From NCBI RefSeq assembly GCF_001507555.1, contig NZ_LQBO01000001.1, forward strand, positions 2,046,001 through 2,110,000: DNA of 64,000 bases. Direction: 5' to 3'. Under the pieces are notes generated by a model, which did not search any database, was not told the DNA's origin, and was given only the letters and a program-made list of their open reading frames with translations. The stretch's first letter is position 1. Every line of letters starts with the position of its first letter. Source of the DNA: Thiomicrospira sp. XS5 (GTDB taxonomy: Bacteria > Pseudomonadota > Gammaproteobacteria > Thiomicrospirales > Thiomicrospiraceae). Positions 1 through 64,000 of this stretch are shown piece after piece. Made by a program: the position numbers and the translations under genes.

Positions 1-133
1 TTTCCGAATCCATGCCACACCCCAAGTGCGGACCATGCTGTTCGATCGCTCCGACCGGCAGCAATGCGGCATCCATACCCTGTTCGACCAACTCGCCGAT
101 TTCTTCCCACGTCAGGTCATGCCATAACTTCAT
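1..133 (-). CDS. Creatininase-family amidohydrolase (N-terminal fragment)
   Basis: Only the first 44 codons are in the window; the gene runs off the left edge. The ATG at 133 is preceded by AAGGAG with good spacing. The peptide begins MKLWHDLTWEEIGEL and contains LPVGAIEQHGPHLG. The E-Q-H-G-P-H-L motif is the metal-binding signature of the creatininase family (creatinine amidohydrolases and related cyclic-amide hydrolases). The family acts on several small amides, so the substrate cannot be given. It is downstream of the binding-protein gene on the same strand, but a terminator hairpin lies between them. Confidence 0.8.
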   Translation of the reverse strand, partial: MKLWHDLTWEEIGELVEQGMDAALLPVGAIEQHGPHLGCGMDSE

Positions 134-227
134 GGTTTTCTCCTTCAACTCGGTTTTCAAATAAGCCGCACCCCTTACCCCATACCAGGTACGTTGCGAA
201 TAACAGAAAACAGAGAGGTGTTAAAAG

Positions 228-256
228 ACAAGGCCACTGGAACCAGTGGCCTTTTG
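228..256 (-). terminator. Rho-independent terminator after the binding-protein gene
   Basis: A nine-pair stem GGCCACTGG/CCAGTGGCC with a two-base loop lies just after the stop codon at 281. On the minus strand it is followed by a T-rich run. It would end transcription of the binding-protein gene before the creatininase-family gene. Confidence 0.7.
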
Positions 257-280
257 AGTCCGATTCAGCCGTTCAGCCGA

Positions 281-1258
281 TTACAGACCCGTTGTGATGG
301 AAGGATCGATATAAGCGTCCACGTCTTGTGGCGTATCGTAAACTTTGTTGGCGACGTTGAAGTCGTCAGACAATTGTGTCGAACCATACAGAGAGCTGAA
401 CCCAGATCCTTTTTGGAAGTGTTTTTTCGCTTCTTCCAAGGTCAGGATTTTGGTGCCGTCCACAAACCCTTTATACTCGTCCGGAGACAGGCCAACACGA
501 GAAGACATGATTTCGATGGCTTCGTCATAGTGCTTCGGATCCTTGATGAAATCCACAACGCGATACCAGACTTTGGCCACTTTTACCCAATCGTCGCGAT
601 TCGCCGACAAACTGCTTGGCGAGACACACAACATATCGTAAATCAAACCTGGCTCATCTTTACTGGTATAGATAGCTTTAGATCCTGGCACCAAGTTCAA
701 TGCCGAACCGGAGCTTGGCTGCCAAGCGACAATCGCATCCACTTGACCGGACGCCAAGACTTGTGGGGTTTCATTGGTCGGCACATTCACCAACTCCACA
801 TCGCCTTCGCTCATGCCATTGGCTTTCAAAGCGTTCAGCAACAACAGGTGGCTCACGAAACCGACTTCCACGCCGACTTTCTTGCCTTTCAAATCCTTAA
901 CGGATTCAATGCCCGGCGCACCGATCACCATATCGTTACCGTTACTGTAGTCATTCATTAGGAACATAACGCTGCGCGCACCGGTCGCACCGGTTACCAA
1001 CGCATCACCGTTGGTCATGCCAACCGCGTCCAACTGTCCGGCCGCGAAGGCATCCATTGACGCCACATAGTCAAACCATTCGAATTTGACGTCCACGCCT
1101 TCTTCTTTAAACCAATCTTTTTCGATTGCGACCTGCCAAGCCACCCATCCTGGCCAGTCACTGTATCCAATCTTCAACGGCTCGGCACTGACCGACATCG
1201 CTTGAACAGAAAGCAACAGCCCCGCAAGACCACCTAATAGCTTTTTATATGAGAACAT
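281..1258 (-). CDS. ABC transporter periplasmic substrate-binding protein (SsuA/NMT1-like)
   Basis: The product has 325 residues with an N-terminal signal peptide ([20 protein letters not shown], cleavage probably after VSA). The mature part begins [19 protein letters not shown], typical of the periplasmic binding protein-like II family that includes the nitrate, taurine/sulfonate and NMT1/THI5 proteins. The ATG at 1258 follows an AAGGTGG ribosome site. No ATPase or permease gene lies next to it, so its membrane partners are left of the window or elsewhere. The ligand is unknown; nitrogen compounds such as urea-like amides are possible given the neighbouring creatininase-family gene and purine island, but that is inference. 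Confidence 0.8.
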
Positions 1259-1439
1259 GATTACACCACCTTAGTTATTACAATTTAAGAGAAAGGTAAT
1301 AATTTATAAACACAGGTCGAACCAAAAAACTTTTTGTCTTTATTTTTCAACAACATAACAAAAACAACGTGATTTTAGCCGATCCTAAGATCGGTTAAAT
1401 CGCATTACTTTGGGTCAAATATTTTTCATATGGTGCAAT

Positions 1440-2300
1440 TCAGTGCCCGTTTGCACGACGAGCTTCCAGGAACGCCGCCACCACAATTAACAAGCCGCCG
1501 ACCATTTCCGTCGGGCTCATGGTTTCATTCAGCAGAATACTGGCCGACAGGACCGCCGTCACCAGCTCCATAATAATAATGATCGAAGAACGCCCGGCTT
1601 CCATGTGCGTCACCGCCCATTGCGTCCCAAGGTTGGCCATCATCATCCAAACCGCGCCGAACAAGAACAAAATCCCCCAGGCCTGAAGGCTGACATCCGG
1701 CAAGGTCGGCAAGGACATCACCTGAATGACCCCACTGGCCATCAACACCGAACCGCCAAACATAAAGGCCAACTTCAGAGACACGTCCACCTTCGGCGAC
1801 ACCCGGAAGGCAATGTTATTCATGGCAAACAAAAAACCGGACAACAGCGCCAGCGCATCAATCCAGGACGGCGGCGATTCCAGGGCTTTCCAACCGCCCA
1901 CCACCAAGAAGGCGCCGGACACCGCCAACCCCAATCCCAACCAGCGCACCCGGTCGATGGCTTCCCCCAAAAACAGACGGCCGCCAATCACGCCCCAAAC
2001 CGGCAAGAGATAGAACAGCACCATGACCCGAATCACCTCGCCATAAATCATCGCGGTATTGAACGCCAACTGCGCCCCGCCGCCCAACACACCGATGGCC
2101 AACAAGATTTTCCAGGACGGGCGAATTTCCGAACGTTTGCGCCAAATCCACGGCAAAATCACCACCAACATAATGGTGTACAAAAACAAGGTCAGCGGAA
2201 TGCCGTCAAACCCCATTTCATGCAAATACTTCAACGGCAACCAAGCCAGACCCCATAAAACCGAGGAAAAAAACAGCACCACCGTGGCGACAAGTTCCAT
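1440..2300 (-). CDS. EamA/DMT-superfamily membrane transporter
   Basis: The product has 286 residues and about ten hydrophobic segments arranged as two similar halves, as in EamA-type drug/metabolite transporters. The N-terminal half begins VATVVLFFSSVLWGLAWLPLKYL and the second half carries MEAGRSSIIIIMELVTAVLSA, matching the usual end-of-repeat pattern. Such proteins export or import amino acids, nucleobases or other small metabolites across the inner membrane. The substrate cannot be told from sequence. The gene stands alone between the binding protein and a hydrolase gene on the same strand. Confidence 0.8.
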   Translation of the reverse strand: MELVATVVLFFSSVLWGLAWLPLKYLHEMGFDGIPLTLFLYTIMLVVILPWIWRKRSEIRPSWKILLAIGVLGGGAQLAFNTAMIYGEVIRVMVLFYLLPVWGVIGGRLFLGEAIDRVRWLGLGLAVSGAFLVVGGWKALESPPSWIDALALLSGFLFAMNNIAFRVSPKVDVSLKLAFMFGGSVLMASGVIQVMSLPTLPDVSLQAWGILFLFGAVWMMMANLGTQWAVTHMEAGRSSIIIIMELVTAVLSASILLNETMSPTEMVGGLLIVVAAFLEARRANGH

Positions 2301-2329
2301 AACCTAAAATCCTTAAAAATCCATCATCC

Positions 2330-2353
2330 AAAAAAAAGACAGCGTGACGCTGC
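2330..2353 (-). terminator. Rho-independent terminator after the MBL-fold gene
   Basis: The stem CAGCG-TCA-CGCTG on the minus strand is followed by TCTTTTTTTT. It lies 45 bases past the stop of the metallo-beta-lactamase-fold gene and just before the start of the EamA gene, separating the two transcripts. Confidence 0.7.
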
Positions 2354-2397
2354 CGGGTAAGTTACTAACGTGAAGCGTGCCTATCGGCTCCGCCTTT

Positions 2398-3180
2398 CTA
2401 TTCGAAAAAGTTCGGGAATCGATTATGGCGCTGGAAAAATGCCCAATCGTGATTCGGCCAAAGCGCCGCCTGCTGTTTTTCACTGAGGTATTTCAATTTA
2501 CGAATACTCTCGATGGCCAATTGCTCGTTATCCTGCCAGCACAAACCGGGCGCGACTTCGTCTTCGATATTCTCCGTCAAGTCCGCCGCATCACCCGCTA
2601 ACAAAATCGGCGGGCCTTTCGGCAACTCCACCAGCATCGACATATGCCCCGCAGTATGCCCCGGGGTTTCAATCGCGCTGACCCCGTCGGTTAAATCGTA
2701 CTCGCCGGTTTGCAACTTCCAATTCAAGGGCAACTCGAAATCGGATGCAAAATAGGCATCGTCCGCCGGTTCTTTCGCCGCCGCCATTTCCTGAGCGTGG
2801 ACATGCACTTCGGCATGGCAAAATTCACACAAACCACCGGCATGGTCGAAATGCAAATGACTGCAAAACACCAAATCCACATCTTCGGTTTTCAAACCCA
2901 ACTCCTGCAAACGATTCGGCAAACGTTCTTCCTCGTCCATTTCCGGTGGCCCGAACGGAAAACCGTCGTGCTCGTAATAATGGGCGCGCTGCTCTTTTTG
3001 CTGAATTTTTTGATAATCACAGCCCACATCAAACAGAATGCGACCGTTTTTGGTTTCAATCAAATAGGCCAAAATTGGCGCCTGAATAATTTCACCCTGT
3101 CCGCGTCCGCGCGTGGACAAGGTTTTTTCATAGGTATGTCGGCCGGTGAGAATCGGCCAAAATTTGGTTACTTGCGTCAT
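2398..3180 (-). CDS. MBL-fold metallohydrolase, N-acyl-homoserine lactonase-like
   Basis: About 260 residues with the metallo-beta-lactamase motif HLHFDH followed by AGG, a later TPGHTAGHMS histidine motif, and LAGDAADL providing the bridging aspartate. This ligand set and length match the AiiA/AttM-type lactonase group, which binds two metal ions and opens lactone rings. The ATG at 3180 is chosen over an upstream GTG because GGAG lies five bases before it. It follows the desaturase gene with a gap of about 18 bases and may be cotranscribed with it. The actual substrate (quorum signal or other lactone) is not determined. Confidence 0.75.
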   Translation of the reverse strand: MTQVTKFWPILTGRHTYEKTLSTRGRGQGEIIQAPILAYLIETKNGRILFDVGCDYQKIQQKEQRAHYYEHDGFPFGPPEMDEEERLPNRLQELGLKTEDVDLVFCSHLHFDHAGGLCEFCHAEVHVHAQEMAAAKEPADDAYFASDFELPLNWKLQTGEYDLTDGVSAIETPGHTAGHMSMLVELPKGPPILLAGDAADLTENIEDEVAPGLCWQDNEQLAIESIRKLKYLSEKQQAALWPNHDWAFFQRHNRFPNFFE

Positions 3181-3198
3181 GTTCACTCCAATCTCGTT

Positions 3199-4221
3199 TT
3201 AATGCGCCGTCAAAAAAGACACGCCATCCACACCGATAAAGCTTTCGCCGTCATCCTGCTTCACCGGCAAATTGACAGGGTCGGCGTTTAAAATGCGCGG
3301 CACACGATAACGATGGAAACTCTTCATAAGATGGCGGAACGTCAGCACTTGACGGTCATCGTCGCCATAGGATTCCTGGTGCAATTTCGGCAATCGATAC
3401 CAAGGTTGTAACATGCTGTCATGATGGACATTGTGGTAACAGAAATTCAGCACCAGCAAGTTCACCCAAGGGTACTTTTCCGATAGCAGATTGGAATAGG
3501 TATTGTCGTGCTCGAACTGAGCGTCGCGCAGCCGCGCTTCCGGCCCACGTTTTTGATCCAATGTTTCATAAACCTCATAAGTATGCTGATGCACATCCAT
3601 AAAACGCATCACCGTCAAGAACATCAAATACGCAACCGGATACAGCCACAACACATCGATCGACACCGAAGCCAGCGCCCAGAAGAACGTCACACGCACC
3701 ACCAAAAAGAACACCACGCGCGCCCGTCTGGAACGACGGCTTTCTTTAATAAACGGCAAGACGATGACCAAAAAATGCATCCAGACTTCCAACGCCGGAA
3801 TGTAAAACCATTCCAGTGTTTTCAACAGCTTCAAAAATCGCGGATGCTTTTCCAACAACGGGCGAAAGTCGAACGACACCACATCCGCCCGGTCGATATG
3901 ATGACGGTTATGTTTGTTACGAATATCGTCGAAATGCGAATAACTGGTGCCGGTAATCCATAACAAAATTTCTGCAAACCACTGGTTATGCTCCTTTTTC
4001 CGGAACAAACTCAAGTGCGCTGTTTCATGAATCAGATAGGCCGCAATCACCATCGAATGCGCCAGCGCCAAAACCCCCACCGCATTCAGCCAGCCCGAAT
4101 CGGACAGCATAAAATACAACCCGAATCCGTAGGTCAATAACACATACCCGAATGCCAACGCATTCGGCAAGGCCGCATCGTCATGCCGGAACAAACCGGT
4201 TGCCTTATTTGTTTTCACCAT
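3199..4221 (-). CDS. Membrane fatty acid desaturase
   Basis: About 340 residues with several membrane segments and the three histidine clusters of the di-iron membrane desaturase family: HETAH, HNRHH and HNVHH. These enzymes introduce double bonds into acyl chains at the inner membrane using oxygen and reduced electron carriers. The start is placed at the ATG at 4221, which has GAGG five bases upstream; the longer open frame begins only with a TTG. The C-terminal part continues well past the third histidine box (to SFIGVDGVSFLTAH). The exact lipid or hydrocarbon substrate is unknown. Confidence 0.8.
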   Translation of the reverse strand: MVKTNKATGLFRHDDAALPNALAFGYVLLTYGFGLYFMLSDSGWLNAVGVLALAHSMVIAAYLIHETAHLSLFRKKEHNQWFAEILLWITGTSYSHFDDIRNKHNRHHIDRADVVSFDFRPLLEKHPRFLKLLKTLEWFYIPALEVWMHFLVIVLPFIKESRRSRRARVVFFLVVRVTFFWALASVSIDVLWLYPVAYLMFLTVMRFMDVHQHTYEVYETLDQKRGPEARLRDAQFEHDNTYSNLLSEKYPWVNLLVLNFCYHNVHHDSMLQPWYRLPKLHQESYGDDDRQVLTFRHLMKSFHRYRVPRILNADPVNLPVKQDDGESFIGVDGVSFLTAH

Positions 4222-4590
4222 CTTCGCCTCACTTAACCCACTGACTCCCAAAACCGCCAGGCCTGGTGATTATTCAGTCGATTGACACATTATTATGAAA
4301 GTTAAATTTAGTAATAATAAAATTATGTGCAAATCTGCAAGCATCATGCATGCCATCGAAACAATTCTTTTATTAACAATAACTTATAAAAATTTCACGA
4401 TTTTAAACAATGTTAATACGCACCAGTCTAGTGCTTAACCGACCTTTTAAAGCACCATTCTGAAATACCAGGGTCTCGCCCCAAAAAACACCGCGCCCAG
4501 CTTGGTCGAAAACACGATTCACAGTATAATATTCCCTTTTATTTTCAACACGTAACGTGTAGCCAAACACAGTGAAAGAGACACCTTATC
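4222..4590. promoter_or_regulatory. Divergent intergenic region with gpt promoter
   Basis: This 369-base AT-rich gap separates the desaturase and gpt genes. A CCAGGCCTGG palindrome is at 4257-4266, 36 bases upstream of the desaturase start. A good sigma-70 promoter for gpt is visible: TTGGTC at 4502-4507, 17 bases, then TATAAT at 4525-4530. Nothing else is recognised. Confidence 0.55.
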
Positions 4591-5076
4591 ATGCCAAACA
4601 ACACAGACCGTTACCTTGTATCCTGGGATCAACTACACCGCGACTGCCGCACCCTGACCAAAGAGCTTCTGACACTGGAAACCCAATGGGACGGCATCAT
4701 CGCCATCACCCGCGGCGGCATGATTCCGGCCACCATCATTGCACGCGAATTGGGCATTCGCCTGATCGACAGTATTTCGGTGCGCACTTACAGCCACAAA
4801 CAAATCAGCGAACCGGTCATTTTAAGTGACGTCACCGCGACACAGGATGGCGAGAACTTTCTTTTAATTGACGATTTAGTGGATACCGGGAAAACGGCGA
4901 AATTTGTACGTGAACGTTTGCCCAAAGCGTATTTCGCCACGGTTTACGCCAAGCCGGAAGGCAAACCATTGGTGGACACACACGTGACCGAAGTCAGCCA
5001 AGATACGTGGATTTACTTTCCATGGGATTTGGACTTGAGCTACGCCAAGCCCATTTCAAAAGACGCGGACGAATGA
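4591..5076 (+). CDS. gpt: Xanthine-guanine phosphoribosyltransferase
   Basis: The 161-residue protein aligns by eye along its length with E. coli Gpt (152 residues): the start RYLVSWDQLHRDC, the RGGMIPA segment, the PRPP-binding loop LLIDDLVDTGKTA and the closing VSQDTWIYFPWD. The enzyme joins xanthine, guanine or hypoxanthine to PRPP to make the nucleotide, in the cytoplasm. It is a single gene with its own promoter, at the edge of the purine catabolic island, and provides the salvage branch that competes with degradation. Confidence 0.9.
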   Translation: MPNNTDRYLVSWDQLHRDCRTLTKELLTLETQWDGIIAITRGGMIPATIIARELGIRLIDSISVRTYSHKQISEPVILSDVTATQDGENFLLIDDLVDTGKTAKFVRERLPKAYFATVYAKPEGKPLVDTHVTEVSQDTWIYFPWDLDLSYAKPISKDADE

Positions 5077-5113
5077 ACGACGCCCGCAGAATGGTGTTAC
5101 GTATGGTGCTACT

Positions 5114-5611
5114 TTAGGCGTCGGAAACTAATTTACAAACGCGCAACTGCGCAATCTTAATCAGCTCGGCCAATGCCACTGGCCACTCCTGTTCGGGAGT
5201 GGCTTCGGAACGTGAACGCATCTGTTCCAAGATCGTTTCCTTGGTCATGCCAGCGACCGCAACCACAAATGGAAACCCCATTTTCGATTCATAACGCTCG
5301 TTCAATTCCGCGAACAAGGCCATCTCCGGCTCGGTTAACTGACTCAGCCCCGCTCCCTTTTGTTCGGATTGCGAAAAGCCCGGTTGAGCTCGCCCCACTC
5401 CCAGCTTGGGGTGCTGGCATAAAGCCTCATGTTGCTGCTTGAGCGGTGCCGCCTGAATAAGCTGCGCCAACCGCTCTTGCATGACCGCCAAGGAAGCGAA
5501 CGGGCGTACCGCGGCCAGCTTCGGCAGCACCCATTCACAATGTTCCAACAGAGGCGCGCACGCCTCTACAAATTGAGACTCCGACAACTGGTTCAATTCC
5601 ATTAACGTCAT
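5114..5611 (-). CDS. uraD: 2-oxo-4-hydroxy-4-carboxy-5-ureidoimidazoline (OHCU) decarboxylase
   Basis: About 165 residues of the OHCU decarboxylase family, which converts OHCU, the second product of urate oxidation, to S-allantoin. The family signature HPKLG with its catalytic histidine is at about residue 69, followed by LTEPEMALFAELNERYESKMGFPF, which matches the conserved helix and the F-P-F segment. The ATG at 5611 is chosen because GGGAGG precedes it; the longer frame starts at a TTG. It is the last gene of the minus-strand operon that also holds puuD and puuE, with the ABC permease just upstream. Confidence 0.9.
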   Translation of the reverse strand: MTLMELNQLSESQFVEACAPLLEHCEWVLPKLAAVRPFASLAVMQERLAQLIQAAPLKQQHEALCQHPKLGVGRAQPGFSQSEQKGAGLSQLTEPEMALFAELNERYESKMGFPFVVAVAGMTKETILEQMRSRSEATPEQEWPVALAELIKIAQLRVCKLVSDA

Positions 5612-5623
5612 CTTCCCTCCCAA

Positions 5624-6406
5624 TTAATTACGGAACGCCCAACGCGTCATGCGCTTTTCCAGCACAGCGAAGATGGTATACATCGCCAGACCTTCCAAAG
5701 CCAAAACGACCAGGCCTGCAAACACCAGCGGTACATCGAAGTTGGCCTGAGCCGACAACATCAAATGCCCGACACCGGAATTCGCGGCCACAGTTTCCGC
5801 CACCACCGACCCGACAAACGCCAGTGTGATGGAAATTTTCAAGGCGCCGAAAAAATACGGCAAGGTATTCGGAATGCCCACCTTAAATAAAATCTGGCGT
5901 TTACTGGCTTTCAGCGCCCGCATGACATCCACCACTTCCGGCTCCAACGTAGCCAACCCGGTCGACACATTCACCACAATCGGGAAGAATGAAATCAACC
6001 AAGCGGTCAAAATGGCCGGGGTGGTTCCAATGCCAAACCACAGCACCAAAATCGGCACCACGGCCACTTTTGGTACGGTTTCAAACGCGATGAACAACGG
6101 GTAGAGTGCATTATAAAGCGTCTTGGAGTTACCGATCACGGCTCCAATCGCCACCCCGAACACCACCGAAATACCAAATCCGATGACCGTGGTTTTCAGC
6201 GTCTGCCAACCGTTTTCCAACAGGGCTTCCTGATATTCCACCATGGTCGCGGCGATTTTCACCGGCGTCGGCAAGAAATACTCAGGGATCCCAGCCCACA
6301 TACAGACCAACTGCCAAAGCGCCAGCGCCGATACAAAAATCGTGACCGGAGCGCCATATTCAAACGCCTTGGTTTGCGAGAAAGAAGACCAAAGAGTACG
6401 TTTCAT
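5624..6406 (-). CDS. ABC transporter permease (NMT1/SsuC-type)
   Basis: The 260-residue inner-membrane protein has about six hydrophobic segments and the binding-protein-dependent permease domain. The cytoplasmic coupling loop has the EAA-like pattern (DVMRALKASKRQILFKVGIPNTLPYFFGAL, split here across the helix). Its start overlaps the end of the ATPase gene by four bases, so the two are translationally coupled. Together with the ATPase and the binding protein just upstream it forms a complete importer. Its place inside the urate-allantoin operon suggests a purine or ureide substrate, by inference. Confidence 0.85.
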   Translation of the reverse strand: MKRTLWSSFSQTKAFEYGAPVTIFVSALALWQLVCMWAGIPEYFLPTPVKIAATMVEYQEALLENGWQTLKTTVIGFGISVVFGVAIGAVIGNSKTLYNALYPLFIAFETVPKVAVVPILVLWFGIGTTPAILTAWLISFFPIVVNVSTGLATLEPEVVDVMRALKASKRQILFKVGIPNTLPYFFGALKISITLAFVGSVVAETVAANSGVGHLMLSAQANFDVPLVFAGLVVLALEGLAMYTIFAVLEKRMTRWAFRN

Positions 6407-7197
6407 GCAGCCTCCTTCGCGGACTTAATAAAGCCTCTCAACTTCTGAACCAGTTTGGAAAACGTCGGTTCATAACGAATATCAATGGCACGCGGCCGTT
6501 CAAACGTCACCTTTTCATGATGCGTAATCCGCCCCGGACGGGTCGACATTACATAAATGTCATCCGCCAAATAAGCGGCCTCTTCCAGATCATGCGTCAC
6601 CAGCAAAACGGTGAACTTTTTCGCCTGCTGCAATTCGCTCAACATAATCCAAAGCTCTTCACGCGTAAACGCATCCAAGGCCCCGAAAGGCTCGTCCAAA
6701 ATCAACAAACTCGGCTCATGCACCAACGCTCGGCAAATCGACGCCCGCTGTTGCATACCGCCGGACAGCTCCCACGGAAAATGATGCTCGAACCCTTTCA
6801 GGCCGACTTGCTCCAACAAGCTCATGGCTTTGTTAACGTACTCCGACTTTCTGCGTCGATAACGGTGTTCATAATCCGGGCTGACTTCAAACGGCAACAA
6901 CACATTGTCGATAATGTTTCGCCAAGGCAGCAAGGTGGACTTCTGAAATGCCATGCCTACGCCGGACACCGGGCCATTGACTTCCCGGTTATCCAGAAAA
7001 ACGTAGCCCAGCGTCGGTGCCTGCAAACCGGATAAAAGCTTCATCATCGTTGATTTACCACAACCACTTGGTCCGACCACAGCCGTGAAGCTGCCTTGCT
7101 GGATGGACATATCCACTTCATGAATCGCCATATCCTGAAGTTCGGTCGAGCCGTTGTAGCTCAGGGAAACTTTTTCAAGCTTGATAAACTCGGACAT
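6403..7197 (-). CDS. ABC transporter ATP-binding protein (NMT1/SsuB-type)
   Basis: The 264-residue ATPase shows Walker A GPSGCGKST, Q-loop AFQKSTLLPW, signature LSGGMQQR, Walker B LLILDEPFGALD and switch histidine VTHDLEEA. These place it in the nitrate/sulfonate/taurine subfamily of import ATPases. Its start codon is two bases after the stop of the binding-protein gene and its end overlaps the permease gene, a compact three-gene transporter block inside the ureide operon. Confidence 0.9.
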   Translation of the reverse strand: MSEFIKLEKVSLSYNGSTELQDMAIHEVDMSIQQGSFTAVVGPSGCGKSTMMKLLSGLQAPTLGYVFLDNREVNGPVSGVGMAFQKSTLLPWRNIIDNVLLPFEVSPDYEHRYRRRKSEYVNKAMSLLEQVGLKGFEHHFPWELSGGMQQRASICRALVHEPSLLILDEPFGALDAFTREELWIMLSELQQAKKFTVLLVTHDLEEAAYLADDIYVMSTRPGRITHHEKVTFERPRAIDIRYEPTFSKLVQKLRGFIKSAKEAA

Positions 7198-7199
7198 AC

Positions 7200-8204
7200 T
7201 TACAGCTCTCTTTCCGATTTCGCAGGCAAGAATTCTTCAGTAAACACAGCTTCCGGCGTTGGCTTATTCTTAAAGTCATACGTCAAACCAACCTGGTCGA
7301 TGGCTTCCGCCATCCGTGCCGAATCGACGCCACCAAAGCCATTCGCTTTTACATTATCGGTCACGACATGGTCGTCGATGCACATTTGCAAACGCTGGGT
7401 TTCCACCGCCTTCTTGGCAATTTTATTCCGTTCGATGACATATTGAATACTCTCTTCCGGATGCGCCACCGCGTATTGCCAACCCTTGATGGTCGCTTTA
7501 ACAAAGCCTTTGACCAGCTCCGGGTTTTGCTTGGCAAATTCCGGGTTCACCAAAATGGTGTTGCCGTAGAGTTTTAGACCATAATCCGCCATCAACATCA
7601 CATTGATGTCCTCCGCTGGCAGACCGATTTTGCGCAGGTTCAGGAAGGAAGAGAACGAATAACCGGTAATGGCATCCACACGCTTTTGCACCAGCATGGA
7701 TTCGCGCACCGCAAAACTGACGTTATCGATATTCACCTCCGACGGATTGATGCCGGTCACGTCGGTAAACGCTTTCCATTGGGCATAAGCCCCATCCGGT
7801 GCCGGCGCGCCCAATGTTTTACCTTCTAAATCTTTCGGCTTGGCCACACCGGTTTGCTTGGAACCGATAATCGCAAACGGCGGCTTGTCATAAACCATCA
7901 AAATCCCTTTCAATTCCGAATTCGGGTTCTGGTCTTTGAATTTGATCAAGGAGTTAATATCGGCAAAACCGAACTGGTACGTGCCGGAAGCCACTTTTGG
8001 AATGGCATCCAATGACCCTTTACCGGAATCAATGGTTACGTCCAGGCCCGCGTCTTTATAGTAGCCTTTTTCTAAGGCCACCAAATAGGCCGCGGCTGGG
8101 CCTTCGAATTTCCAATCCAGTGTAAATTTAACCGGGGTGGCTGCTAAAGCCGGTAAGGCCGTCATTGCCGTCAGCGCAAGTGCAAAAAACCGTTTGAGTT
8201 TCAT
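7200..8204 (-). CDS. ABC transporter substrate-binding protein, NMT1/THI5-like
   Basis: The 334-residue protein has a signal peptide (MKLKRFFALALTAMTALPALA) and a mature start TPVKFTLDWKFEGPAAAYLVALEKGYY, the hallmark of the NMT1/THI5-like family, which binds pyrimidine or other nitrogen heterocycles in the periplasm. It is followed at once by its ATPase and permease genes. The ligand is not known; urate, xanthine, allantoin or a related compound is likely from the operon (puuD, puuE, uraD). A 107-base leader separates it from puuE. Confidence 0.85.
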   Translation of the reverse strand: MKLKRFFALALTAMTALPALAATPVKFTLDWKFEGPAAAYLVALEKGYYKDAGLDVTIDSGKGSLDAIPKVASGTYQFGFADINSLIKFKDQNPNSELKGILMVYDKPPFAIIGSKQTGVAKPKDLEGKTLGAPAPDGAYAQWKAFTDVTGINPSEVNIDNVSFAVRESMLVQKRVDAITGYSFSSFLNLRKIGLPAEDINVMLMADYGLKLYGNTILVNPEFAKQNPELVKGFVKATIKGWQYAVAHPEESIQYVIERNKIAKKAVETQRLQMCIDDHVVTDNVKANGFGGVDSARMAEAIDQVGLTYDFKNKPTPEAVFTEEFLPAKSEREL

Positions 8205-8311
8205 ATTGTTGTCTCCAGTGTCGATAAAATATGAACACCTAAACCGTTAACCCCGTTGCCAACGTTGATAGGATTCAATCATTAATAAAATGGTTGTAAA
8301 AAATACGTCGA
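8205..8311 (-). promoter_or_regulatory. Leader of the NMT1-type transporter block, possibly structured
   Basis: On the minus strand the 107 bases upstream of the binding-protein start hold an outer pairing GAA-CCTA with TAGG-TTC and an inner hairpin CGTT-GGC-AACG. NMT1 RNA riboswitches that sense xanthine or urate are known upstream of this transporter type in proteobacteria. I could not match the consensus by eye, so this is only a candidate leader. Confidence 0.25.
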
Positions 8312-9238
8312 TCAAGCCGGGTGGTTGGCCGCCCAATGCCGAGCAATATCGGCCCGAGTGCATAACCAAACATCGTCGTGCTGACGCACATATTCGATAA
8401 AGCGTTTCAAAGAAGCAAAGCGCCCCGGCCGGCCGACCAAGCGGCAATGCAACCCAACGGACATCATTTTCGGGGCCACATCGCCCTCGGCATACAGCAC
8501 GTCAAAAGAATCTTTTAAATACGTAAAGAATTGGTCGCCCGAGTTAAACCCTTGCGAAGTGGCGAAACGCATGTCATTGGCGTCCAAGGTATAAGGCACC
8601 ACCAAGTGCGGTTTGTCACCCTCCTGTACCCAAAACGGCAGTTCATCGGAATACGAATCCGAATCGTACAAAGGTGTGGTCTCTTCCAACAGAATGCGTC
8701 GGGTCTGGTCACTGTTACGCCCGATGTACCACCCCAAGGGTTCTTGCCCGGTCAAGGCGGTGTGAATTTCCAGCGCTTGACGAATATGGCTGCGCTCCAC
8801 TTCCGGGTCGACCGCCGCGTAGTCAATCCAGCGGTAACCGTGACTGGCGATTTCCCAATCCGCATCCAGCATGGCTTGAACCGCCTCCGGGTTGCGCTGC
8901 AAGGCCATCGCCACCCCGAACACCGTGACCGGAATGCCCATTTCGGTAAACAATCGATGCAGCCGCCAGAAACCGACGCGTGAACCGTACTCGTATATCG
9001 TTTCAATGCTCATATGACGTTGGCCCTGCCAGGGTGAAGCGCCCATGACCTCGGATAAGAAGGCTTCGGAGGCCGGGTCGCCGTGCAAGATACAGTTTTC
9101 GCCACCCTCTTCATAATTGATGACAAACTGCAAAGCCAGCTTGGCTTTACCCGGCCAGGTCACTTTCGGCGGATTCGCACCATAGCCCACCATGTCCCTT
9201 GGATAATCTGGATACGTTAAACCGTTTGATTCTTCCAT
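8312..9238 (-). CDS. puuE: Allantoinase, polysaccharide-deacetylase type
   Basis: The 308-residue protein belongs to the metal-independent allantoinase (PuuE) group of the polysaccharide deacetylase fold, which opens the allantoin ring to allantoate in the cytoplasm. Diagnostic segments are YPRDMVGYGANPP near the start, FVINYEEGGE at about residue 35, and SHGYRWIDY at about residue 130. Its length matches the family (about 308). It starts five bases after the stop of puuD and precedes the transporter block, so urate oxidation and allantoin hydrolysis are expressed together. Confidence 0.92.
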   Translation of the reverse strand: MEESNGLTYPDYPRDMVGYGANPPKVTWPGKAKLALQFVINYEEGGENCILHGDPASEAFLSEVMGASPWQGQRHMSIETIYEYGSRVGFWRLHRLFTEMGIPVTVFGVAMALQRNPEAVQAMLDADWEIASHGYRWIDYAAVDPEVERSHIRQALEIHTALTGQEPLGWYIGRNSDQTRRILLEETTPLYDSDSYSDELPFWVQEGDKPHLVVPYTLDANDMRFATSQGFNSGDQFFTYLKDSFDVLYAEGDVAPKMMSVGLHCRLVGRPGRFASLKRFIEYVRQHDDVWLCTRADIARHWAANHPA

Positions 9239-9243
9239 CTTGA

Positions 9244-10434
9244 TTACGACTCCTTGTTTTTAAGGGTCAAATACCATTGCCCCAACAGCGCACGTTCGTC
9301 CGGCGTCATCTGAGTCAAATTGCCAATCGGCATCGCCTTTGAAGTGACCGTCTGCGCGTAAACCGCATCGGCCTGCTGCTCAATTTTGGCGCGCGTGTCC
9401 AACTCCACGCCTTTCGGCGCCACTTTAAACGCCGGATCGGTTGGATTGGCCGCGTGACAAGTGGCACAACGTTGCGCCATAATCGGTTCAATGGCCTCGA
9501 ATGTCACCTCACTCTCCAACACCGTTTCTTGCGGTTTCGGCATGGTTAGGTAGGCTAATAACGCCATCAATACGGCCGCCAGAGGCAAAATCCAATGATG
9601 CACCTTGCCTTGGTTTTTCAAGTTGAAATAATGGCGCACCAACACGCCAATCAAGGCAATCGCCGCCAAAATCATCCAGTTGTATTCGCTGCCAAACGTG
9701 AGCGGATAATGCCCGCTGATCATGATGAACAGCACCGGCAAGGTGAAATAGTTATTGTGGAAAGAGCGTTGAAAACCGGCTTTGCCGGTCGCTGGATCCG
9801 GCACTTCGCCTTGTTTCATGGCGTCCACCATCTTGCGTTGCGACGGAATGATGACGAAAAAGACATTAGCCACCATCAAGGTGCCGATAATGGCACCCAT
9901 TTGAATGTAAGCGGCGCGAGCGCTGAACAGTTCGGTAAACAGGTAGGCAAGCAACGTTAACCCAATGAACATCACCCAAAAGAATCGTGCGTTGTTTTCG
10001 ACCAGAGCGGTTTTGCAGAGACGGTCATAAATCAGCCAAACAAGGGCCAGCGAGAGAACACTGATGGAAATGGCCAGGCCTGGTGAAAGATTGGCCACCG
10101 AAGGGTCAATCATGTAAAGCGTTGGCGACATATAAAACACCAACACCATAAGCGTGAAGCCAGTGATCCAGGTCAGATAAGCTTCCCATTTGAACCAATG
10201 AAGTGTTTCCGGCAGTTTTTCCGGCGCGACTTCGAACTTCTCGACATGGTAAAAACCACCGCCGTGCACGGCCCACAAGTCGCCAGCCACGCCTTTATTC
10301 AACCCCGCTTTCTGACGTTCAAGGTTGCCTTCCAGCCAGTTGAAATAAAAAGACGCCCCTATCCAGGCAATCCCAACAATCAAGTGAATCCACTTGACGT
10401 TTAAATTCAGCCACTCCAGAATCTGCGGGTCCAT
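9244..10434 (-). CDS. puuD: Membrane-bound urate oxidase (PuuD) with C-terminal cytochrome c
   Basis: The 396-residue protein has a large membrane domain (about eight helices, beginning WLNLNVKWIHLIVGIAWIGASFYF) typical of the urate oxidase N-terminal family. The C-terminal domain carries a heme c site, CATCH, at about residue 326. PuuD oxidises urate to 5-hydroxyisourate at the inner membrane and passes electrons to a cytochrome chain instead of making peroxide as soluble uricase does. No soluble uricase or HpxO gene is in the window. A CCAGGCCTGG palindrome is at 10074-10083, read as Pro-Gly-Leu. First enzyme gene after the gntR regulator. Confidence 0.92.
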   Translation of the reverse strand: MDPQILEWLNLNVKWIHLIVGIAWIGASFYFNWLEGNLERQKAGLNKGVAGDLWAVHGGGFYHVEKFEVAPEKLPETLHWFKWEAYLTWITGFTLMVLVFYMSPTLYMIDPSVANLSPGLAISISVLSLALVWLIYDRLCKTALVENNARFFWVMFIGLTLLAYLFTELFSARAAYIQMGAIIGTLMVANVFFVIIPSQRKMVDAMKQGEVPDPATGKAGFQRSFHNNYFTLPVLFIMISGHYPLTFGSEYNWMILAAIALIGVLVRHYFNLKNQGKVHHWILPLAAVLMALLAYLTMPKPQETVLESEVTFEAIEPIMAQRCATCHAANPTDPAFKVAPKGVELDTRAKIEQQADAVYAQTVTSKAMPIGNLTQMTPDERALLGQWYLTLKNKES

Positions 10435-10530
10435 CTAACACTCCTCTGCTAATCCGCACCTGAATCAGATTCCACTGGCTGGCCATCACGCGGCAACGAT
10501 TAGCCGATAGGAGCATCGACCGATGAAACG

Positions 10531-11217
10531 TTACTCGGCTTTGAACAGAGAATATAAATCTGGTTCAAGTTCTTTTTTACTTAAAGACAAACCGTCTTCA
10601 ATGTGTCGGATATGAGTGTCCATTAAAGCTTCTGCTTCATCTTCTGTCCCGTTGACAATGACATCCACCAGTGCGGAATGGTCAACACACGCACAACCAC
10701 CCGAACCGGACAAATTGTACTGCGCCACGATCAACGAGGTTCTGGAAATCAAATGCCGCGCGGCTTCCGCCAGAGGATGGTTTCCAGACAGGTCGGCAAT
10801 CAAAAAATGGAATTCGGTCGACTTCCGCAATCCTTTGGCGCGATTGCTGGTTTCGAAATACCGGCTCTCTTCCCGCACCATCGACTTCAGCGTTTCCACC
10901 TGGTAACTGGTCAATTTCCCCACCACCATTCGAATCAACGCGCATTCGATAATCCGTCTTGCTTCAAAGTATTGCGACACTTCTTCCACCGGTGTGCGAA
11001 TCACACTGGCCCCGACATTCGGCTTGATTTCCACCACCCCTTCGTGCGAAAGGCGTAATAACGCCCGTCGTACAACGGTTCGACTGACCCCGAAAATTTC
11101 CGCAAGCGGAACTTCGGTCAAGCGCGCGCCGGGCTGAAGTTTCTGTTCCAAGATGACATCAAACAGACGGTCATAAATAATCTGTTCCTGACTCTTCGAA
11201 CCCTTATTCTTTTCCAT
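10531..11217 (-). CDS. GntR/FCD-type transcriptional regulator of the purine regulon
   Basis: About 228 residues: an N-terminal winged helix (EQIIYDRLFDVILEQKLQPGARLTEVPLAE, then FGVSRTVVRRALLRLSHEGVV) and a helical C-terminal FCD ligand domain with its metal-ligand-type histidines (HFLIADLSGNHPL and THIRHIEDG). The ATG at 11217 follows CAGGAG with five-base spacing; the longer frame would lack a ribosome site. A perfect palindrome ATTGTATACAAT lies 64 bases upstream, and copies stand before other purine units, so it probably represses itself and the regulon. The effector is likely a purine breakdown intermediate (inference). Confidence 0.85.
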   Translation of the reverse strand: MEKNKGSKSQEQIIYDRLFDVILEQKLQPGARLTEVPLAEIFGVSRTVVRRALLRLSHEGVVEIKPNVGASVIRTPVEEVSQYFEARRIIECALIRMVVGKLTSYQVETLKSMVREESRYFETSNRAKGLRKSTEFHFLIADLSGNHPLAEAARHLISRTSLIVAQYNLSGSGGCACVDHSALVDVIVNGTEDEAEALMDTHIRHIEDGLSLSKKELEPDLYSLFKAE

Positions 11218-11280
11218 GATTGGCTCCTGCAAGTTGCAAGGCTTAACACCGAACACTCATATCATTCAATGTTAAAGCAG

Positions 11281-11292
11281 ATTGTATACAAT
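11281..11292. promoter_or_regulatory. Proposed GntR operator (perfect palindrome)
   Basis: ATTGTATACAAT, a perfect 12-base palindrome with the GT-N2-AC core seen in many FadR-subfamily operators (for example UxuR-type GGTATACC). It sits 64 bases before the gntR start, suggesting autoregulation. Confidence 0.65.
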
Positions 11293-11555
11293 TTAAAAAA
11301 AATTAGTAAGAAATATTTTTTCCACTGGGTTCAAAACACATTCCATTTTCGCTTAAAACCCCGCAGACAACGCACAAACAAAACAAAAAAGTTTTATTTA
11401 AACAACAAGTTACAAAAAAAATGCTTTTAAACCGTTTTTTTTGATAATGATTTCTTATTATCACCTAAACCCAATCCGAATTCACCTCACCGCAGAACAA
11501 AAACGGTGAAAAAATGATCAAAAACCGACAATTGACAAAAAACTTAAAACACAAA

Positions 11556-11567
11556 ATTGTGTACAAT
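11556..11567. promoter_or_regulatory. Proposed GntR operator upstream of uraH
   Basis: ATTGTGTACAAT, one base from the perfect palindrome at 11281. It lies 69 bases upstream of the uraH ATG and just after a TTGACA, so a bound repressor would cover the probable promoter of the xdh operon. Confidence 0.65.
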
Positions 11568-11635
11568 ATTTTTATTATTTTGTTTAATACTACTTATTAT
11601 CCCCATAACATTGAGTGATTAAGAGCGAAAAACAC

Positions 11636-11992
11636 ATGACCGGTTTAACCACACACATTTTAGATACCAGCTCGGGTCAACCCGCTAATCAGGTTCCCAT
11701 CAAACTGTACAGCCTTAACGAGAACGGCACTCGGCGACTTTTGACCGAAACCCGTTCCAACGACGACGGTCGTACCGATGCTCCTTTACTGAGCTCAGAC
11801 GCAATCGCCGTCGGACGCTATGAACTCGTCTTCGAAATGGGCGCTTATTTCAAGCAACACCACCCAAACTTACCGTCCCCTTTATTTCTGGACGACATCG
11901 TATTACGGTTCGGCATTGCAGACGTCACGAGCCACTACCACGTCCCGCTCCTGGTGTCTCCGTATGGATACAGTACTTACCGAGGTAGTTAA
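11636..11992 (+). CDS. uraH: 5-Hydroxyisourate hydrolase (transthyretin-like)
   Basis: The 118-residue protein begins MTGLTTHILDTSSGQPA and ends YGYSTYRGS, the two family signatures that distinguish HIU hydrolase from transthyretin. The catalytic His of TTHILD, the HYHVPLLVSP segment and the terminal Tyr-Arg-Gly-Ser are present. It hydrolyses 5-hydroxyisourate, the PuuD product, to OHCU for UraD. The ATG at 11636 is used because the longer frame starts at a GTG and adds residues before the usual start. It is the first gene of the plus-strand operon, and its stop is one base from the xdhA start. Confidence 0.93.
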   Translation: MTGLTTHILDTSSGQPANQVPIKLYSLNENGTRRLLTETRSNDDGRTDAPLLSSDAIAVGRYELVFEMGAYFKQHHPNLPSPLFLDDIVLRFGIADVTSHYHVPLLVSPYGYSTYRGS

Positions 11993-11993
11993 G

Positions 11994-13505
11994 ATGAAGG
12001 ATACTCCTCCCGACCAACCGATTCGTTTTTTACTCGGTAACGAACTCAAAACGCTGGCCGAGGTCTCGCCGACGATGACGGTCTTAAACTATCTTCGGAT
12101 GGAAGAAAAGGCCATCGGTACCAAAGAAGGCTGTGCGGAAGGCGACTGTGGCGCCTGCACCGTGGTATTGGGCGAACTGATAGAGGGCCAATTGCAGTAC
12201 CGCGCCGTTAACGCCTGCATTCTGTTTTTACCCATGCTGGACGGAAAACAACTGCTCACCGTTGAACATTTGAAAGAGACCAACGGCCAACTGCACCCGG
12301 TGCAACAAAGCATGGTGGATCGCCATGCCTCGCAGTGCGGATTCTGCACCCCCGGCATCGTGATGTCCGGTTTTGCCTTGTACCAAAATGTCCGCCAAAA
12401 CCACCAGGCCTGGTCGGAATTGAAACCGGAAAACACCGTCAGCGAATTGAACAAAATCTACGCCGGCAACCTGTGCCGCTGCACCGGCTACGGCCCGATT
12501 CTGGAATCCGGAAAAGACATTCTCGCCCAAGCCCAACAGGATGCCGCCGCTTATCAGGCTGAAGCCCAAACAATCGTCGAACAACTCCAAGCCATTCAAC
12601 CGCGGGAAGCCAAACGCTGGCAATATGACCAACAAACCTACATCCAACCCAGTAACATCACAGAACTGACGTACGCTTACCAACAGCATCCAGACGCCAA
12701 CCTACTGGCCGGCGGCACCGATCTTGGGCTCTGGGTCACCAAACAACACCGAGAATTGGACACCGTGATCCATCTCGGTCACATTCCAGCGTTAAAAACC
12801 ATTCAGGAAACACCGCAACACATCGAACTCGGTGCCGCGGTCACTTACAGCCAAGCCATGCCAATTCTGTGCAAACACTTCCCGGTATTGCAACCCTTCC
12901 TGGAACATCACAGCTCCACGCAAATCCGAAACTCCGGCACCATCGTCGGCAACATCGCCAACGGTTCCCCGATTGGCGACATGCCGCCGCCGCTAATTGC
13001 ATTAGGCGCGTCCATTACCTTAAACAGCGCTCAAGGGCCTCGTTCCTTGACGCTGCAGGATTACTTTATCGATTACGGCCAACAGGATCGCCAACCCGGC
13101 GAATTCATCGAAAAAGTGACCATTCCGCTGTTGAACACAAACACTCCGGGCGAAACCGTGTTGTTCAAAGCCTATAAAATTTCCAAACGGCAGGAGCAAG
13201 ACATCTCCAGCGTCAGTGCGGCCTTTTACATCCGGCTCAACGGCGGCACCGTGGAAGACGCACGGCTTTGCTACGGCGGCATGGCCGGCATTCCGAAACG
13301 CGCGACCGCAACCGAAAAATCCCTAATCGGCCAGGCCTGGTGCGACGAAACCATTTTCAATGCCTGCGACGTCATGATCACCGATTACCAGCCACTCGAC
13401 GATTTCCGAGCTTCCAGCCGCTATCGCATGACGGTTGCGCAAAACCTGCTGCGCAAATTCTTTATCGAACACCGTTTGGACAACCAGGAAAAAAAGCATG
13501 CCTAA
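11994..13505 (+). CDS. xdhA: Xanthine dehydrogenase small subunit (2Fe-2S and FAD)
   Basis: The 503-residue protein starts with a plant-type ferredoxin domain (cysteines in CAEGDCGAC, about residues 47-55), then the second 2Fe-2S domain with CGFC at about 116 and CRC at about 160. An FAD-binding domain follows with LLAGGTDLGLWV, and a CO-dehydrogenase-flavoprotein C-terminal domain ends it. It passes electrons from the molybdenum subunit to NAD. The ATG at 11994 is used; the open frame upstream overlaps uraH and has no ribosome site, whereas GAGG precedes this ATG. Two CCAGGCCTGG palindromes lie inside (12404 and 13331), both read as Gln-Ala-Trp. It overlaps xdhB by eight bases. Confidence 0.94.
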   Translation: MKDTPPDQPIRFLLGNELKTLAEVSPTMTVLNYLRMEEKAIGTKEGCAEGDCGACTVVLGELIEGQLQYRAVNACILFLPMLDGKQLLTVEHLKETNGQLHPVQQSMVDRHASQCGFCTPGIVMSGFALYQNVRQNHQAWSELKPENTVSELNKIYAGNLCRCTGYGPILESGKDILAQAQQDAAAYQAEAQTIVEQLQAIQPREAKRWQYDQQTYIQPSNITELTYAYQQHPDANLLAGGTDLGLWVTKQHRELDTVIHLGHIPALKTIQETPQHIELGAAVTYSQAMPILCKHFPVLQPFLEHHSSTQIRNSGTIVGNIANGSPIGDMPPPLIALGASITLNSAQGPRSLTLQDYFIDYGQQDRQPGEFIEKVTIPLLNTNTPGETVLFKAYKISKRQEQDISSVSAAFYIRLNGGTVEDARLCYGGMAGIPKRATATEKSLIGQAWCDETIFNACDVMITDYQPLDDFRASSRYRMTVAQNLLRKFFIEHRLDNQEKKHA

Positions 13506-15846
13506 CCCAGCTTCTTTGTCACCCCAACGCTTGCCGAAAACCCTGAAAACCGGCGTCAAGGCCGCCGTTAAACACGACAGCGCGCACAAGCACGTCAGCG
13601 GTGAAGCCCTGTACATTGACGACCTGCCCGAACCACGGGATTTATTACACGTCTACATTGCGCAAAGCCAACAGGCTCACGCCAAGATCACTCGATTAGA
13701 CGTCTCCGCCGTGCAGAATTTTCCCGGCGTGGTCGCCGTCTTAACCGCCACCGATGTCACCGGCAAAAATGATGTTGGCCCGGTTCTGGACGGCGACCCG
13801 ATTTTTGCCGACGGCTTGGTGGAATACATCGGGCAGTCCCTGTTTGCGGTGGCCGCCAAAGACATTCACACGGCGCGTAAAGCCGCCAAACTGGCCATTG
13901 TCGAATACGAAACGCTTCCGGCCTTTATCACCGTGAAAGCCGCATTGGAAAACCAGTCCTTTGTATTGGATTCCAAAACCTTCCGTCGCGGCGAACCGGA
14001 AGCTCAACTCCCCCAAAGTGCTCACCGCCTTCAAGGCGAAATTGAAATCGGTGGCCAGGACCATTTTTATTTGGAATCGAATGTTGCGATGGCATTACCG
14101 GGCGAGGATTGCGACATCAAAGTATTCAGCTCCACCCAGCATCCATCGGAAGTGCAACATTGTTGTGCTCGCGCCATCGGGATTCCCGATCACGCCGTCC
14201 ACGTTGAAGTGCGCCGCATGGGCGGCGGCTTCGGCGGCAAAGAATCGCAACCGGCGCTGTTCGCCAGCATCGCCGCGCTGGTCACACATCACACCCGGCG
14301 TCCGGCCAAAGTGCGCCTGGACCGCGACGACGACATGACCATGACCGGAAAGCGTCACGACTATCTCATCCGTTACGATGTCGGATTCGACGTCAATGGC
14401 CGCATTGAAGCCGCCGCGTTTGAAGCCGCTTCGCGTTGCGGCATGTCGGCCGATTTATCGGCCTCCATCAACGACCGCACCATGTTCCACTTGGACAACG
14501 CTTATTATCTGGAAAACGTGTCCATCGTGTCGCATCGCTGCAAAACCCATACCGTCTCCAACACCGCCTTCCGTGGTTTTGGCGGCCCGCAGGGCATGGT
14601 GGCAATCGAGCGCGTCATCGACGAAATCGCCCACCACCTCGGCGAAGACCCGTTAACCATTCGCAAACGCAATTACTACGGCATCGACGAACGCAACGTC
14701 ACCCCGTATCACATGACGGTGACGGATAACATCATCCACGACATCACCGCCGAACTGGAGCAAAGCGCCGATTACGCCAAACGCCGCGCCGACATTGTCG
14801 CTTTCAATCACACCAGCCCTTACCAGAAAAAAGGCTTGGCGCTGACGCCGGTAAAATTCGGCATTTCCTTTACCGCCACCCACTTGAATCAGGCCGGTGC
14901 TTTGGTGCACATTTACACCGACGGCAGCATTCACCTCAACCACGGCGGCACCGAAATGGGACAGGGCCTGTTTACCAAGGTGGCGCAAATCGTCGCCGAA
15001 GAATTCCAGGTGGAAATCGACCGCATCAAAATCACCGCCACCAATACCGAGAAAGTACCGAACACCTCGCCCACCGCCGCTTCCAGCGGCTGCGACCTCA
15101 ACGGCAAAGCGGCTCAAAATGCCGCCATCACCTTAAAAAACCGCCTCATTGAATTTGCCGCTCAACAGTACAGCGTGGCGGAAAGCGACATTACCTTCAC
15201 CCCGGACGGCGTGCACATCGGCACGCAAACCGTGCCTTTCCAAGAACTGGTGATGCAAGCCTATCTGGCGCGCATTTCCTTATCCACTACCGGTTATTAC
15301 CGCACCCCGAAAATTCATTTCGATCAAAGCACCGGAAAAGGCCACCCGTTCTTTTATTTCGCCTACGGGGCGGCCGTCTCAGAAGTCACTGTGGATACCT
15401 TGACCGGTGAATACACGGTGGATCGCGTCGATATCGTTCATGATTGCGGCGACACCCTGAACCCGGCCATCGACACCGGCCAGGTGGAAGGCGGTTTTAT
15501 ACAAGGCATGGGCTGGCTCACCACCGAGGAGTTGGTGTACGATCCATCCGGTCGTCTGCGCACCCATGCACCCTCCACCTACAAAATTCCGTCTTGCGGC
15601 GACCGTCCACAGGAAATGCACATTCACTTGCGTTGCGATGCCAACCGTGAAAATACCGTTTACCGCTCCAAGGCGGTCGGCGAACCGCCATTGATGCTGG
15701 GCATCAGCGTCTTCAACGCCCTGACCGATGCGGTGGCCAGTGTCGGAAATTACCAGGCCTGCCCGAAACTGGACGCCCCCGCCACACCGGAGCGTGTACT
15801 TTTGGCGTGTGAAGCCTTACGTTCATTCAACAGAGCCGGAGACTAA
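13498..15846 (+). CDS. xdhB: Xanthine dehydrogenase molybdopterin-binding subunit
   Basis: The 782-residue large subunit oxidises hypoxanthine and xanthine to urate. Conserved cofactor and active-site segments are GGGFGGKES (about residue 241), AFRGFGGPQGM (about 357), GGTEMGQGLFTK (about 482) and the glutamate of AVGEPP (about 727). The ATG at 13498 overlaps the end of xdhA and has AGGA upstream. The gene is full length compared with the family. It depends on XdhC, encoded next, for insertion of the sulfurated molybdenum cofactor. Confidence 0.94.
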   Translation: MPNPASLSPQRLPKTLKTGVKAAVKHDSAHKHVSGEALYIDDLPEPRDLLHVYIAQSQQAHAKITRLDVSAVQNFPGVVAVLTATDVTGKNDVGPVLDGDPIFADGLVEYIGQSLFAVAAKDIHTARKAAKLAIVEYETLPAFITVKAALENQSFVLDSKTFRRGEPEAQLPQSAHRLQGEIEIGGQDHFYLESNVAMALPGEDCDIKVFSSTQHPSEVQHCCARAIGIPDHAVHVEVRRMGGGFGGKESQPALFASIAALVTHHTRRPAKVRLDRDDDMTMTGKRHDYLIRYDVGFDVNGRIEAAAFEAASRCGMSADLSASINDRTMFHLDNAYYLENVSIVSHRCKTHTVSNTAFRGFGGPQGMVAIERVIDEIAHHLGEDPLTIRKRNYYGIDERNVTPYHMTVTDNIIHDITAELEQSADYAKRRADIVAFNHTSPYQKKGLALTPVKFGISFTATHLNQAGALVHIYTDGSIHLNHGGTEMGQGLFTKVAQIVAEEFQVEIDRIKITATNTEKVPNTSPTAASSGCDLNGKAAQNAAITLKNRLIEFAAQQYSVAESDITFTPDGVHIGTQTVPFQELVMQAYLARISLSTTGYYRTPKIHFDQSTGKGHPFFYFAYGAAVSEVTVDTLTGEYTVDRVDIVHDCGDTLNPAIDTGQVEGGFIQGMGWLTTEELVYDPSGRLRTHAPSTYKIPSCGDRPQEMHIHLRCDANRENTVYRSKAVGEPPLMLGISVFNALTDAVASVGNYQACPKLDAPATPERVLLACEALRSFNRAGD

Positions 15847-15847
15847 A

Positions 15848-16897
15848 ATGCTGAACTGGCAAACCCTCTCCACCCTGACCAACGCCGAAGACCCGTTCGT
15901 ATTGGTCACCGTCGGCCGGGTGACCGGCTCCTCACCGCGGGAAACCGGTGCCAAAATGCTGATACAGCCTCACCGCACGCTTGGCACCATTGGCGGCGGC
16001 AACCTGGAATTTTTTGCGCAAACCCATGCCCGCGAATTGCTCGCCACGGCGCCCGACAACCAACTCAGCGAATACACCACGTCCTTGGTACCGAAATTTG
16101 ATCAATGTTGTGGCGGCGTGGTGCAATTAATCTTTGAAAAGGTTCACCCCGCCAGTTCAACCTGGTTAAACCAACTGCAATACGTGATACAGCAAAACGC
16201 CCAGGCCTGGCTAAAATCGGATTTAATCCGTGGCGAACGCAGCCTCGTCACAGCGACCGAAGAGCGGCCTTCGTACGCAGAAAATCAGGAAGCGATCTCA
16301 TTTCAGGACGAAACCGCCCCGCAATGGCACGCCTTGCAACACCAATTGATCGAACCGATTCAATCCACCGCTCTGCCGGTCTTTCTTTTCGGAACCGGAC
16401 ACGTTGGCCGGGCTTTGCTGAACCAACTGCAATGGCTGGATGCCGACATCACCTGCATCGACAGTCGTGCCGAGCAACAACCGACCTTACGGGCCGACAA
16501 TGTGCAGTACCAAATCTCCGACGACTGGGCACCGATTATTGAACACGCGCCGGATCACGCCTATTTTTTGGTCATGACCCACAGCCACGAACTGGACTAT
16601 CGTTTAACACAAGCCATTCTGGAAAAAGGCCGCTTTGCCTATTTCGGCCTGATCGGTTCACGAACCAAAAAAGTCCGTTTCGAACGCCAACTCAAACAGC
16701 ACGGTATTTCGGACACAACCCTGGCGCGCATGACCTGCCCCATCGGCTTGCCACAGATTACCGGAAAATCCCCCGAGGTCATTGCCGCGTCGGTCACGGC
16801 GCAATTACTGCAAGTGCAAAGCGAGCACACGCAAACCGCCAAATCTGCCGCCTTTGAACAGGACGCTCACGCGACCTTCTTAAACCAAACACCATAG
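15848..16897 (+). CDS. xdhC: Xanthine dehydrogenase accessory protein XdhC
   Basis: The 349-residue protein has the XdhC/CoxI N-terminal domain (FVLVTVGRVTGSSPRETGAKM, then GTIGGGNLE) with the conserved cysteine segment FDQCCGG. The C-terminal Rossmann domain has VFLFGTGHVGRAL at about residue 180. XdhC binds molybdenum cofactor, promotes its sulfuration and delivers it to XdhB. GGAG precedes the ATG at 15848, one base after the xdhB stop. A CCAGGCCTGG copy at 16201 is read as Gln-Ala-Trp. Confidence 0.92.
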   Translation: MLNWQTLSTLTNAEDPFVLVTVGRVTGSSPRETGAKMLIQPHRTLGTIGGGNLEFFAQTHARELLATAPDNQLSEYTTSLVPKFDQCCGGVVQLIFEKVHPASSTWLNQLQYVIQQNAQAWLKSDLIRGERSLVTATEERPSYAENQEAISFQDETAPQWHALQHQLIEPIQSTALPVFLFGTGHVGRALLNQLQWLDADITCIDSRAEQQPTLRADNVQYQISDDWAPIIEHAPDHAYFLVMTHSHELDYRLTQAILEKGRFAYFGLIGSRTKKVRFERQLKQHGISDTTLARMTCPIGLPQITGKSPEVIAASVTAQLLQVQSEHTQTAKSAAFEQDAHATFLNQTP

Positions 16898-16908
16898 GAA
16901 AACGTTTT

Positions 16909-17403
16909 ATGTGTGACTGCCAATCCAACACCACAACCCCCGAAGACTTTATGCGCCAAGCCATTGCCCTTTCCAAAGAAAAAATGGAAGCCGGATTCGG
17001 CGGCCCCTTCGGTGCGGTCATCACTCAAAATGGTCGAATCATTGCCGAAGGCTATAACCAGGTCACCTCGGCCAACGATCCCACCGCACACGCCGAAGTC
17101 ACCGCCATCCGCAACGCCTGTGCGGCGCTGGGCACCTTCGACTTGGCCGGTTGTGAAATTTACACCAGTTGCGAACCCTGCCCCATGTGCCTGAGCGCCA
17201 TCTACTGGGCCAGACTGGACAAAATGTACTACGCCAATTCGCGTGAAGACGCCGCGGACATCGGGTTTGACGACGCCCTGATTTACGAAGAGATTTCAAA
17301 GCCGATTCTCAGTCGCAACCTGCCAACCTTCCGCCTTCTGGAAGACGAGGCCATCCAGCCGTTTAACGACTGGAAAAACAAAACCGACAAAACCCCTTAC
17401 TAG
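16909..17403 (+). CDS. guaD: Guanine deaminase, cytidine-deaminase fold
   Basis: The 164-residue zinc enzyme has HAEVTAIRNAC at about residue 61 (zinc His and catalytic Glu) and PCPMC at about residue 91 (two zinc Cys), the CDA-fold deaminase pair. Its length and the GGPFGAVI and YYANSREDAADIGFDD segments match Bacillus-type GuaD, which converts guanine to xanthine. It lies directly behind xdhC, so guanine is funnelled into xanthine dehydrogenase. An unrelated amidohydrolase deaminase is encoded at 26365-27720. Confidence 0.88.
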   Translation: MCDCQSNTTTPEDFMRQAIALSKEKMEAGFGGPFGAVITQNGRIIAEGYNQVTSANDPTAHAEVTAIRNACAALGTFDLAGCEIYTSCEPCPMCLSAIYWARLDKMYYANSREDAADIGFDDALIYEEISKPILSRNLPTFRLLEDEAIQPFNDWKNKTDKTPY

Positions 17404-17455
17404 CGCCGACTGGCAACGGGCCTGCCACAGGCCCAAACAGCAAAGGATGTTGCAC

Positions 17456-18985
17456 ATGACGGAACCCCGACTACAACTGGAAAACATTACCAAACGTTTT
17501 CCCGGCTGCCTGGCCAATGACCAGGTCAACCTCAATATATTACCCGGCGAAATTCACGCGTTACTCGGTGAAAACGGTGCCGGAAAGAGCACCCTGGTCA
17601 AAATGATCTATGGCCTGCTCAAGCCCGATGAAGGTCAGATGCTCTGGGAAGGCCAAGCGGTCGACATCGACAGCCCGAAAACGGCCCGCCATTACGGCAT
17701 TGGCATGGTGTTTCAGCATTTTTCGCTGTTCAACGCCATGACGGTGTTGGAAAACATCGCCGTCGGCATGGACGAAGCCTTTGATTTGAAAGCTTTGGAA
17801 AAGCGCATTCTCGACGTTTCCGCCGATTACGGCCTACACATTGATCCCAAAAAACTGATTCACGACCTTTCGGTTGGCGAACGCCAGCGAGTGGAGATCA
17901 TCCGCTGCTTGCTGCAACACCCGAAACTGCTGATTATGGACGAACCCACCTCCGTTTTGACTCCACAGGAAGTGGACAAGTTGTTCGTCACCTTACGCCG
18001 TTTATCCTCGGAAGGGGTTTCCATTCTTTACATCAGCCACAAGCTCGACGAAATCAAAACCCTGTGCCATCGTGCCACCATTCTTCGCGGCGGCCAATTC
18101 ATTCAAGAAATCGACCCCACCCAGGAAACCGCGGCCAGCATGGCACAACTCATGGTCGGCCAAAAAATCATTCCGCCGAAACGCCAATCCAACAAAACCT
18201 TTGAAGACGATGTCATTCGAGTGCAACACTTATCATTGAAGTCCTCGCAACCCTTCGGCAACGATTTAAAAGACATCAATTTCACCATCCGTCAAGGCGA
18301 GGTGCTCGGCATCGCCGGGATTGCCGGAAACGGTCAAACCGAATTGCTCTCCGCTCTCAGCGGCGAAGCAGACACCGACGTCGACACCATCATTATCCAC
18401 GGCCGCCCCAGCGGCAACCTGCCCAGCAACCAACGCCGCATGATCGGCATGGCGTATGTGCCGGAGGAACGGTTGGGCCATGCGTCGGTGCCGGATAATG
18501 CCTTGCACGAAAATGCGTTTTTAAGCGGCTATCAAGCCAAAAAACTGCACCATCGCGGCTTTATCAATTTCAAAAAACGCAATGAATACGCGCAAATGGT
18601 GTGCGATAAATACAATGTCAAACACGCTGGCATCGGCAGTGCCGCCAAAAGCTTATCCGGCGGGAACTTGCAAAAATTCATCGTCGGACGGGAAATCGAA
18701 CAAGGCCCCAGCCTGTTGATTGCCGCTCAACCGACCTGGGGCGTCGATGCCGGCGCCGCGGCCGCCATCCACCAATCCATCCTCGATTTAGCGGAAAAAG
18801 GCAGTGCGGTGCTGGTGCTGTCGCAGGATTTGGATGAAATTTTCGAGGTCTGTGATTCAGTGTGCGTGATCTACGAGGGCACCTTGTCCGACGCCTACCC
18901 GATTTCCGACATCAGTCGCGAAGAAATCGGATTGCTGATGGGCGGCATCACCTCACCCGAGGGAGGACACAACCATGTGGCTTAA
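17456..18985 (+). CDS. Nucleoside ABC transporter, double ATP-binding protein
   Basis: About 509 residues with two ABC domains in tandem. The first has GENGAGKSTL, LSVGERQRVEIIRCL and LLIMDEPTSVLTP. The second has the altered Walker A GIAGNGQTELL and signature LSGGNLQK usual in the BMP-linked nucleoside importers. The ATG at 17456 is preferred over 17447 because AAAGGA stands eight bases before it. It is followed by two permeases; the cognate BMP-family binding protein is probably the one encoded at 24155-25243. Confidence 0.9.
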   Translation: MTEPRLQLENITKRFPGCLANDQVNLNILPGEIHALLGENGAGKSTLVKMIYGLLKPDEGQMLWEGQAVDIDSPKTARHYGIGMVFQHFSLFNAMTVLENIAVGMDEAFDLKALEKRILDVSADYGLHIDPKKLIHDLSVGERQRVEIIRCLLQHPKLLIMDEPTSVLTPQEVDKLFVTLRRLSSEGVSILYISHKLDEIKTLCHRATILRGGQFIQEIDPTQETAASMAQLMVGQKIIPPKRQSNKTFEDDVIRVQHLSLKSSQPFGNDLKDINFTIRQGEVLGIAGIAGNGQTELLSALSGEADTDVDTIIIHGRPSGNLPSNQRRMIGMAYVPEERLGHASVPDNALHENAFLSGYQAKKLHHRGFINFKKRNEYAQMVCDKYNVKHAGIGSAAKSLSGGNLQKFIVGREIEQGPSLLIAAQPTWGVDAGAAAAIHQSILDLAEKGSAVLVLSQDLDEIFEVCDSVCVIYEGTLSDAYPISDISREEIGLLMGGITSPEGGHNHVA

Positions 18986-20024
18986 ACTGGAAGCTCGAAG
19001 CCAGCCCTCTAAACGCATGACGTACTTATCCCCTTTGTTGGCCGTGGTGTTAACGCTGTTTTCCGGCATGATCTTATTCGCAATGATGGGGCACTCCCCG
19101 CTTGAAGGCATTTATGTCTTTTTCGTCGAACCGGTGACCTCGCTTTACGGCCTCGGCGAACTGGCCGTCAAAGCCACGCCGCTCGTCTTGATTGCCATAG
19201 GCTTGGCCATCGGGTTCAAGGCCAATGTCTGGAACATTGGTGCCGAAGGCCAATTGGTCATGGGCGCCATTGTCGGCGGCGGTTTGGCGCTCTATTTTCA
19301 CGAATCTGACAGCGCTTGGTTATTGCCCAGCATGATCGTCTTCGGCGCCTTGGGCGGTATGCTCTGGGCCGCGATTCCGGCCTGGTTGAAAACACGTTTC
19401 AACACCAACGAAATCCTGACCAGCCTGATGCTCACCTACGTCGCCATTTTGTTATTGAACTACATGGTCAACGGCCCTTACCGCGACCCGACCGGTTATA
19501 ACTTCCCGGAATCCCGTTTGTTTCAAGACGCTGCTTTATTACCAACCTTACTGGAAGGCACCCGCCTCAATCTGGGCAGTGTCATCACGGTAATGATTCT
19601 GGCCGGACTGTGGGTCATGTTGGCCAGAACCATTATCGGTTTCCAGGTGCATGTTGTCGGGCAGGCTCCGCAAGCCGCGCATTACGCCGGTTTTAATCAT
19701 AAGAAAATCATTTGGTTCACCTTTCTGCTCAGTGGCGGGCTGGCGGGCATTGCCGGTTTGATGGAAGTTGCCGGCCCCATCGGCCAACTGTTACCGAGCA
19801 TTTCACCCGGCTATGGGTTTACCGCCATCATCGTGGCTTTTCTAGGGCGATTACACCCGGTCGGCATTTTACTGACGGGGCTACTCATGGCGCTGTCGTA
19901 CTTGGGCGGTGAAACGGCCCAGATTGAAATGGGGCTGCCTGTCGCCTTGACCGGCGTTTTCCAAGGCCTGCTTTTGTTTTTCTTACTGGCTTCGGACGTC
20001 TTGATTCGCTACCGGGTTAAATGA
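18975..20024 (+). CDS. Nucleoside ABC transporter permease 1
   Basis: The 349-residue membrane protein belongs to the BPD_transp_2 permease family used by sugar and nucleoside importers. About nine or ten hydrophobic helices are visible; the conserved segment IGLAIGFKANVWNIGAEGQL near residue 75 is typical of the first permease of purine nucleoside systems. GGGAGGACA precedes the ATG, and the gene overlaps the ATPase gene by 11 bases. Confidence 0.88.
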   Translation: MWLKLEARSQPSKRMTYLSPLLAVVLTLFSGMILFAMMGHSPLEGIYVFFVEPVTSLYGLGELAVKATPLVLIAIGLAIGFKANVWNIGAEGQLVMGAIVGGGLALYFHESDSAWLLPSMIVFGALGGMLWAAIPAWLKTRFNTNEILTSLMLTYVAILLLNYMVNGPYRDPTGYNFPESRLFQDAALLPTLLEGTRLNLGSVITVMILAGLWVMLARTIIGFQVHVVGQAPQAAHYAGFNHKKIIWFTFLLSGGLAGIAGLMEVAGPIGQLLPSISPGYGFTAIIVAFLGRLHPVGILLTGLLMALSYLGGETAQIEMGLPVALTGVFQGLLLFFLLASDVLIRYRVK

Positions 20025-20050
20025 AACCGCGTTCCCAAAGGAGAGCACTG

Positions 20051-20977
20051 ATGGATTTCTCACTTGATACAACCTCCTTGATTATTGTCACCATTATCAC
20101 CGCGGCCACGCCGTTATTGCTCGCGGCGCTCGGCGAACTGGTCAACGAAAAATCCGGCGTACTGAACCTGGGTCTGGAAGGCATGATGGTGGTGGGTGCC
20201 GTAATGGCCTTTTTGACGGTGACGTCAACCGGCAGTGCCGCCCTGGCGATCATCGTCGCCATTTTATCCGGCATGGGAATGGCGCTGATTTTCAGCGTGC
20301 TCACCTTATCGTTACAATCCAACCAAGTGGCGACGGGATTAGCCCTAACCATTTTCGGTTTGGGTTTGAGTTCGTTAATCGGCATCAATCTGGTCGGGAT
20401 GGCCTATGACGGTTTACCGAAATTGAACATTGCTTTTCTCAGCGACCTTCCATTTTTTGGCAATGTCCTGTTCAGCCACGACATTTTGGTCTACTTTTCC
20501 ATTGTGATGGTATTCGTCACCTATTGGTTTCTTAATAAAACCAAGTATGGCTTGGTGTTACGCGCCGTCGGCGAATCCCATGACGCAGCCCACTCCATCG
20601 GCTACCCGGTGATTAAAATTCGCTATATGGCCGCTCTCTACGGCGGCGCCATGAGCGGTTTGGCGGGCGCTTACCTTTCCCTGGCCTACTCCCCTATGTG
20701 GGCGGACAATATGACCGCCGGGCGCGGCTGGATTGCCCTGGCATTGGTGGTGTTTGCGATGTGGATGCCGTCTCGGGTGCTATTGGGAGCTTACATGTTC
20801 GGCGGCATCACGATTTTACAGCTTCACGGGCAAGGCATGGGCATTGATATGCCTTCCGAATTCCTGTCCATGCTGCCGTATCTGGCGACAATTATCGTCC
20901 TGGTGCTGATCTCCCGCCAAGCGCAAAACAATTACGCACCGGCTTGCTTAGGCAAACCTTTCCATTCCATTCGGTGA
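20051..20977 (+). CDS. Nucleoside ABC transporter permease 2
   Basis: The 308-residue partner permease of the same family has the conserved LLLAALGELVNEKSGVLNLG and LEGMMVVGAV segments near the N terminus. The ATG at 20051 is preceded by AAAGGAGAG; a longer frame from 20021 adds ten basic residues and lacks a ribosome site. It is the last gene of the uraH-xdh-guaD-transporter operon, ended by the hairpin at 20995-21022. Confidence 0.88.
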   Translation: MDFSLDTTSLIIVTIITAATPLLLAALGELVNEKSGVLNLGLEGMMVVGAVMAFLTVTSTGSAALAIIVAILSGMGMALIFSVLTLSLQSNQVATGLALTIFGLGLSSLIGINLVGMAYDGLPKLNIAFLSDLPFFGNVLFSHDILVYFSIVMVFVTYWFLNKTKYGLVLRAVGESHDAAHSIGYPVIKIRYMAALYGGAMSGLAGAYLSLAYSPMWADNMTAGRGWIALALVVFAMWMPSRVLLGAYMFGGITILQLHGQGMGIDMPSEFLSMLPYLATIIVLVLISRQAQNNYAPACLGKPFHSIR

Positions 20978-20994
20978 TGTCGCGGCCACACTCT

Positions 20995-21022
20995 AAAAAA
21001 CCACCAGGCCTGGTGGTTTTTT
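20995..21022 (+). terminator. Terminator built on the CCAGGCCTGG palindrome
   Basis: AAAAAACCACC-AGGCCT-GGTGGTTTTTT, a perfect palindrome flanked by A and T runs, able to terminate in both directions. It follows the last permease gene by about 18 bases. The centre is the CCAGGCCTGG repeat at 21004-21013. Confidence 0.75.
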
Positions 21023-21282
21023 ATGTTCATTCCTCCTTAAATAAAAATCCTTAGAACACAGATTCTCGTACCAGACTTGCCTCTATCCCTCCCTCACCCA
21101 CTCACTCAACCGATCAAATCGTCTACACAACAGATTGGTACAGATACGCCTAACAAAACTACCTGGTAATGAGGGGTATCTGAGGTCACCCTCCTGTCTT
21201 TCCAAAGCCGCTACCACACGATGCCCACCCCCGTGCCCCGTGTCCTTTTCGTGGTATCCAACCACGCCTAACCCAAAGACGA
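21023..21282. other. Intergenic region without recognised gene
   Basis: Convergent spacer between the transporter operon and the NCS2 permease gene. Short open frames exist on both strands (for example 21135-21434 and 21083-21313), but they lack ribosome sites and have low-complexity or unlikely compositions. Apart from the flanking terminators nothing is recognised. Confidence 0.4.
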
Positions 21283-21338
21283 AAAACCCAGCACTTGGCT
21301 GGGTTTCAGGCATAAAAAAGCGGCTAAAAAGCCGCCTT
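21283..21338 (-). terminator. Tandem terminators of the NCS2 permease gene
   Basis: Two hairpins follow the stop at 21357 on the minus strand. GGCGGCT-TTTT-AGCCGC followed by TTTTTT lies at 21314-21338, and AACCCAG/CTGGGTT followed by TTTTTC at 21283-21306. Confidence 0.75.
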
Positions 21339-21356
21339 CCGTTCAGGGAAGAAAGG

Positions 21357-22757
21357 TTAGGATGCAGCAGATTTAGACGTTTCCGTCACCGCTTCATCCT
21401 CTTGAACTTCAGCCACAACCGTTTTATCGGGTAAAATGAAGCTCATAATAATCGCTGTCAAACCGCCAAGCGTCACGGCCGAACCAAGAACGTTCTGTAC
21501 CAATGTAGGCATTTCTTTCATGACATCCGGGTTAAAGGCGACCCCTAAACCGGCACCAAAGGACACGGCCATAATCAGCAACTTACGACGATCCAAATGC
21601 TCGGAAGCCAGAATCTTCACACCGGCCGCGGCCACCGTACCGAATAGAACCAAGGTGGCCCCACCCAAAACCGGCTTCGGCATATTTTGCAAAACGCCAC
21701 CGATGATTGGGAACAGCCCCAAAATAACCAGCATACCAGAAACGAAATAGGCAATATAACGACTGCCGACACCGGTCAACTGAATGACCCCATTGTTCTG
21801 ACTGAAGGTGGTATTCGGGAAAGTGTTCAGCACCGCCGCAATCATTGAGTTCACACCATCCGCCAAGACACCGCCTTTAATACGAGACATGTACAATGGC
21901 CCCGAAATCGGTTGCTTGGACACCATCGAGTTGGCCGTCAAATCGCCCGTCGATTCAATCGCGGTAATCAAATAAATCAAGGCCACCGGAATAAACGCGC
22001 CCCAATCAAATGAGAAACCATACTTAAACGGAATCGGGAAGTTCATCAGCGGTAACGTGGCCAAGTTATCAAACGACAATTTGCCCATCAGGCCAGCCAC
22101 GATAAAACCAACGCCCAAGCCAATGATGATTGCCGACAGACGAATCCAGGCATTGGATGAACGGTTCAGCACAATGATAATCGCCAAGACCAACAGCCCC
22201 AGAGAAAGGTTTTCAACGCTGCCGAAATCCGGGGCTTTAAACCCACCGGCCAAATCCGTGATCCCGACCTTAATCAAGCTGATACCGATAATGGTGATCA
22301 CAATCCCCGTAACCAGTGGCGTAATCACCCGCTTGAGTTTATGCAGGAATTGACTCAAGAAAATTTCCACAAACGCCCCGAAAAACGTGACGCCCAGAAT
22401 CAAAGACATGATTTCTTCCGGTCCGCCCCCTTTGGCTTTCGCGATAAACCCGGCGGCCAAAATCGAACTCAAAAAGGCAAAACTGGTACCTTGCACACAT
22501 AACATGCCCGAGCCAATTTTGAATGGACGGCGTGCCTGAATAAACGTTGCAACCCCCGACACGATCAGGGCCATACTGATGAGGTAAGGAATGTGACTTC
22601 CCAACCCCAATACCCCACCGATAATCAAAGTAGGGGTAATAATACCAACAAAACTTGCCAAAACATGTTGCAGCGCGGCAAAGCTCGATTCTCTAATAGG
22701 TGGTCGATCATCTAATCCATAAATGAGATCCGACGAGTCATGATCACTGTTACTCAT
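21357..22757 (-). CDS. NCS2-family nucleobase permease (xanthine/urate/uracil type)
   Basis: The 466-residue inner-membrane protein has about 12-14 helices and the family signature QNNGVIQLTG (pattern Q-N-x-G-x4-T). GGAGAG precedes the ATG at 22757. NCS2 members import xanthine, urate, guanine/hypoxanthine or uracil with protons; the island points to xanthine or urate here. It is a single-gene unit with its own terminators. A weaker operator-like palindrome lies 188 bases upstream. Confidence 0.88.
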   Translation of the reverse strand: MSNSDHDSSDLIYGLDDRPPIRESSFAALQHVLASFVGIITPTLIIGGVLGLGSHIPYLISMALIVSGVATFIQARRPFKIGSGMLCVQGTSFAFLSSILAAGFIAKAKGGGPEEIMSLILGVTFFGAFVEIFLSQFLHKLKRVITPLVTGIVITIIGISLIKVGITDLAGGFKAPDFGSVENLSLGLLVLAIIIVLNRSSNAWIRLSAIIIGLGVGFIVAGLMGKLSFDNLATLPLMNFPIPFKYGFSFDWGAFIPVALIYLITAIESTGDLTANSMVSKQPISGPLYMSRIKGGVLADGVNSMIAAVLNTFPNTTFSQNNGVIQLTGVGSRYIAYFVSGMLVILGLFPIIGGVLQNMPKPVLGGATLVLFGTVAAAGVKILASEHLDRRKLLIMAVSFGAGLGVAFNPDVMKEMPTLVQNVLGSAVTLGGLTAIIMSFILPDKTVVAEVQEDEAVTETSKSAAS

Positions 22758-22944
22758 AAGCTTCTCTCCGTTAAGTCTTTAATCACACAGTACGAAGCCA
22801 AAACTTCGAACCTTTCCATAACCCTCCAGCAATTAACTAACCATTTTTACAATAAATTGGAAACAATTTTTAAAAAATAAAAACATTTTAAAATCAACAT
22901 TTTAAATAACCAAAAACCAGACCAGTAAATTATATTTACACATT

Positions 22945-22956
22945 ATTGTTCACAAT
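22945..22956. promoter_or_regulatory. Weak GntR operator-like site upstream of NCS2 gene
   Basis: ATTGTTCACAAT keeps both ATTGT and ACAAT arms of the proposed operator and differs only in the two central bases. A poorer match, ATTGGAAACAAT, is at 22856-22867. Both lie in the 260-base AT-rich gap between the NCS2 and adenine deaminase genes. Confidence 0.4.
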
Positions 22957-23017
22957 AATTAATATGATTGCACTCACAATGAGAATACACGCACTAAAGC
23001 TGTGCAATTTTCAAGCG

Positions 23018-24046
23018 TTATGCACCCGTTAACACTCTGTTTTTACGACTAAAATGCATTAATTTTTCCAAATAATGCGCTTTACGTTCCTGCGACAAAA
23101 AACTCGCTTCAAAACTGTTCTTGGCCAACTCAATCAACTGGTTGGGCTTGAGCTGAAAAGCTTCTTGCACGGCGGTATAATTCTCAACCAAGTAGCCGCC
23201 AAAATACGCCGGATCATCGGAATTCACCGTCACCTTCAAACCCAGATTCATCATTTTCAACAACGGATGTTCAGAAACCTTATCCACCACTTTCAGCTTT
23301 AAGTTAGACAAAGGGCAAAGCGTCAATGGCATCTGCATTTCCCGCAATTTGGCCACTAACTTCATGTCCTGCAAGGCATTGTTACCATGATCGATACGCT
23401 CCACTCGCAGCACTTCGACAGCGCCTCGTACGTAACTGGCATCGCCTTCTTCACCCGCATGTGCCACCAGGCGAAAACCGGCTTGCCGTGCTTTTTGATA
23501 CAGCGATCGAAATTTCTCCGGCGGGTTATTGCGCTCCGACGAATCCAAGCCAATTCCGACAATATAATCTTGATAGGCAATCGCTAAATCCAACGCCTTC
23601 AAACCATCGTCTTCGTCCAGGTGCCTTAAGATTGATAAAATCAACTGCGACTCAACCTGTAAATCGGTTTTCGCTTTTTCCATGGCACGGGTAATGCCCT
23701 TCAGCACCGTTTCAAACGCAATGCCTCGTGACAAATGCGCCTGCGGATCAAAGAACATTTCCACATAGACAATGTTCTGGTCTGCGCAACGCCGCAGGTA
23801 ATGAAACGTCAGGTCAAAAAAATCCTGTTCGGTCTGCAGCACCGCCATGCCCTGGTAATAGACATCCAGAAACGACTGCAAATCTTGAAAATCATAAGCG
23901 GCACGAATATCGTCCACCGACTCATACGGCAGCGACAGCCCATTGCGTTTGGCCAAGTCGAACATCAATTCCGGTTCCAAAGTCCCTTCAATATGCAAAT
24001 GCAGCTCGGCTTTGGGCATCTTTTCAATCAAATTTTGTATTTTCAT
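23018..24046 (-). CDS. Adenine deaminase (adenosine deaminase superfamily)
   Basis: About 342 residues with the superfamily metal and catalytic motifs: HLHIEGTL, HAGEEG, RIDHGNNA and VNSDDPAYFGGY. The last segment with following ENY resembles yeast and proteobacterial adenine deaminases rather than classical adenosine deaminase, so adenine to hypoxanthine is the preferred call, though adenosine is not excluded. The ATG at 24046 is chosen: an ATG at 24088 in the same frame lies inside a terminator hairpin. It follows the BMP binding-protein gene. Confidence 0.75.
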   Translation of the reverse strand: MKIQNLIEKMPKAELHLHIEGTLEPELMFDLAKRNGLSLPYESVDDIRAAYDFQDLQSFLDVYYQGMAVLQTEQDFFDLTFHYLRRCADQNIVYVEMFFDPQAHLSRGIAFETVLKGITRAMEKAKTDLQVESQLILSILRHLDEDDGLKALDLAIAYQDYIVGIGLDSSERNNPPEKFRSLYQKARQAGFRLVAHAGEEGDASYVRGAVEVLRVERIDHGNNALQDMKLVAKLREMQMPLTLCPLSNLKLKVVDKVSEHPLLKMMNLGLKVTVNSDDPAYFGGYLVENYTAVQEAFQLKPNQLIELAKNSFEASFLSQERKAHYLEKLMHFSRKNRVLTGA

Positions 24047-24061
24047 CTCAGCATCCAGATA

Positions 24062-24087
24062 CAAAAAAGGGGCGGAAAGCCGCCCCA
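24062..24087 (-). terminator. Terminator between the BMP binding protein and adenine deaminase genes
   Basis: On the minus strand GGGGCGG-CTTT-CCGCCCC is followed by TTTTTT. It stands about 70 bases after the binding-protein stop and 16 bases before the deaminase start, so the deaminase is expressed by readthrough or from an unseen promoter. Confidence 0.8.
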
Positions 24088-24154
24088 TTGTTCAAAGTTC
24101 CAACTCAAATTGATTTTTAGTTAAGTCATTCACTACTCTGAGTTTTCACAGAAC

Positions 24155-25243
24155 TTATTTCGGTAAACGACCTTCAACACCGTCGACATACCAGTCCATG
24201 CCCAACAACACCTTGTCGGACAGATGTTCGCCCTCAGGCACCATCAGTTTTCCGTCCTGGTTTTTCAACGGCCCTTGGAAAGGATGAGTTTTGCCGGATT
24301 TGATGTCGTCAATCGTTTTATTGGCCAGTGCCACCACGTCTTTCGGAACAGCCTCGCTGAATGGGGCAATTGAAACCATGCCGGATTTCAAACCACCCCA
24401 AGTGTCTTCAGATTTCCAGTTTCCATCCATCACCGCTTTAACCTGATCGATGTAATACCCACTCCAGTCGTCGATAATGGCACTCAACTGAGCTTTCGGC
24501 GCAAAGGCTTTCATATCCGAGGCCTGGCCAAAACCGTAAATCCCACGTTGTTCAGCCACCTGCAAAGGCGCCGGGGAATCTGTGTGCTGCATAATGACGT
24601 CCACACCTTGGTCAATCAAAGCCTTGGCCGCATCACCTTCTTTGCCCGGGTCATACCAAGAGTTCACCCAAACCACCTTAACGGTCGCATCCGGATTCAC
24701 ACTTTTCAAACCCTGTACGGTCGCGTTAATGCCGCGCACCACTTCCGGAATCGGGAATGAACCGATGTAACCGATGACATTCGATTTCGTCATTTTCCCC
24801 GCCACCACACCAGCGACATAACGACCCTCATAAAAACGGGCACTGTAAACACCGACATTCTTCGCGGTTTTATAACCGGTCGCGTGTTCGAATTTGACAT
24901 TCGGATAGCGTTTAGCCACTTTCAATGTCGGGTTCATAAACCCAAAGGACGTCGTAAAGATAATGTCATTACCGCTTGCGGCCAGCTTGCGAATCACTCG
25001 CTCGGCATCAGCGCCTTCCGGTACCTTTTCCACAAAGGTGGTTTTGACTTTATCCCCGAAGGCTTTCTCAACCGCCAAGCGGCCTTGGTTATGTTGATAA
25101 CTCCAACCGTGGTCACCGATCGGTCCCACATAAACAAACCCGGCTTTAACCGGTTCATCAGCCAAGGCTGCGGTATTGAACAGCCCGAACAACGAGGCGC
25201 CTAGCGTCAAAGCCAAGGGTTTTAAAAACGTTCTTCTTTTCAT
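24155..25243 (-). CDS. BMP-family nucleoside-binding periplasmic protein
   Basis: About 362 residues with a twin-basic signal peptide (MKRRTFLKPLALTLGASLFG...ALA) and the BMP/PnrA domain (VKAGFVYVGPIGDHGWSYQHNQGR at the mature start, then GYIGSFPIPEVVRGINA). Such proteins capture purine nucleosides in the periplasm for a two-domain ATPase with two permeases, which matches the genes at 17456-20977. The ATG at 25243 has GGAGA five bases upstream. It is encoded between tsx and the adenine deaminase gene. Confidence 0.88.
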   Translation of the reverse strand: MKRRTFLKPLALTLGASLFGLFNTAALADEPVKAGFVYVGPIGDHGWSYQHNQGRLAVEKAFGDKVKTTFVEKVPEGADAERVIRKLAASGNDIIFTTSFGFMNPTLKVAKRYPNVKFEHATGYKTAKNVGVYSARFYEGRYVAGVVAGKMTKSNVIGYIGSFPIPEVVRGINATVQGLKSVNPDATVKVVWVNSWYDPGKEGDAAKALIDQGVDVIMQHTDSPAPLQVAEQRGIYGFGQASDMKAFAPKAQLSAIIDDWSGYYIDQVKAVMDGNWKSEDTWGGLKSGMVSIAPFSEAVPKDVVALANKTIDDIKSGKTHPFQGPLKNQDGKLMVPEGEHLSDKVLLGMDWYVDGVEGRLPK

Positions 25244-25330
25244 GCGATTCTCCTTTTCAAGGATTCGATGCAAATAACGCTGGTCAGACCAGCGTTATCG
25301 TTAAAATGATTCCGTATCGTTAGTGTCGTA

Positions 25331-26092
25331 TTAGAACGTCCACTTAATGGCCGCCTGCGGCACACTTTCATCGATGTCTGAACCGTATTTATTCATCCAG
25401 TAAGACCACTCAACACCGGCATATAGCTGATTTGGCGCGCCCCACAAAGCCCCCGCATCGATGAACAGACGAGGTGAAGAGGTGATGTTTTCTTTCTTAC
25501 CAACATTGTTTTCAGCCGTGGCGTAATCGAAGTAACCTTCAAACACCCACTTGGTTGGCCCCAATTCGAAAGGCGCCATCCAAACTAAGGTCACCTGGAA
25601 GGCTTCACTGGTTTCGCCAGAGTAGAAATCCGACTCGCCGATACGTTGATAGAAGTTCACCTTAGCGACCGGTACACCCGGTACATCCAAGTCAAACCCA
25701 AGACCGAACAGCTTCGCGTTGGTCACGTCACCCAATTCCCAGGTACCCGTTAGGGAAACGTCTTTAACAAAACCGAAAGACAAGTCTTTACCGGTCATTT
25801 TTCCAAGAGAGAAACTCGGTGAGAATTCACCATAGAAAGAACTGTCGGAAGAGTTTGGATCCGTCACATCCACGAAGAAGAAGTTAGAACCGTATTTCCA
25901 GCCATCCACGTGCTCAAGCGTTAGCACTTGCGTATCGTATTCCGTGTTTGATGGCACACTTTTATATCCAGAGCCATCCAGCAACAACACACTGGTTTTA
26001 CTCCAGTCAGCCGCCTGGGCAACCGAAGCTCCTAATAGCCCGGCGGATAGCGCCAAGCCTTTCAGAAAGTTCGTTTTTTTAAATAAAGTCAT
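25331..26092 (-). CDS. tsx: Tsx-like nucleoside-specific outer membrane channel
   Basis: The 253-residue protein has a signal peptide (ending VAQA) and alternating beta-strand pattern ending in a terminal aromatic residue (AAIKWTF), as outer membrane barrels do. The segments DWSKTSVLLLDGSGYK, LTLEHVDGWKYGSNFFFVD and SPSFSLGKMTG match the nucleoside-specific channel (Tsx/OmpK) family. It lets nucleosides cross the outer membrane and supplies the BMP system encoded behind it. AGGATG precedes the ATG. Three operator copies lie in the upstream gap. Confidence 0.85.
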   Translation of the reverse strand: MTLFKKTNFLKGLALSAGLLGASVAQAADWSKTSVLLLDGSGYKSVPSNTEYDTQVLTLEHVDGWKYGSNFFFVDVTDPNSSDSSFYGEFSPSFSLGKMTGKDLSFGFVKDVSLTGTWELGDVTNAKLFGLGFDLDVPGVPVAKVNFYQRIGESDFYSGETSEAFQVTLVWMAPFELGPTKWVFEGYFDYATAENNVGKKENITSSPRLFIDAGALWGAPNQLYAGVEWSYWMNKYGSDIDESVPQAAIKWTF

Positions 26093-26130
26093 TATCGTTA
26101 CATCCTTCTACTTGGTTAAATGTGAACAAG

Positions 26131-26142
26131 ATTGTATACAAT
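26131..26142. promoter_or_regulatory. Proposed GntR operator upstream of tsx
   Basis: A second perfect ATTGTATACAAT, identical to the copy before gntR at 11281, 38 bases upstream of the tsx start. Confidence 0.65.
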
Positions 26143-26277
26143 CAATCTATACGATGGTTAGCAATCAAGATGCCAATGTCATATTTTTTTCACACTTCTC
26201 AGCCCAAAAAACCTAACACAATGATTTTATTAAAAAACTTCTCTAAACGATCTCCAGGACTTTTATCAAACAAACAT

Positions 26278-26302
26278 GTTGTATACAATAAATGTACACA
26301 AT
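26278..26302. promoter_or_regulatory. Tandem GntR operator pair, distal to tsx
   Basis: GTTGTATACAAT (26278-26289) and AATGTACACAAT (26291-26302), centres 13 bases apart, in the gap between tsx and the 8-oxoguanine deaminase stop. The paired arrangement resembles that at 34369-34392. Confidence 0.6.
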
Positions 26303-26364
26303 GCACCAAAATCTTCAATCATATTGCACCAGATGCAAACATCTGCACCTCAATGCTAAATTTA

Positions 26365-27720
26365 TTAAGTCACTAAATGATGCGCGCCCATTCCGTGCGA
26401 CTGCATCAAGGCCTCCACATCCAAGCCCAGCAAGGTTCCGTCTTTCACTCGCCACTGCCCTGCCACCATTAAGCGGTCCACTTGATGTGCGCCGCACAGT
26501 ACCAGAGCGGCCAACGGATCACCGGCACCGGAAAAACGGAGTTCATTCAACTTGAACAAAGCCAAATCGGCCTGTTTGCCGACGGCGATTTCGCCGATGT
26601 CATCCCGCCCCAAGCAAGCGGCCGAACCTTTCGTTCCCCAGTTCAACGCCGTTAAGTGTGTCATTTCATCAGCCTGATAACGCAATCGCTGAATCAACAT
26701 GGCCTGTCTCAGCTCTTCAATCATATTGGAGCAATCATTCGAAGCCGAACCGTCCACACCGATCCCCACCGCGCAACCGGCCGCCTCCAGCTCAAGACCG
26801 CGGCAAATACCCGATGCCAACACCATATTGGACGACGGACAATGACTGATGCCGACACCGGCTTGGCCGAGTCGAGCGATTTCTTCGTCATTAAAATGAA
26901 TGCCATGCGCCAGCCAGGTACGATGATTCAACCAATCCACTTTCTCCAAATAATCCAGCGGGCGCAAACCAAACATCCGCAGGCAGAAATTGTTTTCATC
27001 TTCGGTTTCCGCCAAATGTGTATGCAATCGCACATCATAGGCTTCCGCCAACCGGGCCGTCTCCCGCATCAGGTCTTCCGTCACTGAAAACGGCGAACAA
27101 GGCGCTAAAGCAATCCGCGTCATGGCCCCATCATTGGCATCGTGATAGGTTTTGATCAGCCGTTCACTGTCGGCCAAAATCGTTTCTTCGGTTTGCACCG
27201 TATTCTGGGGCGGCAGCCCGCCTTGCTCTTCGCCCAGACTCATGGAACCTCGCGTTAAGTGGGTACGCATCCCCAGTCGTTTAGCGGCCTGCAGCTGAAT
27301 ATCAATGGCCGATTCCAAGCCGTCGGTAAAAACATAATGATGATCGGAGGTCGTCGTACAGCCGGACAGCATCAGCTCGGCCATCGCCAGCGTGGAAGCC
27401 ACTTCTAATTGCTTTTCCTGCAAATTGGCCCAGACGGGATAGAGCGTTTTCAGCCACGGAAAGAGACGCTTGTTCAAGGCGTCCGGGTGTGCACGCGTCA
27501 AGGTTTGATAAAAGTGATGGTGCACATTGACCAGGCCTGGTAAAACCACCGATTCCGAGGCATCGTAAACCGAATCCACCGGGGTCATCGGGGTTTGCCC
27601 TTTTGCCACCAGTTCGACAATTTCCTGGCCTCTTACCACCAAGCCGCCGTCGGCATTCGCGTTATTGGCGGTAAAAATAGCCAGCGGGTTTTGAATCCAA
27701 AGAGTGGAAGCCGTCATCAT
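26365..27720 (-). CDS. 8-Oxoguanine deaminase-like amidohydrolase
   Basis: About 451 residues of the amidohydrolase superfamily: VLPGLVNVHHHFYQTLTRA (metal His-x-His), RLHTHLAETEDE, AHGIHFND and GVDGSASNDCSNM (metal Asp). These closely follow the 8-oxoguanine deaminase group (Pseudomonas PA0142 type), which makes urate directly from 8-oxoguanine and can also act on guanine-like bases. The start is at 27720 because the codon at 27723 is TTG and GAGG lies five bases before the ATG. Last gene of the amidase-hpxW operon. A CCAGGCCTGG copy at 27531 is read as Pro-Gly-Leu. Confidence 0.82.
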   Translation of the reverse strand: MMTASTLWIQNPLAIFTANNANADGGLVVRGQEIVELVAKGQTPMTPVDSVYDASESVVLPGLVNVHHHFYQTLTRAHPDALNKRLFPWLKTLYPVWANLQEKQLEVASTLAMAELMLSGCTTTSDHHYVFTDGLESAIDIQLQAAKRLGMRTHLTRGSMSLGEEQGGLPPQNTVQTEETILADSERLIKTYHDANDGAMTRIALAPCSPFSVTEDLMRETARLAEAYDVRLHTHLAETEDENNFCLRMFGLRPLDYLEKVDWLNHRTWLAHGIHFNDEEIARLGQAGVGISHCPSSNMVLASGICRGLELEAAGCAVGIGVDGSASNDCSNMIEELRQAMLIQRLRYQADEMTHLTALNWGTKGSAACLGRDDIGEIAVGKQADLALFKLNELRFSGAGDPLAALVLCGAHQVDRLMVAGQWRVKDGTLLGLDVEALMQSHGMGAHHLVT

Positions 27721-27793
27721 CAATGCCTCTTCGTGTTTAACAGGAAATTATGCTCGGAAATCATCTGCCGAAAACATGCGTGAGAACCACGCC

Positions 27794-28291
27794 CTAAGGA
27801 AAGTACGCGGCAAATTCCGGGAAGGCATCCGTCGAGACCAGTACACCATCTTCGTCGATATACAAGGTATTCGACAAATCGATGTCCAACCCGGCGAAGC
27901 GCAATGGTACCGACAAATGACCCGGCCGGGTCAAATGCCCCTTCATCGGACAGGTCCCCAGCGCCCAAATGCCTAACGGCATGGTTTTCAAGAGTGCGGA
28001 ATCACGAATGTAACCGTGAATCAACAGGCCTTTCCAGCCGTTTTTAACGGCTAAATCGGCCATGCGATCGCCCATCACCGCGCAATAGTCGCCTTCGGCG
28101 TCCACCACTAAAATCCGTCTGTGACCGGGTTGTTTAAGAATTTCCCAAAACAAAGCATTGTCGTGTTTGATCTTAAGGGTTTCCACGTCGGCGGACATCC
28201 GCGACAACCCGCCGAAGGATTTGAAAACCGGTTGTGCGACCTGTAGCAAATCACGGTATTTATCGCAAATATCCGGTGTGCCCATTTCCAT
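27794..28291 (-). CDS. RraA/HMG-aldolase family protein
   Basis: The 165-residue protein belongs to the RraA-like fold, shared by the RNase E inhibitor RraA and by class II HMG/CHA aldolases that also decarboxylate oxaloacetate. The aldolase-type pattern of GDRMAD followed about 20 residues later by IRD, which forms the metal and pyruvate site, is present. That favours a catalytic role on a 2-oxo acid over RNase control. The ATG overlaps the stop of allC (TGATG). The substrate in this ureide operon is not known. Confidence 0.7.
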   Translation of the reverse strand: MEMGTPDICDKYRDLLQVAQPVFKSFGGLSRMSADVETLKIKHDNALFWEILKQPGHRRILVVDAEGDYCAVMGDRMADLAVKNGWKGLLIHGYIRDSALLKTMPLGIWALGTCPMKGHLTRPGHLSVPLRFAGLDIDLSNTLYIDEDGVLVSTDAFPEFAAYFP

Positions 28292-29535
28292 CAAAGTATC
28301 TCCAAAGTCTCAAGACCTGCATCATAATGCGCGGCCAATTTTTTCAACGCCAGTAATGTAGTTTGCAAAGCCGCTTCCGCATCCTCACACGTCACATCCT
28401 CATCCGGATGATGACTGATGCCGTCTTTGCAGCGCACAAACAACATGGCGATGTCGGTAATTTCCGCCATGGTCATGGCATCATGCCCGGCCCCACTGGC
28501 CAGACTGCGCACATGGTTCTTCAATTTCGCAATGGACTGTTCGAATAATTGACGGAATTCGGGGTGGCAGTTTTTCGCTGGCGCCAGATGGTATTCTTTC
28601 CAATAAATGTCCACATCCCGCTGCATGCAAATGGCTTCACTGGCCAGGAAAATCAAATTCATGACTTTTTCGCGCAAGGCATCGTCCTCACTGCGAATAT
28701 CGACCGTAAACTCCACCATGCCGGGAATGACATTCACCGCATTCGGATAGACTTTAATGTGCCCGACCGTTGCCACCAACTGGTGGATTTGGGCGCTTTT
28801 CTCAATCATTAAATTCACTTCCGACGCCGCCGCCAAAGCATCCTGTCGCAACGACATCGGAACAGTACCGGCGTGCCCCGGCTCCCCTTCAATCATCACT
28901 TTAAAACGACGCGCGCCGGCAATGGCCGACACCACGCCCACCGGCAGATTCTCCGCCTCCAACACTGGGCCTTGCTCCATGTGAATTTCCCAGAACCCCA
29001 GCAGGTTATCGTCCTTACGCGACGCGGCACGATAGTCCTGCGGATTCAAACCACAAGCTTCCAGCGCAGCGGACAAACTGATGCCTTGTGCATCGGTCAG
29101 CTCCAGCGTGTCATCATCCCATTGTCCGACAACGGCACGGCTTCCCAACATGGAAGCTTCAAACCGCACCCCTTCCTCATCACCAAATCCGACCACTTCC
29201 AGGTGAAATGGCAATTCCAAGCCGGTCTTAACCACTTGGTCGACCACCTCAATGGCGAGAATCACCCCCAAAATACCGTCGAACTTGCCGGCATTCGGCA
29301 CCGTGTCCAAGTGGGACCCCAGAATCAAGGTGGGGGCATCCGGGTTTGGACAAGCATAGCGACCCCATTGGTTTCCCACCGGATCAACCCAGGTTTCCAT
29401 TCCGGCTTCCTGCATCCATGCCTCAACCTGTTTCAAACCTTCCATATAGGCCGGTGATAAATACAAGCGGGAAATGCCTTTCAGCGTATCGGTAATTTCC
29501 GCCAGCCGGTTACAACGATCAATAACCCGAGACAC
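28291..29535 (-). CDS. allC: Allantoate amidohydrolase (M20/hydantoinase-carbamoylase family)
   Basis: The 414-residue protein has the metal sites of the M20-type Zn/Mn amidohydrolases: LILGSHLDTVPNAGKFDG, GFGDEEGVRF and SGAGHDAMTMAEI. Family length and the EGEPGHAGTVPM segment fit allantoate amidohydrolase, which releases ammonia and carbon dioxide from allantoate to give S-ureidoglycine. It starts with GTG at 29535, overlapping the stop of the aminotransferase gene, with GAGGCG upstream. Its product would be the substrate of that aminotransferase. Confidence 0.88.
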   Translation of the reverse strand: MSRVIDRCNRLAEITDTLKGISRLYLSPAYMEGLKQVEAWMQEAGMETWVDPVGNQWGRYACPNPDAPTLILGSHLDTVPNAGKFDGILGVILAIEVVDQVVKTGLELPFHLEVVGFGDEEGVRFEASMLGSRAVVGQWDDDTLELTDAQGISLSAALEACGLNPQDYRAASRKDDNLLGFWEIHMEQGPVLEAENLPVGVVSAIAGARRFKVMIEGEPGHAGTVPMSLRQDALAAASEVNLMIEKSAQIHQLVATVGHIKVYPNAVNVIPGMVEFTVDIRSEDDALREKVMNLIFLASEAICMQRDVDIYWKEYHLAPAKNCHPEFRQLFEQSIAKLKNHVRSLASGAGHDAMTMAEITDIAMLFVRCKDGISHHPDEDVTCEDAEAALQTTLLALKKLAAHYDAGLETLEIL

Positions 29536-30770
29536 TAAGACGCCTCGCCATTGTAGACGGCCATGGCACGATCAATGCCTTCGCCTTGCGGGAGTTTATG
29601 CCCCATGCGGCGCAACACGTTTTCCAACGCGGAAAGCGTGGTTAAAACGGCATCTTTACGAGCGTTATACCCCATGGTACCAATACGCCAGATTTTGCCT
29701 TTCAGGTGCCCGAAGGAGGTGCCGATTTCAATGCCGAAATCCAATAACATCGATTGACGCACCGCTTCACCGTCCACGCCTTCTGGAATATACACCCCCA
29801 AGACATTATTCATCTTATTGGCCTGATCCCCGAACAGCTTCAAGTTCAATCCCTCCGCCCCGGCGCGCATCGCATCGCCATTCAGTTTGTGACGCGCGAT
29901 GGTGTTGTCCAGGCCTTCCTGCAACACGATTCGGGCGCACTCACGGGCGCAATACAGCATGGAACTGGCTTCGGTGTGGTGATTTAAGCGTTCTTCGCCC
30001 CAATAATCCAAAATCATCGGCAAATCGAAATAATTGGAACGGATAATCTGCCCCTGACTGTCTTGATGGTGCGCATCACGGATGCCCGCTTCGATGTGAC
30101 GACGCTGGTTAATCACGTCCACAAATCGGTCACTCAAGGTAATCGGCGCACTGCCTGATGGCCCGCCCAAACATTTTTGCAGACCGACCGACACCGCATC
30201 CAAGCCCCATTCATCGGCCTTAAACGCATTCCCGACAATCGACGCGGTGGCATCGCTGTACAACAACACATCGTAACGCTGACAAATCGCGCCCAGTTCT
30301 TCCAACGGCTGCAACATGGTGGTGGCGGTATCGCCCTGCACCACCGCCAGCATTTTCGGCCGAATCGTCTTAATGACGTCTTCAATTTGATCCGGCGTAA
30401 AGACTTGGCCCCACTCCACATCCAGCGTGTGCACTTCGGCCCCGCAACGATGCGCGATTTCCGTTAACAAATGACCGAAACGCCCAAACACCGGCACCAG
30501 GACTTTATCGCCCGGTTCCAGCGCGGACACCAATACCGATTCGATTCCGGCGCGGGAAGTGCCGTCAATCAACAGCGTCCATTGATTTTGGGTTTCGAAA
30601 ATCTGGCGATACAAGGCCATTGTCTCATTCATGTAGTTCGTCATCGCCGGGTCGTATTGTCCGACCAACTGCGCCGACATGGCACGCAGCACACGCGGGT
30701 CGGCGTTGATTGGCCCCGGCCCCATCAACAGACGCGGCGGCGGATTGATTTGATCAAATGATTCAGACAT
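29535..30770 (-). CDS. pucG: (S)-Ureidoglycine-glyoxylate aminotransferase, PucG-like
   Basis: The 411-residue PLP enzyme is a class V aminotransferase of the alanine-glyoxylate type: LLMGPGPINADPRVLRAM at the start, DGTSRAGIESVL, and the lysine in SVGLQKCLGGPSG. In PucG and HpxJ such enzymes transfer the amino group of S-ureidoglycine to glyoxylate, giving oxalurate and glycine. Coupling to allC by overlapping codons supports this over general serine- or alanine-glyoxylate activity. The operon lacks any ureidoglycolate lyase. Confidence 0.85.
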   Translation of the reverse strand: MSESFDQINPPPRLLMGPGPINADPRVLRAMSAQLVGQYDPAMTNYMNETMALYRQIFETQNQWTLLIDGTSRAGIESVLVSALEPGDKVLVPVFGRFGHLLTEIAHRCGAEVHTLDVEWGQVFTPDQIEDVIKTIRPKMLAVVQGDTATTMLQPLEELGAICQRYDVLLYSDATASIVGNAFKADEWGLDAVSVGLQKCLGGPSGSAPITLSDRFVDVINQRRHIEAGIRDAHHQDSQGQIIRSNYFDLPMILDYWGEERLNHHTEASSMLYCARECARIVLQEGLDNTIARHKLNGDAMRAGAEGLNLKLFGDQANKMNNVLGVYIPEGVDGEAVRQSMLLDFGIEIGTSFGHLKGKIWRIGTMGYNARKDAVLTTLSALENVLRRMGHKLPQGEGIDRAMAVYNGEAS

Positions 30771-30773
30771 TTT

Positions 30774-31598
30774 TTATACCCCTATGGCTTGAATAAACAT
30801 ACGCACCCCGGTAATCAATAACACAACCGCAAACACCTTTTTCAACGTCTGCGCGGGGAGCTTTTGTCCCAGCTTCACACCCAGCGGTGCAAACAGGACT
30901 GTTAACGGAACAATCAATAAGAAACTTGGCCAATTCACCAGGCCTACGGTACCAAACGGCGCACTCAGCGGCGCTTGGCCAAACAGAAACATCACGATGG
31001 CCCCTGGCAAGGCAATAATCAGCCCGAAGGCTGCGGCCGTGCCCACGGCGCGATGCGACGCAAAACCGAACTTACTCAGCACCGGCACACCAATGGTGCC
31101 GCCACCGATACCGGCCATTACCGATAAACCGCCTACCGTCGTCGCGCTGACGCGCTGCCAAAGCTGGCTGGGCAAATGTGCCGCTTCCGATTGTTTATGC
31201 AAAAACATCCGTACTGCCACCAACATGGCGATGAGCGCAAATAAAATAATGAAGCCTTCGCTTTGCACTTGCGACACCAGCAGACTGCCCGCCAGCACGC
31301 CCAACAACATGAAAACCCACCAGGCCTGGATCAAACCGGTATCGACATTGCCTTTTTGACGATGCGCGCGGATCGAGGAAATCGATGTCGGAATAATCGT
31401 CGCCAGGGAGGTGCCCGTCGCCAAACTCATGGCGTCCATCGGCGTCATACCGATTTGTTGAAAAATAAAATACAGCACCGGCACGATGACAATGCCACCG
31501 CCCACACCGAGCAAACCGGCCAGCAACCCCGCCACCACACCGGTCACAATCAACGCCGACCAGAAAGGCCACAACGCCACGACTTGAGAGATATCCAT
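30774..31598 (-). CDS. TauE/SafE-family membrane permease
   Basis: About 274 residues, around eight helices, with the family's glycine-rich repeats AGLLAGLLGVGGGIVIVPVL and MAGIGGGTIGVPVLSKFG. These proteins export sulfite, sulfoacetate or other small organic anions. The ATG at 31598 overlaps the hpxW stop and has GGAGGTG upstream. Within this operon it may export an acidic end product such as oxalate or oxamate; this is inference. A CCAGGCCTGG copy at 31320 is read as Gln-Ala-Trp. Confidence 0.8.
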   Translation of the reverse strand: MDISQVVALWPFWSALIVTGVVAGLLAGLLGVGGGIVIVPVLYFIFQQIGMTPMDAMSLATGTSLATIIPTSISSIRAHRQKGNVDTGLIQAWWVFMLLGVLAGSLLVSQVQSEGFIILFALIAMLVAVRMFLHKQSEAAHLPSQLWQRVSATTVGGLSVMAGIGGGTIGVPVLSKFGFASHRAVGTAAAFGLIIALPGAIVMFLFGQAPLSAPFGTVGLVNWPSFLLIVPLTVLFAPLGVKLGQKLPAQTLKKVFAVVLLITGVRMFIQAIGV

Positions 31599-33175
31599 CA
31601 ATGCACCTCCCCTGTTAGACCCGCCCCGTCACTGCGTGGATCGGAAGCGGAGTCCACCTGGCCGTCCCCGGACAACACAATCGCCCCGGCATGCCCCATT
31701 TTTTCCGACAAACTCGGCACCGTTTGCAATTGATGACCTAACTGTTGCAACGAATCGCCTAGGCGCTCTGCCAACCCGGCTTCCAGCTTCAAATCATTCT
31801 GCTGATCGCCCCAGGTCCGGCCTAGCAGCCAGCGGTCTTCAGCAATGGCGGCCGCCAACGGCTTTTCGTCATAGGCGTAACGCATGTACAAAGCGGCTTG
31901 CGTCTGCGGCTGACCTTCTCCACCCATGGTGCCGTACACCATACGACGACCGTCGTAAAATTCGCACATCGCCGGGTTCAAGGTATGAAACGGTTTTTTA
32001 TTCGGAGCCAAGGCATTCAGGCTGGTTTCGTCAAGGCTAAAGCTGGTGCCGCGGTTGTTCCACACCAAGCCGAACTCCGGTATCGTCACCCCACTGCCGA
32101 ATTCCCAATACAAACTTTGAATGTAGCTGACCATGACGCCATGTTGATCCACCGCGCCCATCCAAACGGTATCGCCAGGCCTGGCGGTTTTTGGCCAAGG
32201 CATGGCTTGATTCGGCTGTATCGCGTCCAGACAAGTGTTCAAAGACGCTTCCGACAGCCAATCCTCTAAAGGCGTGGTCACACGTGAGACATCGGCAATC
32301 TGCGCATCGCGAATTAAAAAGGCTTGCTTGGTGCATTCCACCAAATGATGCACCTTGTCCAACTCACCCCAGTCCGGCTGATACAACTTATCGTATAAAG
32401 CCAAAATCAATAAGGAAGCCAGGCCTTGCGTCGGTGCCCCCACGTTATACAAGGTGCCCAAAGTGGTTTTTGTACTCAAGACTTCCATCGGAACCGCTTG
32501 GTATTGGTTTAAATCGTCCGCCTGAACCGGGCTGCCGTGGCGGCTTAAAAATGCGCCAATGGCATCGGCGATATCACCTTGATAAAAACCGTTCAAGCCG
32601 TCTTCCGCAAGCCGTTTCAGCAAATTCGCCAGGCCTGAGTTTTTAAAGGTCTCCCCCGTTTTTAACGGCTGCCCATCCGGCAAAAACACCTCGGCAAAAC
32701 CGGGCACGTCTTTTAGGTTTTCGTAGGTTAAAGCGCTGGCATCAGCCAAACTTTCCGTGACGTCGATACCTTGTTCCGCGAAAAAAATCGCCGATTGCAA
32801 CACTTCTTGCAACGGCCAGTTAGAGAACCCTTTCGCGGTCATCAATTGCCGCGCTTTCTCCCAGCCGGACACCGCGCCAGCCATATCAATCGCCGCCTTC
32901 GGGCCACGTGAAGGAATCGTTTCCTCGTCCCGATAAAAGTCCAAATCGGCGGCCCCCGCCGACCAACCGGATGCATCGATCGCGACGGGTTTTTCACCCG
33001 GGGATTGGATCAACCAAAAGCCATCGCCCCCCAAGCCCGTCATATGCGGATACACGGCCGACACCGATGCCGCCGCAGCAATCATCGCGTCCACGGCATG
33101 ACCGCCTTTTTCCAAAACCGCCAAGCCCGCCTGCGCCGCTTGGTGGTGCGGTGCGGTAAACGCCACCTTAGCCAT
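31598..33175 (-). CDS. hpxW: Oxamate amidohydrolase HpxW-like (gamma-glutamyltransferase family)
   Basis: The 525-residue protein is a self-processing Ntn hydrolase of the gamma-glutamyltransferase fold: FTAPHHQAAQAGLAVLEKGGHAVDA at the start, MTGLGGDGFWLI, and the maturation-site threonine at about residue 336 in RPGDTVWMGAVD. The typical GGT motif TTHxSVVD is altered, as in non-GGT members. Length and operon context match HpxW of Klebsiella purine degradation, which hydrolyses oxamate to oxalate and ammonia. The CCAGGCCTGG copy at 32175 encodes the residues just before the catalytic threonine. Confidence 0.75.
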   Translation of the reverse strand: MAKVAFTAPHHQAAQAGLAVLEKGGHAVDAMIAAAASVSAVYPHMTGLGGDGFWLIQSPGEKPVAIDASGWSAGAADLDFYRDEETIPSRGPKAAIDMAGAVSGWEKARQLMTAKGFSNWPLQEVLQSAIFFAEQGIDVTESLADASALTYENLKDVPGFAEVFLPDGQPLKTGETFKNSGLANLLKRLAEDGLNGFYQGDIADAIGAFLSRHGSPVQADDLNQYQAVPMEVLSTKTTLGTLYNVGAPTQGLASLLILALYDKLYQPDWGELDKVHHLVECTKQAFLIRDAQIADVSRVTTPLEDWLSEASLNTCLDAIQPNQAMPWPKTARPGDTVWMGAVDQHGVMVSYIQSLYWEFGSGVTIPEFGLVWNNRGTSFSLDETSLNALAPNKKPFHTLNPAMCEFYDGRRMVYGTMGGEGQPQTQAALYMRYAYDEKPLAAAIAEDRWLLGRTWGDQQNDLKLEAGLAERLGDSLQQLGHQLQTVPSLSEKMGHAGAIVLSGDGQVDSASDPRSDGAGLTGEVH

Positions 33176-34343
33176 CGTTTACCTCCAATAATCTTTCCGC
33201 CAACGCAATCAATGCTTTGTCTTGATGCATGGCACCGAATAACGACACGCCCCAAGGCGCGCCTTGATCTTTTAAAACCGGCAAATGCAGTTGCGGACGC
33301 CGAGTCAACCCGGCCAACGCCGTTAACCCCATCAACTCATTTCGATAATCCGCCAGCTCTTCAGGTGTTTCATCCAGCCGCGGTGCCGCGCCCGGCGTTG
33401 TCGGCATCATCGCCACCGTGTCGTCCGATGGCAAATAATCATCGATTTGACAGCGGATACTGGCGCGATCACGGTCGGCTTGCTCGTATTGGGCCTCGGT
33501 AATGGTTTGGCACCAGTCAAACCGTGCGGCAATGTCACTGCCAAGCACCGGTTTTTCATCGGTAATCCATTCACCGTGAACCTGCCAGGCCTGGTAACCT
33601 TGCAAGGTGCGATAGGTTTCACTGGCGAACGACAACAAAGATTCGTCCAGTTCAATATGGGATACGGCCTCGAACACGGCCACTCTGTCTGCCAGCCAAT
33701 TGGTGGCATCATCCGTCCACAAATGGCGGCCTTGGATAATGGGATGGAACACGACCAGCTGTTGTGGCAAGTGTACGGTTTGCGGCGGCAACATCACATC
33801 GGCCACCTTAGATAAGGTCTCCAAATCGCGTGTCATCCAGCCGATGGTATCGAACTGTGGCGCCAAAGGCACCATGTTATCCATTTCAATCACACCGTGG
33901 GTCGGTCGCAAACCGAACAGACCGTTGTAACTGGCGGGCACACGAATCGAGCCGCCGGTATCCGTGCCCAGGCCAATGTCCGCCAAGCCCATGCTCACCG
34001 CCACCGCTGAACCGCTACTGGAACCACCGGGAATACGCCCTTCTGCGGCATAATTACAAGGCGTACCAAAGTGATAATTGATGCCGTTCAAGCTGTACGC
34101 CAGTTCATCGGTTAAGGTTTTTCCGACCAGCTCCGCTCCCGCATTCAAAAGCTTTAAAACTGATGACGCCGTCTCATCCGGCACCGGGTGCGATTCTAAC
34201 CAATGTGGATTCCCTGCCGATGTCGGCACGCCAGCCAGGTGAAACAAATCCTTCACCGCCAAACGCAGGTGATTCAAAGGCCCTTCTTGAACCGGATAAG
34301 CCCCTTTTAAATCCAGCATCATGCCATTTAAAACGCTGTTCAT
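33168..34343 (-). CDS. Amidase-signature family hydrolase, AMI1-like
   Basis: The 391-residue protein has the Ser-Ser-Lys triad of amidase-signature enzymes: lysine in AELVGKTLTDELAYS, GGSSSGSAVAVSMG, and nucleophile serine in GTDTGGSIRVPAS. It is shorter than most family members (450-500) and resembles plant AMI1-type amidases. First gene of the seven-gene operon, 26 bases behind a tandem operator. It may hydrolyse oxalurate or a related ureido acid made by the aminotransferase, by analogy with the amidase in Klebsiella hpx clusters; the substrate is not proven. A CCAGGCCTGG copy is at 33585. Confidence 0.75.
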   Translation of the reverse strand: MNSVLNGMMLDLKGAYPVQEGPLNHLRLAVKDLFHLAGVPTSAGNPHWLESHPVPDETASSVLKLLNAGAELVGKTLTDELAYSLNGINYHFGTPCNYAAEGRIPGGSSSGSAVAVSMGLADIGLGTDTGGSIRVPASYNGLFGLRPTHGVIEMDNMVPLAPQFDTIGWMTRDLETLSKVADVMLPPQTVHLPQQLVVFHPIIQGRHLWTDDATNWLADRVAVFEAVSHIELDESLLSFASETYRTLQGYQAWQVHGEWITDEKPVLGSDIAARFDWCQTITEAQYEQADRDRASIRCQIDDYLPSDDTVAMMPTTPGAAPRLDETPEELADYRNELMGLTALAGLTRRPQLHLPVLKDQGAPWGVSLFGAMHQDKALIALAERLLEVNDG

Positions 34344-34368
34344 TCTGATGTTTAAAACCTAAATAAAT

Positions 34369-34392
34369 AATGTACACAATATTGTACACAAT
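34369..34392. promoter_or_regulatory. Tandem GntR operators of the amidase-hpxW operon
   Basis: AATGTACACAAT and ATTGTACACAAT directly abutting, on the same orientation. The nearer one is 26 bases from the amidase start, a position that would block its promoter. Confidence 0.65.
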
Positions 34393-34418
34393 ATAAATTC
34401 AGATAAAAAGAGATAACA

Positions 34419-34559
34419 ATGAAGTGGTGTCTATTCAAAAAACAATTTCAAGAAAGCCATCAAAGCCTCGGAGATGCCTTCTTATCCATAGGAATATCTT
34501 TAATAAAACGGGATACAAACCATGTAATTAACCCCCTTATTACAGGCGTAACAAATTGA
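34419..34559 (+). CDS. Possible small protein (46 residues)
   Basis: An open frame MKWCLFKKQFQESHQSLGDAF... of 46 codons starts at an ATG with AAGAG seven bases upstream, divergent from the amidase operon and just beyond its tandem operator. No family is recognised. It could be a chance frame in the spacer before the tRNA. Confidence 0.2.
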   Translation: MKWCLFKKQFQESHQSLGDAFLSIGISLIKRDTNHVINPLITGVTN

Positions 34560-34575
34560 TTTCATAAAGAATTAA

Positions 34576-34652
34576 TGGTGCCTCCTCTGTGACTTGAACA
34601 CAGGACCTACCGATTATGAGTCGGGTGCTCTAACCAACTGAGCTAAGGAGGC
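34576..34652 (-). tRNA. tRNA with CAT anticodon (Met elongator or Ile2)
   Basis: A full cloverleaf can be drawn: acceptor GCCTCCT/AGGAGGC, D arm GCTC/GAGC, anticodon stem with loop CTCATAA (anticodon at 34616-34618), T arm CTGTG-TTCAAGT-CACAG, A73 and encoded CCA. The anticodon CAT serves either elongator methionine or, after lysidine modification, isoleucine AUA. The variable and T-loop sequences do not decide. E. coli has an Ile2 tRNA (ileX) near rpoD, so that identity is plausible here, where rpoD is 3 kb away. Confidence 0.92.
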
Positions 34653-34841
34653 AGATTGACGTGCCGTTTTTGAAATCCTTATTGATAAAGGATTGTGGAT
34701 ATCGAGATTGAAAAGGACGATATTATAAAGAAAATAACGGGGTTTTCATCATGTTTTTTTGGCGAGCACCCAAATCGCTCTCATAAAACGCACTCAAAAA
34801 CAGGGTTGCCACCTTGTTGCGCCAAAACACTTTATCAAGGT
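34653..34841. other. Spacer between tRNA and diguanylate cyclase genes
   Basis: About 190 bases containing the presumed tRNA promoter. No gene or clear hairpin with T-run was recognised. Confidence 0.3.
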
Positions 34842-36209
34842 TTATGGCATTGAGTCATGGTCGATTTCAGAATACGCGGTGACCTGATTGCGCCCTTTAT
34901 TTTTTGAAACATACAGCGCCTTATCCGCTTGTGCAAGCAATGCATCGATGTTGGTGCTTTCTCGATTACTTTCAACCACACCTAAACTGGCGGTAAATTG
35001 AATGAATTGCTGATTGTGCTTTAACTCAATTTGACTGATTTGTTGACGAAGGATTTGCGCCATATTCAACGCCTCCGCTTCAGCGGTATTGGGCAACAGC
35101 ACCGCAAACTCTTCCCCGCCTAAACGCCCAAGCAAATCGGCTGGACGCAGATGGTTCTGAAGCGTGTTGGCAAATGCTTGCAGTGCTTTGTCCCCTAAAG
35201 CATGACCATAGGTATCGTTGAGTTTTTTAAAATAATCGATATCCAACATAATCAAACTCAACGGCGTTTTTTGCTGATACGCCTGATCCAACATCTGTTG
35301 CCCAAAATCAAAAAACGCACGACGGTTGCTGAGCTGTGTCAGCGGGTCGCTGTAAGCCAGTTTTTCCGCGCTTTCTTTGGCTTGTTCTAAGTCGAGCGTA
35401 CGGGCCTTGACCTTTTCATCCAGCGCTTGGTTCAGCTTTAACAACTCGTGTTGATGACCGTTCAACCGCCGGATCATTTGGTTGTAACTGTCTTTTAAAA
35501 TAAGCAGTTCATTTTTATCCGTCCACGGAATTTCCAAGTCAATGGACTGCGGGGATTGGGTGTTTTGCTGCTGAATTTTGAGGGTGAATTCTTCCAGCGG
35601 TCGACCCAAGTATTTTTTGATAAAGAAGTAAATAATGAACCAAAGCGCGAAGGTTTTGATTAAGGAGTTAATCAGAATCAGAAAGAAGCCGTATTTGACT
35701 CGCTCGAAGACCAAGTGATCATTGGAATAAAGCGTCACTTGGCCTAAGGGAATCTCTTCGTCAAACGCGGGACCTTTATAATGAATGGGGAATTGGTAAT
35801 CGAAAAGCGATTTGGCGCCCAGGCCGAAAAGCTGCTGCTCGGTGGGGTTGCCCATTGAGTCAAAGTAGATGACTTCGTTTTGGTCATTGAACACCGTGCC
35901 GATTTGCAAGTCCATCTTATGATCGAGCGACTCAAGCTTGACGCCCACCACGATGGGAAGATTGTACATGCCTTGTAAAATCGAACGTAACAGTTCCTGG
36001 TTATACGTCCAGACCGAATCGGAAATGCCCTTACCAAAGGTGGCCGGTAAGGTTTGAATTTCTTCATAGAACTCTTTTTTGGTGTTTTCGTATTCTTTGT
36101 AAAGCTGAATCACCGTTACCAGTACCGCCACCAAAAAATAAAACCCGAAGATAACGGTCAACAGGTGAAGCGCAATGGATTGGCGATAACGGTTCAGTAA
36201 GCCACGCAT
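34842..36209 (-). CDS. Membrane diguanylate cyclase (GGDEF) with periplasmic sensor region
   Basis: The 455-residue protein has a first membrane helix (about 13-35), a periplasmic region of about 140 residues, a second helix (about 178-198), a linker and coiled coil (to about 285), and a GGDEF domain. The active-site motif is GGEEF with a product-inhibition site RPAD five residues before it, and DIDYFKKLND upstream. It should make cyclic di-GMP. Its start follows the binding-protein gene by 15 bases, so the two are probably one sensory unit. Confidence 0.88.
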   Translation of the reverse strand: MRGLLNRYRQSIALHLLTVIFGFYFLVAVLVTVIQLYKEYENTKKEFYEEIQTLPATFGKGISDSVWTYNQELLRSILQGMYNLPIVVGVKLESLDHKMDLQIGTVFNDQNEVIYFDSMGNPTEQQLFGLGAKSLFDYQFPIHYKGPAFDEEIPLGQVTLYSNDHLVFERVKYGFFLILINSLIKTFALWFIIYFFIKKYLGRPLEEFTLKIQQQNTQSPQSIDLEIPWTDKNELLILKDSYNQMIRRLNGHQHELLKLNQALDEKVKARTLDLEQAKESAEKLAYSDPLTQLSNRRAFFDFGQQMLDQAYQQKTPLSLIMLDIDYFKKLNDTYGHALGDKALQAFANTLQNHLRPADLLGRLGGEEFAVLLPNTAEAEALNMAQILRQQISQIELKHNQQFIQFTASLGVVESNRESTNIDALLAQADKALYVSKNKGRNQVTAYSEIDHDSMP

Positions 36210-36224
36210 TTAAGTCATCATACT

Positions 36225-37031
36225 TTATTGTGCTTGCCAATCTTGAATGCCGTAACGCTGCAGCAATTCCTGTAAACGACCGTTTTTTCGCATTTTCAGA
36301 GTTTCTTCCGAGAGAATTTTGGCGTATTCCTCAGACTTGGGGTTTTTCGGCGAGAAACTGCTGTAAACGTCAATCACCGCACTGGTGGTGCCGGACACTT
36401 TCACTTGGTCCGATTTACCCATTTGTTTGGCTTTATATTCCAAGACGCTTTTGTCTTCAATAACCGCCGTCAAACGCCCGTTAATCAACATTTCAAGCAA
36501 TCTTTCCAGAGGTTTTTCGCCGGTAATGGCCAGAACATTTTCTGGATTTTGGTTAATGTAATCCATCACCGTCGGGTCGACATAATCGTACCCTTTGATA
36601 ATGCCGATCATCTTCGCCTGTTTGAGCGAGTCGGTTCCGGTGTAGCGCCAGGATGCGTCTTTGTGACTGAAAAAGGTGCTATTGCTTTTCCCCAGCGGAA
36701 AATCGGGAAACACGAAATCCGGTGCTTCTTCTCGGAAGCAGGCCATAGTGCCGTCCAGTTTGCCTTCTCTGACCAACTGCAAACCGCGAGAATAAGAGAC
36801 TTCGACAAACTCTACCTGGTGCCCTCTTTCCTTCATGGTTTCCACCAGCAAATCGCCTAAATAGCCAACCTTGCCTTGGTTTTGACTGGGAATACAGTCG
36901 TAAGGGCACCATTCATCCGTCGCGATGCGAAGGGTATCCGAAAACGCATAAGTGGGAACAAGTGCCATCAGGCAGGTCATTATCAAGCCGAAGCTAAAAG
37001 GGGTTGAGGGGCGTTTGGCTCGCGCACGCAT
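36225..37031 (-). CDS. Periplasmic solute-binding protein (amino-acid type, SBP_bac_3) linked to cyclase
   Basis: The 268-residue protein has a signal peptide and the family-3 binding fold: DTLRIATDEWCPYDCIPSQ at the mature start, GYLGDLLVETMKERGHQVEFVEV, and a late GTTSAVIDVYSSFSPKNP segment. Two cysteines (WCPYDC) near the N terminus may form a disulfide. No ABC transporter genes accompany it; instead the diguanylate cyclase follows, so it may be the ligand-sensing partner of that enzyme. GGAG precedes the ATG. Confidence 0.8.
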   Translation of the reverse strand: MRARAKRPSTPFSFGLIMTCLMALVPTYAFSDTLRIATDEWCPYDCIPSQNQGKVGYLGDLLVETMKERGHQVEFVEVSYSRGLQLVREGKLDGTMACFREEAPDFVFPDFPLGKSNSTFFSHKDASWRYTGTDSLKQAKMIGIIKGYDYVDPTVMDYINQNPENVLAITGEKPLERLLEMLINGRLTAVIEDKSVLEYKAKQMGKSDQVKVSGTTSAVIDVYSSFSPKNPKSEEYAKILSEETLKMRKNGRLQELLQRYGIQDWQAQ

Positions 37032-37187
37032 GGTGATACTCCAAATAAAAGTAAGGTTTTTCCATTATAGGGTTTCCACCCAAATACTTCCATAAGAGTT
37101 ATTTCGAATGAAATGCATAATTCATTGACCGAATAAAATGGTGTTAGAGGCGAGAAACAGGTCAGAAATAAATAACGCGGGGGAGAA

Positions 37188-37219
37188 ATGAAAAAACCAC
37201 CAGGCCTGGTGGTTTTTCG
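37188..37219. terminator. Bidirectional terminator of rpoD on the CCAGGCCTGG core
   Basis: AAAAAACCACC-AGGCCT-GGTGGTTTTT, nearly the same element as at 20995-21022, about 60 bases after the rpoD stop. The repeat is at 37200-37209. Confidence 0.75.
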
Positions 37220-37274
37220 GAGGCCCATTACGAACGAGCCCATAATGTTTGCCGTGTTTTAGGCGGTTTGGAAA

Positions 37275-39059
37275 TCAGTCCAAAAAGCTTTTCAAACGCT
37301 CGGCACGGCTTGGGTGGCGCAGTTTGCGCAGGGCTTTGGCTTCGATTTGACGGATACGCTCACGCGTCACGTCAAACTGCTTGCCCACCTCTTCCAAGGT
37401 ATGGTCAGTATTCATGCCCAACCCGAAACGCATACGCAGCACTTTGGCTTCGCGCGGCGTCAAGGTGCTGAGCATTTCGCGAACGGTTTCGCCCATGCCT
37501 TCCAAGTCGGCGGAATCCTGCGGAGACAGAATATTGGAATCTTCGATAAAGTCGCCCAATGAGGAATCTTCATCGTCACCGACCGGGGTTTCCATGGAAA
37601 TTGGCTCTTTGGCGATTTTCATCACTTTGCGAACCTTGTCTTCCGGCATTTCCATTTCTTCAGCCAGTTCTTCCGGCGTCGGTTCACGACCCATTTTTTG
37701 CAACAACTGACGTTGGATACGGTTCAGCTTGTTGATGGTTTCGATCATGTGTACCGGAATACGGATGGTACGCGCCTGGTCGGCAATCGAACGCGTGATC
37801 GCCTGACGAATCCACCAGGTCGCGTAAGTGGAGAACTTGTAACCACGACGGTATTCGAATTTTTCCACCGCTTTCATCAAACCGATGTTGCCTTCCTGAA
37901 TCAAATCCAGGAATTGCAGGCCACGGTTGGTGTATTTTTTGGCGATGGAAATAACCAGACGCAGGTTGGCTTCGATCATTTCACGCTTAGCCACTCGCGC
38001 CTGACTTTCCGCTTTGCTCAAATCTTTATAAATGGATTTGAACTCGCTAATCGGCATTTTTTCCGATTTTTCGATCATCGCCAAACGCTTTTGTGCACGC
38101 TTCACTTCAGAACGCACCGCTTCCAACGCATCAGCTTTGTCCGGGTGCGCTTCTTTCAAACGGTCGATCAATTCGTAATCGGTTTCGGAACCGACAAATT
38201 CTTTCAAAAAGCTTTTACGCGGCACGCCTGCTTGACGCATAGCGGCGTTGACCACATTACGCTCTTGCTCACGAATGCCGGCAATTTTCATTTTGATGGT
38301 TTTGATGGTGCGGTTCACAAACACAGGAGACAGTTTCACCGACGCCAACAATTCCACAACTTTGGCGCGCTGCTTCACCGCTTTCGGATCGGAATAGCCT
38401 TTTTCGGCTTCGATTTTCAGCGTTTGCGTGTTCAACTTCTCCAGGTTTTTCAAGAACTCGTCGAGTTCTTCCTGATTGATCCCGTCTTCTTTTGGCTCCG
38501 TGGAGTCATTGTCCGGTGACAATTCTTCAATCGGAATATCCACCAGGTCTGACGGACGCACAAAGCCTTGAATCAAATCGGCGGTTTTGCCTTCCCCTTC
38601 TTCAATACGAGAAAACGACTTCAATAAGTCGCTGGCGACCATAGGGTATTTCGCCATGGCTTCCAGCATGTCGCGAATGCCGTATTCGATACGCTTGGCA
38701 ATCTCAACCTCGCCTTGACGGGTCAACAATTCAACGGAGCCCATTTCGCGCATGTACATACGCACCGGATCGGTGGTACGGCCGAACTCGGCATCCACTT
38801 CCGCCAACGCTAAAATGGCCGCTTCCGCTGCGGCGTCATCAAAGGTTTCGCCTTCTTTGGTCAACAACTCGTCGGCATCCGGTGCCGATTCAAATAATTG
38901 AATCCCAAAGTCCCTTAGAATCGTTAGAACTTGTCCAAGCTGATCTTCCTCGATATCATCCGGCAGAACATCGTTCACGTCGGAAAACGTCAAGTAACCC
39001 AGGTCCTTGGCTCTTTCAATCAAGTCGATTAACTGCTGCTTTCTTTCTACTCTTGTCAT
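37275..39059 (-). CDS. rpoD: RNA polymerase primary sigma factor RpoD (sigma-70)
   Basis: The 594-residue protein has region 1.1 at the N terminus ([21 protein letters not shown]), region 1.2 ([21 protein letters not shown]), a long acidic non-conserved insert, region 2 ([40 protein letters not shown]), region 3 and region 4 (LREA-type: [21 protein letters not shown], then [14 protein letters not shown]). It directs housekeeping transcription. GAGG precedes the ATG. The order rpsU-yqeY-dnaG-rpoD is the classic macromolecular synthesis cluster with yqeY added. Confidence 0.98.
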
Positions 39060-39198
39060 CTTTGCCTCAATTTAGATTCTAAGGAAGGAACCGAACCCTC
39101 CAAAAAATAGAACAGAATATTATACTAGATTTTCAATAAGATTTTGAAATTTCATCAAAATCAAACCGGGAAACAGACTGAATGAAGCCGCGCGAATC

Positions 39199-40938
39199 TC
39201 AATCGTTTTTGCCCATTAACTTTTCCGTTAGGGCCTTTTTTTCGCGTTCTTTCTGCAGTTCGGTTCCAATTCTCAGCACAATGGCTTTAAATTCATTTTC
39301 AATAAAGGTATCGTCGTTTTGGACCTCGATACCATTCACCTGCTTCAGCACCCGCTCACGTGGGGCCTCACCCAACCAAGCCGTGACGGCTTCCGGCACA
39401 TAATTATTCGCTTGCAATACCTGTACCAACTGGGCTAAAAAGCGGTATTCGGCATTATCGGAGCGCTTTAAATCCGCAATCAAAGGCTCGGAAAACACGC
39501 CGCCCCACGACGGCCTGGCCAGTAACAAGCGAATCAGTTTCAGCACCACACTGGTGGCTTTCAAGCTCACCGGTTTTTCGGGTTGTTTCGGCGGTTTCTT
39601 CGCCGTGGACGACACCCGAATCCCCATGACTTGCCCCAGGCGCCACACCGGCATTTCCACATAATCCGATAGGATTTTGGTCAATAAATCCGGCATCGCA
39701 TCCGGTGCCGACACAATATACGGCTTGGCCAAAGCAATTAATTGCTGCTGCCCTTCCGCGCTCGACAGCGGCAATCCGAGCCGCCCGATCAAGCCTTTAA
39801 ACAGGAAATCGGACAAGGTCATGGATTGCTTGACCCGTGCCTTAAAGCCGTCCACCCCTTCTTGACGAACGGTGGAATCCGGGTCTTCGCCCTGATCCAA
39901 AAACAAAAATCGCACCGATCGGGTGCCGACCATATTCGGCAAGGCCAGTTCCAGCGCTTTCCAAGCGGCTTTTTTACCCGCTTCGTCGCCGTCGAAACAG
40001 AACACCACTTCGTTCACTTGACGGAACAGAATATCCAAATGCTCCGCCGTGATTGCCGTGCCTAACGTGGCGACGGCATTACGAATGCCAAACTGCGCCA
40101 GCGCCACCACGTCCATATAGCCTTCGACCACCAAAATATGATCGGGGTTTTCGCGCGATTGGCGCATTTCATACAGGCCATAAAGCGTGTATGTCTTATG
40201 AAATATGGGCGTTTCCGGCGAATTCAAGTACTTAGGTTGGTCTTCCGGCGTCAAAACCCGTCCGCCAAAGGCCACAACGCGCCCCCGGCCGTCACGAATT
40301 GGAAACATAATGCGATGCCGAAAACGATCGTAAGTTTTTCCGTCGTCTTTCTGCACCAACATGCCGGTTTCCACCAGCTGTTTTTTCAATGTATTGTCGG
40401 CTTTCAAACCGGACACCAAACTGTCCCAGCCGGGCGGCGCAAACCCAATGACGAACGTCTTGGCGATATCGGACGTCAGGCCACGTTGTTTAAGGTATTG
40501 CTTAGCCTCTTCGGAAGCGGGATGGTTTTTCAGTTGCTGACGGTAAAATTTGGTGACCGAATGCATGACATCGTATAAATCACGCGTGGCCTGCTGCTGT
40601 TTGGCTTCTTTTGGTGAGAGTTTTTCGCGCGGCACTTCCATGCCATTCATCGCGGCCAGCGTTTCCACCGCTTCAACAAACGTCAAACCGTCGTACTCGG
40701 TCAGAAACTTAATGGCATCGCCGCTGGCACCGCAACCAAAGCAGTGATAGAACTGCTTGTGCGGGTTCACATTAAAGGACGGTGTTTTTTCATCATGGAA
40801 CGGGCAACAGGCCTTGTAGGTACTCCCGGCTTTTTTCAGTGGCACCCGCTGGTTAATGACCTGAACGATGTCGGACCGGGCCAGCAAATCTTCGATAAAA
40901 GAACGCGGGATACTGCCCTTAGGCGATTTTCCAACCAC
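39199..40938 (-). CDS. dnaG: DNA primase
   Basis: The 579-residue primase has the zinc-ribbon CCPFHDEKTPSF...FHCFGCG-type motif at about residues 42-65, the TOPRIM core (VEGYMDVVAL and FDGDEAGKKAA) and a C-terminal helicase-binding region. It makes RNA primers at the replication fork. It starts with GTG at 40938 with GGAG about nine bases before. The hairpin at 41007-41038 separates it from yqeY. Confidence 0.96.
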   Translation of the reverse strand: MVGKSPKGSIPRSFIEDLLARSDIVQVINQRVPLKKAGSTYKACCPFHDEKTPSFNVNPHKQFYHCFGCGASGDAIKFLTEYDGLTFVEAVETLAAMNGMEVPREKLSPKEAKQQQATRDLYDVMHSVTKFYRQQLKNHPASEEAKQYLKQRGLTSDIAKTFVIGFAPPGWDSLVSGLKADNTLKKQLVETGMLVQKDDGKTYDRFRHRIMFPIRDGRGRVVAFGGRVLTPEDQPKYLNSPETPIFHKTYTLYGLYEMRQSRENPDHILVVEGYMDVVALAQFGIRNAVATLGTAITAEHLDILFRQVNEVVFCFDGDEAGKKAAWKALELALPNMVGTRSVRFLFLDQGEDPDSTVRQEGVDGFKARVKQSMTLSDFLFKGLIGRLGLPLSSAEGQQQLIALAKPYIVSAPDAMPDLLTKILSDYVEMPVWRLGQVMGIRVSSTAKKPPKQPEKPVSLKATSVVLKLIRLLLARPSWGGVFSEPLIADLKRSDNAEYRFLAQLVQVLQANNYVPEAVTAWLGEAPRERVLKQVNGIEVQNDDTFIENEFKAIVLRIGTELQKEREKKALTEKLMGKND

Positions 40939-41006
40939 TTAACATCGCTCCTTCATTTGATCTGAACACAGCTTATCCACAGAAAAATACACACCCCTTA
41001 AACGCA

Positions 41007-41038
41007 AAAAACCCGCCGGTGCATACACCTGCGGGTTT
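41007..41038 (-). terminator. Terminator between yqeY and dnaG
   Basis: AACCCGC-AGGTG/CACCG-GCGGGTT on the minus strand followed by TTTTTT. In E. coli too a terminator lies between rpsU and dnaG, limiting primase expression; here it follows yqeY. Confidence 0.75.
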
Positions 41039-41072
41039 ATACGATTGTAACCAATTTTTGAATTAAAAGCGC

Positions 41073-41522
41073 TTAGCCGAGCTTAGACTTAATCAATTTG
41101 CTCACTTCGGCCATATCGGCGCGGCCTTGCATTTTCGGCTTCAACAGCCCCATGACTTTGCCCATGTCCTGCATGGAGCTGGCAGACACTTCCGCAATCG
41201 CTTCATCAATCATTTGGGCGATTTCCGCTTCCGTCAAAGCTTGCGGCAGAAAGTCTTGGATGACAGTCATCTCAAAGGCTTCTTGTTCGGCCAACTCCGG
41301 TCGATCCGCATCCACATATTGTTGGTGCGAATCCCGTCTTTGCTTCAACATTTTATCCAAAATCGGCAATACGTCGGCATCGTCTTCAAGCGTGGTTTGC
41401 TTGTCCACTTCAACTTGTTTGATGGCCGCCAACATGGAACGGATCACCGCCAGGCGCTCTTTTTCTTTCGCCTTCATGGCTTCCTTCATGGCGGAAGTCA
41501 GTGTCGCTTTTAATTCTGACAT
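41073..41522 (-). CDS. yqeY: GatB/YqeY domain protein
   Basis: The 149-residue protein is the stand-alone YqeY form of the tRNA-binding tail domain of GatB: ELKATLTSAMKEAMKAKEKERLAVIRSMLAAIK at the start and MGKVMGLLKPKMQGRADMAEVSKLI at the end. Its exact role is unclear; it is commonly next to rpsU and dnaG. The ATG at 41522 is chosen over a TTG three bases before, with AGGA eight bases upstream. Confidence 0.92.
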   Translation of the reverse strand: MSELKATLTSAMKEAMKAKEKERLAVIRSMLAAIKQVEVDKQTTLEDDADVLPILDKMLKQRRDSHQQYVDADRPELAEQEAFEMTVIQDFLPQALTEAEIAQMIDEAIAEVSASSMQDMGKVMGLLKPKMQGRADMAEVSKLIKSKLG

Positions 41523-41545
41523 CAATTCAATCCTGAAACCGATGC

Positions 41546-41761
41546 TTAGTACATACGAGTCGTACGACGGTTCTCACGCGACAAGCGCTTAGCTAGACGC
41601 TTAACCGCAGCGGCTTTCATGCGCTTTCTAGCCCAAGTAGGCTTTTCATAGAATTCACGCTTACGAGACTCGGTCAATACACCGGCTTTTTCGCAAGCAC
41701 GTTTGAAACGACGTAGGGCTACGTCAAATGGTTCGGTATCTCTTACTTTTACGCTTGGCAT
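41546..41761 (-). CDS. rpsU: 30S ribosomal protein S21
   Basis: The 71-residue, very basic protein matches S21 along its length ([40 protein letters not shown]). It binds the 30S subunit near the anti-Shine-Dalgarno end. First gene of the rpsU-yqeY-dnaG-rpoD set, divergent from tsaD. Confidence 0.97.
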
Positions 41762-41984
41762 AATCTACTCTTTACTTTTAAATTCGTTTAACGATTTTCA
41801 ATAGGGAAAACCAGGAAAACGCGAATTATAAAATTAACCTTCTAATTTTGCAAACAAAACTTCGGACATTTCCGGTGTTTTTGTTAAAATTCCGAGTCTT
41901 TCAAACAACAAACGCGACATTGGCCAGGAGTTCAAGGAATATCCTCAACCAGCATCGCTCAATAAAACCCATTCACAACCAGCA

Positions 41985-43058
41985 ATGATTATGCAGACAA
42001 CCAACACCGACACGCCGTCTTTGACACTGGGCATTGAAACCTCCTGCGACGAAACGGGCATCGCTCTCTACCATTCGGAAAAAGGCTTGTTGGCGCATTC
42101 CTTATACAGCCAAGTGAAGCTGCATGCCGAATACGGCGGCGTGGTGCCGGAACTCGCCTCGCGCGACCATGTCCGTAAAATCATTCCGCTGGTTCGTGAA
42201 ACGCTCGATAAAGCTCAAACCCAGCCATCGGACATCACCGGCATTGCTTACACTCGCGGCCCCGGCCTCATGGGCGCGTTGCTCTCCGGTGCGGCGGTGG
42301 CACGCAGTTTGGCCTTTGCCTGGCAGCTTCCCGCCGTTGGCGTCCACCATATGGAAGGCCATTTACTCGCCCCCATGCTGGAAGACACCCAACCCGAATT
42401 TCCATTTATTTGTTTATTGGTGTCCGGCGGTCACAGCATGATTATCCGTGTGGACGGCATTGGTCGTTACCGCTTACTGGGCGACACACTCGACGACGCC
42501 GCCGGTGAAGCCTTCGACAAAACCGCCAAAATGCTCGGCCTGGGCTACCCGGGCGGCCCGGAAGTTTCGAAGCGCGCCTTGCAAGGGATTTCGGATCGAT
42601 ACAAATTTCCACGCCCGATGGTGGACCGCCCCGGTCTCGACATGAGTTTCAGCGGTTTGAAAACCTATACACTCAATACCTGGCTGAAAGCGAAAGACGA
42701 AAACGACGCCACCGAACAAACGCAAGCCGACATTTGCCGCGCCTTCGAAATGGCGGTGGCCGATACCTTGCGCATCAAATGCAAGCGCGCTTTGGAACAG
42801 GAAGGGTTGAACCGTTTGGTCGTGTCGGGCGGCGTCAGCGCCAACCGGGAAATTCGCGAACAACTGACGGCGTTGATGGACAAACGCCGCGGCGAAGTCT
42901 TCTTCCCCCGTTTAGAGTTCTGCACCGACAACGGCGCCATGATTGCTTATGCCGGGTCGAAACGTTTGGCAGCCGGGCAATCCGACGATTTGAATTTCGC
43001 CTGCCAACCGCGCTGGGATTTGGAATCCCTCCCCCCCATCGACCGCTTATCCGACTGA
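41985..43058 (+). CDS. tsaD: tRNA N6-threonylcarbamoyladenosine synthase TsaD
   Basis: The 357-residue protein has the ASKHA-fold motifs of the Kae1/TsaD family: [13 protein letters not shown], the metal-binding HHMEGH, LVSGGHS and [14 protein letters not shown]. With TsaB, TsaC and TsaE it makes t6A37 in tRNAs reading ANN codons. It is divergent from rpsU, the same arrangement as in E. coli. Confidence 0.96.
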
Positions 43059-43097
43059 GTCAAACACCGATCTGGAGCCCCAATCAAACGCCGACAC

Positions 43098-43712
43098 TCA
43101 ATCCGATTTCGGCGTCTTTTTAATCAAGTCTTCTTCGCCTTTCAATAGGCGTTGGATATTACTGCGGTGACGCCAGAACAGAATCAACGTCATCAAGGTC
43201 GTCACGCCCACCCAGCTCATTTCCGCATCGGATAGAAAATAGATATACATCGGCGCCAGCGCCGTGGCGATCAGAGCCGACAAGGACGAAACCTTCAACA
43301 CCTTGGCAACGAATAACCAGGTTCCCGCCACGGCAATTCCGATCGGGAGGGACAAACCAAACATCACGCCTAACATGGTGGCCACGCCTTTTCCACCTCG
43401 GAAACCGAAAAAGACCGGATACAAATGTCCGATGAAACTTGCGAAACCGATTAGGATCACCAGCGACGGCGGCCAGCCGGCATAGTTGGCCAACGCCACC
43501 GGCACAAAGCCTTTCAGAATATCGCCCAACAGCGTCACCGCGGCCGGCTTGGAACCATACAAGCGTTTGACATTGGTCGCCCCCGGATTGCCGGAACCGT
43601 CTTGGCGTGGGTCCCCCAACCCCATCAATCGGCAAACGATAATCGCCGAGGAAATCGAACCCAGACCATAAGCCGCCAAAAGCGCCAACCATTGCATACC
43701 TGTAAAATCCAC
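43098..43712 (-). CDS. plsY: Glycerol-3-phosphate acyltransferase PlsY
   Basis: The 204-residue protein has about five helices and the PlsY motifs: DPRQDGSGNPGATNVKR, FRGGKGVATMLGV and a glycine-rich middle. It transfers acyl from acyl-phosphate to glycerol-3-phosphate at the inner membrane. The start is either GTG at 43712 (AAGGA upstream) or ATG at 43697; the longer is given. Located between tsaD and folB, as in many gammaproteobacteria. Confidence 0.93.
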   Translation of the reverse strand: MDFTGMQWLALLAAYGLGSISSAIIVCRLMGLGDPRQDGSGNPGATNVKRLYGSKPAAVTLLGDILKGFVPVALANYAGWPPSLVILIGFASFIGHLYPVFFGFRGGKGVATMLGVMFGLSLPIGIAVAGTWLFVAKVLKVSSLSALIATALAPMYIYFLSDAEMSWVGVTTLMTLILFWRHRSNIQRLLKGEEDLIKKTPKSD

Positions 43713-43866
43713 TCTGAAGAATCCTTTTTGTTAGATCGAAACCCTATCGACATGTCGTCCGTGATTTGGAAGCGCTATTTTAACGAAATATGCGATAATT
43801 TCGAACAGAATTCATTCATCGCTCCCCAAACGCGATGGATAAAAGCCTAGATTACGAGTGGATTTT

Positions 43867-44226
43867 ATGACACAAGACACCATCTTTATACAGGGGTTGA
43901 AAACCCAAGCCGTCATTGGCGTGTACGACTGGGAAAAACAGTTCAAGCAGCCTTTGATTTTCGATTTGGCGCTCGCCACCGACCTGCGTGTCGCAGCGCA
44001 ATCCGACCAGTTGGCGGACACCGTCAATTACAAAGCCATCAGCGATGAAATCATCGAACTGGTCGCTGCCAGCCGGTTTGAATTGATTGAATCGCTGGCC
44101 GAAGCCGTTTGCCAGCATATTTTCGACCATCATGCCGGCGTGTCGGCCATCGAACTGACGCTGCACAAACCCAATGCCGTCATCGAGACCGATTCCGTCG
44201 GACTGAAAATCCACCGTCAACGCTGA
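43867..44226 (+). CDS. folB: Dihydroneopterin aldolase
   Basis: The 119-residue protein shows IFIQGLKTQAVIGVYDWEK at the start (catalytic region of FolB), the DTVNYKAISDEI segment and the closing VSAIELTLHKPNAV. It cleaves dihydroneopterin in folate synthesis. The ATG at 43867 is used; a GTG nine bases upstream is possible. Confidence 0.94.
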   Translation: MTQDTIFIQGLKTQAVIGVYDWEKQFKQPLIFDLALATDLRVAAQSDQLADTVNYKAISDEIIELVAASRFELIESLAEAVCQHIFDHHAGVSAIELTLHKPNAVIETDSVGLKIHRQR

Positions 44227-44247
44227 CCGACAAACACGCACCCCCAA

Positions 44248-44277
44248 ACAAAAAACGCCCAGGCCTGGGCGTTTTGT
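44248..44277. terminator. Convergent terminator with CCAGGCCTGG core
   Basis: AAAAAACGCCC-AGGCCT-GGGCGTTTT between folB (plus) and the FliG-like gene (minus). The repeat is at 44259-44268. Confidence 0.75.
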
Positions 44278-44299
44278 CAATTCGATTGCGGCCGAAAAA

Positions 44300-44761
44300 T
44301 CAGCCTTGCCCCATCAAGGCCTTCTGTTCCTGGGCCGCCTGGCGAATCATCGGCACTGCCTGTTCCATATACAACGACGCTTGATGCACGGTAATCTTGT
44401 TCAAATCGTGGTAATCCTGTTGAAATTGTTGCCCGTTCTGGCGCGACAGGTTACGAATCACCTTATGGAACAGACGCTCGCCGTCCGCCAAACGCACCAT
44501 TGTCACCAATTGCTCCGGAGTGACTTCCGTCGCCAACTTTTGTAATACACGGTCATCCATCGACACCAACTTACTCGCCAGCGCACGGTAAGCGTTTAAT
44601 TTTTTATTCAAGCCGTCCATATCGGCCGAGGCCTGACCGCCAAGACGTTCGCCAACCAATTTGTGTAATAATTCCAGCGACTCCAGCGGCAACTCGAAAA
44701 ACACCGGTCCCATTTCCAGTATGTATTGACCGTCGTGATCACGTTTGGCGGTAATATCCAT
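44300..44761 (-). CDS. Small FliG C-terminal-domain-like protein B
   Basis: The 153-residue protein resembles the C-terminal torque domain of the flagellar switch protein FliG from about residue 63: SMDDRVLQKLATEVTPEQL followed by FHKVIRNLSRQNGQQF, which lines up with the FliG stretch DDRSIQxLLxEVD...FLxNMSxRAA. The first 60 residues (ILEMGPVFFELPLESLELLHKL) are not FliG but resemble the same part of the upstream neighbour. Predicted soluble, no signal. GGAAG precedes the ATG. It is 18 bases from its paralogue, in an operon of two with no flagellar genes around. Function unknown. Confidence 0.55.
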   Translation of the reverse strand: MDITAKRDHDGQYILEMGPVFFELPLESLELLHKLVGERLGGQASADMDGLNKKLNAYRALASKLVSMDDRVLQKLATEVTPEQLVTMVRLADGERLFHKVIRNLSRQNGQQFQQDYHDLNKITVHQASLYMEQAVPMIRQAAQEQKALMGQG

Positions 44762-44779
44762 GCGTCTTCCTAAACCTTC

Positions 44780-45244
44780 CTAAATGTATTGCGTATTCTG
44801 ATCAAAAAACTCGATTTTGCCCTGACATTCCAACTCGAACATCTTTTCGACCACCCGTTTAATGGCGGCTTTGGCTTCATCGTTATTCGGCGGGGCCGGG
44901 TTCGCCATATCCGCTTTCAATTGCTTGGCGAGAATCCCACCGACATTGCGCAACACCACCTCGTTCAATGTTTCGTCCTGAGCCACCAGCATCAATTTCA
45001 ATAAATCCTGGTTATCCACGCCGCGAACCAACAGCTGCACACCGGCGTCGTCCAGCTCCCGAATACGGCAACCCAGTTTAATGTAACTTGTCAGGGTCGA
45101 GTGGGTTTGGCCGTGCTCCAGCGCCACCAAATGTTCCAAGGTGATGTTCAGCAGTTCCACCGAAAAACGGTCCAGCCGAATCGACGCATAACCGATATGC
45201 ACCAACCACTCGTTTTCATGGACTTTTTTAATCCCTAACTTCAT
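44780..45244 (-). CDS. Small FliG C-terminal-domain-like protein A
   Basis: The 154-residue protein has an N-terminal 50-residue part (WLVHIGYASIRLDRFSVELL) shared with protein B and then a FliG-C-like stretch: ELDDAGVQLLVRGVDNQDLL, LNEVVLRNVGGILAKQL and a final helix AIKRVVEKMFELECQGKIEF, equal to the FliG end pattern IVRRLxExGEI. The N-terminal and middle domains of FliG are absent. First gene of the pair. It may act in motor control or in another switch-like complex; this is speculation. Confidence 0.6.
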   Translation of the reverse strand: MKLGIKKVHENEWLVHIGYASIRLDRFSVELLNITLEHLVALEHGQTHSTLTSYIKLGCRIRELDDAGVQLLVRGVDNQDLLKLMLVAQDETLNEVVLRNVGGILAKQLKADMANPAPPNNDEAKAAIKRVVEKMFELECQGKIEFFDQNTQYI

Positions 45245-45375
45245 CTCTGTTTAAGCCTCATGCGCAATGAATTCTGACTGAATAATGACTAAGCAAAAAG
45301 ACTGCCAAATCCCAATCCAATCTCAACGGATACTATACTATAATAGTCGAAATTTAAAATATCGAATGGCCTCGC

Positions 45376-46560
45376 ATGAAACCGACACACCAGCTCCCAA
45401 CCCCGCCACCCGAGAACCAAACACGCAGCGATGCCCTGGCCCAGAAAATCCGCCAAGCATTGAAACGCCACGGCTCTCTGTCATTCGCCCACTTCATGCA
45501 GATGGCGCTGTACACGCCAGGCCTGGGCTATTATTCCAGTGGGCTGCCGAAAATCGGCGCGCAAGGTGACTTCATTACCGCACCGGAAATTTCGCCGATT
45601 TTTTCACGCTGCCTGGCCCGCCAAGCGGCGCAGGTTTTGGCGTCATTGGAACAACCGAACGTCATCGAGTTTGGTGCCGGGAAAGGCACCATGGCCAAGG
45701 ATATCCTGCTGGAACTGGACGCCTTGCAACAACCGGTCGAGCACTATTTCATCGTCGAACTCAGCGCCGATTTGCGCGCCCGGCAAGAAGACACCCTGAA
45801 AACCTTGCCGGATGCGCTGTTCGAAAAGGTCGTCTGGTTAGACCAGTTGCCGAAAAAACCGATGGAAGGCGTCATCATCGCCAACGAGGTACTGGATGCC
45901 ATGCCGGTGGAAAAACTGCGCTTGGAAGCCGACCAAAGCCTGCGCGGCTATGTCACCTACAACGAGAGCAAACAGCGCTTCGAATGGGAATATCACCCGG
46001 TGACCGACCCGACACTGCAAAAAGCGGCCAACGGCATTCTCAGCCAGATAGGCCATCCGCCGTCGCAAGGCTATGAAACCGAAATCAACCTCAACATTCA
46101 GCCGTGGTTGCAATCCATTTCCGACTTTCTGACCCACGGCGCCTTACTGTTGGTGGACTACGGTTACACCCGACGTGAATATTACCAACCGGCTCGCCGC
46201 ATGGGCACTTTGCGCTGTCATTACCAGCACCGCGCCCACAGCGACCCCTTCTTTTACCCAGGCCTGCAGGACATCACCGCTCACGTCGATTTCACCGCCG
46301 TGGCGGAGTCCGCTTTCGACGCCGGTTTCAAGGTAGCCGGCTTCACCACCCAAGCGCATTTCTTGATGGGCAGTGGGCTGCTGGAAATGTCGGGCGACCC
46401 GGAAATGGACATCACCGAATCGTTGAAAATCGCCCAGCAAATCAAAACCCTGACCCTGCCGGACGAAATGGGCGAAAGTTTCAAAGTCATCGCCCTCACC
46501 AAAGGGTGTGACCTATCGCTGATGGGCTTTAAGCTCCGCGATTTAAGACACCAACTCTAA
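45376..46560 (+). CDS. Class I SAM-dependent methyltransferase, MidA/NDUFAF7 family
   Basis: The 394-residue protein matches the MidA family (COG1565): FAHFMQMALYTPGLGYYSSG, GDFITAPEISPIFSR, the SAM-binding VIEFGAGKGTMAKDIL, IIANEVLDAMPVE and LLVDYGYTRREYY. The mitochondrial homologue methylates an arginine of a complex I subunit; bacterial roles are less clear. A CCAGGCCTGG copy at 45517 encodes Pro-Gly-Leu in the conserved YTPGLGYY. Confidence 0.88.
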   Translation: MKPTHQLPTPPPENQTRSDALAQKIRQALKRHGSLSFAHFMQMALYTPGLGYYSSGLPKIGAQGDFITAPEISPIFSRCLARQAAQVLASLEQPNVIEFGAGKGTMAKDILLELDALQQPVEHYFIVELSADLRARQEDTLKTLPDALFEKVVWLDQLPKKPMEGVIIANEVLDAMPVEKLRLEADQSLRGYVTYNESKQRFEWEYHPVTDPTLQKAANGILSQIGHPPSQGYETEINLNIQPWLQSISDFLTHGALLLVDYGYTRREYYQPARRMGTLRCHYQHRAHSDPFFYPGLQDITAHVDFTAVAESAFDAGFKVAGFTTQAHFLMGSGLLEMSGDPEMDITESLKIAQQIKTLTLPDEMGESFKVIALTKGCDLSLMGFKLRDLRHQL

Positions 46561-46602
46561 CCGACTAACACCACCAACGGACCATTCATACAAGGAAGCG
46601 GC

Positions 46603-47412
46603 ATGGAACAAACACTGGACTGGATTCAAATCACCTTTCTCGCCATTATTCAGGGTTTGACCGAGTTCCTGCCGATTTCCAGTTCCGGCCATTTGATTCT
46701 CATCCCTCAGTTGTTCGGCTGGCAAGACCAAGGCTTGGCATTCGACGTCGCGGTTCACATCGGTACTTTATCCGCCGTGTTGCTGTATTTCCGACAAGAC
46801 GTCTGGCTCATGACTCGTGACTGGACCACCTCGCTGGTCACCCGCCAGCCCACCAGCAATAGCCGCTTGGCTTGGTGGGTGATTTTCGCCACCTTACCGG
46901 CGGTGATTTTCGGTTTCATCATCAACAACGGTTTGGAAGAAGCATTACGCGACCCATTGATTATCGCCGCAACCACCATCGGGTTCGGGGCCCTGCTCTG
47001 GTGGTCGGACGTCAAAGGCAAACGCATTCGCGACGAACACAGCTTAAGCTTCAAAGATATCCTCATCATCGGCTTTGCGCAGGCCTTGGCACTGATTCCC
47101 GGCACCTCGCGCTCCGGCATCACCATCACCGCCGCGCTGATGGTCGGTTTGACGCGTGAAGCGGCGGCCCGCTTCTCCTTCCTGTTATCCATTCCGATTA
47201 TCCTCGGCGCCGGTCTGTTAAAACTAAAAGACCTTCTCGACAGCGCCCACCCGGTGCAGTGGGATGCGATGATTGGCGGCGTCATTCTGTCCGGCTTGAC
47301 GGCTTACGCCGTGATTGCACTCTTCCTGAAATGGATTAATTCCATCGGCATGGCGCCATTCGCCTGGTACCGCTTCATTCTCGGCGCGGTATTGATTGCG
47401 CTGTTTATTTAA
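46603..47412 (+). CDS. uppP: Undecaprenyl-diphosphatase UppP (BacA)
   Basis: The 269-residue membrane protein has the two BacA motifs: IIQGLTEFLPISSSGHL near the start (catalytic Glu and the PISSSGH loop) and LIPGTSRSGITI in the middle. It recycles the lipid carrier undecaprenyl diphosphate for peptidoglycan synthesis. GGAA stands before the ATG. Confidence 0.95.
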   Translation: MEQTLDWIQITFLAIIQGLTEFLPISSSGHLILIPQLFGWQDQGLAFDVAVHIGTLSAVLLYFRQDVWLMTRDWTTSLVTRQPTSNSRLAWWVIFATLPAVIFGFIINNGLEEALRDPLIIAATTIGFGALLWWSDVKGKRIRDEHSLSFKDILIIGFAQALALIPGTSRSGITITAALMVGLTREAAARFSFLLSIPIILGAGLLKLKDLLDSAHPVQWDAMIGGVILSGLTAYAVIALFLKWINSIGMAPFAWYRFILGAVLIALFI

Positions 47413-47499
47413 AAAGCGCCAAGCGTATAATGAATAAAATGACGACGCATAAACTGCGATCGTCTTTTCCACCACGCTTCCAAACTCAGCAGGTGCCGA

Positions 47500-48996
47500 A
47501 TGCCGACCATTGACTTTTACACTGCGGCTCAAAGCCGTGCCATCGACCGCTACGCCATTGAAACCCAAAAACAGCCAGGCCTGCTGCTGATGAAGCGTGC
47601 CGCCTATTTCGCCTACCAGACATTGAAAGAAACCCAACCGGACGCCGAAAAAATTGTTGTGCTGTGCGGCGGCGGCAATAACGGCGGCGACGGCTGGGTG
47701 CTGGCGCAATACGCACTGCTGGAAGGACGTCAGGTCACGGCCGTACTGCTGGGGGATGAAACGAAAATTCACGGCGATGCTCTCGCAGCGTTACAGGAAC
47801 TCAAAGCCCTCGGACTGTCGCCCACCACCTTTCAGAGTGACCGGTTACAGGGTGCGGATATCGTCGTGGACGCAGTTTTCGGCACCGGTTTGAACCAACC
47901 GGTTTCCGGCGATTTCGCCGAGGTATTCCAACAGGTAAACGACGCCCACAAACCGGTGCTCGCCATCGACATTCCCAGCGGCTTGCACGCCGACACCGGT
48001 CACATCTTGGGTACCGCCATCCGTGCCTCCCACACCTGCACTTTCATCACCCAAAAACCGGGGCTATACACCCACATGGGGCCGGAAACCGCCGGCAAAA
48101 TTCATTTCAGCCCGTTGTTCCTCAGCCGGGACAGCTATCAAGGACTAACGCCCGTCGCGCAAAACCATTCCCTGAAACACTGGCTGGGACAACGTCCACC
48201 GGTCACCGCCTCCAGCCACAAAGGACGTCAAGGCACAGTATTATTGACCGGCGGTAATCACCATATGATGGGCGCCATCCAACTGGCCGGCTTGGCCAGT
48301 TTGACCAGCGGCGCAGGCCTGGTGAAAATTGTCACGCAACCGGAACATTTGGTTGCCCTCACCCAGGCGCAACCGGAATTGATGACCTATTCGCAAAACG
48401 ATTTAACCGGTCTTCTGCCGCAAACCAATGCCATCGGCTTGGGCCCCGGCCTCGGTCAGGACGACTGGGCGCAGGCCTTATTTCAATCCATACTGACCGA
48501 TGAGCCATCCAAATCCACTCCCAAAGTCCTGGACGCCGACGCACTGAACCTGCTGGCCAAGCAACCGCAAACACAACCTAACTGGGTGCTGACGCCGCAC
48601 CCGGGCGAAGCCGCCCGCTTGCTCGGCACCGATACCGCAGACATCCAGCTAGATCGCTTCAAAGCGGTGGTGGCATTGCAAAAACGTTACGGCGGTGTAG
48701 TGGTGTTGAAAGGCAACGGCACGTTGGTGTATGACGGAAAACGGATGGAACTGTGTACGGCGGGCAACGCCGGTATGGCGGTCGGCGGCATGGGCGATGT
48801 GTTGACCGGTGCCATCACCAGCTTTCTGGCACAAGGTATGGATTTGTTCGAAGCGGCATGCTTAGGGGTCTCACTGCATGCCCACAGCGGCGACGTGCTG
48901 GCGAACCAAACCAGCCAGGCCGGCGTGATTCCGTCCGACTTGGCACTGACCATGAGTCAACTGCTCAGTTATACCCAAGCGCAACCAAATCCGTAA
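47500..48996 (+). CDS. nnr: Bifunctional NAD(P)HX epimerase/dehydratase
   Basis: The 498-residue protein is a fusion of the NnrE epimerase domain (about 1-210; FYTAAQSRAIDRYAIE, CGGGNNGGDGWVLA) and the NnrD ADP-dependent dehydratase domain (about 225-490; GRQGTVLLTGGNHHMMGA, LDADALNLLA, TPHPGEAARLLG, GNAGMAVGGMGDVLTGAI). It repairs damaged hydrated nicotinamide cofactors. The CCAGGCCTGC near-copy at 47575 is read as Pro-Gly-Leu. Confidence 0.94.
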   Translation: MPTIDFYTAAQSRAIDRYAIETQKQPGLLLMKRAAYFAYQTLKETQPDAEKIVVLCGGGNNGGDGWVLAQYALLEGRQVTAVLLGDETKIHGDALAALQELKALGLSPTTFQSDRLQGADIVVDAVFGTGLNQPVSGDFAEVFQQVNDAHKPVLAIDIPSGLHADTGHILGTAIRASHTCTFITQKPGLYTHMGPETAGKIHFSPLFLSRDSYQGLTPVAQNHSLKHWLGQRPPVTASSHKGRQGTVLLTGGNHHMMGAIQLAGLASLTSGAGLVKIVTQPEHLVALTQAQPELMTYSQNDLTGLLPQTNAIGLGPGLGQDDWAQALFQSILTDEPSKSTPKVLDADALNLLAKQPQTQPNWVLTPHPGEAARLLGTDTADIQLDRFKAVVALQKRYGGVVVLKGNGTLVYDGKRMELCTAGNAGMAVGGMGDVLTGAITSFLAQGMDLFEAACLGVSLHAHSGDVLANQTSQAGVIPSDLALTMSQLLSYTQAQPNP

Positions 48997-49027
48997 CCAA
49001 ATCGTTTAAGGGCGACGACGTCTCTGC

Positions 49028-50146
49028 TTAAGATTCGCTCTTGTCCTCGGCAGGCAAAAACGCGCTCAACTGTTTGATCTGTTCATACAGCGCGTCTTCC
49101 GAATCGGCGACCAAATTGATGTGCCCAAGTTTGCGCCCCGCTCTTTCGGCCTTATCGTACAAATGCAGGAAGGCGTTCGGCATTTTAAGCACCTCGTCCA
49201 CCGGACCGGTTTCGCCGATGATGTTAATCATTGCCGCCACCGGTTGGCGCGGCGACGTATCGCCCAACGGCAGCCCGGTGATGGCTCGCACATGGTTTTC
49301 GAACTGGCTGGTCAAAGCGCCTTCAATGGTCCAATGCCCGGAGTTATGGACACGCGGTGCCATTTCATTGGCGACCAGGCCATCGACCGTTTCGAACAGC
49401 TCCAACGTCAGTACGCCAACATGGTCCAGCTTATCCAGTAAGGCTTTCATATAGGCTTCGGCCTGCGTCTGGACGGTTTCGGAAATTTGCCGTGCCGGCG
49501 CAATGGTGTAGCGCAGAATGCCGTCATGATGAACGTTCTGCACCAACGGATAGTAAACGTGCTCGTTATCGGCGTTGCGCACCGCGACAATCGACAGCTC
49601 GCGACTGAAATCGATAAACCCTTCCAGAATCAATTCCCGGCCGCCGATGGCTTTCCAGGCCTGGTCGATTTGCGATTTTTCTTTCAGGACGAATTGCCCC
49701 TTGCCATCATAACCTTCGGTGGTGGTTTTCAGGACGGCCGGCAAACCGATTTCTTCCACCGCCTGAGTCAGGTTTTCCAATGAATCGACGACTTGATAAG
49801 GCGCACACGGAATGCTCAGTTCATCGAATAAGCCTTTTTCGCGACCGCGATGCTGAGAATAATACAAGGATTTTTCACCCGGATACACCGGAATACTGCG
49901 AGCGATTTCGCGCACCATTTCCACCGAGGTGTTCTCGCTTTCGTAGGTCATCACATCGGAAAACTTGACCAGGTCTTTCAAGGACTCGACTTCATCGGTG
50001 TACATCTGCCCCAGCAAGGCAGACGGTTCGTCATGACTGGTGCCCAGAAAACCGAATTTCTGCCCCAGCGGATAGCCGGCAATCGCCAACATACGACCCA
50101 ATTGGCCGGCTCCCAAAACACCGATTTTTTTTGTGATAGGCGTCAT
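49028..50146 (-). CDS. purK: N5-carboxyaminoimidazole ribonucleotide synthase
   Basis: The 372-residue ATP-grasp enzyme begins KKIGVLGAGQLGRMLAIAG and has VLKTTTEGYDGKGQ, EGFIDFSRELSIV and EMAPRVHNSGHWT. It carboxylates AIR in purine synthesis. The ATG at 50146 is used (GAGGA upstream); the longer frame begins with TTG. It is 160 bases downstream of purE on the same strand, so the usual pair is kept. A CCAGGCCTGG copy is at 49655. Confidence 0.95.
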   Translation of the reverse strand: MTPITKKIGVLGAGQLGRMLAIAGYPLGQKFGFLGTSHDEPSALLGQMYTDEVESLKDLVKFSDVMTYESENTSVEMVREIARSIPVYPGEKSLYYSQHRGREKGLFDELSIPCAPYQVVDSLENLTQAVEEIGLPAVLKTTTEGYDGKGQFVLKEKSQIDQAWKAIGGRELILEGFIDFSRELSIVAVRNADNEHVYYPLVQNVHHDGILRYTIAPARQISETVQTQAEAYMKALLDKLDHVGVLTLELFETVDGLVANEMAPRVHNSGHWTIEGALTSQFENHVRAITGLPLGDTSPRQPVAAMINIIGETGPVDEVLKMPNAFLHLYDKAERAGRKLGHINLVADSEDALYEQIKQLSAFLPAEDKSES

Positions 50147-50308
50147 ATCGTTCCTCAAATTCCGTTGTTTGCTATTGGTTATGGCTGTTCATCCGACCGA
50201 CGGTCATGCATGAATGGAGCGCCTTTTCCAGCCAACAACCGGAAAAGGACAAGACAGGTATTTTACGTGAAAACCCGCGAACTGGGTAGGGAATCTGCCC
50301 GCGAAAGT

Positions 50309-50821
50309 TCAGTCGCGCGGATCGGGGTTATCCAACACGAACTGGGTTTGTGCTTCACGGAAAGCGCGCACGGCTTCACGCACGGCTGGAAGCTGTGTGC
50401 CGACCATTTGCGACGCCAGGATACCGGCGTTCTTGGCACCGGCGTCGCCGATGGCCAAGGTACCGACCGGAATGCCGCCCGGCATCTGCACGATGGACAA
50501 CAGCGAATCTTCACCGCTCAAGGCACGGGATTGAACCGGCACGCCCAAAACAGGCACGATGGTCTTGGCGGCGACCATGCCCGGCAAATGCGCCGCACCG
50601 CCGGCACCGGCAATGATGACTTGCAAGCCACGGGCTTCAGCCGTTTGGGCGTATTCAAACATCAAATCCGGCGTTCGATGCGCGGACACCACCTTGACCT
50701 CATAAGGCACGCCGAATTGCTCCAGCATCTCCACGGCATTTTTCATGGTGGGCCAGTCCGACTTGGACCCCATAATGACACCGACCAACGGTGTTTGATT
50801 TTCAGTTTTCACGGTCGACAT
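50309..50821 (-). CDS. purE: N5-carboxyaminoimidazole ribonucleotide mutase
   Basis: The 170-residue protein shows [17 protein letters not shown], the [13 protein letters not shown] active-site segment and [13 protein letters not shown]. It converts N5-CAIR to CAIR, using the PurK product. De novo purine synthesis thus lies in the same window as purine degradation, but separated and without the proposed operator. Confidence 0.96.
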
Positions 50822-50939
50822 AATTTCGTACCTGTTTCGAAAAAAGCGGCTAATTTTACAGGAACCTGATCACTTTGCAAGCAAAAAAGACTCAACGGGC
50901 AAAACCCAAGTCTTTGTTATGACTGATTTTTTGGAACAC

Positions 50940-50962
50940 TAAAACCCACCAGGCCTGGCCAA
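50940..50962. repeat. Intergenic CCAGGCCTGG copy, possible weak terminator
   Basis: CCACCAGGCCTGGCC downstream of the EAL-GGDEF gene (minus). It looks like the terminators at 21004 and 37200 but lacks a full T run on either side. Confidence 0.4.
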
Positions 50963-51017
50963 AAGCGGCGCCCTATCACACAATTTAAACGAGCTTAAAC
51001 GAGACGGCGTGATTCGG

Positions 51018-52817
51018 TTAGGCGCGCATCAGCCCGACTTGACGGGAGTCCACCACATAATAGGTGTTGCCGCCTTGGGATTTGGCGCCTTTTTTGGCGC
51101 GCGTGGCGTAAGACGACAGTTTCTGAGTGTGATCGAACACACCGGGATGCACCAACAACACCCCCAACGATAACGACATCATCGGAAAGAAGACTTTTTC
51201 ACCGGCGCGGTCTTCGGCATAGATGCCGCCGCGATGACGATCTTCCTGAGTATAAAAATTCAAACTGGCGAACTGGAAACCTTTCAAAATGCGTTGACAC
51301 ACCATTTCATATTGCATATCCGGCATCACCACCACAAAGTCATCCCCGCCGACATGACCGATAAACGCCTCCTGCAGGCCGATGGATTCTTTGAGCACCC
51401 GCGCCACCGCACTGATGACCTGATCCCCTTCTTCAAAACTGTAATAGTCGTTATAAGGTTTGAAGTTATCGACATCGACGTAAATCACCACAAACGGCGA
51501 TTGGCGATCAAGGTATTGCTGAATCATTGTTTGAATCGGCACATTGCCGGGCAAACCGGATAATGGATTGGCATATTGCGCACTGCGGATTTTCAAATCG
51601 GTGATGACGCGCAAGAGTTCCATAAAAGACCCGCACCCTTTAAATTGGCCTTGTTCCGTCAGCACAAAGGTTCCCTTGTCGTAAGAACCGTTTTCGGTGA
51701 TTTCCCGACTCGCTTCCACCAATGGCGTATTGATATCGAACACCAGCGGCGACGGGTCCATCAATTTAGCGATGTTTTTGCGGCCGTGCAAATCGCGCCC
51801 AAATTTACTGGCCAGCAGCTCGGTCAATTCGCGCCGCCACACCATGCCATGCACTTGCCCCTTCTCGACAATCGGCACATAATCCACTCCCGGGCGCTGT
51901 AACAACTCGTCCGTCATCTGATCAATCGTCGTGCTCAAAGGCATGGTGAACGCTTCCCGACACAACAACTTCACCGTTTCTTTCGGATTAGTCACATCCT
52001 GAACGACTTCGTTCCACTTGTAATCCAATGTCAGGGCCGTGGACGGCGACGGGCGTTTCAACAAATACCCTTGCACAAAATCCACGCCCAGTTTTTCCAA
52101 AATCTGCAATTCGGCTTCGGTTTCCACGCCTTCTGCAATGATCTTGGTTCCCATGCTTTTCGCCAGAGTCAGAATGGTTTCCATAAACCGATATTTGTCG
52201 GCTTGCTTGTCGATGTTGGCAATAAAGTGTTTATCGATTTTTACGAAATCGGGTTTGACCTCCGACCACAGCTTCAAGCCGTTATAACCGGACCCTAAAT
52301 CATCAATAGCGACCTTGAACCCCATCTTGCGGTAATGTTGAATGGCGTTCAGAAACAGGCCGCTGTCCTCCACCGGCTGCAATTCGGTAATTTCAATCAC
52401 CACCTGATGAATATTCAAACCATAATAATTCAAGCAATCCAGTGTCAGGCCGGAACGGTGGTCGACATTCATCAACGAGCTGACCGACACATTCAGAAAC
52501 AGCTTAGCCTGGTTCTGATGCTGTGCCACCGCTTTCATAAAGTTTTTAATGGACACCCGGCGCGCCATCAAATCCATTTCCAACAAGCAACCGTGATCCG
52601 ATGCCAAACGAAACAGATGAGCGGGCGAATACAAGGCGGAATTATCCGGGCCGCGCGTTAAGGCTTCAAACGCAAACACGGAACGCGTTTTCAGGCCCAC
52701 AATCGGCTGAAAATGCGTTTGAATCCGCTGGTGATCGAAAATATCTTTCAATTCCCGGCCCAATGACGAATGTTGTAAGCCGGAACATTTTTCGTCCGGC
52801 AAAGTCACTCTTTCCAC
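51018..52817 (-). CDS. EAL-CBS-GGDEF cyclic-di-GMP protein
   Basis: The 599-residue soluble protein starts with an EAL domain (about 25-260) with intact motifs FEALTRG, FLNVSVSS, IEITEL, IDDLGSGY, KIDKHFI, AEGVET and QGYLLKRP. A pair of CBS-like domains follows (about 275-395), then a GGDEF domain with GGDDF (about 425-585). The phosphodiesterase site looks complete; GGDDF is a permitted cyclase variant, so either activity is possible, with the CBS part perhaps binding nucleotides as a switch. It starts with GTG at 52817, with GGAG upstream. Confidence 0.85.
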   Translation of the reverse strand: MERVTLPDEKCSGLQHSSLGRELKDIFDHQRIQTHFQPIVGLKTRSVFAFEALTRGPDNSALYSPAHLFRLASDHGCLLEMDLMARRVSIKNFMKAVAQHQNQAKLFLNVSVSSLMNVDHRSGLTLDCLNYYGLNIHQVVIEITELQPVEDSGLFLNAIQHYRKMGFKVAIDDLGSGYNGLKLWSEVKPDFVKIDKHFIANIDKQADKYRFMETILTLAKSMGTKIIAEGVETEAELQILEKLGVDFVQGYLLKRPSPSTALTLDYKWNEVVQDVTNPKETVKLLCREAFTMPLSTTIDQMTDELLQRPGVDYVPIVEKGQVHGMVWRRELTELLASKFGRDLHGRKNIAKLMDPSPLVFDINTPLVEASREITENGSYDKGTFVLTEQGQFKGCGSFMELLRVITDLKIRSAQYANPLSGLPGNVPIQTMIQQYLDRQSPFVVIYVDVDNFKPYNDYYSFEEGDQVISAVARVLKESIGLQEAFIGHVGGDDFVVVMPDMQYEMVCQRILKGFQFASLNFYTQEDRHRGGIYAEDRAGEKVFFPMMSLSLGVLLVHPGVFDHTQKLSSYATRAKKGAKSQGGNTYYVVDSRQVGLMRA

Positions 52818-53215
52818 GACTCACTCCGTTTCAATTTCTCTGCCTCCGGCACCTGCGCCCAAAGACCCAATTTGAAGCGAATGGTAACAAAATGCCAGTC
52901 ACGCCAATATGACAGTTTGATGATACTCCCCCGCCATTCACGGCATACCATAGCATTCAGAGTAAACACCTTACGGTTTTTAGGCCCAGCAATTCCAGAC
53001 ATTTCCCCAATAAAACCAAGTCTAAATTCCCCAAAATTCGATAAAAAACTTGCATCTACCGCACAATTTAACGAAAATTGCGCCTAGCGCCGATTTGACT
53101 CATCAGCTTGCGGGCGCCTAAATAAGTACGGCTAAAGCGAGGAGACGTTTCATCCTTTCCCGCCTGATATTCCGTATCTCAACTTTGCAATACTAAAACT
53201 TGAGGACAGTTATCC
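52818..53215. other. Intergenic region upstream of metK
   Basis: A 398-base gap between the divergent EAL-GGDEF and metK genes. A TTGACT at 53095-53100 may be a -35 element. I looked for SAM and SAH riboswitch cores and found none; GAGGACAG before the metK ATG is its ribosome site. Confidence 0.4.
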
Positions 53216-54373
53216 ATGACCACCACTGTATTTACGTCTGAATCCGTTTCCGAAGGCCATCCAGACAAAATCGCCGACCAAATTTCAGATGCCATGCTGG
53301 ACGCCATCCTAAAACAGGACCCGAAAGCACGCGTCGCCTGCGAAACCTTTGTCAAAACCGGCATGGTCATGCTGGGCGGGGAAATCACCACCGAAGCCTG
53401 GGTCGACCAGGAAGAACTCGTACGAAAAGTCGTGAATGACATCGGCTACAACCACGGCGACCTGGGCTTTGACGGCAGCACCTGCGCGGTACTGAGTTCC
53501 ATCGGTAAACAATCCCCGGAAATCGCCCAAGGCGTGGACGAATCCGACGACCACGAACAAGGTGCGGGCGATCAGGGCTTAATGTTCGGTTACGCCTCCA
53601 ACGAAACCGAGGTATTGATGCCGGCGCCGATTTTTTATGCTCACCGCTTGATGGAAAAACAAGCCGACTGCCGCAAATCCGGCCAATTGAACTGGCTGAG
53701 ACCGGACGCCAAAAGCCAAGTAACCTTGCGCTATGAAAACGGCCAACCGGTCGCCATTGATGCCGTGGTATTGTCCACCCAGCATTCGCCGGACATCGAC
53801 AACAAACACCTGCACGAAGCGGTCATGGAAGAAATCATCAAGCCGGTGCTCCCGGCCGAATGGCTCCATGCCGATACTCAATACCACATCAACCCGACCG
53901 GGCGTTTCGTCATCGGTGGACCGGTGGGCGATGCCGGTTTGACCGGCCGTAAAATCATTGTCGACACCTACGGCGGCATGGCCCGTCACGGCGGCGGAGC
54001 CTTCTCGGGCAAAGACCCATCCAAAGTGGACCGCTCCGCGGCCTATGCCGGTCGTTATGTGGCGAAAAACATCGTCGCGGCCGGTTTGGCAGACAAATGC
54101 GAGATTCAGGTCTCTTACGCCATCGGCGTCGCGGAACCGACCTCCATCAGCATCGACACCTTCGGCACCGAACGCATTCCGGTCAGCCGCATCGAACAAC
54201 TGGTGCGCGAACATTTCGATTTGCGTCCGAAAGGCCTGATCGCGATGCTCGACCTGTATCGTCCGATTTATCGCCAGACGGCGTCCTACGGCCATTTCGG
54301 CCGCGAATTGCCGGACTTTACTTGGGAAAAGACCGACAAAGCCGAGGCCCTGAAAGCCGACGCCGGACTCTAA
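53216..54373 (+). CDS. metK: S-adenosylmethionine synthetase
   Basis: The 385-residue protein has [20 protein letters not shown] at the start, the hexapeptide [27 protein letters not shown] and the AxYGHFGRE segment near the end. It makes SAM from ATP and methionine. It is followed by metF, so the activated methyl cycle genes are together. Confidence 0.97.
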
Positions 54374-54458
54374 GCGACCTGTTTCGCTGACCCCGGCCGC
54401 CTCATCGCCTGACCGCCGTTTAATACGGCGATCATCCAGAAAAGCGCAAGGAAAACAC

Positions 54459-55316
54459 ATGCAGTCACAACAACAATATGAACAAAAAATCAGCTTGGAA
54501 TTCTTCCCGCCCCGCACCGAAAAAGGCATGGAAAAGCTGAAAACCGTTATTCAGGAACTCACGCCGATTCAACCGGAATACATGTCCGTGACCTACGGCG
54601 CCGGTGGCACCACCCAAAGCCGGACCATCGATACGGTGCGTTACATCCAAACCGAAACCGATAACGAAGCAGCGCCGCACTTGACCTGCATCGGCGCGTC
54701 CGAGGAAAGTGTTCTGGAACTGCTCGACACTTACGAAGCCATGGGCATCAAACGCATCGTCGCCCTACGCGGCGACTTGCCGTCCGGCATGATGGACCCA
54801 GGCGAATTCAAATACGCCAGTGATCTCATCGCCTTCATCCGACGCGAGCGTGGCGACACCTTCAAGCTGGAAGTGGCCGCCTACCCGGAAACCCATCCAC
54901 AGGCACGTAACTGCAATATCGGCATCAAATGGTTCAAACACAAGGTGGAACAAGGCGCCGACTCCGCCATCACCCAATATTTTTACAATGTTGACAGCTA
55001 CCTGTACTTCATCGACAACTGCGAACGCTCCGGCATCGACCTACCAATTGTGCCGGGCATCATGCCGATCACCAACTATGAAAACCTGGTGCGCTTCTCC
55101 GAAGGCTGCGGCGCGGAAGTGCCCCGCTGGTTGAAATGCCGCTTGGAAAGCTTTGAAGACGACCAGGAAAGTTTGCTGGCATTCGGAGAAGACGTGGTCA
55201 CGGAACTGTCACAACGTTTGCTGGACGCCGGTGCCCCCGGTCTGCACTTTTACAGCATGAACCAATCCAAACCTGTATTGAACATCGTCAAGCAACTGAC
55301 GTTTAAAGACCGTTGA
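54459..55316 (+). CDS. metF: 5,10-Methylenetetrahydrofolate reductase
   Basis: The 285-residue flavoprotein begins KISLEFFPPRTEKGMEKL and has MSVTYGAGGTTQSRT, IKRIVALRGDLP and PIVPGIMPITNYENLVRFS, all conserved in MetF. It supplies 5-methyl-THF for methionine synthesis. AAGGAA precedes the ATG; an AT-rich-loop hairpin (CGCCGTTTAATACGGCG) lies between metK and metF. Confidence 0.96.
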   Translation: MQSQQQYEQKISLEFFPPRTEKGMEKLKTVIQELTPIQPEYMSVTYGAGGTTQSRTIDTVRYIQTETDNEAAPHLTCIGASEESVLELLDTYEAMGIKRIVALRGDLPSGMMDPGEFKYASDLIAFIRRERGDTFKLEVAAYPETHPQARNCNIGIKWFKHKVEQGADSAITQYFYNVDSYLYFIDNCERSGIDLPIVPGIMPITNYENLVRFSEGCGAEVPRWLKCRLESFEDDQESLLAFGEDVVTELSQRLLDAGAPGLHFYSMNQSKPVLNIVKQLTFKDR

Positions 55317-55329
55317 TTTCAGGCGCCTC

Positions 55330-56079
55330 ATGAGAATTCCGCGTTTCTACCTGCCCGCCGAACTGACCGCCGGGCAAACCCTGTCTTTAGACAAGGATCA
55401 GGCGCATTACGCCCTGACGGTGTTGCGCTTGAAACATGACCGACCGGTCGAAGTCTTTGACGGGCGCGGTACCTGTGCCCAAGCCACGCTGATGCACACC
55501 AGTCGCCGCACCGCCGACGTGGTCATCGAAAGTACGGCCTCGCCGGTGACCGAATCGCCGTTGGAAACGGTTTTATTGCAAGGCATCTCCAAGGGCGACC
55601 GCATGGATTACAGCATCCAGAAAGCGGTGGAACTCGGCGTGACCCGCATTCAACCCTTGTTCACCGAACGGTGTGATGTGAAGCTGAGCGGCGACAAACT
55701 GAACAAGAAACGTCGTCAATGGCAAGACATCGCCATCAACGCCTGTGAGCAATCCAACCGCAATGTGGTGCCGGAGATTGCCCAACCCGAAACCTACCAG
55801 GCCTGGCTGAAAGCCGCGAACACCCCGAGGGGCCTAGTGCTCAGTCCCACGGCGGAACACTCGCTGACCACGTTGAACCCGAGTTTGGCGGAAAGCCCCA
55901 TTCACTTGCTTATCGGGCCGGAAGGCGGCTTGACGGACGATGAAGTCGACCAAGCCGTGGCCGCGGGCTTGACGGCCATCCAACTTGGGCCGCGCATTTT
56001 GCGCACCGAAACCGCCGCCCCGGTGATTTTGGCGGCCTTGCAGGCCCTATGGGGCGATTTCGCCGTTGCCCTCGCGTGA
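55330..56079 (+). CDS. rsmE: 16S rRNA m3U1498 methyltransferase RsmE
   Basis: The 249-residue SPOUT enzyme has MRIPRFYLPAEL at the start (PUA-like part), KGDRMDYSIQKAVELGVTRIQPLFTERC and the knot region LLIGPEGGLTDDEV...LGPRILRTETA. It methylates U1498 of 16S rRNA. It starts 13 bases after metF. A CCAGGCCTGG copy at 55797 is read as Gln-Ala-Trp. Confidence 0.94.
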   Translation: MRIPRFYLPAELTAGQTLSLDKDQAHYALTVLRLKHDRPVEVFDGRGTCAQATLMHTSRRTADVVIESTASPVTESPLETVLLQGISKGDRMDYSIQKAVELGVTRIQPLFTERCDVKLSGDKLNKKRRQWQDIAINACEQSNRNVVPEIAQPETYQAWLKAANTPRGLVLSPTAEHSLTTLNPSLAESPIHLLIGPEGGLTDDEVDQAVAAGLTAIQLGPRILRTETAAPVILAALQALWGDFAVALA

Positions 56080-56118
56080 TGCAAACGGCGGCCTGCAAAC
56101 CGGAAACGATTTTGTATA

Positions 56119-56282
56119 ATGAGAGCTTTGCATGAGTGAGATGCGAGAGAAAAATGAGGAAAAAACTGACTGATCAAGGCGTAAAACGCAGCTAATAGCT
56201 CGCTATTGGCAAGTTTTACAACGACAATCAGGCGGTTTTTAACCATTTTTATCCGTGTAATCATCTCGTACAAAGCTCTCAT
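56119..56282. repeat. 164-bp inverted-repeat element (MITE- or ERIC-like)
   Basis: Bounded by perfect 12-base inverted ends ATGAGAGCTTTG (56119-56130) and CAAAGCTCTCAT (56271-56282). Inside, a long imperfect stem is centred at about 56200: GTAAAAC (56181) with GTTTTAC (56212), and TAATAG with CTATTG around the loop CTCG. It fills the gap between rsmE and gshA. An antisense open frame crosses it but has no ribosome site. No transposase. Confidence 0.65.
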
Positions 56283-56312
56283 AACCTTTACTGTTTAACA
56301 TTCGAGAACACT

Positions 56313-57629
56313 ATGCCATTATCAACCAATCAAGTCCCCCACCTGCAAACGGCCCTCACCGGTCCCCTTCTGGAACTGGAAGAACATTTGCTTAATCACC
56401 AGGCGGACATCGAATGCTGGTTCCGAAAACAATTTAAAGAAACACCCGCGCCTTTCTATGCGTCGGTGGATTTGCGCAACGCCGGTTATAAACTGGCGCC
56501 GGTTGATACCAATCTGTTCCCGGCCGGTTTCAACAACCTGCACCCGGACTTACGCCCTTTGGCGATTCAAGCCGCGCAAAGCGCCGTCACCCAAGCCTGT
56601 CCGATTGCCGACGGCGTTCTGCTGATTCCGGAAAACCATACCCGAAACCAGTTTTATCTGGAGAACCTTGCCGTCTTGCAGGAAATCCTGATTGCCGCCG
56701 GCTACGAAGTGCACATCGGCAGCCTGAACCCGGAAATCACCGAGCGCACCGAAATCGAACTGCCGTCCGGCAAAACGCTGGTGCTCCGCCCACTGGAAAA
56801 ACAAGACGATCGCGTTGGGGTTGACGACTTCTTCCCATGCGCCGTGCTGTTGAACAACGATTTGTCCAGCGGCCGCCCGGAGATTCTGGAAAACATCGAT
56901 CAAACCTTACTGCCGCCGCTGGACTTGGGCTGGGCCGACCGCTTTAAAACCGAACATTTCGACCACTACAAAAACGTTTCCAACGAGTTTTCGAAAATGG
57001 TCGACATCGACCCTTGGTTGATCAACCCCATGTCGATGCAATGCGGTCCGGTGGACTTTAAGGAACGTGAAGGATTGGAATGTCTGGCCGGCGCGGTCAA
57101 TACCGTATTGCAGGAAACCCAGCGTTATTATGACCAGCACGACATCGCCTGTAAGCCATTCGCCATCGTCAAATCCGACAGCGGCACCTACGGCATGGCC
57201 ATCATGTCAGTGAATACACCCGACGACATTCTGAGTTTGAACCGTAAGCAACGCAATAAAATGTCTTCCGCCAAAGAAGGCCTCGTCGCCAAACAAATGC
57301 TGGTGCAGGAAGGCGTTTACACCCACGAAACCATCGATGATGCCGTAGCGGAACCCGTTGTCTATATGATTCACAATCAGGTGGTCGGTGGTTTTTACCG
57401 CGTACACACCGGTAAAACGGCCACGGATAACTTAAATTCGCCGGGCATGCATTTCGAATCCCTGTCGTTTGCGACGTCCTGCGTGATGCCGGATCAAACC
57501 CAGGCCCCGGATGCCAGCCCGAACCGCTTCTATGCTTACGGCGTAGTGGCCCGCCTGGCCTTGCTGGCCGCGGCACGTGAAATCGCCGATGCCAAACGCG
57601 AAGCCGCCGATGTAAAGGCCGCGTCATGA
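56313..57629 (+). CDS. gshA: Glutamate-cysteine ligase (GshA, proteobacterial ferrooxidans type)
   Basis: The 438-residue protein matches the family of glutamate-cysteine ligases first defined in acidithiobacilli, unrelated in length to E. coli GshA (about 518): STNQVPHLQTALTGPLLELE, SVDLRNAGYKLAPVDTNLFPAGFNN and FAIVKSDSGTYGMAIM. It makes gamma-glutamylcysteine. Its end overlaps gshB by four bases, confirming the glutathione role. Confidence 0.9.
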   Translation: MPLSTNQVPHLQTALTGPLLELEEHLLNHQADIECWFRKQFKETPAPFYASVDLRNAGYKLAPVDTNLFPAGFNNLHPDLRPLAIQAAQSAVTQACPIADGVLLIPENHTRNQFYLENLAVLQEILIAAGYEVHIGSLNPEITERTEIELPSGKTLVLRPLEKQDDRVGVDDFFPCAVLLNNDLSSGRPEILENIDQTLLPPLDLGWADRFKTEHFDHYKNVSNEFSKMVDIDPWLINPMSMQCGPVDFKEREGLECLAGAVNTVLQETQRYYDQHDIACKPFAIVKSDSGTYGMAIMSVNTPDDILSLNRKQRNKMSSAKEGLVAKQMLVQEGVYTHETIDDAVAEPVVYMIHNQVVGGFYRVHTGKTATDNLNSPGMHFESLSFATSCVMPDQTQAPDASPNRFYAYGVVARLALLAAAREIADAKREAADVKAAS

Positions 57630-58597
57630 GTTTATTGAATGTCGGCATTGTGATGGACCCGATTGCGGACATCAAGCCTTATAAAGACAGCTCCTTCGCC
57701 ATGTTGCTGGAAGCCCAGCGACGCGGCCACCAACTGCACTATATGGAACCGACCGATCTGTTTTTAAAGAACGGTCGGCCCTTTGCCGAGACCACCGAAC
57801 TGAAAGTCTGGGACCGAGCCAAAAGCGATACCACCTCGCAGTTTTATGGTTTCGGCGCCAGCCATGAAACCGATTTGAGCGAATTGGATATTATTCTGAT
57901 TCGACAGGATCCGCCATTCAATAACGACTATCTGTACGCCACCCACATGCTGGAACTGGCCGAAGCACTGGGCGTGCTGGTGGTCAACAAACCGCAATCC
58001 CTGCGTGACGCCAATGAAAAACTGTTCGCCAGTTGGTTTCCGCAGTGCATTCCGCCGACACTGGTCGCCGCCGATGCCGCACGCTTGAAGCAATTCGTCC
58101 AAGACCACCAGGATGTCATCTTGAAGCCTTTGGATGCGATGGGCGGCGCGTCGATTTTCCGGGTCACCGCACAAGACCCGAACATCAACGTCATTATCGA
58201 AACCATGACCGACCACGGGCGTCATCACATTATGGCGCAAATTTATCTGCCGGAAATCAAACAGGGTGACAAACGCATTCTGCTGGTGAACGGTAAGCCG
58301 ATGCCGTATGCACTGGCGCGCATTCCCGCCGAAGGGGAAACCCGTGGCAATATCGCCGCCGGCGGCCAAGGCGTGGGCGTAGCGTTAACGGAACGGGATG
58401 AATGGTTGTGTGAACAGATTGCGCCGACCTTGCGTCGCAAAGGGTTGCATTTCGTCGGATTGGACGTCATCGGCGATTACATCACCGAAATCAACGTGAC
58501 CAGCCCGACTTGCATTCGGGAGTTGGACGAACAATACGGGTTGAACATCGCCGGTGAACTGTTTGACCACCTCGAAAGCTTAATGCCGCCGGCTTAA
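57626..58597 (+). CDS. gshB: Glutathione synthetase
   Basis: The 323-residue ATP-grasp enzyme has MDPIADIKPYKDSSFAMLLEA, RQDPPFNNDYLYATH, VVNKPQSLRDANEKLF, KPLDAMGGASIFR and VTSPTCIRELD. It joins glycine to gamma-glutamylcysteine. Translationally coupled to gshA and followed by the palindromic terminator at 58638. Confidence 0.96.
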   Translation: MSLLNVGIVMDPIADIKPYKDSSFAMLLEAQRRGHQLHYMEPTDLFLKNGRPFAETTELKVWDRAKSDTTSQFYGFGASHETDLSELDIILIRQDPPFNNDYLYATHMLELAEALGVLVVNKPQSLRDANEKLFASWFPQCIPPTLVAADAARLKQFVQDHQDVILKPLDAMGGASIFRVTAQDPNINVIIETMTDHGRHHIMAQIYLPEIKQGDKRILLVNGKPMPYALARIPAEGETRGNIAAGGQGVGVALTERDEWLCEQIAPTLRRKGLHFVGLDVIGDYITEINVTSPTCIRELDEQYGLNIAGELFDHLESLMPPA

Positions 58598-58637
58598 AGC
58601 CAATTGCTCGCCGATCACGTCTGTTGAGTTCGAATAT

Positions 58638-58665
58638 GAAAAACGCCCAGGCCTGGGCGTTTTTC
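58638..58665. terminator. Convergent terminator with CCAGGCCTGG core
   Basis: AAAAACGCCC-AGGCCT-GGGCGTTTTT between gshB (plus) and the chemoreceptor gene (minus), almost identical to the one at 44248-44277. Repeat at 58647-58656. Confidence 0.8.
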
Positions 58666-58668
58666 CGT

Positions 58669-61317
58669 TTATCCGGCGCGTAACGCCGGGAGCGGTTCGG
58701 TGCGGCTGTGCTCGAACACGGCCGGCTCCAAAGACCCCAACGCCTTGTCGAGCTTCTCGGTGACGATGACGAATTCATCCAACATACCATCCTGTAAGGA
58801 TAGGGTGTTGAAATCTTCCGGTAGATTCTTGGCGTCGCGGCACTCCAGCACCAATTTCACCAGATTGTGCTGTCGGGCGTGCAGCTCCACGACTTCCTTC
58901 ATTTGATCCAAGGCTTCCAGGGACGGATCGGCGCTCAATAACTGCCCCAATGCCTGACCGACACTGCAACGGCTCGGATCCACGGCCGCCTGCAAGTCGA
59001 TATCCACCTCCATGCCGCACAAATAAGACTGAATCATGGTACGCCAGATACGCATTTTCTGACGGGCTTCGGACAATCGCACACCGTGTACCGCGGGATA
59101 ACTTTGCGCTTTCCCCTGCATCACGCTTTCACTGATTTGGAACTTCTGTACTTCATTGGTCAGCAGACTGGCCTGGTCATGCAAAGATTCCGCCGACGCC
59201 GAGGTTTCTTCCACCAGCGCGGCGTTGTTTTGAATGTTTTCGTCCAAGGAACCGAGCGCGCGGGTCACTTCCGACACACTTTGTTGTTGATCGCTGATGG
59301 ATACCGTAACGGTTTCCAGTGTCTCCCCGATTTTGGCAACACTCTCGTTGACTTGCTTAAACACATCATGCGACTGCTGAACCCGCTCTGCGCCTTCATT
59401 AATACGCTGCCCGGAGTCCTCAATCAGTTTTTTGATTTCCTGAGCCGCACCGGCGGACTTGGCGGCCAACGTACGCACTTCATTCGCCACCACCGCAAAA
59501 CCGCGCCCGTGCTCACCGGCTCGCGCCGCTTCCACTGCGGCATTCAATGCCAATAAATTGGTCTGGAAGGCGATGCTGTCAATCATGCCGATGATATCGC
59601 CGATCTTAGTGGAAGTTTCCCGAATGCTGTCCATGGCTTCCACCGACGCCAACATCACTTCACCGGCCTTGTCGTTTTCCTGCATGGTTTGTTGCGTTAA
59701 GTCGGACACCTCCCCCAACGCTTGGGTATTTTCCATTTGCAGCTGGTTAATATTTTGCATGGTGGCGTTCAACTCTTCCAATGTCGCGGCGGCTTGCTGA
59801 GTACGCACCGATAAATCGTTGGCGGCCTTGGCCGAATCGCTGGACGCATTACTGGCCGACGCCGACACCTCTTTGATTTGCAGCATGATGACGCTCAAAT
59901 TATCCAACGACACATTCATCGCGCCTTTCATCGCCGCCAAGGAACCTTGCAAATCTTTTTCCACCCGCGTGGTCATATTGCCGGACGCCAGATTGACCAT
60001 CACCCCAACCATGTCTTCCAAGGCCCCGTTCATGGTCGCCAACAAGGCATTGATGTCGGTCGCCGTGGTGTGGAAAAAGCCTTCCAACCCTTGGGTGTTA
60101 AGTTTGATATCGGTATGACCTTTCGACGCCAATGACAAGGCATTGTTCAAGGTATCTTCAATACTGCGCTGCTGCGTCAAATCCATCCATTCGACAATGG
60201 TCCCGATGCGCTTTTTCTCGTCGTTGATGACCGGTTGCATCGTCAATTTCAAAATTAAATTTCCGACCGAAATTTCCGCCACGTGCCGATCGGTCAAGTT
60301 CGCCAACAACGCTTGTTGATGCTGCGGATGACGATGGAACACGTCAACGGATTTTCCGACTAAATGATCGGCGTCGAACCCCGGCACTTCTTCGGCGATG
60401 GAAGCCGCGTTGCGCTTCAGTAAACCGTGAAGCGCATGATTCAAATAGATAATGTCATTATTCTGGTCGGCCACCATCATATTGGTCGTGGCGCTGTCGA
60501 GTGCGACTTTCAAACGAGTGTTTTCATGCAATTGCCGGGTGCGTTGCGCGGTTTCCGCCCCCACTTGCGTTTGCATCATTTTCACCGAGGCCAATACGCC
60601 GCTTAAGGAATGGAAGCCGTAGGTTTCCAAGTCGGAATGAAAGTTGCCGCTGCGCACTTGCGTCATGATTTGACGGGCTTTCTTCAAGCGTGAGAAAACA
60701 TAGCGCCGCCCCATAAAGGTGCCCACCAACAGAATCGCCGCGACGGGCAAACCGACCGCCGCGGGAATCGTCAACAAACCGGCCGAGGTCACGGCTTGCA
60801 AAGCGATTAAGAACACAATCAACGACACCATGACGTTGACCGGATGAATGTGATGAAAGAGGTTGAAGCGTCGGGACGGGTTCATCAAATAACCTTGACG
60901 AATCGACGCTTTGCCACGTTGAATTTGTTGGTAAAGGGCAGCCGCGGCCGCCTTTTCTTCGTCCGAAATGCGAGTCCGGACCGACTGATACCCCACCAGT
61001 TTGTTATCGCGCAATACCGGCGTGATATTGGCTTTCACCCAATAAAAATCGCCATTCTTACAACGGTTCTTAACGTATTGCGTCCAGGGTTTGCCTTGTT
61101 TGAGCGTTTGCCATAAATCTTTGAACACCGCCGCCGGCACATCCGGGTGCCGCAAAATATTATGCGGTTGGCCAATTAATTCCTGGCGGGTGTAACCGGA
61201 TATATCGACAAAATCATCGTTACATTCAATAATGGTTCCGTTCAAATCCGTCGTCGAAATAATCGTCGACCCCGGCGCCACCGCTCGTTCGTTTCCTGTC
61301 AGCTCTACTTTTTTCAT
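58669..61317 (-). CDS. PAS-containing methyl-accepting chemotaxis protein with CZB-like tail
   Basis: About 882 residues. An Aer-type PAS domain (about 20-115; [32 protein letters not shown]) is followed by a hydrophobic segment (about 165-205), a second PAS domain (about 270-390), a HAMP-like part and the signalling domain with the hairpin tip [23 protein letters not shown]. The tail (from about 755) resembles the zinc-binding CZB domain: [16 protein letters not shown] and LHARQH, but the first histidine ligand appears to be missing. Probably senses redox or energy state. The start at 61317 is less certain than the GTG at 61335. Confidence 0.85.
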
Positions 61318-61543
61318 TTTTAACCGTTTTTTCACCCTTTAAGGGTTAGAATAACCACATTTAAGACACAGATCATCACGGCAGACAGTTACTCCCCGGC
61401 GCTGGGAACTCAATAACATTTGGACTTGAAAAGGCTTAAAGCACAAGAACATTTGTTTACGCGGATGAACCTTTTCTCATTATAAGCATATTTTATAAAA
61501 ACCCAAATTTTGTTTTATCCAATACATTTCAAGTAAATTCCAT

Positions 61544-62587
61544 ATGATATTCAACGGTTTTCCATTCAAGCACTTCGCCATCGCTGTCCTCGCCCTTTGG
61601 GGACTGACCGCCTGTTCTTCGCCCACCCAAACCGTTCAGGAAGTGTTTTACGTCTTTGGCACCGAAGTCCGAGTCGAAATCGTGGATGCCCCCCAAGCGA
61701 AAGCCGAAAAAGCCATTCAAGGTATTGAAGCCACTTTCCAACAGTTCAATCAGGATTGGCACGCTTGGGAAAAAGGCGGCATTCTCGGCAACATCAACGA
61801 TGCCATCGCCGCCCAGCAACCAATCACCCTGCCCGACAGCGTGAAACGCTTTATTCTCAAGTCTCAAACCCTCGCGGCTGAATCGGATTACCTGTTCGAC
61901 CCCGGCATCGGCCAATTAATTGAGCTCTGGGGGTTTCACTCCGAAGACTGGCACGGGCCGCCGCCCAGTGAAGAAACCCTCCAGGCCTGGTTAAAATCGC
62001 GCCCGTCCATTCGCGACATCTACTTCAAAGACAATGCGCTTTACAGCCGCAACCCGAATGTGCGTCTCGACTTCGGCGGCAATGCCAAAGGCCTCGCGCT
62101 CGACCTGGCGATTAACAGTTTATTGAACACCGGCATTGAAAACGCCATCGTTAATATCGGCGGCGACATGCGCATCATCGGTTCCAAGAACCCGGAAAAC
62201 CACCAGGCCTGGCGCATCGGCATCCAAGACCCGGACCACCCGAAGACCGCCTTGGCGAGCCTGCAAATCAACGGCGACGAAAGCATCGTTACCTCTGGCA
62301 CCTATCAGCGTTACTTCACTTGGAAAGGCAAACGTTACAGCCACATCATTAACCCGAATACCGGTTACCCGGCGGACCACTTCATTTCCGTGACGGTGGT
62401 GCACCCGGATGCCACCACCGCCGATGCCGCCGCCACCGCTTTGATGATTGCCGGGCCCTCCGGTTGGGAAAAAATCGCCCGTCAAATGGGCATCACCGAA
62501 GCGTTCATGGTGGACGAAAACCGCCAAACCTACGCCACACCGAGCATGGAAAAACGCTTGCACTTGCTGGATACGAAAAACTCGTAA
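61544..62587 (+). CDS. apbE: FAD:protein FMN transferase (ApbE lipoprotein)
   Basis: The 347-residue protein has a lipoprotein signal ending LTAC at about residue 22, then the ApbE domain: VFYVFGTEVRVEI, RLDFGGNAKGLALDLA, AIVNIGGDMR and YSHIINPNTGYPADHFISVTVV followed by DAAATALM. It attaches FMN to threonines of periplasmic proteins such as NQR or RNF subunits. Two CCAGGCCTGG copies lie 222 bases apart (61981 and 62203), both read as Gln-Ala-Trp. Confidence 0.92.
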   Translation: MIFNGFPFKHFAIAVLALWGLTACSSPTQTVQEVFYVFGTEVRVEIVDAPQAKAEKAIQGIEATFQQFNQDWHAWEKGGILGNINDAIAAQQPITLPDSVKRFILKSQTLAAESDYLFDPGIGQLIELWGFHSEDWHGPPPSEETLQAWLKSRPSIRDIYFKDNALYSRNPNVRLDFGGNAKGLALDLAINSLLNTGIENAIVNIGGDMRIIGSKNPENHQAWRIGIQDPDHPKTALASLQINGDESIVTSGTYQRYFTWKGKRYSHIINPNTGYPADHFISVTVVHPDATTADAAATALMIAGPSGWEKIARQMGITEAFMVDENRQTYATPSMEKRLHLLDTKNS

Positions 62588-62652
62588 AAAAACCGTCAAA
62601 ACCGATCACTAAAAAATCAACGCGATTTGGCAAGCTGATATAATTTACGGCT

Positions 62653-63219
62653 ATGGAACAGCTGAACTCACTCGAACATCATTTTCTCATCGCCATGCCG
62701 AACCTGGCTGAAAGCTGGTTCGACAAAACGCTGGTGTACATTGTCGAAGACAACGAACACGGTTCGATGGGGCTGGTCGTCAACCTGGAACACGGTTTGA
62801 CCGTCGAACAACTGCTTGAACATTTCGAACTGACCATTGAGCAACCGTCACCGCTGTTAGAACAGAACATCATGATGGGCGGCCCCATCGATATGGAGCA
62901 TGGCTTCATCCTCCACGAACCACAGGGCCATTGGCAAAAAAGTCTGCCGTTGCAAGACCGTTTGGCGATGACCGTCTCGGAAGATTTTCTTAAATCACTC
63001 GCCGAAGGCGACGCTCCGGAAAAACTGGTGGTGTGCCTTGGGTTCGCCGGCTGGGAAAAAGGCCAACTCAACGAAGAAATTCAGGCCAATAACTGGCTGA
63101 CGATTCCCTATAACGAAGCCCTGCTGTTTGACGTCCCCACCCATAAAAAGTGGCAAGTCGCCTTGAACACCCTCGGGATTTCGCCGGAGTCGCTTAGCAT
63201 GGATGCCGGCCATGACTAA
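62653..63219 (+). CDS. yqgE: YqgE/AlgH family protein
   Basis: The 188-residue protein is the conserved UPF0301 family: HHFLIAMPNLAESWFDKTLVYI, EHGSMGLVVN, GGPIDMEHGFILH and CLGFAGWEKGQLNEEI. Function is not settled. It overlaps ruvX, the common proteobacterial arrangement yqgE-ruvX-pyrB. Confidence 0.94.
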   Translation: MEQLNSLEHHFLIAMPNLAESWFDKTLVYIVEDNEHGSMGLVVNLEHGLTVEQLLEHFELTIEQPSPLLEQNIMMGGPIDMEHGFILHEPQGHWQKSLPLQDRLAMTVSEDFLKSLAEGDAPEKLVVCLGFAGWEKGQLNEEIQANNWLTIPYNEALLFDVPTHKKWQVALNTLGISPESLSMDAGHD

Positions 63220-63661
63220 GGCGGTTGATCCCCAAACGCTCGACGGCGTCATTCTGGGGTTCGACTTCGGGTTGCGGCGCATTGGCGTGGCCGTCGGCCA
63301 GACCATTACTCGCACCGCCACGCCGGAAGCCATCGTCCAAAGCCGGGATGGCAAACCGGACTGGGATCACATTACCCGCCTGTTCGAAACCTGGCACCCT
63401 GAAGCCGTGGTGGTGGGGTTGCCCATGCGACTGGACGGTGAAGAACAGGCCTTAACCCAGCCGGCTCGAAAATTCGGTCAACGCCTCAGCGGCCGTTATC
63501 AAACACCGGTGTTTTACATCGAAGAACAACTCAGCTCGATTGAAGCAGAACAACGCAACGTTGGTAGCAAAAAGTCATCCCAACCGATTGACGACCATGC
63601 GGCCCAAATCATTCTTGAAAACTGGTTAGACGCGCTCACGACACAGAAGGAAACATCATGA
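63203..63661 (+). CDS. ruvX: Pre-16S rRNA nuclease / Holliday junction resolvase-like YqgF
   Basis: The 152-residue protein has the RNase H-like start [31 protein letters not shown] and [11 protein letters not shown], and ends with [14 protein letters not shown]. YqgF trims the 5' end of 16S rRNA in E. coli. Either ATG at 63203 or ATG at 63212 could be the start. The stop overlaps pyrB. Confidence 0.92.
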
Positions 63662-64000
63662 GACTCACTGCCCCCAACCTTCAACTGAACGAACAAGGGA
63701 AGTTGCGCCACTTCCTGACGCTGGAAGGCCTCAAGCAACATCATTTGACGGAAATTCTGGACGTTGCGGAAAGTTTCATCGACCCGGCCACCGGCCAGAT
63801 CAAAAAGGTTCCGAACCTGCACGGCAAAACCATTATGAACCTGTTTTTTGAACCGAGCACGCGCACGCTGACCACCTTTGAAATCGCCGAAAAACGCCTG
63901 TCCGCCGACGTCGTCAACCTCAACATCGAAACCTCGTCCACCAAAAAAGGCGAGACGCTGCTCGACACCCTATGGAATTTGGAAGCCATGCTGACCGATG
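63658..64000 (+). CDS. pyrB: Aspartate carbamoyltransferase catalytic subunit (N-terminal part)
   Basis: The first 114 codons are present and the gene leaves the right edge. GAAGGAA precedes the ATG at 63658, which overlaps the ruvX stop by four bases. The carbamoyl-phosphate loop FFEPSTRT is at about residue 62, followed by [13 protein letters not shown]. It catalyses the first committed step of pyrimidine synthesis. Confidence 0.95.

Follow-up and report, generated by a model that had tools for sequence, protein, structure and literature searches.

To our mind, the way in which the flagellar motor selects, retains and lets go of its stator units is still an open question. In FliG, the parts outside the C1-6 domain bind FliF and FliM, the FliG1 and FliG2 proteins of Borrelia are full-length, and the brake YcgR is a PilZ protein. 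The roles of the FliF- and FliM-binding parts are partly described in PMC11087270, and at the stator contact the pairing of FliG D289 with MotA R90 has been reported as critical for stator assembly and that of R281 with MotA E98 for torque, D288 also being of primary importance (PMC6079164). Borrelia burgdorferi possesses two fliG homologues, of which FliG1 is reported to take part in torque generation with the stator (PMC7225975), and the clutch protein EpsE is glycosyltransferase-like (PMC3000366).

The window analysed here is a whole stretch of 64,000 nucleotides from Thiomicrospira sp. XS5, in which two neighbouring genes, A and B (Table 1), code for small proteins resembling the FliG C1-6 domain. 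Our main reading, with a rough probability of 0.5, is that they are accessory motor proteins which dock on the stator without taking torque, and a flagellar-motor role of some kind is regarded as probable. No paper on free-standing FliG_C proteins was encountered among the titles and abstract beginnings listed in searches of open-licence literature.

Domain identity and predicted fold

A lies upstream of B on the same strand. The coordinates, lengths (153 and 154 codons) and 18-base spacing given by the sequence-only reading of this DNA were exact on recheck, as was its placement of the genes between folB and midA, and they are indeed far from flagellar genes, the nearest among those located being the flgB cluster near C1:1969.7 kb of the window's genome, about 120 kb away. 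Its assignment of both proteins to the C-terminal part of FliG is backed by profiles and predicted structures alike; the two outcomes it had named as counting against this, absence of a FliG_C profile match and a predicted fold other than that of FliG, did not come about. Against Pfam FliG_C (PF01706), A scored 41.5 bits (E 1.8e-10, residues 61-145) and B 32.1 bits (E 1.5e-7, residues 63-146), both exceeding the curated cut-off of 23.3 bits, under which the B copy of locus L164, from the genus designated g6, falls with 20.7 bits. The sole further match in the window's genome is full-length FliG with 125.9 bits, and the NCBIfam model of full-length FliG, TIGR00207, was matched by A (32.7 bits) and B (20.8 bits) over its C-terminal stretch only, far below its cut-off of 226.7 bits. 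A and B are members of the FliG_C domain family and are not FliG. The two are also paralogous from residue 1 to residue 124, a stretch that takes in the N-terminal part (hhalign 96.5%, E 8.5e-10).

Table 1. Positions of the features in the window
Feature	Position	Strand	Remarks
Gene A, 154 codons	44780-45244	-	FliG C1-6-like domain at residues ~56-147
N-terminal beta-beta-beta-alpha module of A	residues ~1-48	-	
Gene B, 153 codons, paralogue of A	44300-44761	-	N-terminal module and FliG C1-6-like domain at residues ~60-148
FliG torque-helix counterpart in A, residues 104-113	44906-44935	-	281=I104, 284=K107, 288=A111, 289=D112
FliG torque-helix counterpart in B, residues 108-117	44411-44440	-	281=Q108, 284=Q111, 288=Q115, 289=D116
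Putative sigma-54-type promoter site TGGCAGTCTTTTTGCT	45292-45307 (G000:C1:2091292-2091307)	-	~63 bases ahead of the start codon of A
Perfect 24-base palindrome AAAACGCCCAGGCCTGGGCGTTTT	44252-44275	.	Between the ends of folB (+) and B (-); read from the sequence

The palindrome AAAACGCCCAGGCCTGGGCGTTTT is likely to be a two-way terminator common to folB and B. On the other side of the pair, a UppP-like gene beside midA (window 46603-47412; same place in L061-L079) was seen in two strongly divergent forms, either about 30-34% or 73-85% identical to that of the window.

AlphaFold2 models were obtained for A from 20 sequences (mean pLDDT 82.8) and for B from 19 (mean pLDDT 80.3), and in both of them three strands are followed by helices that finish as the C1-6 bundle of FliG. 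FliG chains were ranked top by Foldseek for either model (E 3e-4 for A, 2e-3 for B). Superposition on the stator-facing end of FliG by VIA-align gave Z 15.1 over 91 residues at 1.6 Å for A and Z 10.6 over 88 residues at 2.2 Å for B, as against 5.9 and 7.3 for 9a67_B, the best non-FliG row; 8ucs_H, a FliG fragment solved with the MotAB stator, is among the matches with Z 12.6 and 9.1. A and B are predicted to have the fold of the FliG C1-6 domain.

A short novel N-terminal part common to both proteins had also been claimed. The common part stands, and it is without a consistent match since, besides FliG_C, no Pfam family was matched by more than 5 of the 20 A-type or 6 of the 19 B-type members at E <=10; its novelty is less certain, as the fold itself may be a known one. 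Searched against the PDB at E <=10, the A profile found FliG chains only, with every match starting from residue 59 on, and in the B model the N-terminal module has the lowest confidence (58-68 per block). Conservation in A is highest in this module (0.80 vs 0.61), and in B it is highest in the torque-helix counterpart (0.83). Such differing most-conserved parts suggest that A and B may divide the labour between them.

Residues of the stator contact

The residue comparison used an alignment of 46 FliGs, recovered out of 48 loci, together with 20 A, 19 B and five plus five g6 copies; FliG positions follow what we take to be E. coli numbering, and the coordinates of the torque-helix counterparts were derived from the reading frame. 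At position 281 all 46 FliGs have R and none of the 25 A or 24 B does, R being replaced there by I or M (20/20 A), Q (19/19 B) or, in the ten g6 copies, by A, F, I or V. Position 289 is acidic throughout (46/46 FliGs, 25/25 A and 24/24 B), being D in 48 of the 49 A and B proteins, and N at position 277 is conserved in them as in FliG. Position 288, acidic in every FliG (46/46), is so in 3/20 A, 15/19 B and 9/10 g6 copies; 284 is acidic in 46/46 FliGs and basic in 20/20 A; 264 is basic in 46/46 FliGs, 19/19 B and 2/20 A; and at 297 a K or R is present in 45/46 FliGs but never in A or B. In the alignment, then, the presumptive docking acid is kept and the presumptive torque arginine is lost, and the other contacts vary between A and B. 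Since 288 is mostly non-acidic and 284 basic in A, the stator contact may have been lost and not retuned.

The FliG of the window's own genus carries P at 244 and a glutamate at 288 as well as at 289 (11/11; L001, L004-L013), in contrast to A and B with their D at 289.

With regard to the partner, an arginine and an acid eight residues apart were found in the MotA of L164 and L156 (R88/E96) and of L174 and L186 (R90/E98), and R90/D98 was read from the sequence of the window genome's MotA (L178). This does not extend to the whole family, as the motif searches detected no such pair in many of the more distant MotA-like proteins.

Gene order, putative promoter and distribution

The order FolB-B-A-MidA was observed in 18 of 19 named loci, the nineteenth ending within B, and in six fetched loci (three of genus g4, one of g5, one of g7, and G056 of g6). 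All five genomes of one g6 group (G052, G054, G055, G059 and G060) have instead the order motA-motB-A-B, with gaps ranging from a 4-base overlap to 20 bases. Pfam identifies MotA_ExbB in the MotA of L164 and MotB_plug and OmpA in its MotB; the MotA proteins of the other four share 81-96% identity with that of L164, and their MotB-like neighbours were recognised by eye. The L164 MotA shares 37% identity with the closest MotA of the window's genome. The g6 A copies belong to the A clade (support 0.86, together with the g4 copies and a g4 fusion domain described below) and the g6 B copies to the B clade (support 0.99), apart from FliG. No sigma-54-type site was detected upstream of motA in any of the five loci; sites within genes occur inside motA in L160 and L164 and inside motB in L165.

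Presence of motA and motB directly before the pair in five genomes favours the stator side over the switch. The suggestion of decoys or modifiers of the motor switch made by the sequence-only reading fits as far as decoys or modifiers of the motor are concerned, with the evidence leaning away from the switch. A rotor-side role, in which A and B would enter the C-ring, stack on FliG or FliM as additional FliG-like subunits and alter switching or ring make-up, is unlikely: the FliF- and FliM-binding parts of FliG are absent from both, judging by fold and length, and the genes adjoining them in the five genomes are those of the stator and not of the switch, even though their predicted fold is that of a C-ring domain and in four PDB hits of the B profile (e.g. 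1lkv 99-214) the match to FliG already sets in at position 25 or 26, by which B may keep some region before C1-6. A promoter common with flagellar genes would fit this C-ring role just as well as it fits stator docking.

Such a promoter is suggested by the site upstream of A, TGGCAG-N5-TTGCT, which we take to fit the sigma-54 consensus. Upstream regions of 51 A loci were examined, of which 34 were distinct (the five motA-motB-A-B loci not being among these), and TGG-N8-TTGC was present in 27 of the 34, compared with 0 to 4 for other spacers (4-13), 2 on the opposite strand, and a mean of 1.5 and maximum of 5 motif-bearing regions in 200 dinucleotide shuffles; as the regions are related, 27 of 34 denotes conservation and not 27 independent events. 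A stricter sigma-54 pattern occurs 13 times in the window's genome, below the 17 of the reversed control, and the promoter case consequently rests on placement and conservation. Eight of these 13 sites are followed by a reading frame at a distance of 100 bases or less (L139, L142, L143, L145-L149; that of L149 is also inside an antisense frame), and the other five are inside long reading frames. Behind the eight sites are fliE-fliF, flgB-flgC, a CheA-like gene, a chemoreceptor, a HAMP-domain gene, a PilZ-domain gene, a Tsx-like channel and A, where fliE, fliF and flgC were assigned by eye and flgB has further support. The motif common to fliE, flgB and cheA suggests a putative regulation of A and B with flagellar genes, which argues for the flagellum itself and not for a separate system.

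In the window itself another sigma-54-type site, TGGCATCTTGATTGCT, at 26160-26175 (-), precedes by 83 bases a gene for an outer-membrane channel of the Tsx/DUF5020 type.

Another rotary or polarity system had been offered as an option, and nothing was found for one; the promoter motif is common with flagellar and chemotaxis genes. In its wider form, the proposition that A and B serve some other cell function (polarity, envelope, or a non-flagellar MotAB-like system) by reusing the FliG domain is likewise improbable, with arguments on both sides. The conserved folB-midA location outside a flagellar cluster, the several further MotA-like genes per genome and a related FliG_C domain that in g4 is fused to a membrane protein of two helices next to an ApaH-like gene are in line with it, and so are the drafts G034 (88%) and G048 (86%), in which A and B are present with no fliG, flhA or rod/hook match; flagellar genes being spread over several clusters, true flagellar loss is possible in these drafts. 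Against it stand the conserved sigma-54-type site and G053, the only closed genome without flhA, fliG and rod/hook matches, from which the pair is absent too. Across 62 family genomes, 53 have the pair and flhA, 2 the pair only, 6 flhA only and 1 neither; owing to the six flhA genomes without the pair, this table alone shows no dependence on flagella, and co-occurrence was dropped as the main evidence because the table is uninformative by itself.

The g4 fusion is a 292-296 aa protein beside the ApaH-like gene (L153:3525-4403 in G016; L154:3155-4045 in G018), in which a membrane-type N-terminal half is joined to a FliG_C domain of the A kind, scoring 24.6 bits in G016, and it represents a second form of the FliG_C-like domain. 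A relative of its first half, 206 aa long, 42% identical and without a FliG_C domain, is encoded in the window's genome (C1:2443234-2443794). The same genome (G000) has, behind a second MotA-like gene, two consecutive MotB-like frames (L192:1486-3731), the first recognised by eye.

The A/B pair was found in 55 of the 62 family genomes, namely 11/11 in the window's genus, 4/4 in g4, 31/32 in g5, 8/9 in g6, 1/1 in g7, 0/4 in g2 and 0/1 in g3; G039 was left out of the 55 (raw tally 56), its sole match being a FliG-sized frame. By their listed coordinates A and B adjoin each other across the family genomes, and irregular B copies are those of G044 (split between contigs), G048 (shortened) and G021 (one in-frame stop, 1 of 55 B matches). 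With A as query, the collection of named genomes yielded 19 loci, from Hydrogenovibrio, Thiomicrorhabdus, Thiomicrospira and unclassified gammaproteobacterial drafts. Outside the family, the matches listed in a class sample of 369 genomes were in FliG-sized frames except that of G281 (237 aa, near a contig start), and in a phylum sample of 398 genomes the single full-length match was that of G626, with G554 (103 aa) and, close to the start of its contig, G582 (256 aa) also among the matches listed. G626 is assigned to another class, and its contig (G626:C155, L219) carries the gene order PlsY, FolB, B, A, MidA, UppP; this being the family's own order, the contig is read as misbinned. Among the matches listed for these 369 class and 398 phylum genomes, there is no convincing A/B copy beyond the family. 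A phage or defence origin was set aside, with no PHROGs or PADLOC match at E <=1, as was plasmid carriage, with no match in the plasmid search using A as query.

In a rough tree built on about 113 columns, A and B form clades separate from FliG that may be termed old. That A and B are decaying, functionless leftovers of a FliG duplication is extremely improbable and already contradicted by the conservation data, for the in-frame stop of G021 is outweighed by purifying selection (dN/dS 0.018-0.092 in 8 of 10 comparisons, all those computable, dS being saturated in the other two), by pairs across five genera, by the conserved promoter site and by these separate clades.

Proposed role and known systems

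On our main reading, which sees in A and B accessory components of the flagellar motor, they would most likely act together as an A-B complex, and their C1-6-like domains would dock on the cytoplasmic ring of MotA. With the acid at 289 kept and arginine 281 lost, they would hold, place or disengage stator units and not receive their push, which may either help or brake the motor; A and B would then be a rotor mimic serving as stator adaptor or clutch. Speaking against this reading are the drafts G034 and G048, the altered positions 284 and 288 of A, the lack of a sigma-54-type site before motA in the five g6 loci and the 37% identity of the L164 MotA to its closest counterpart in the window's genome. 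More tentatively, and with odds against it, the pair can be envisaged as a torque-dead mimic of the rotor's stator-contact domain that docks on MotA, sets the number of engaged stators and evolved within one sulfur-oxidising family. If true, this would amount to control of the flagellar motor by rotor mimicry. By means of a natural protein that has the stator-contact domain only, with the docking acid and without the torque residue, docking and torque could be uncoupled in live cells. The motor of Hydrogenovibrio crunogenus has been imaged in cryotomograms (PMC8263016), and hence extra density around the motor could be sought.

Among known systems, the FliG C1-6 domain (D5, PF01706) is the closest, with its likeness to A and B seen in the profile scores over the cut-off, the predicted fold, N at 277 and the acid at 289. 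A and B differ from FliG in being free-standing proteins of 154 and 153 aa without its N-terminal and middle domains and with a new N-terminal module, in having lost R281 and R297 in both, and in the basic residue at 284 of A. The FliG1 and FliG2 of Borrelia burgdorferi are comparable as multiple FliG-related proteins of a single motor lineage, whereas A and B hold the last domain only and occur as a tandem pair. Should the stator reading be true, A and B would resemble the brake YcgR and the clutch EpsE in acting at the MotA-FliG contact (PMC10140304, PMC3000366); these, however, are unrelated proteins, while A and B would imitate the rotor's own contact domain.
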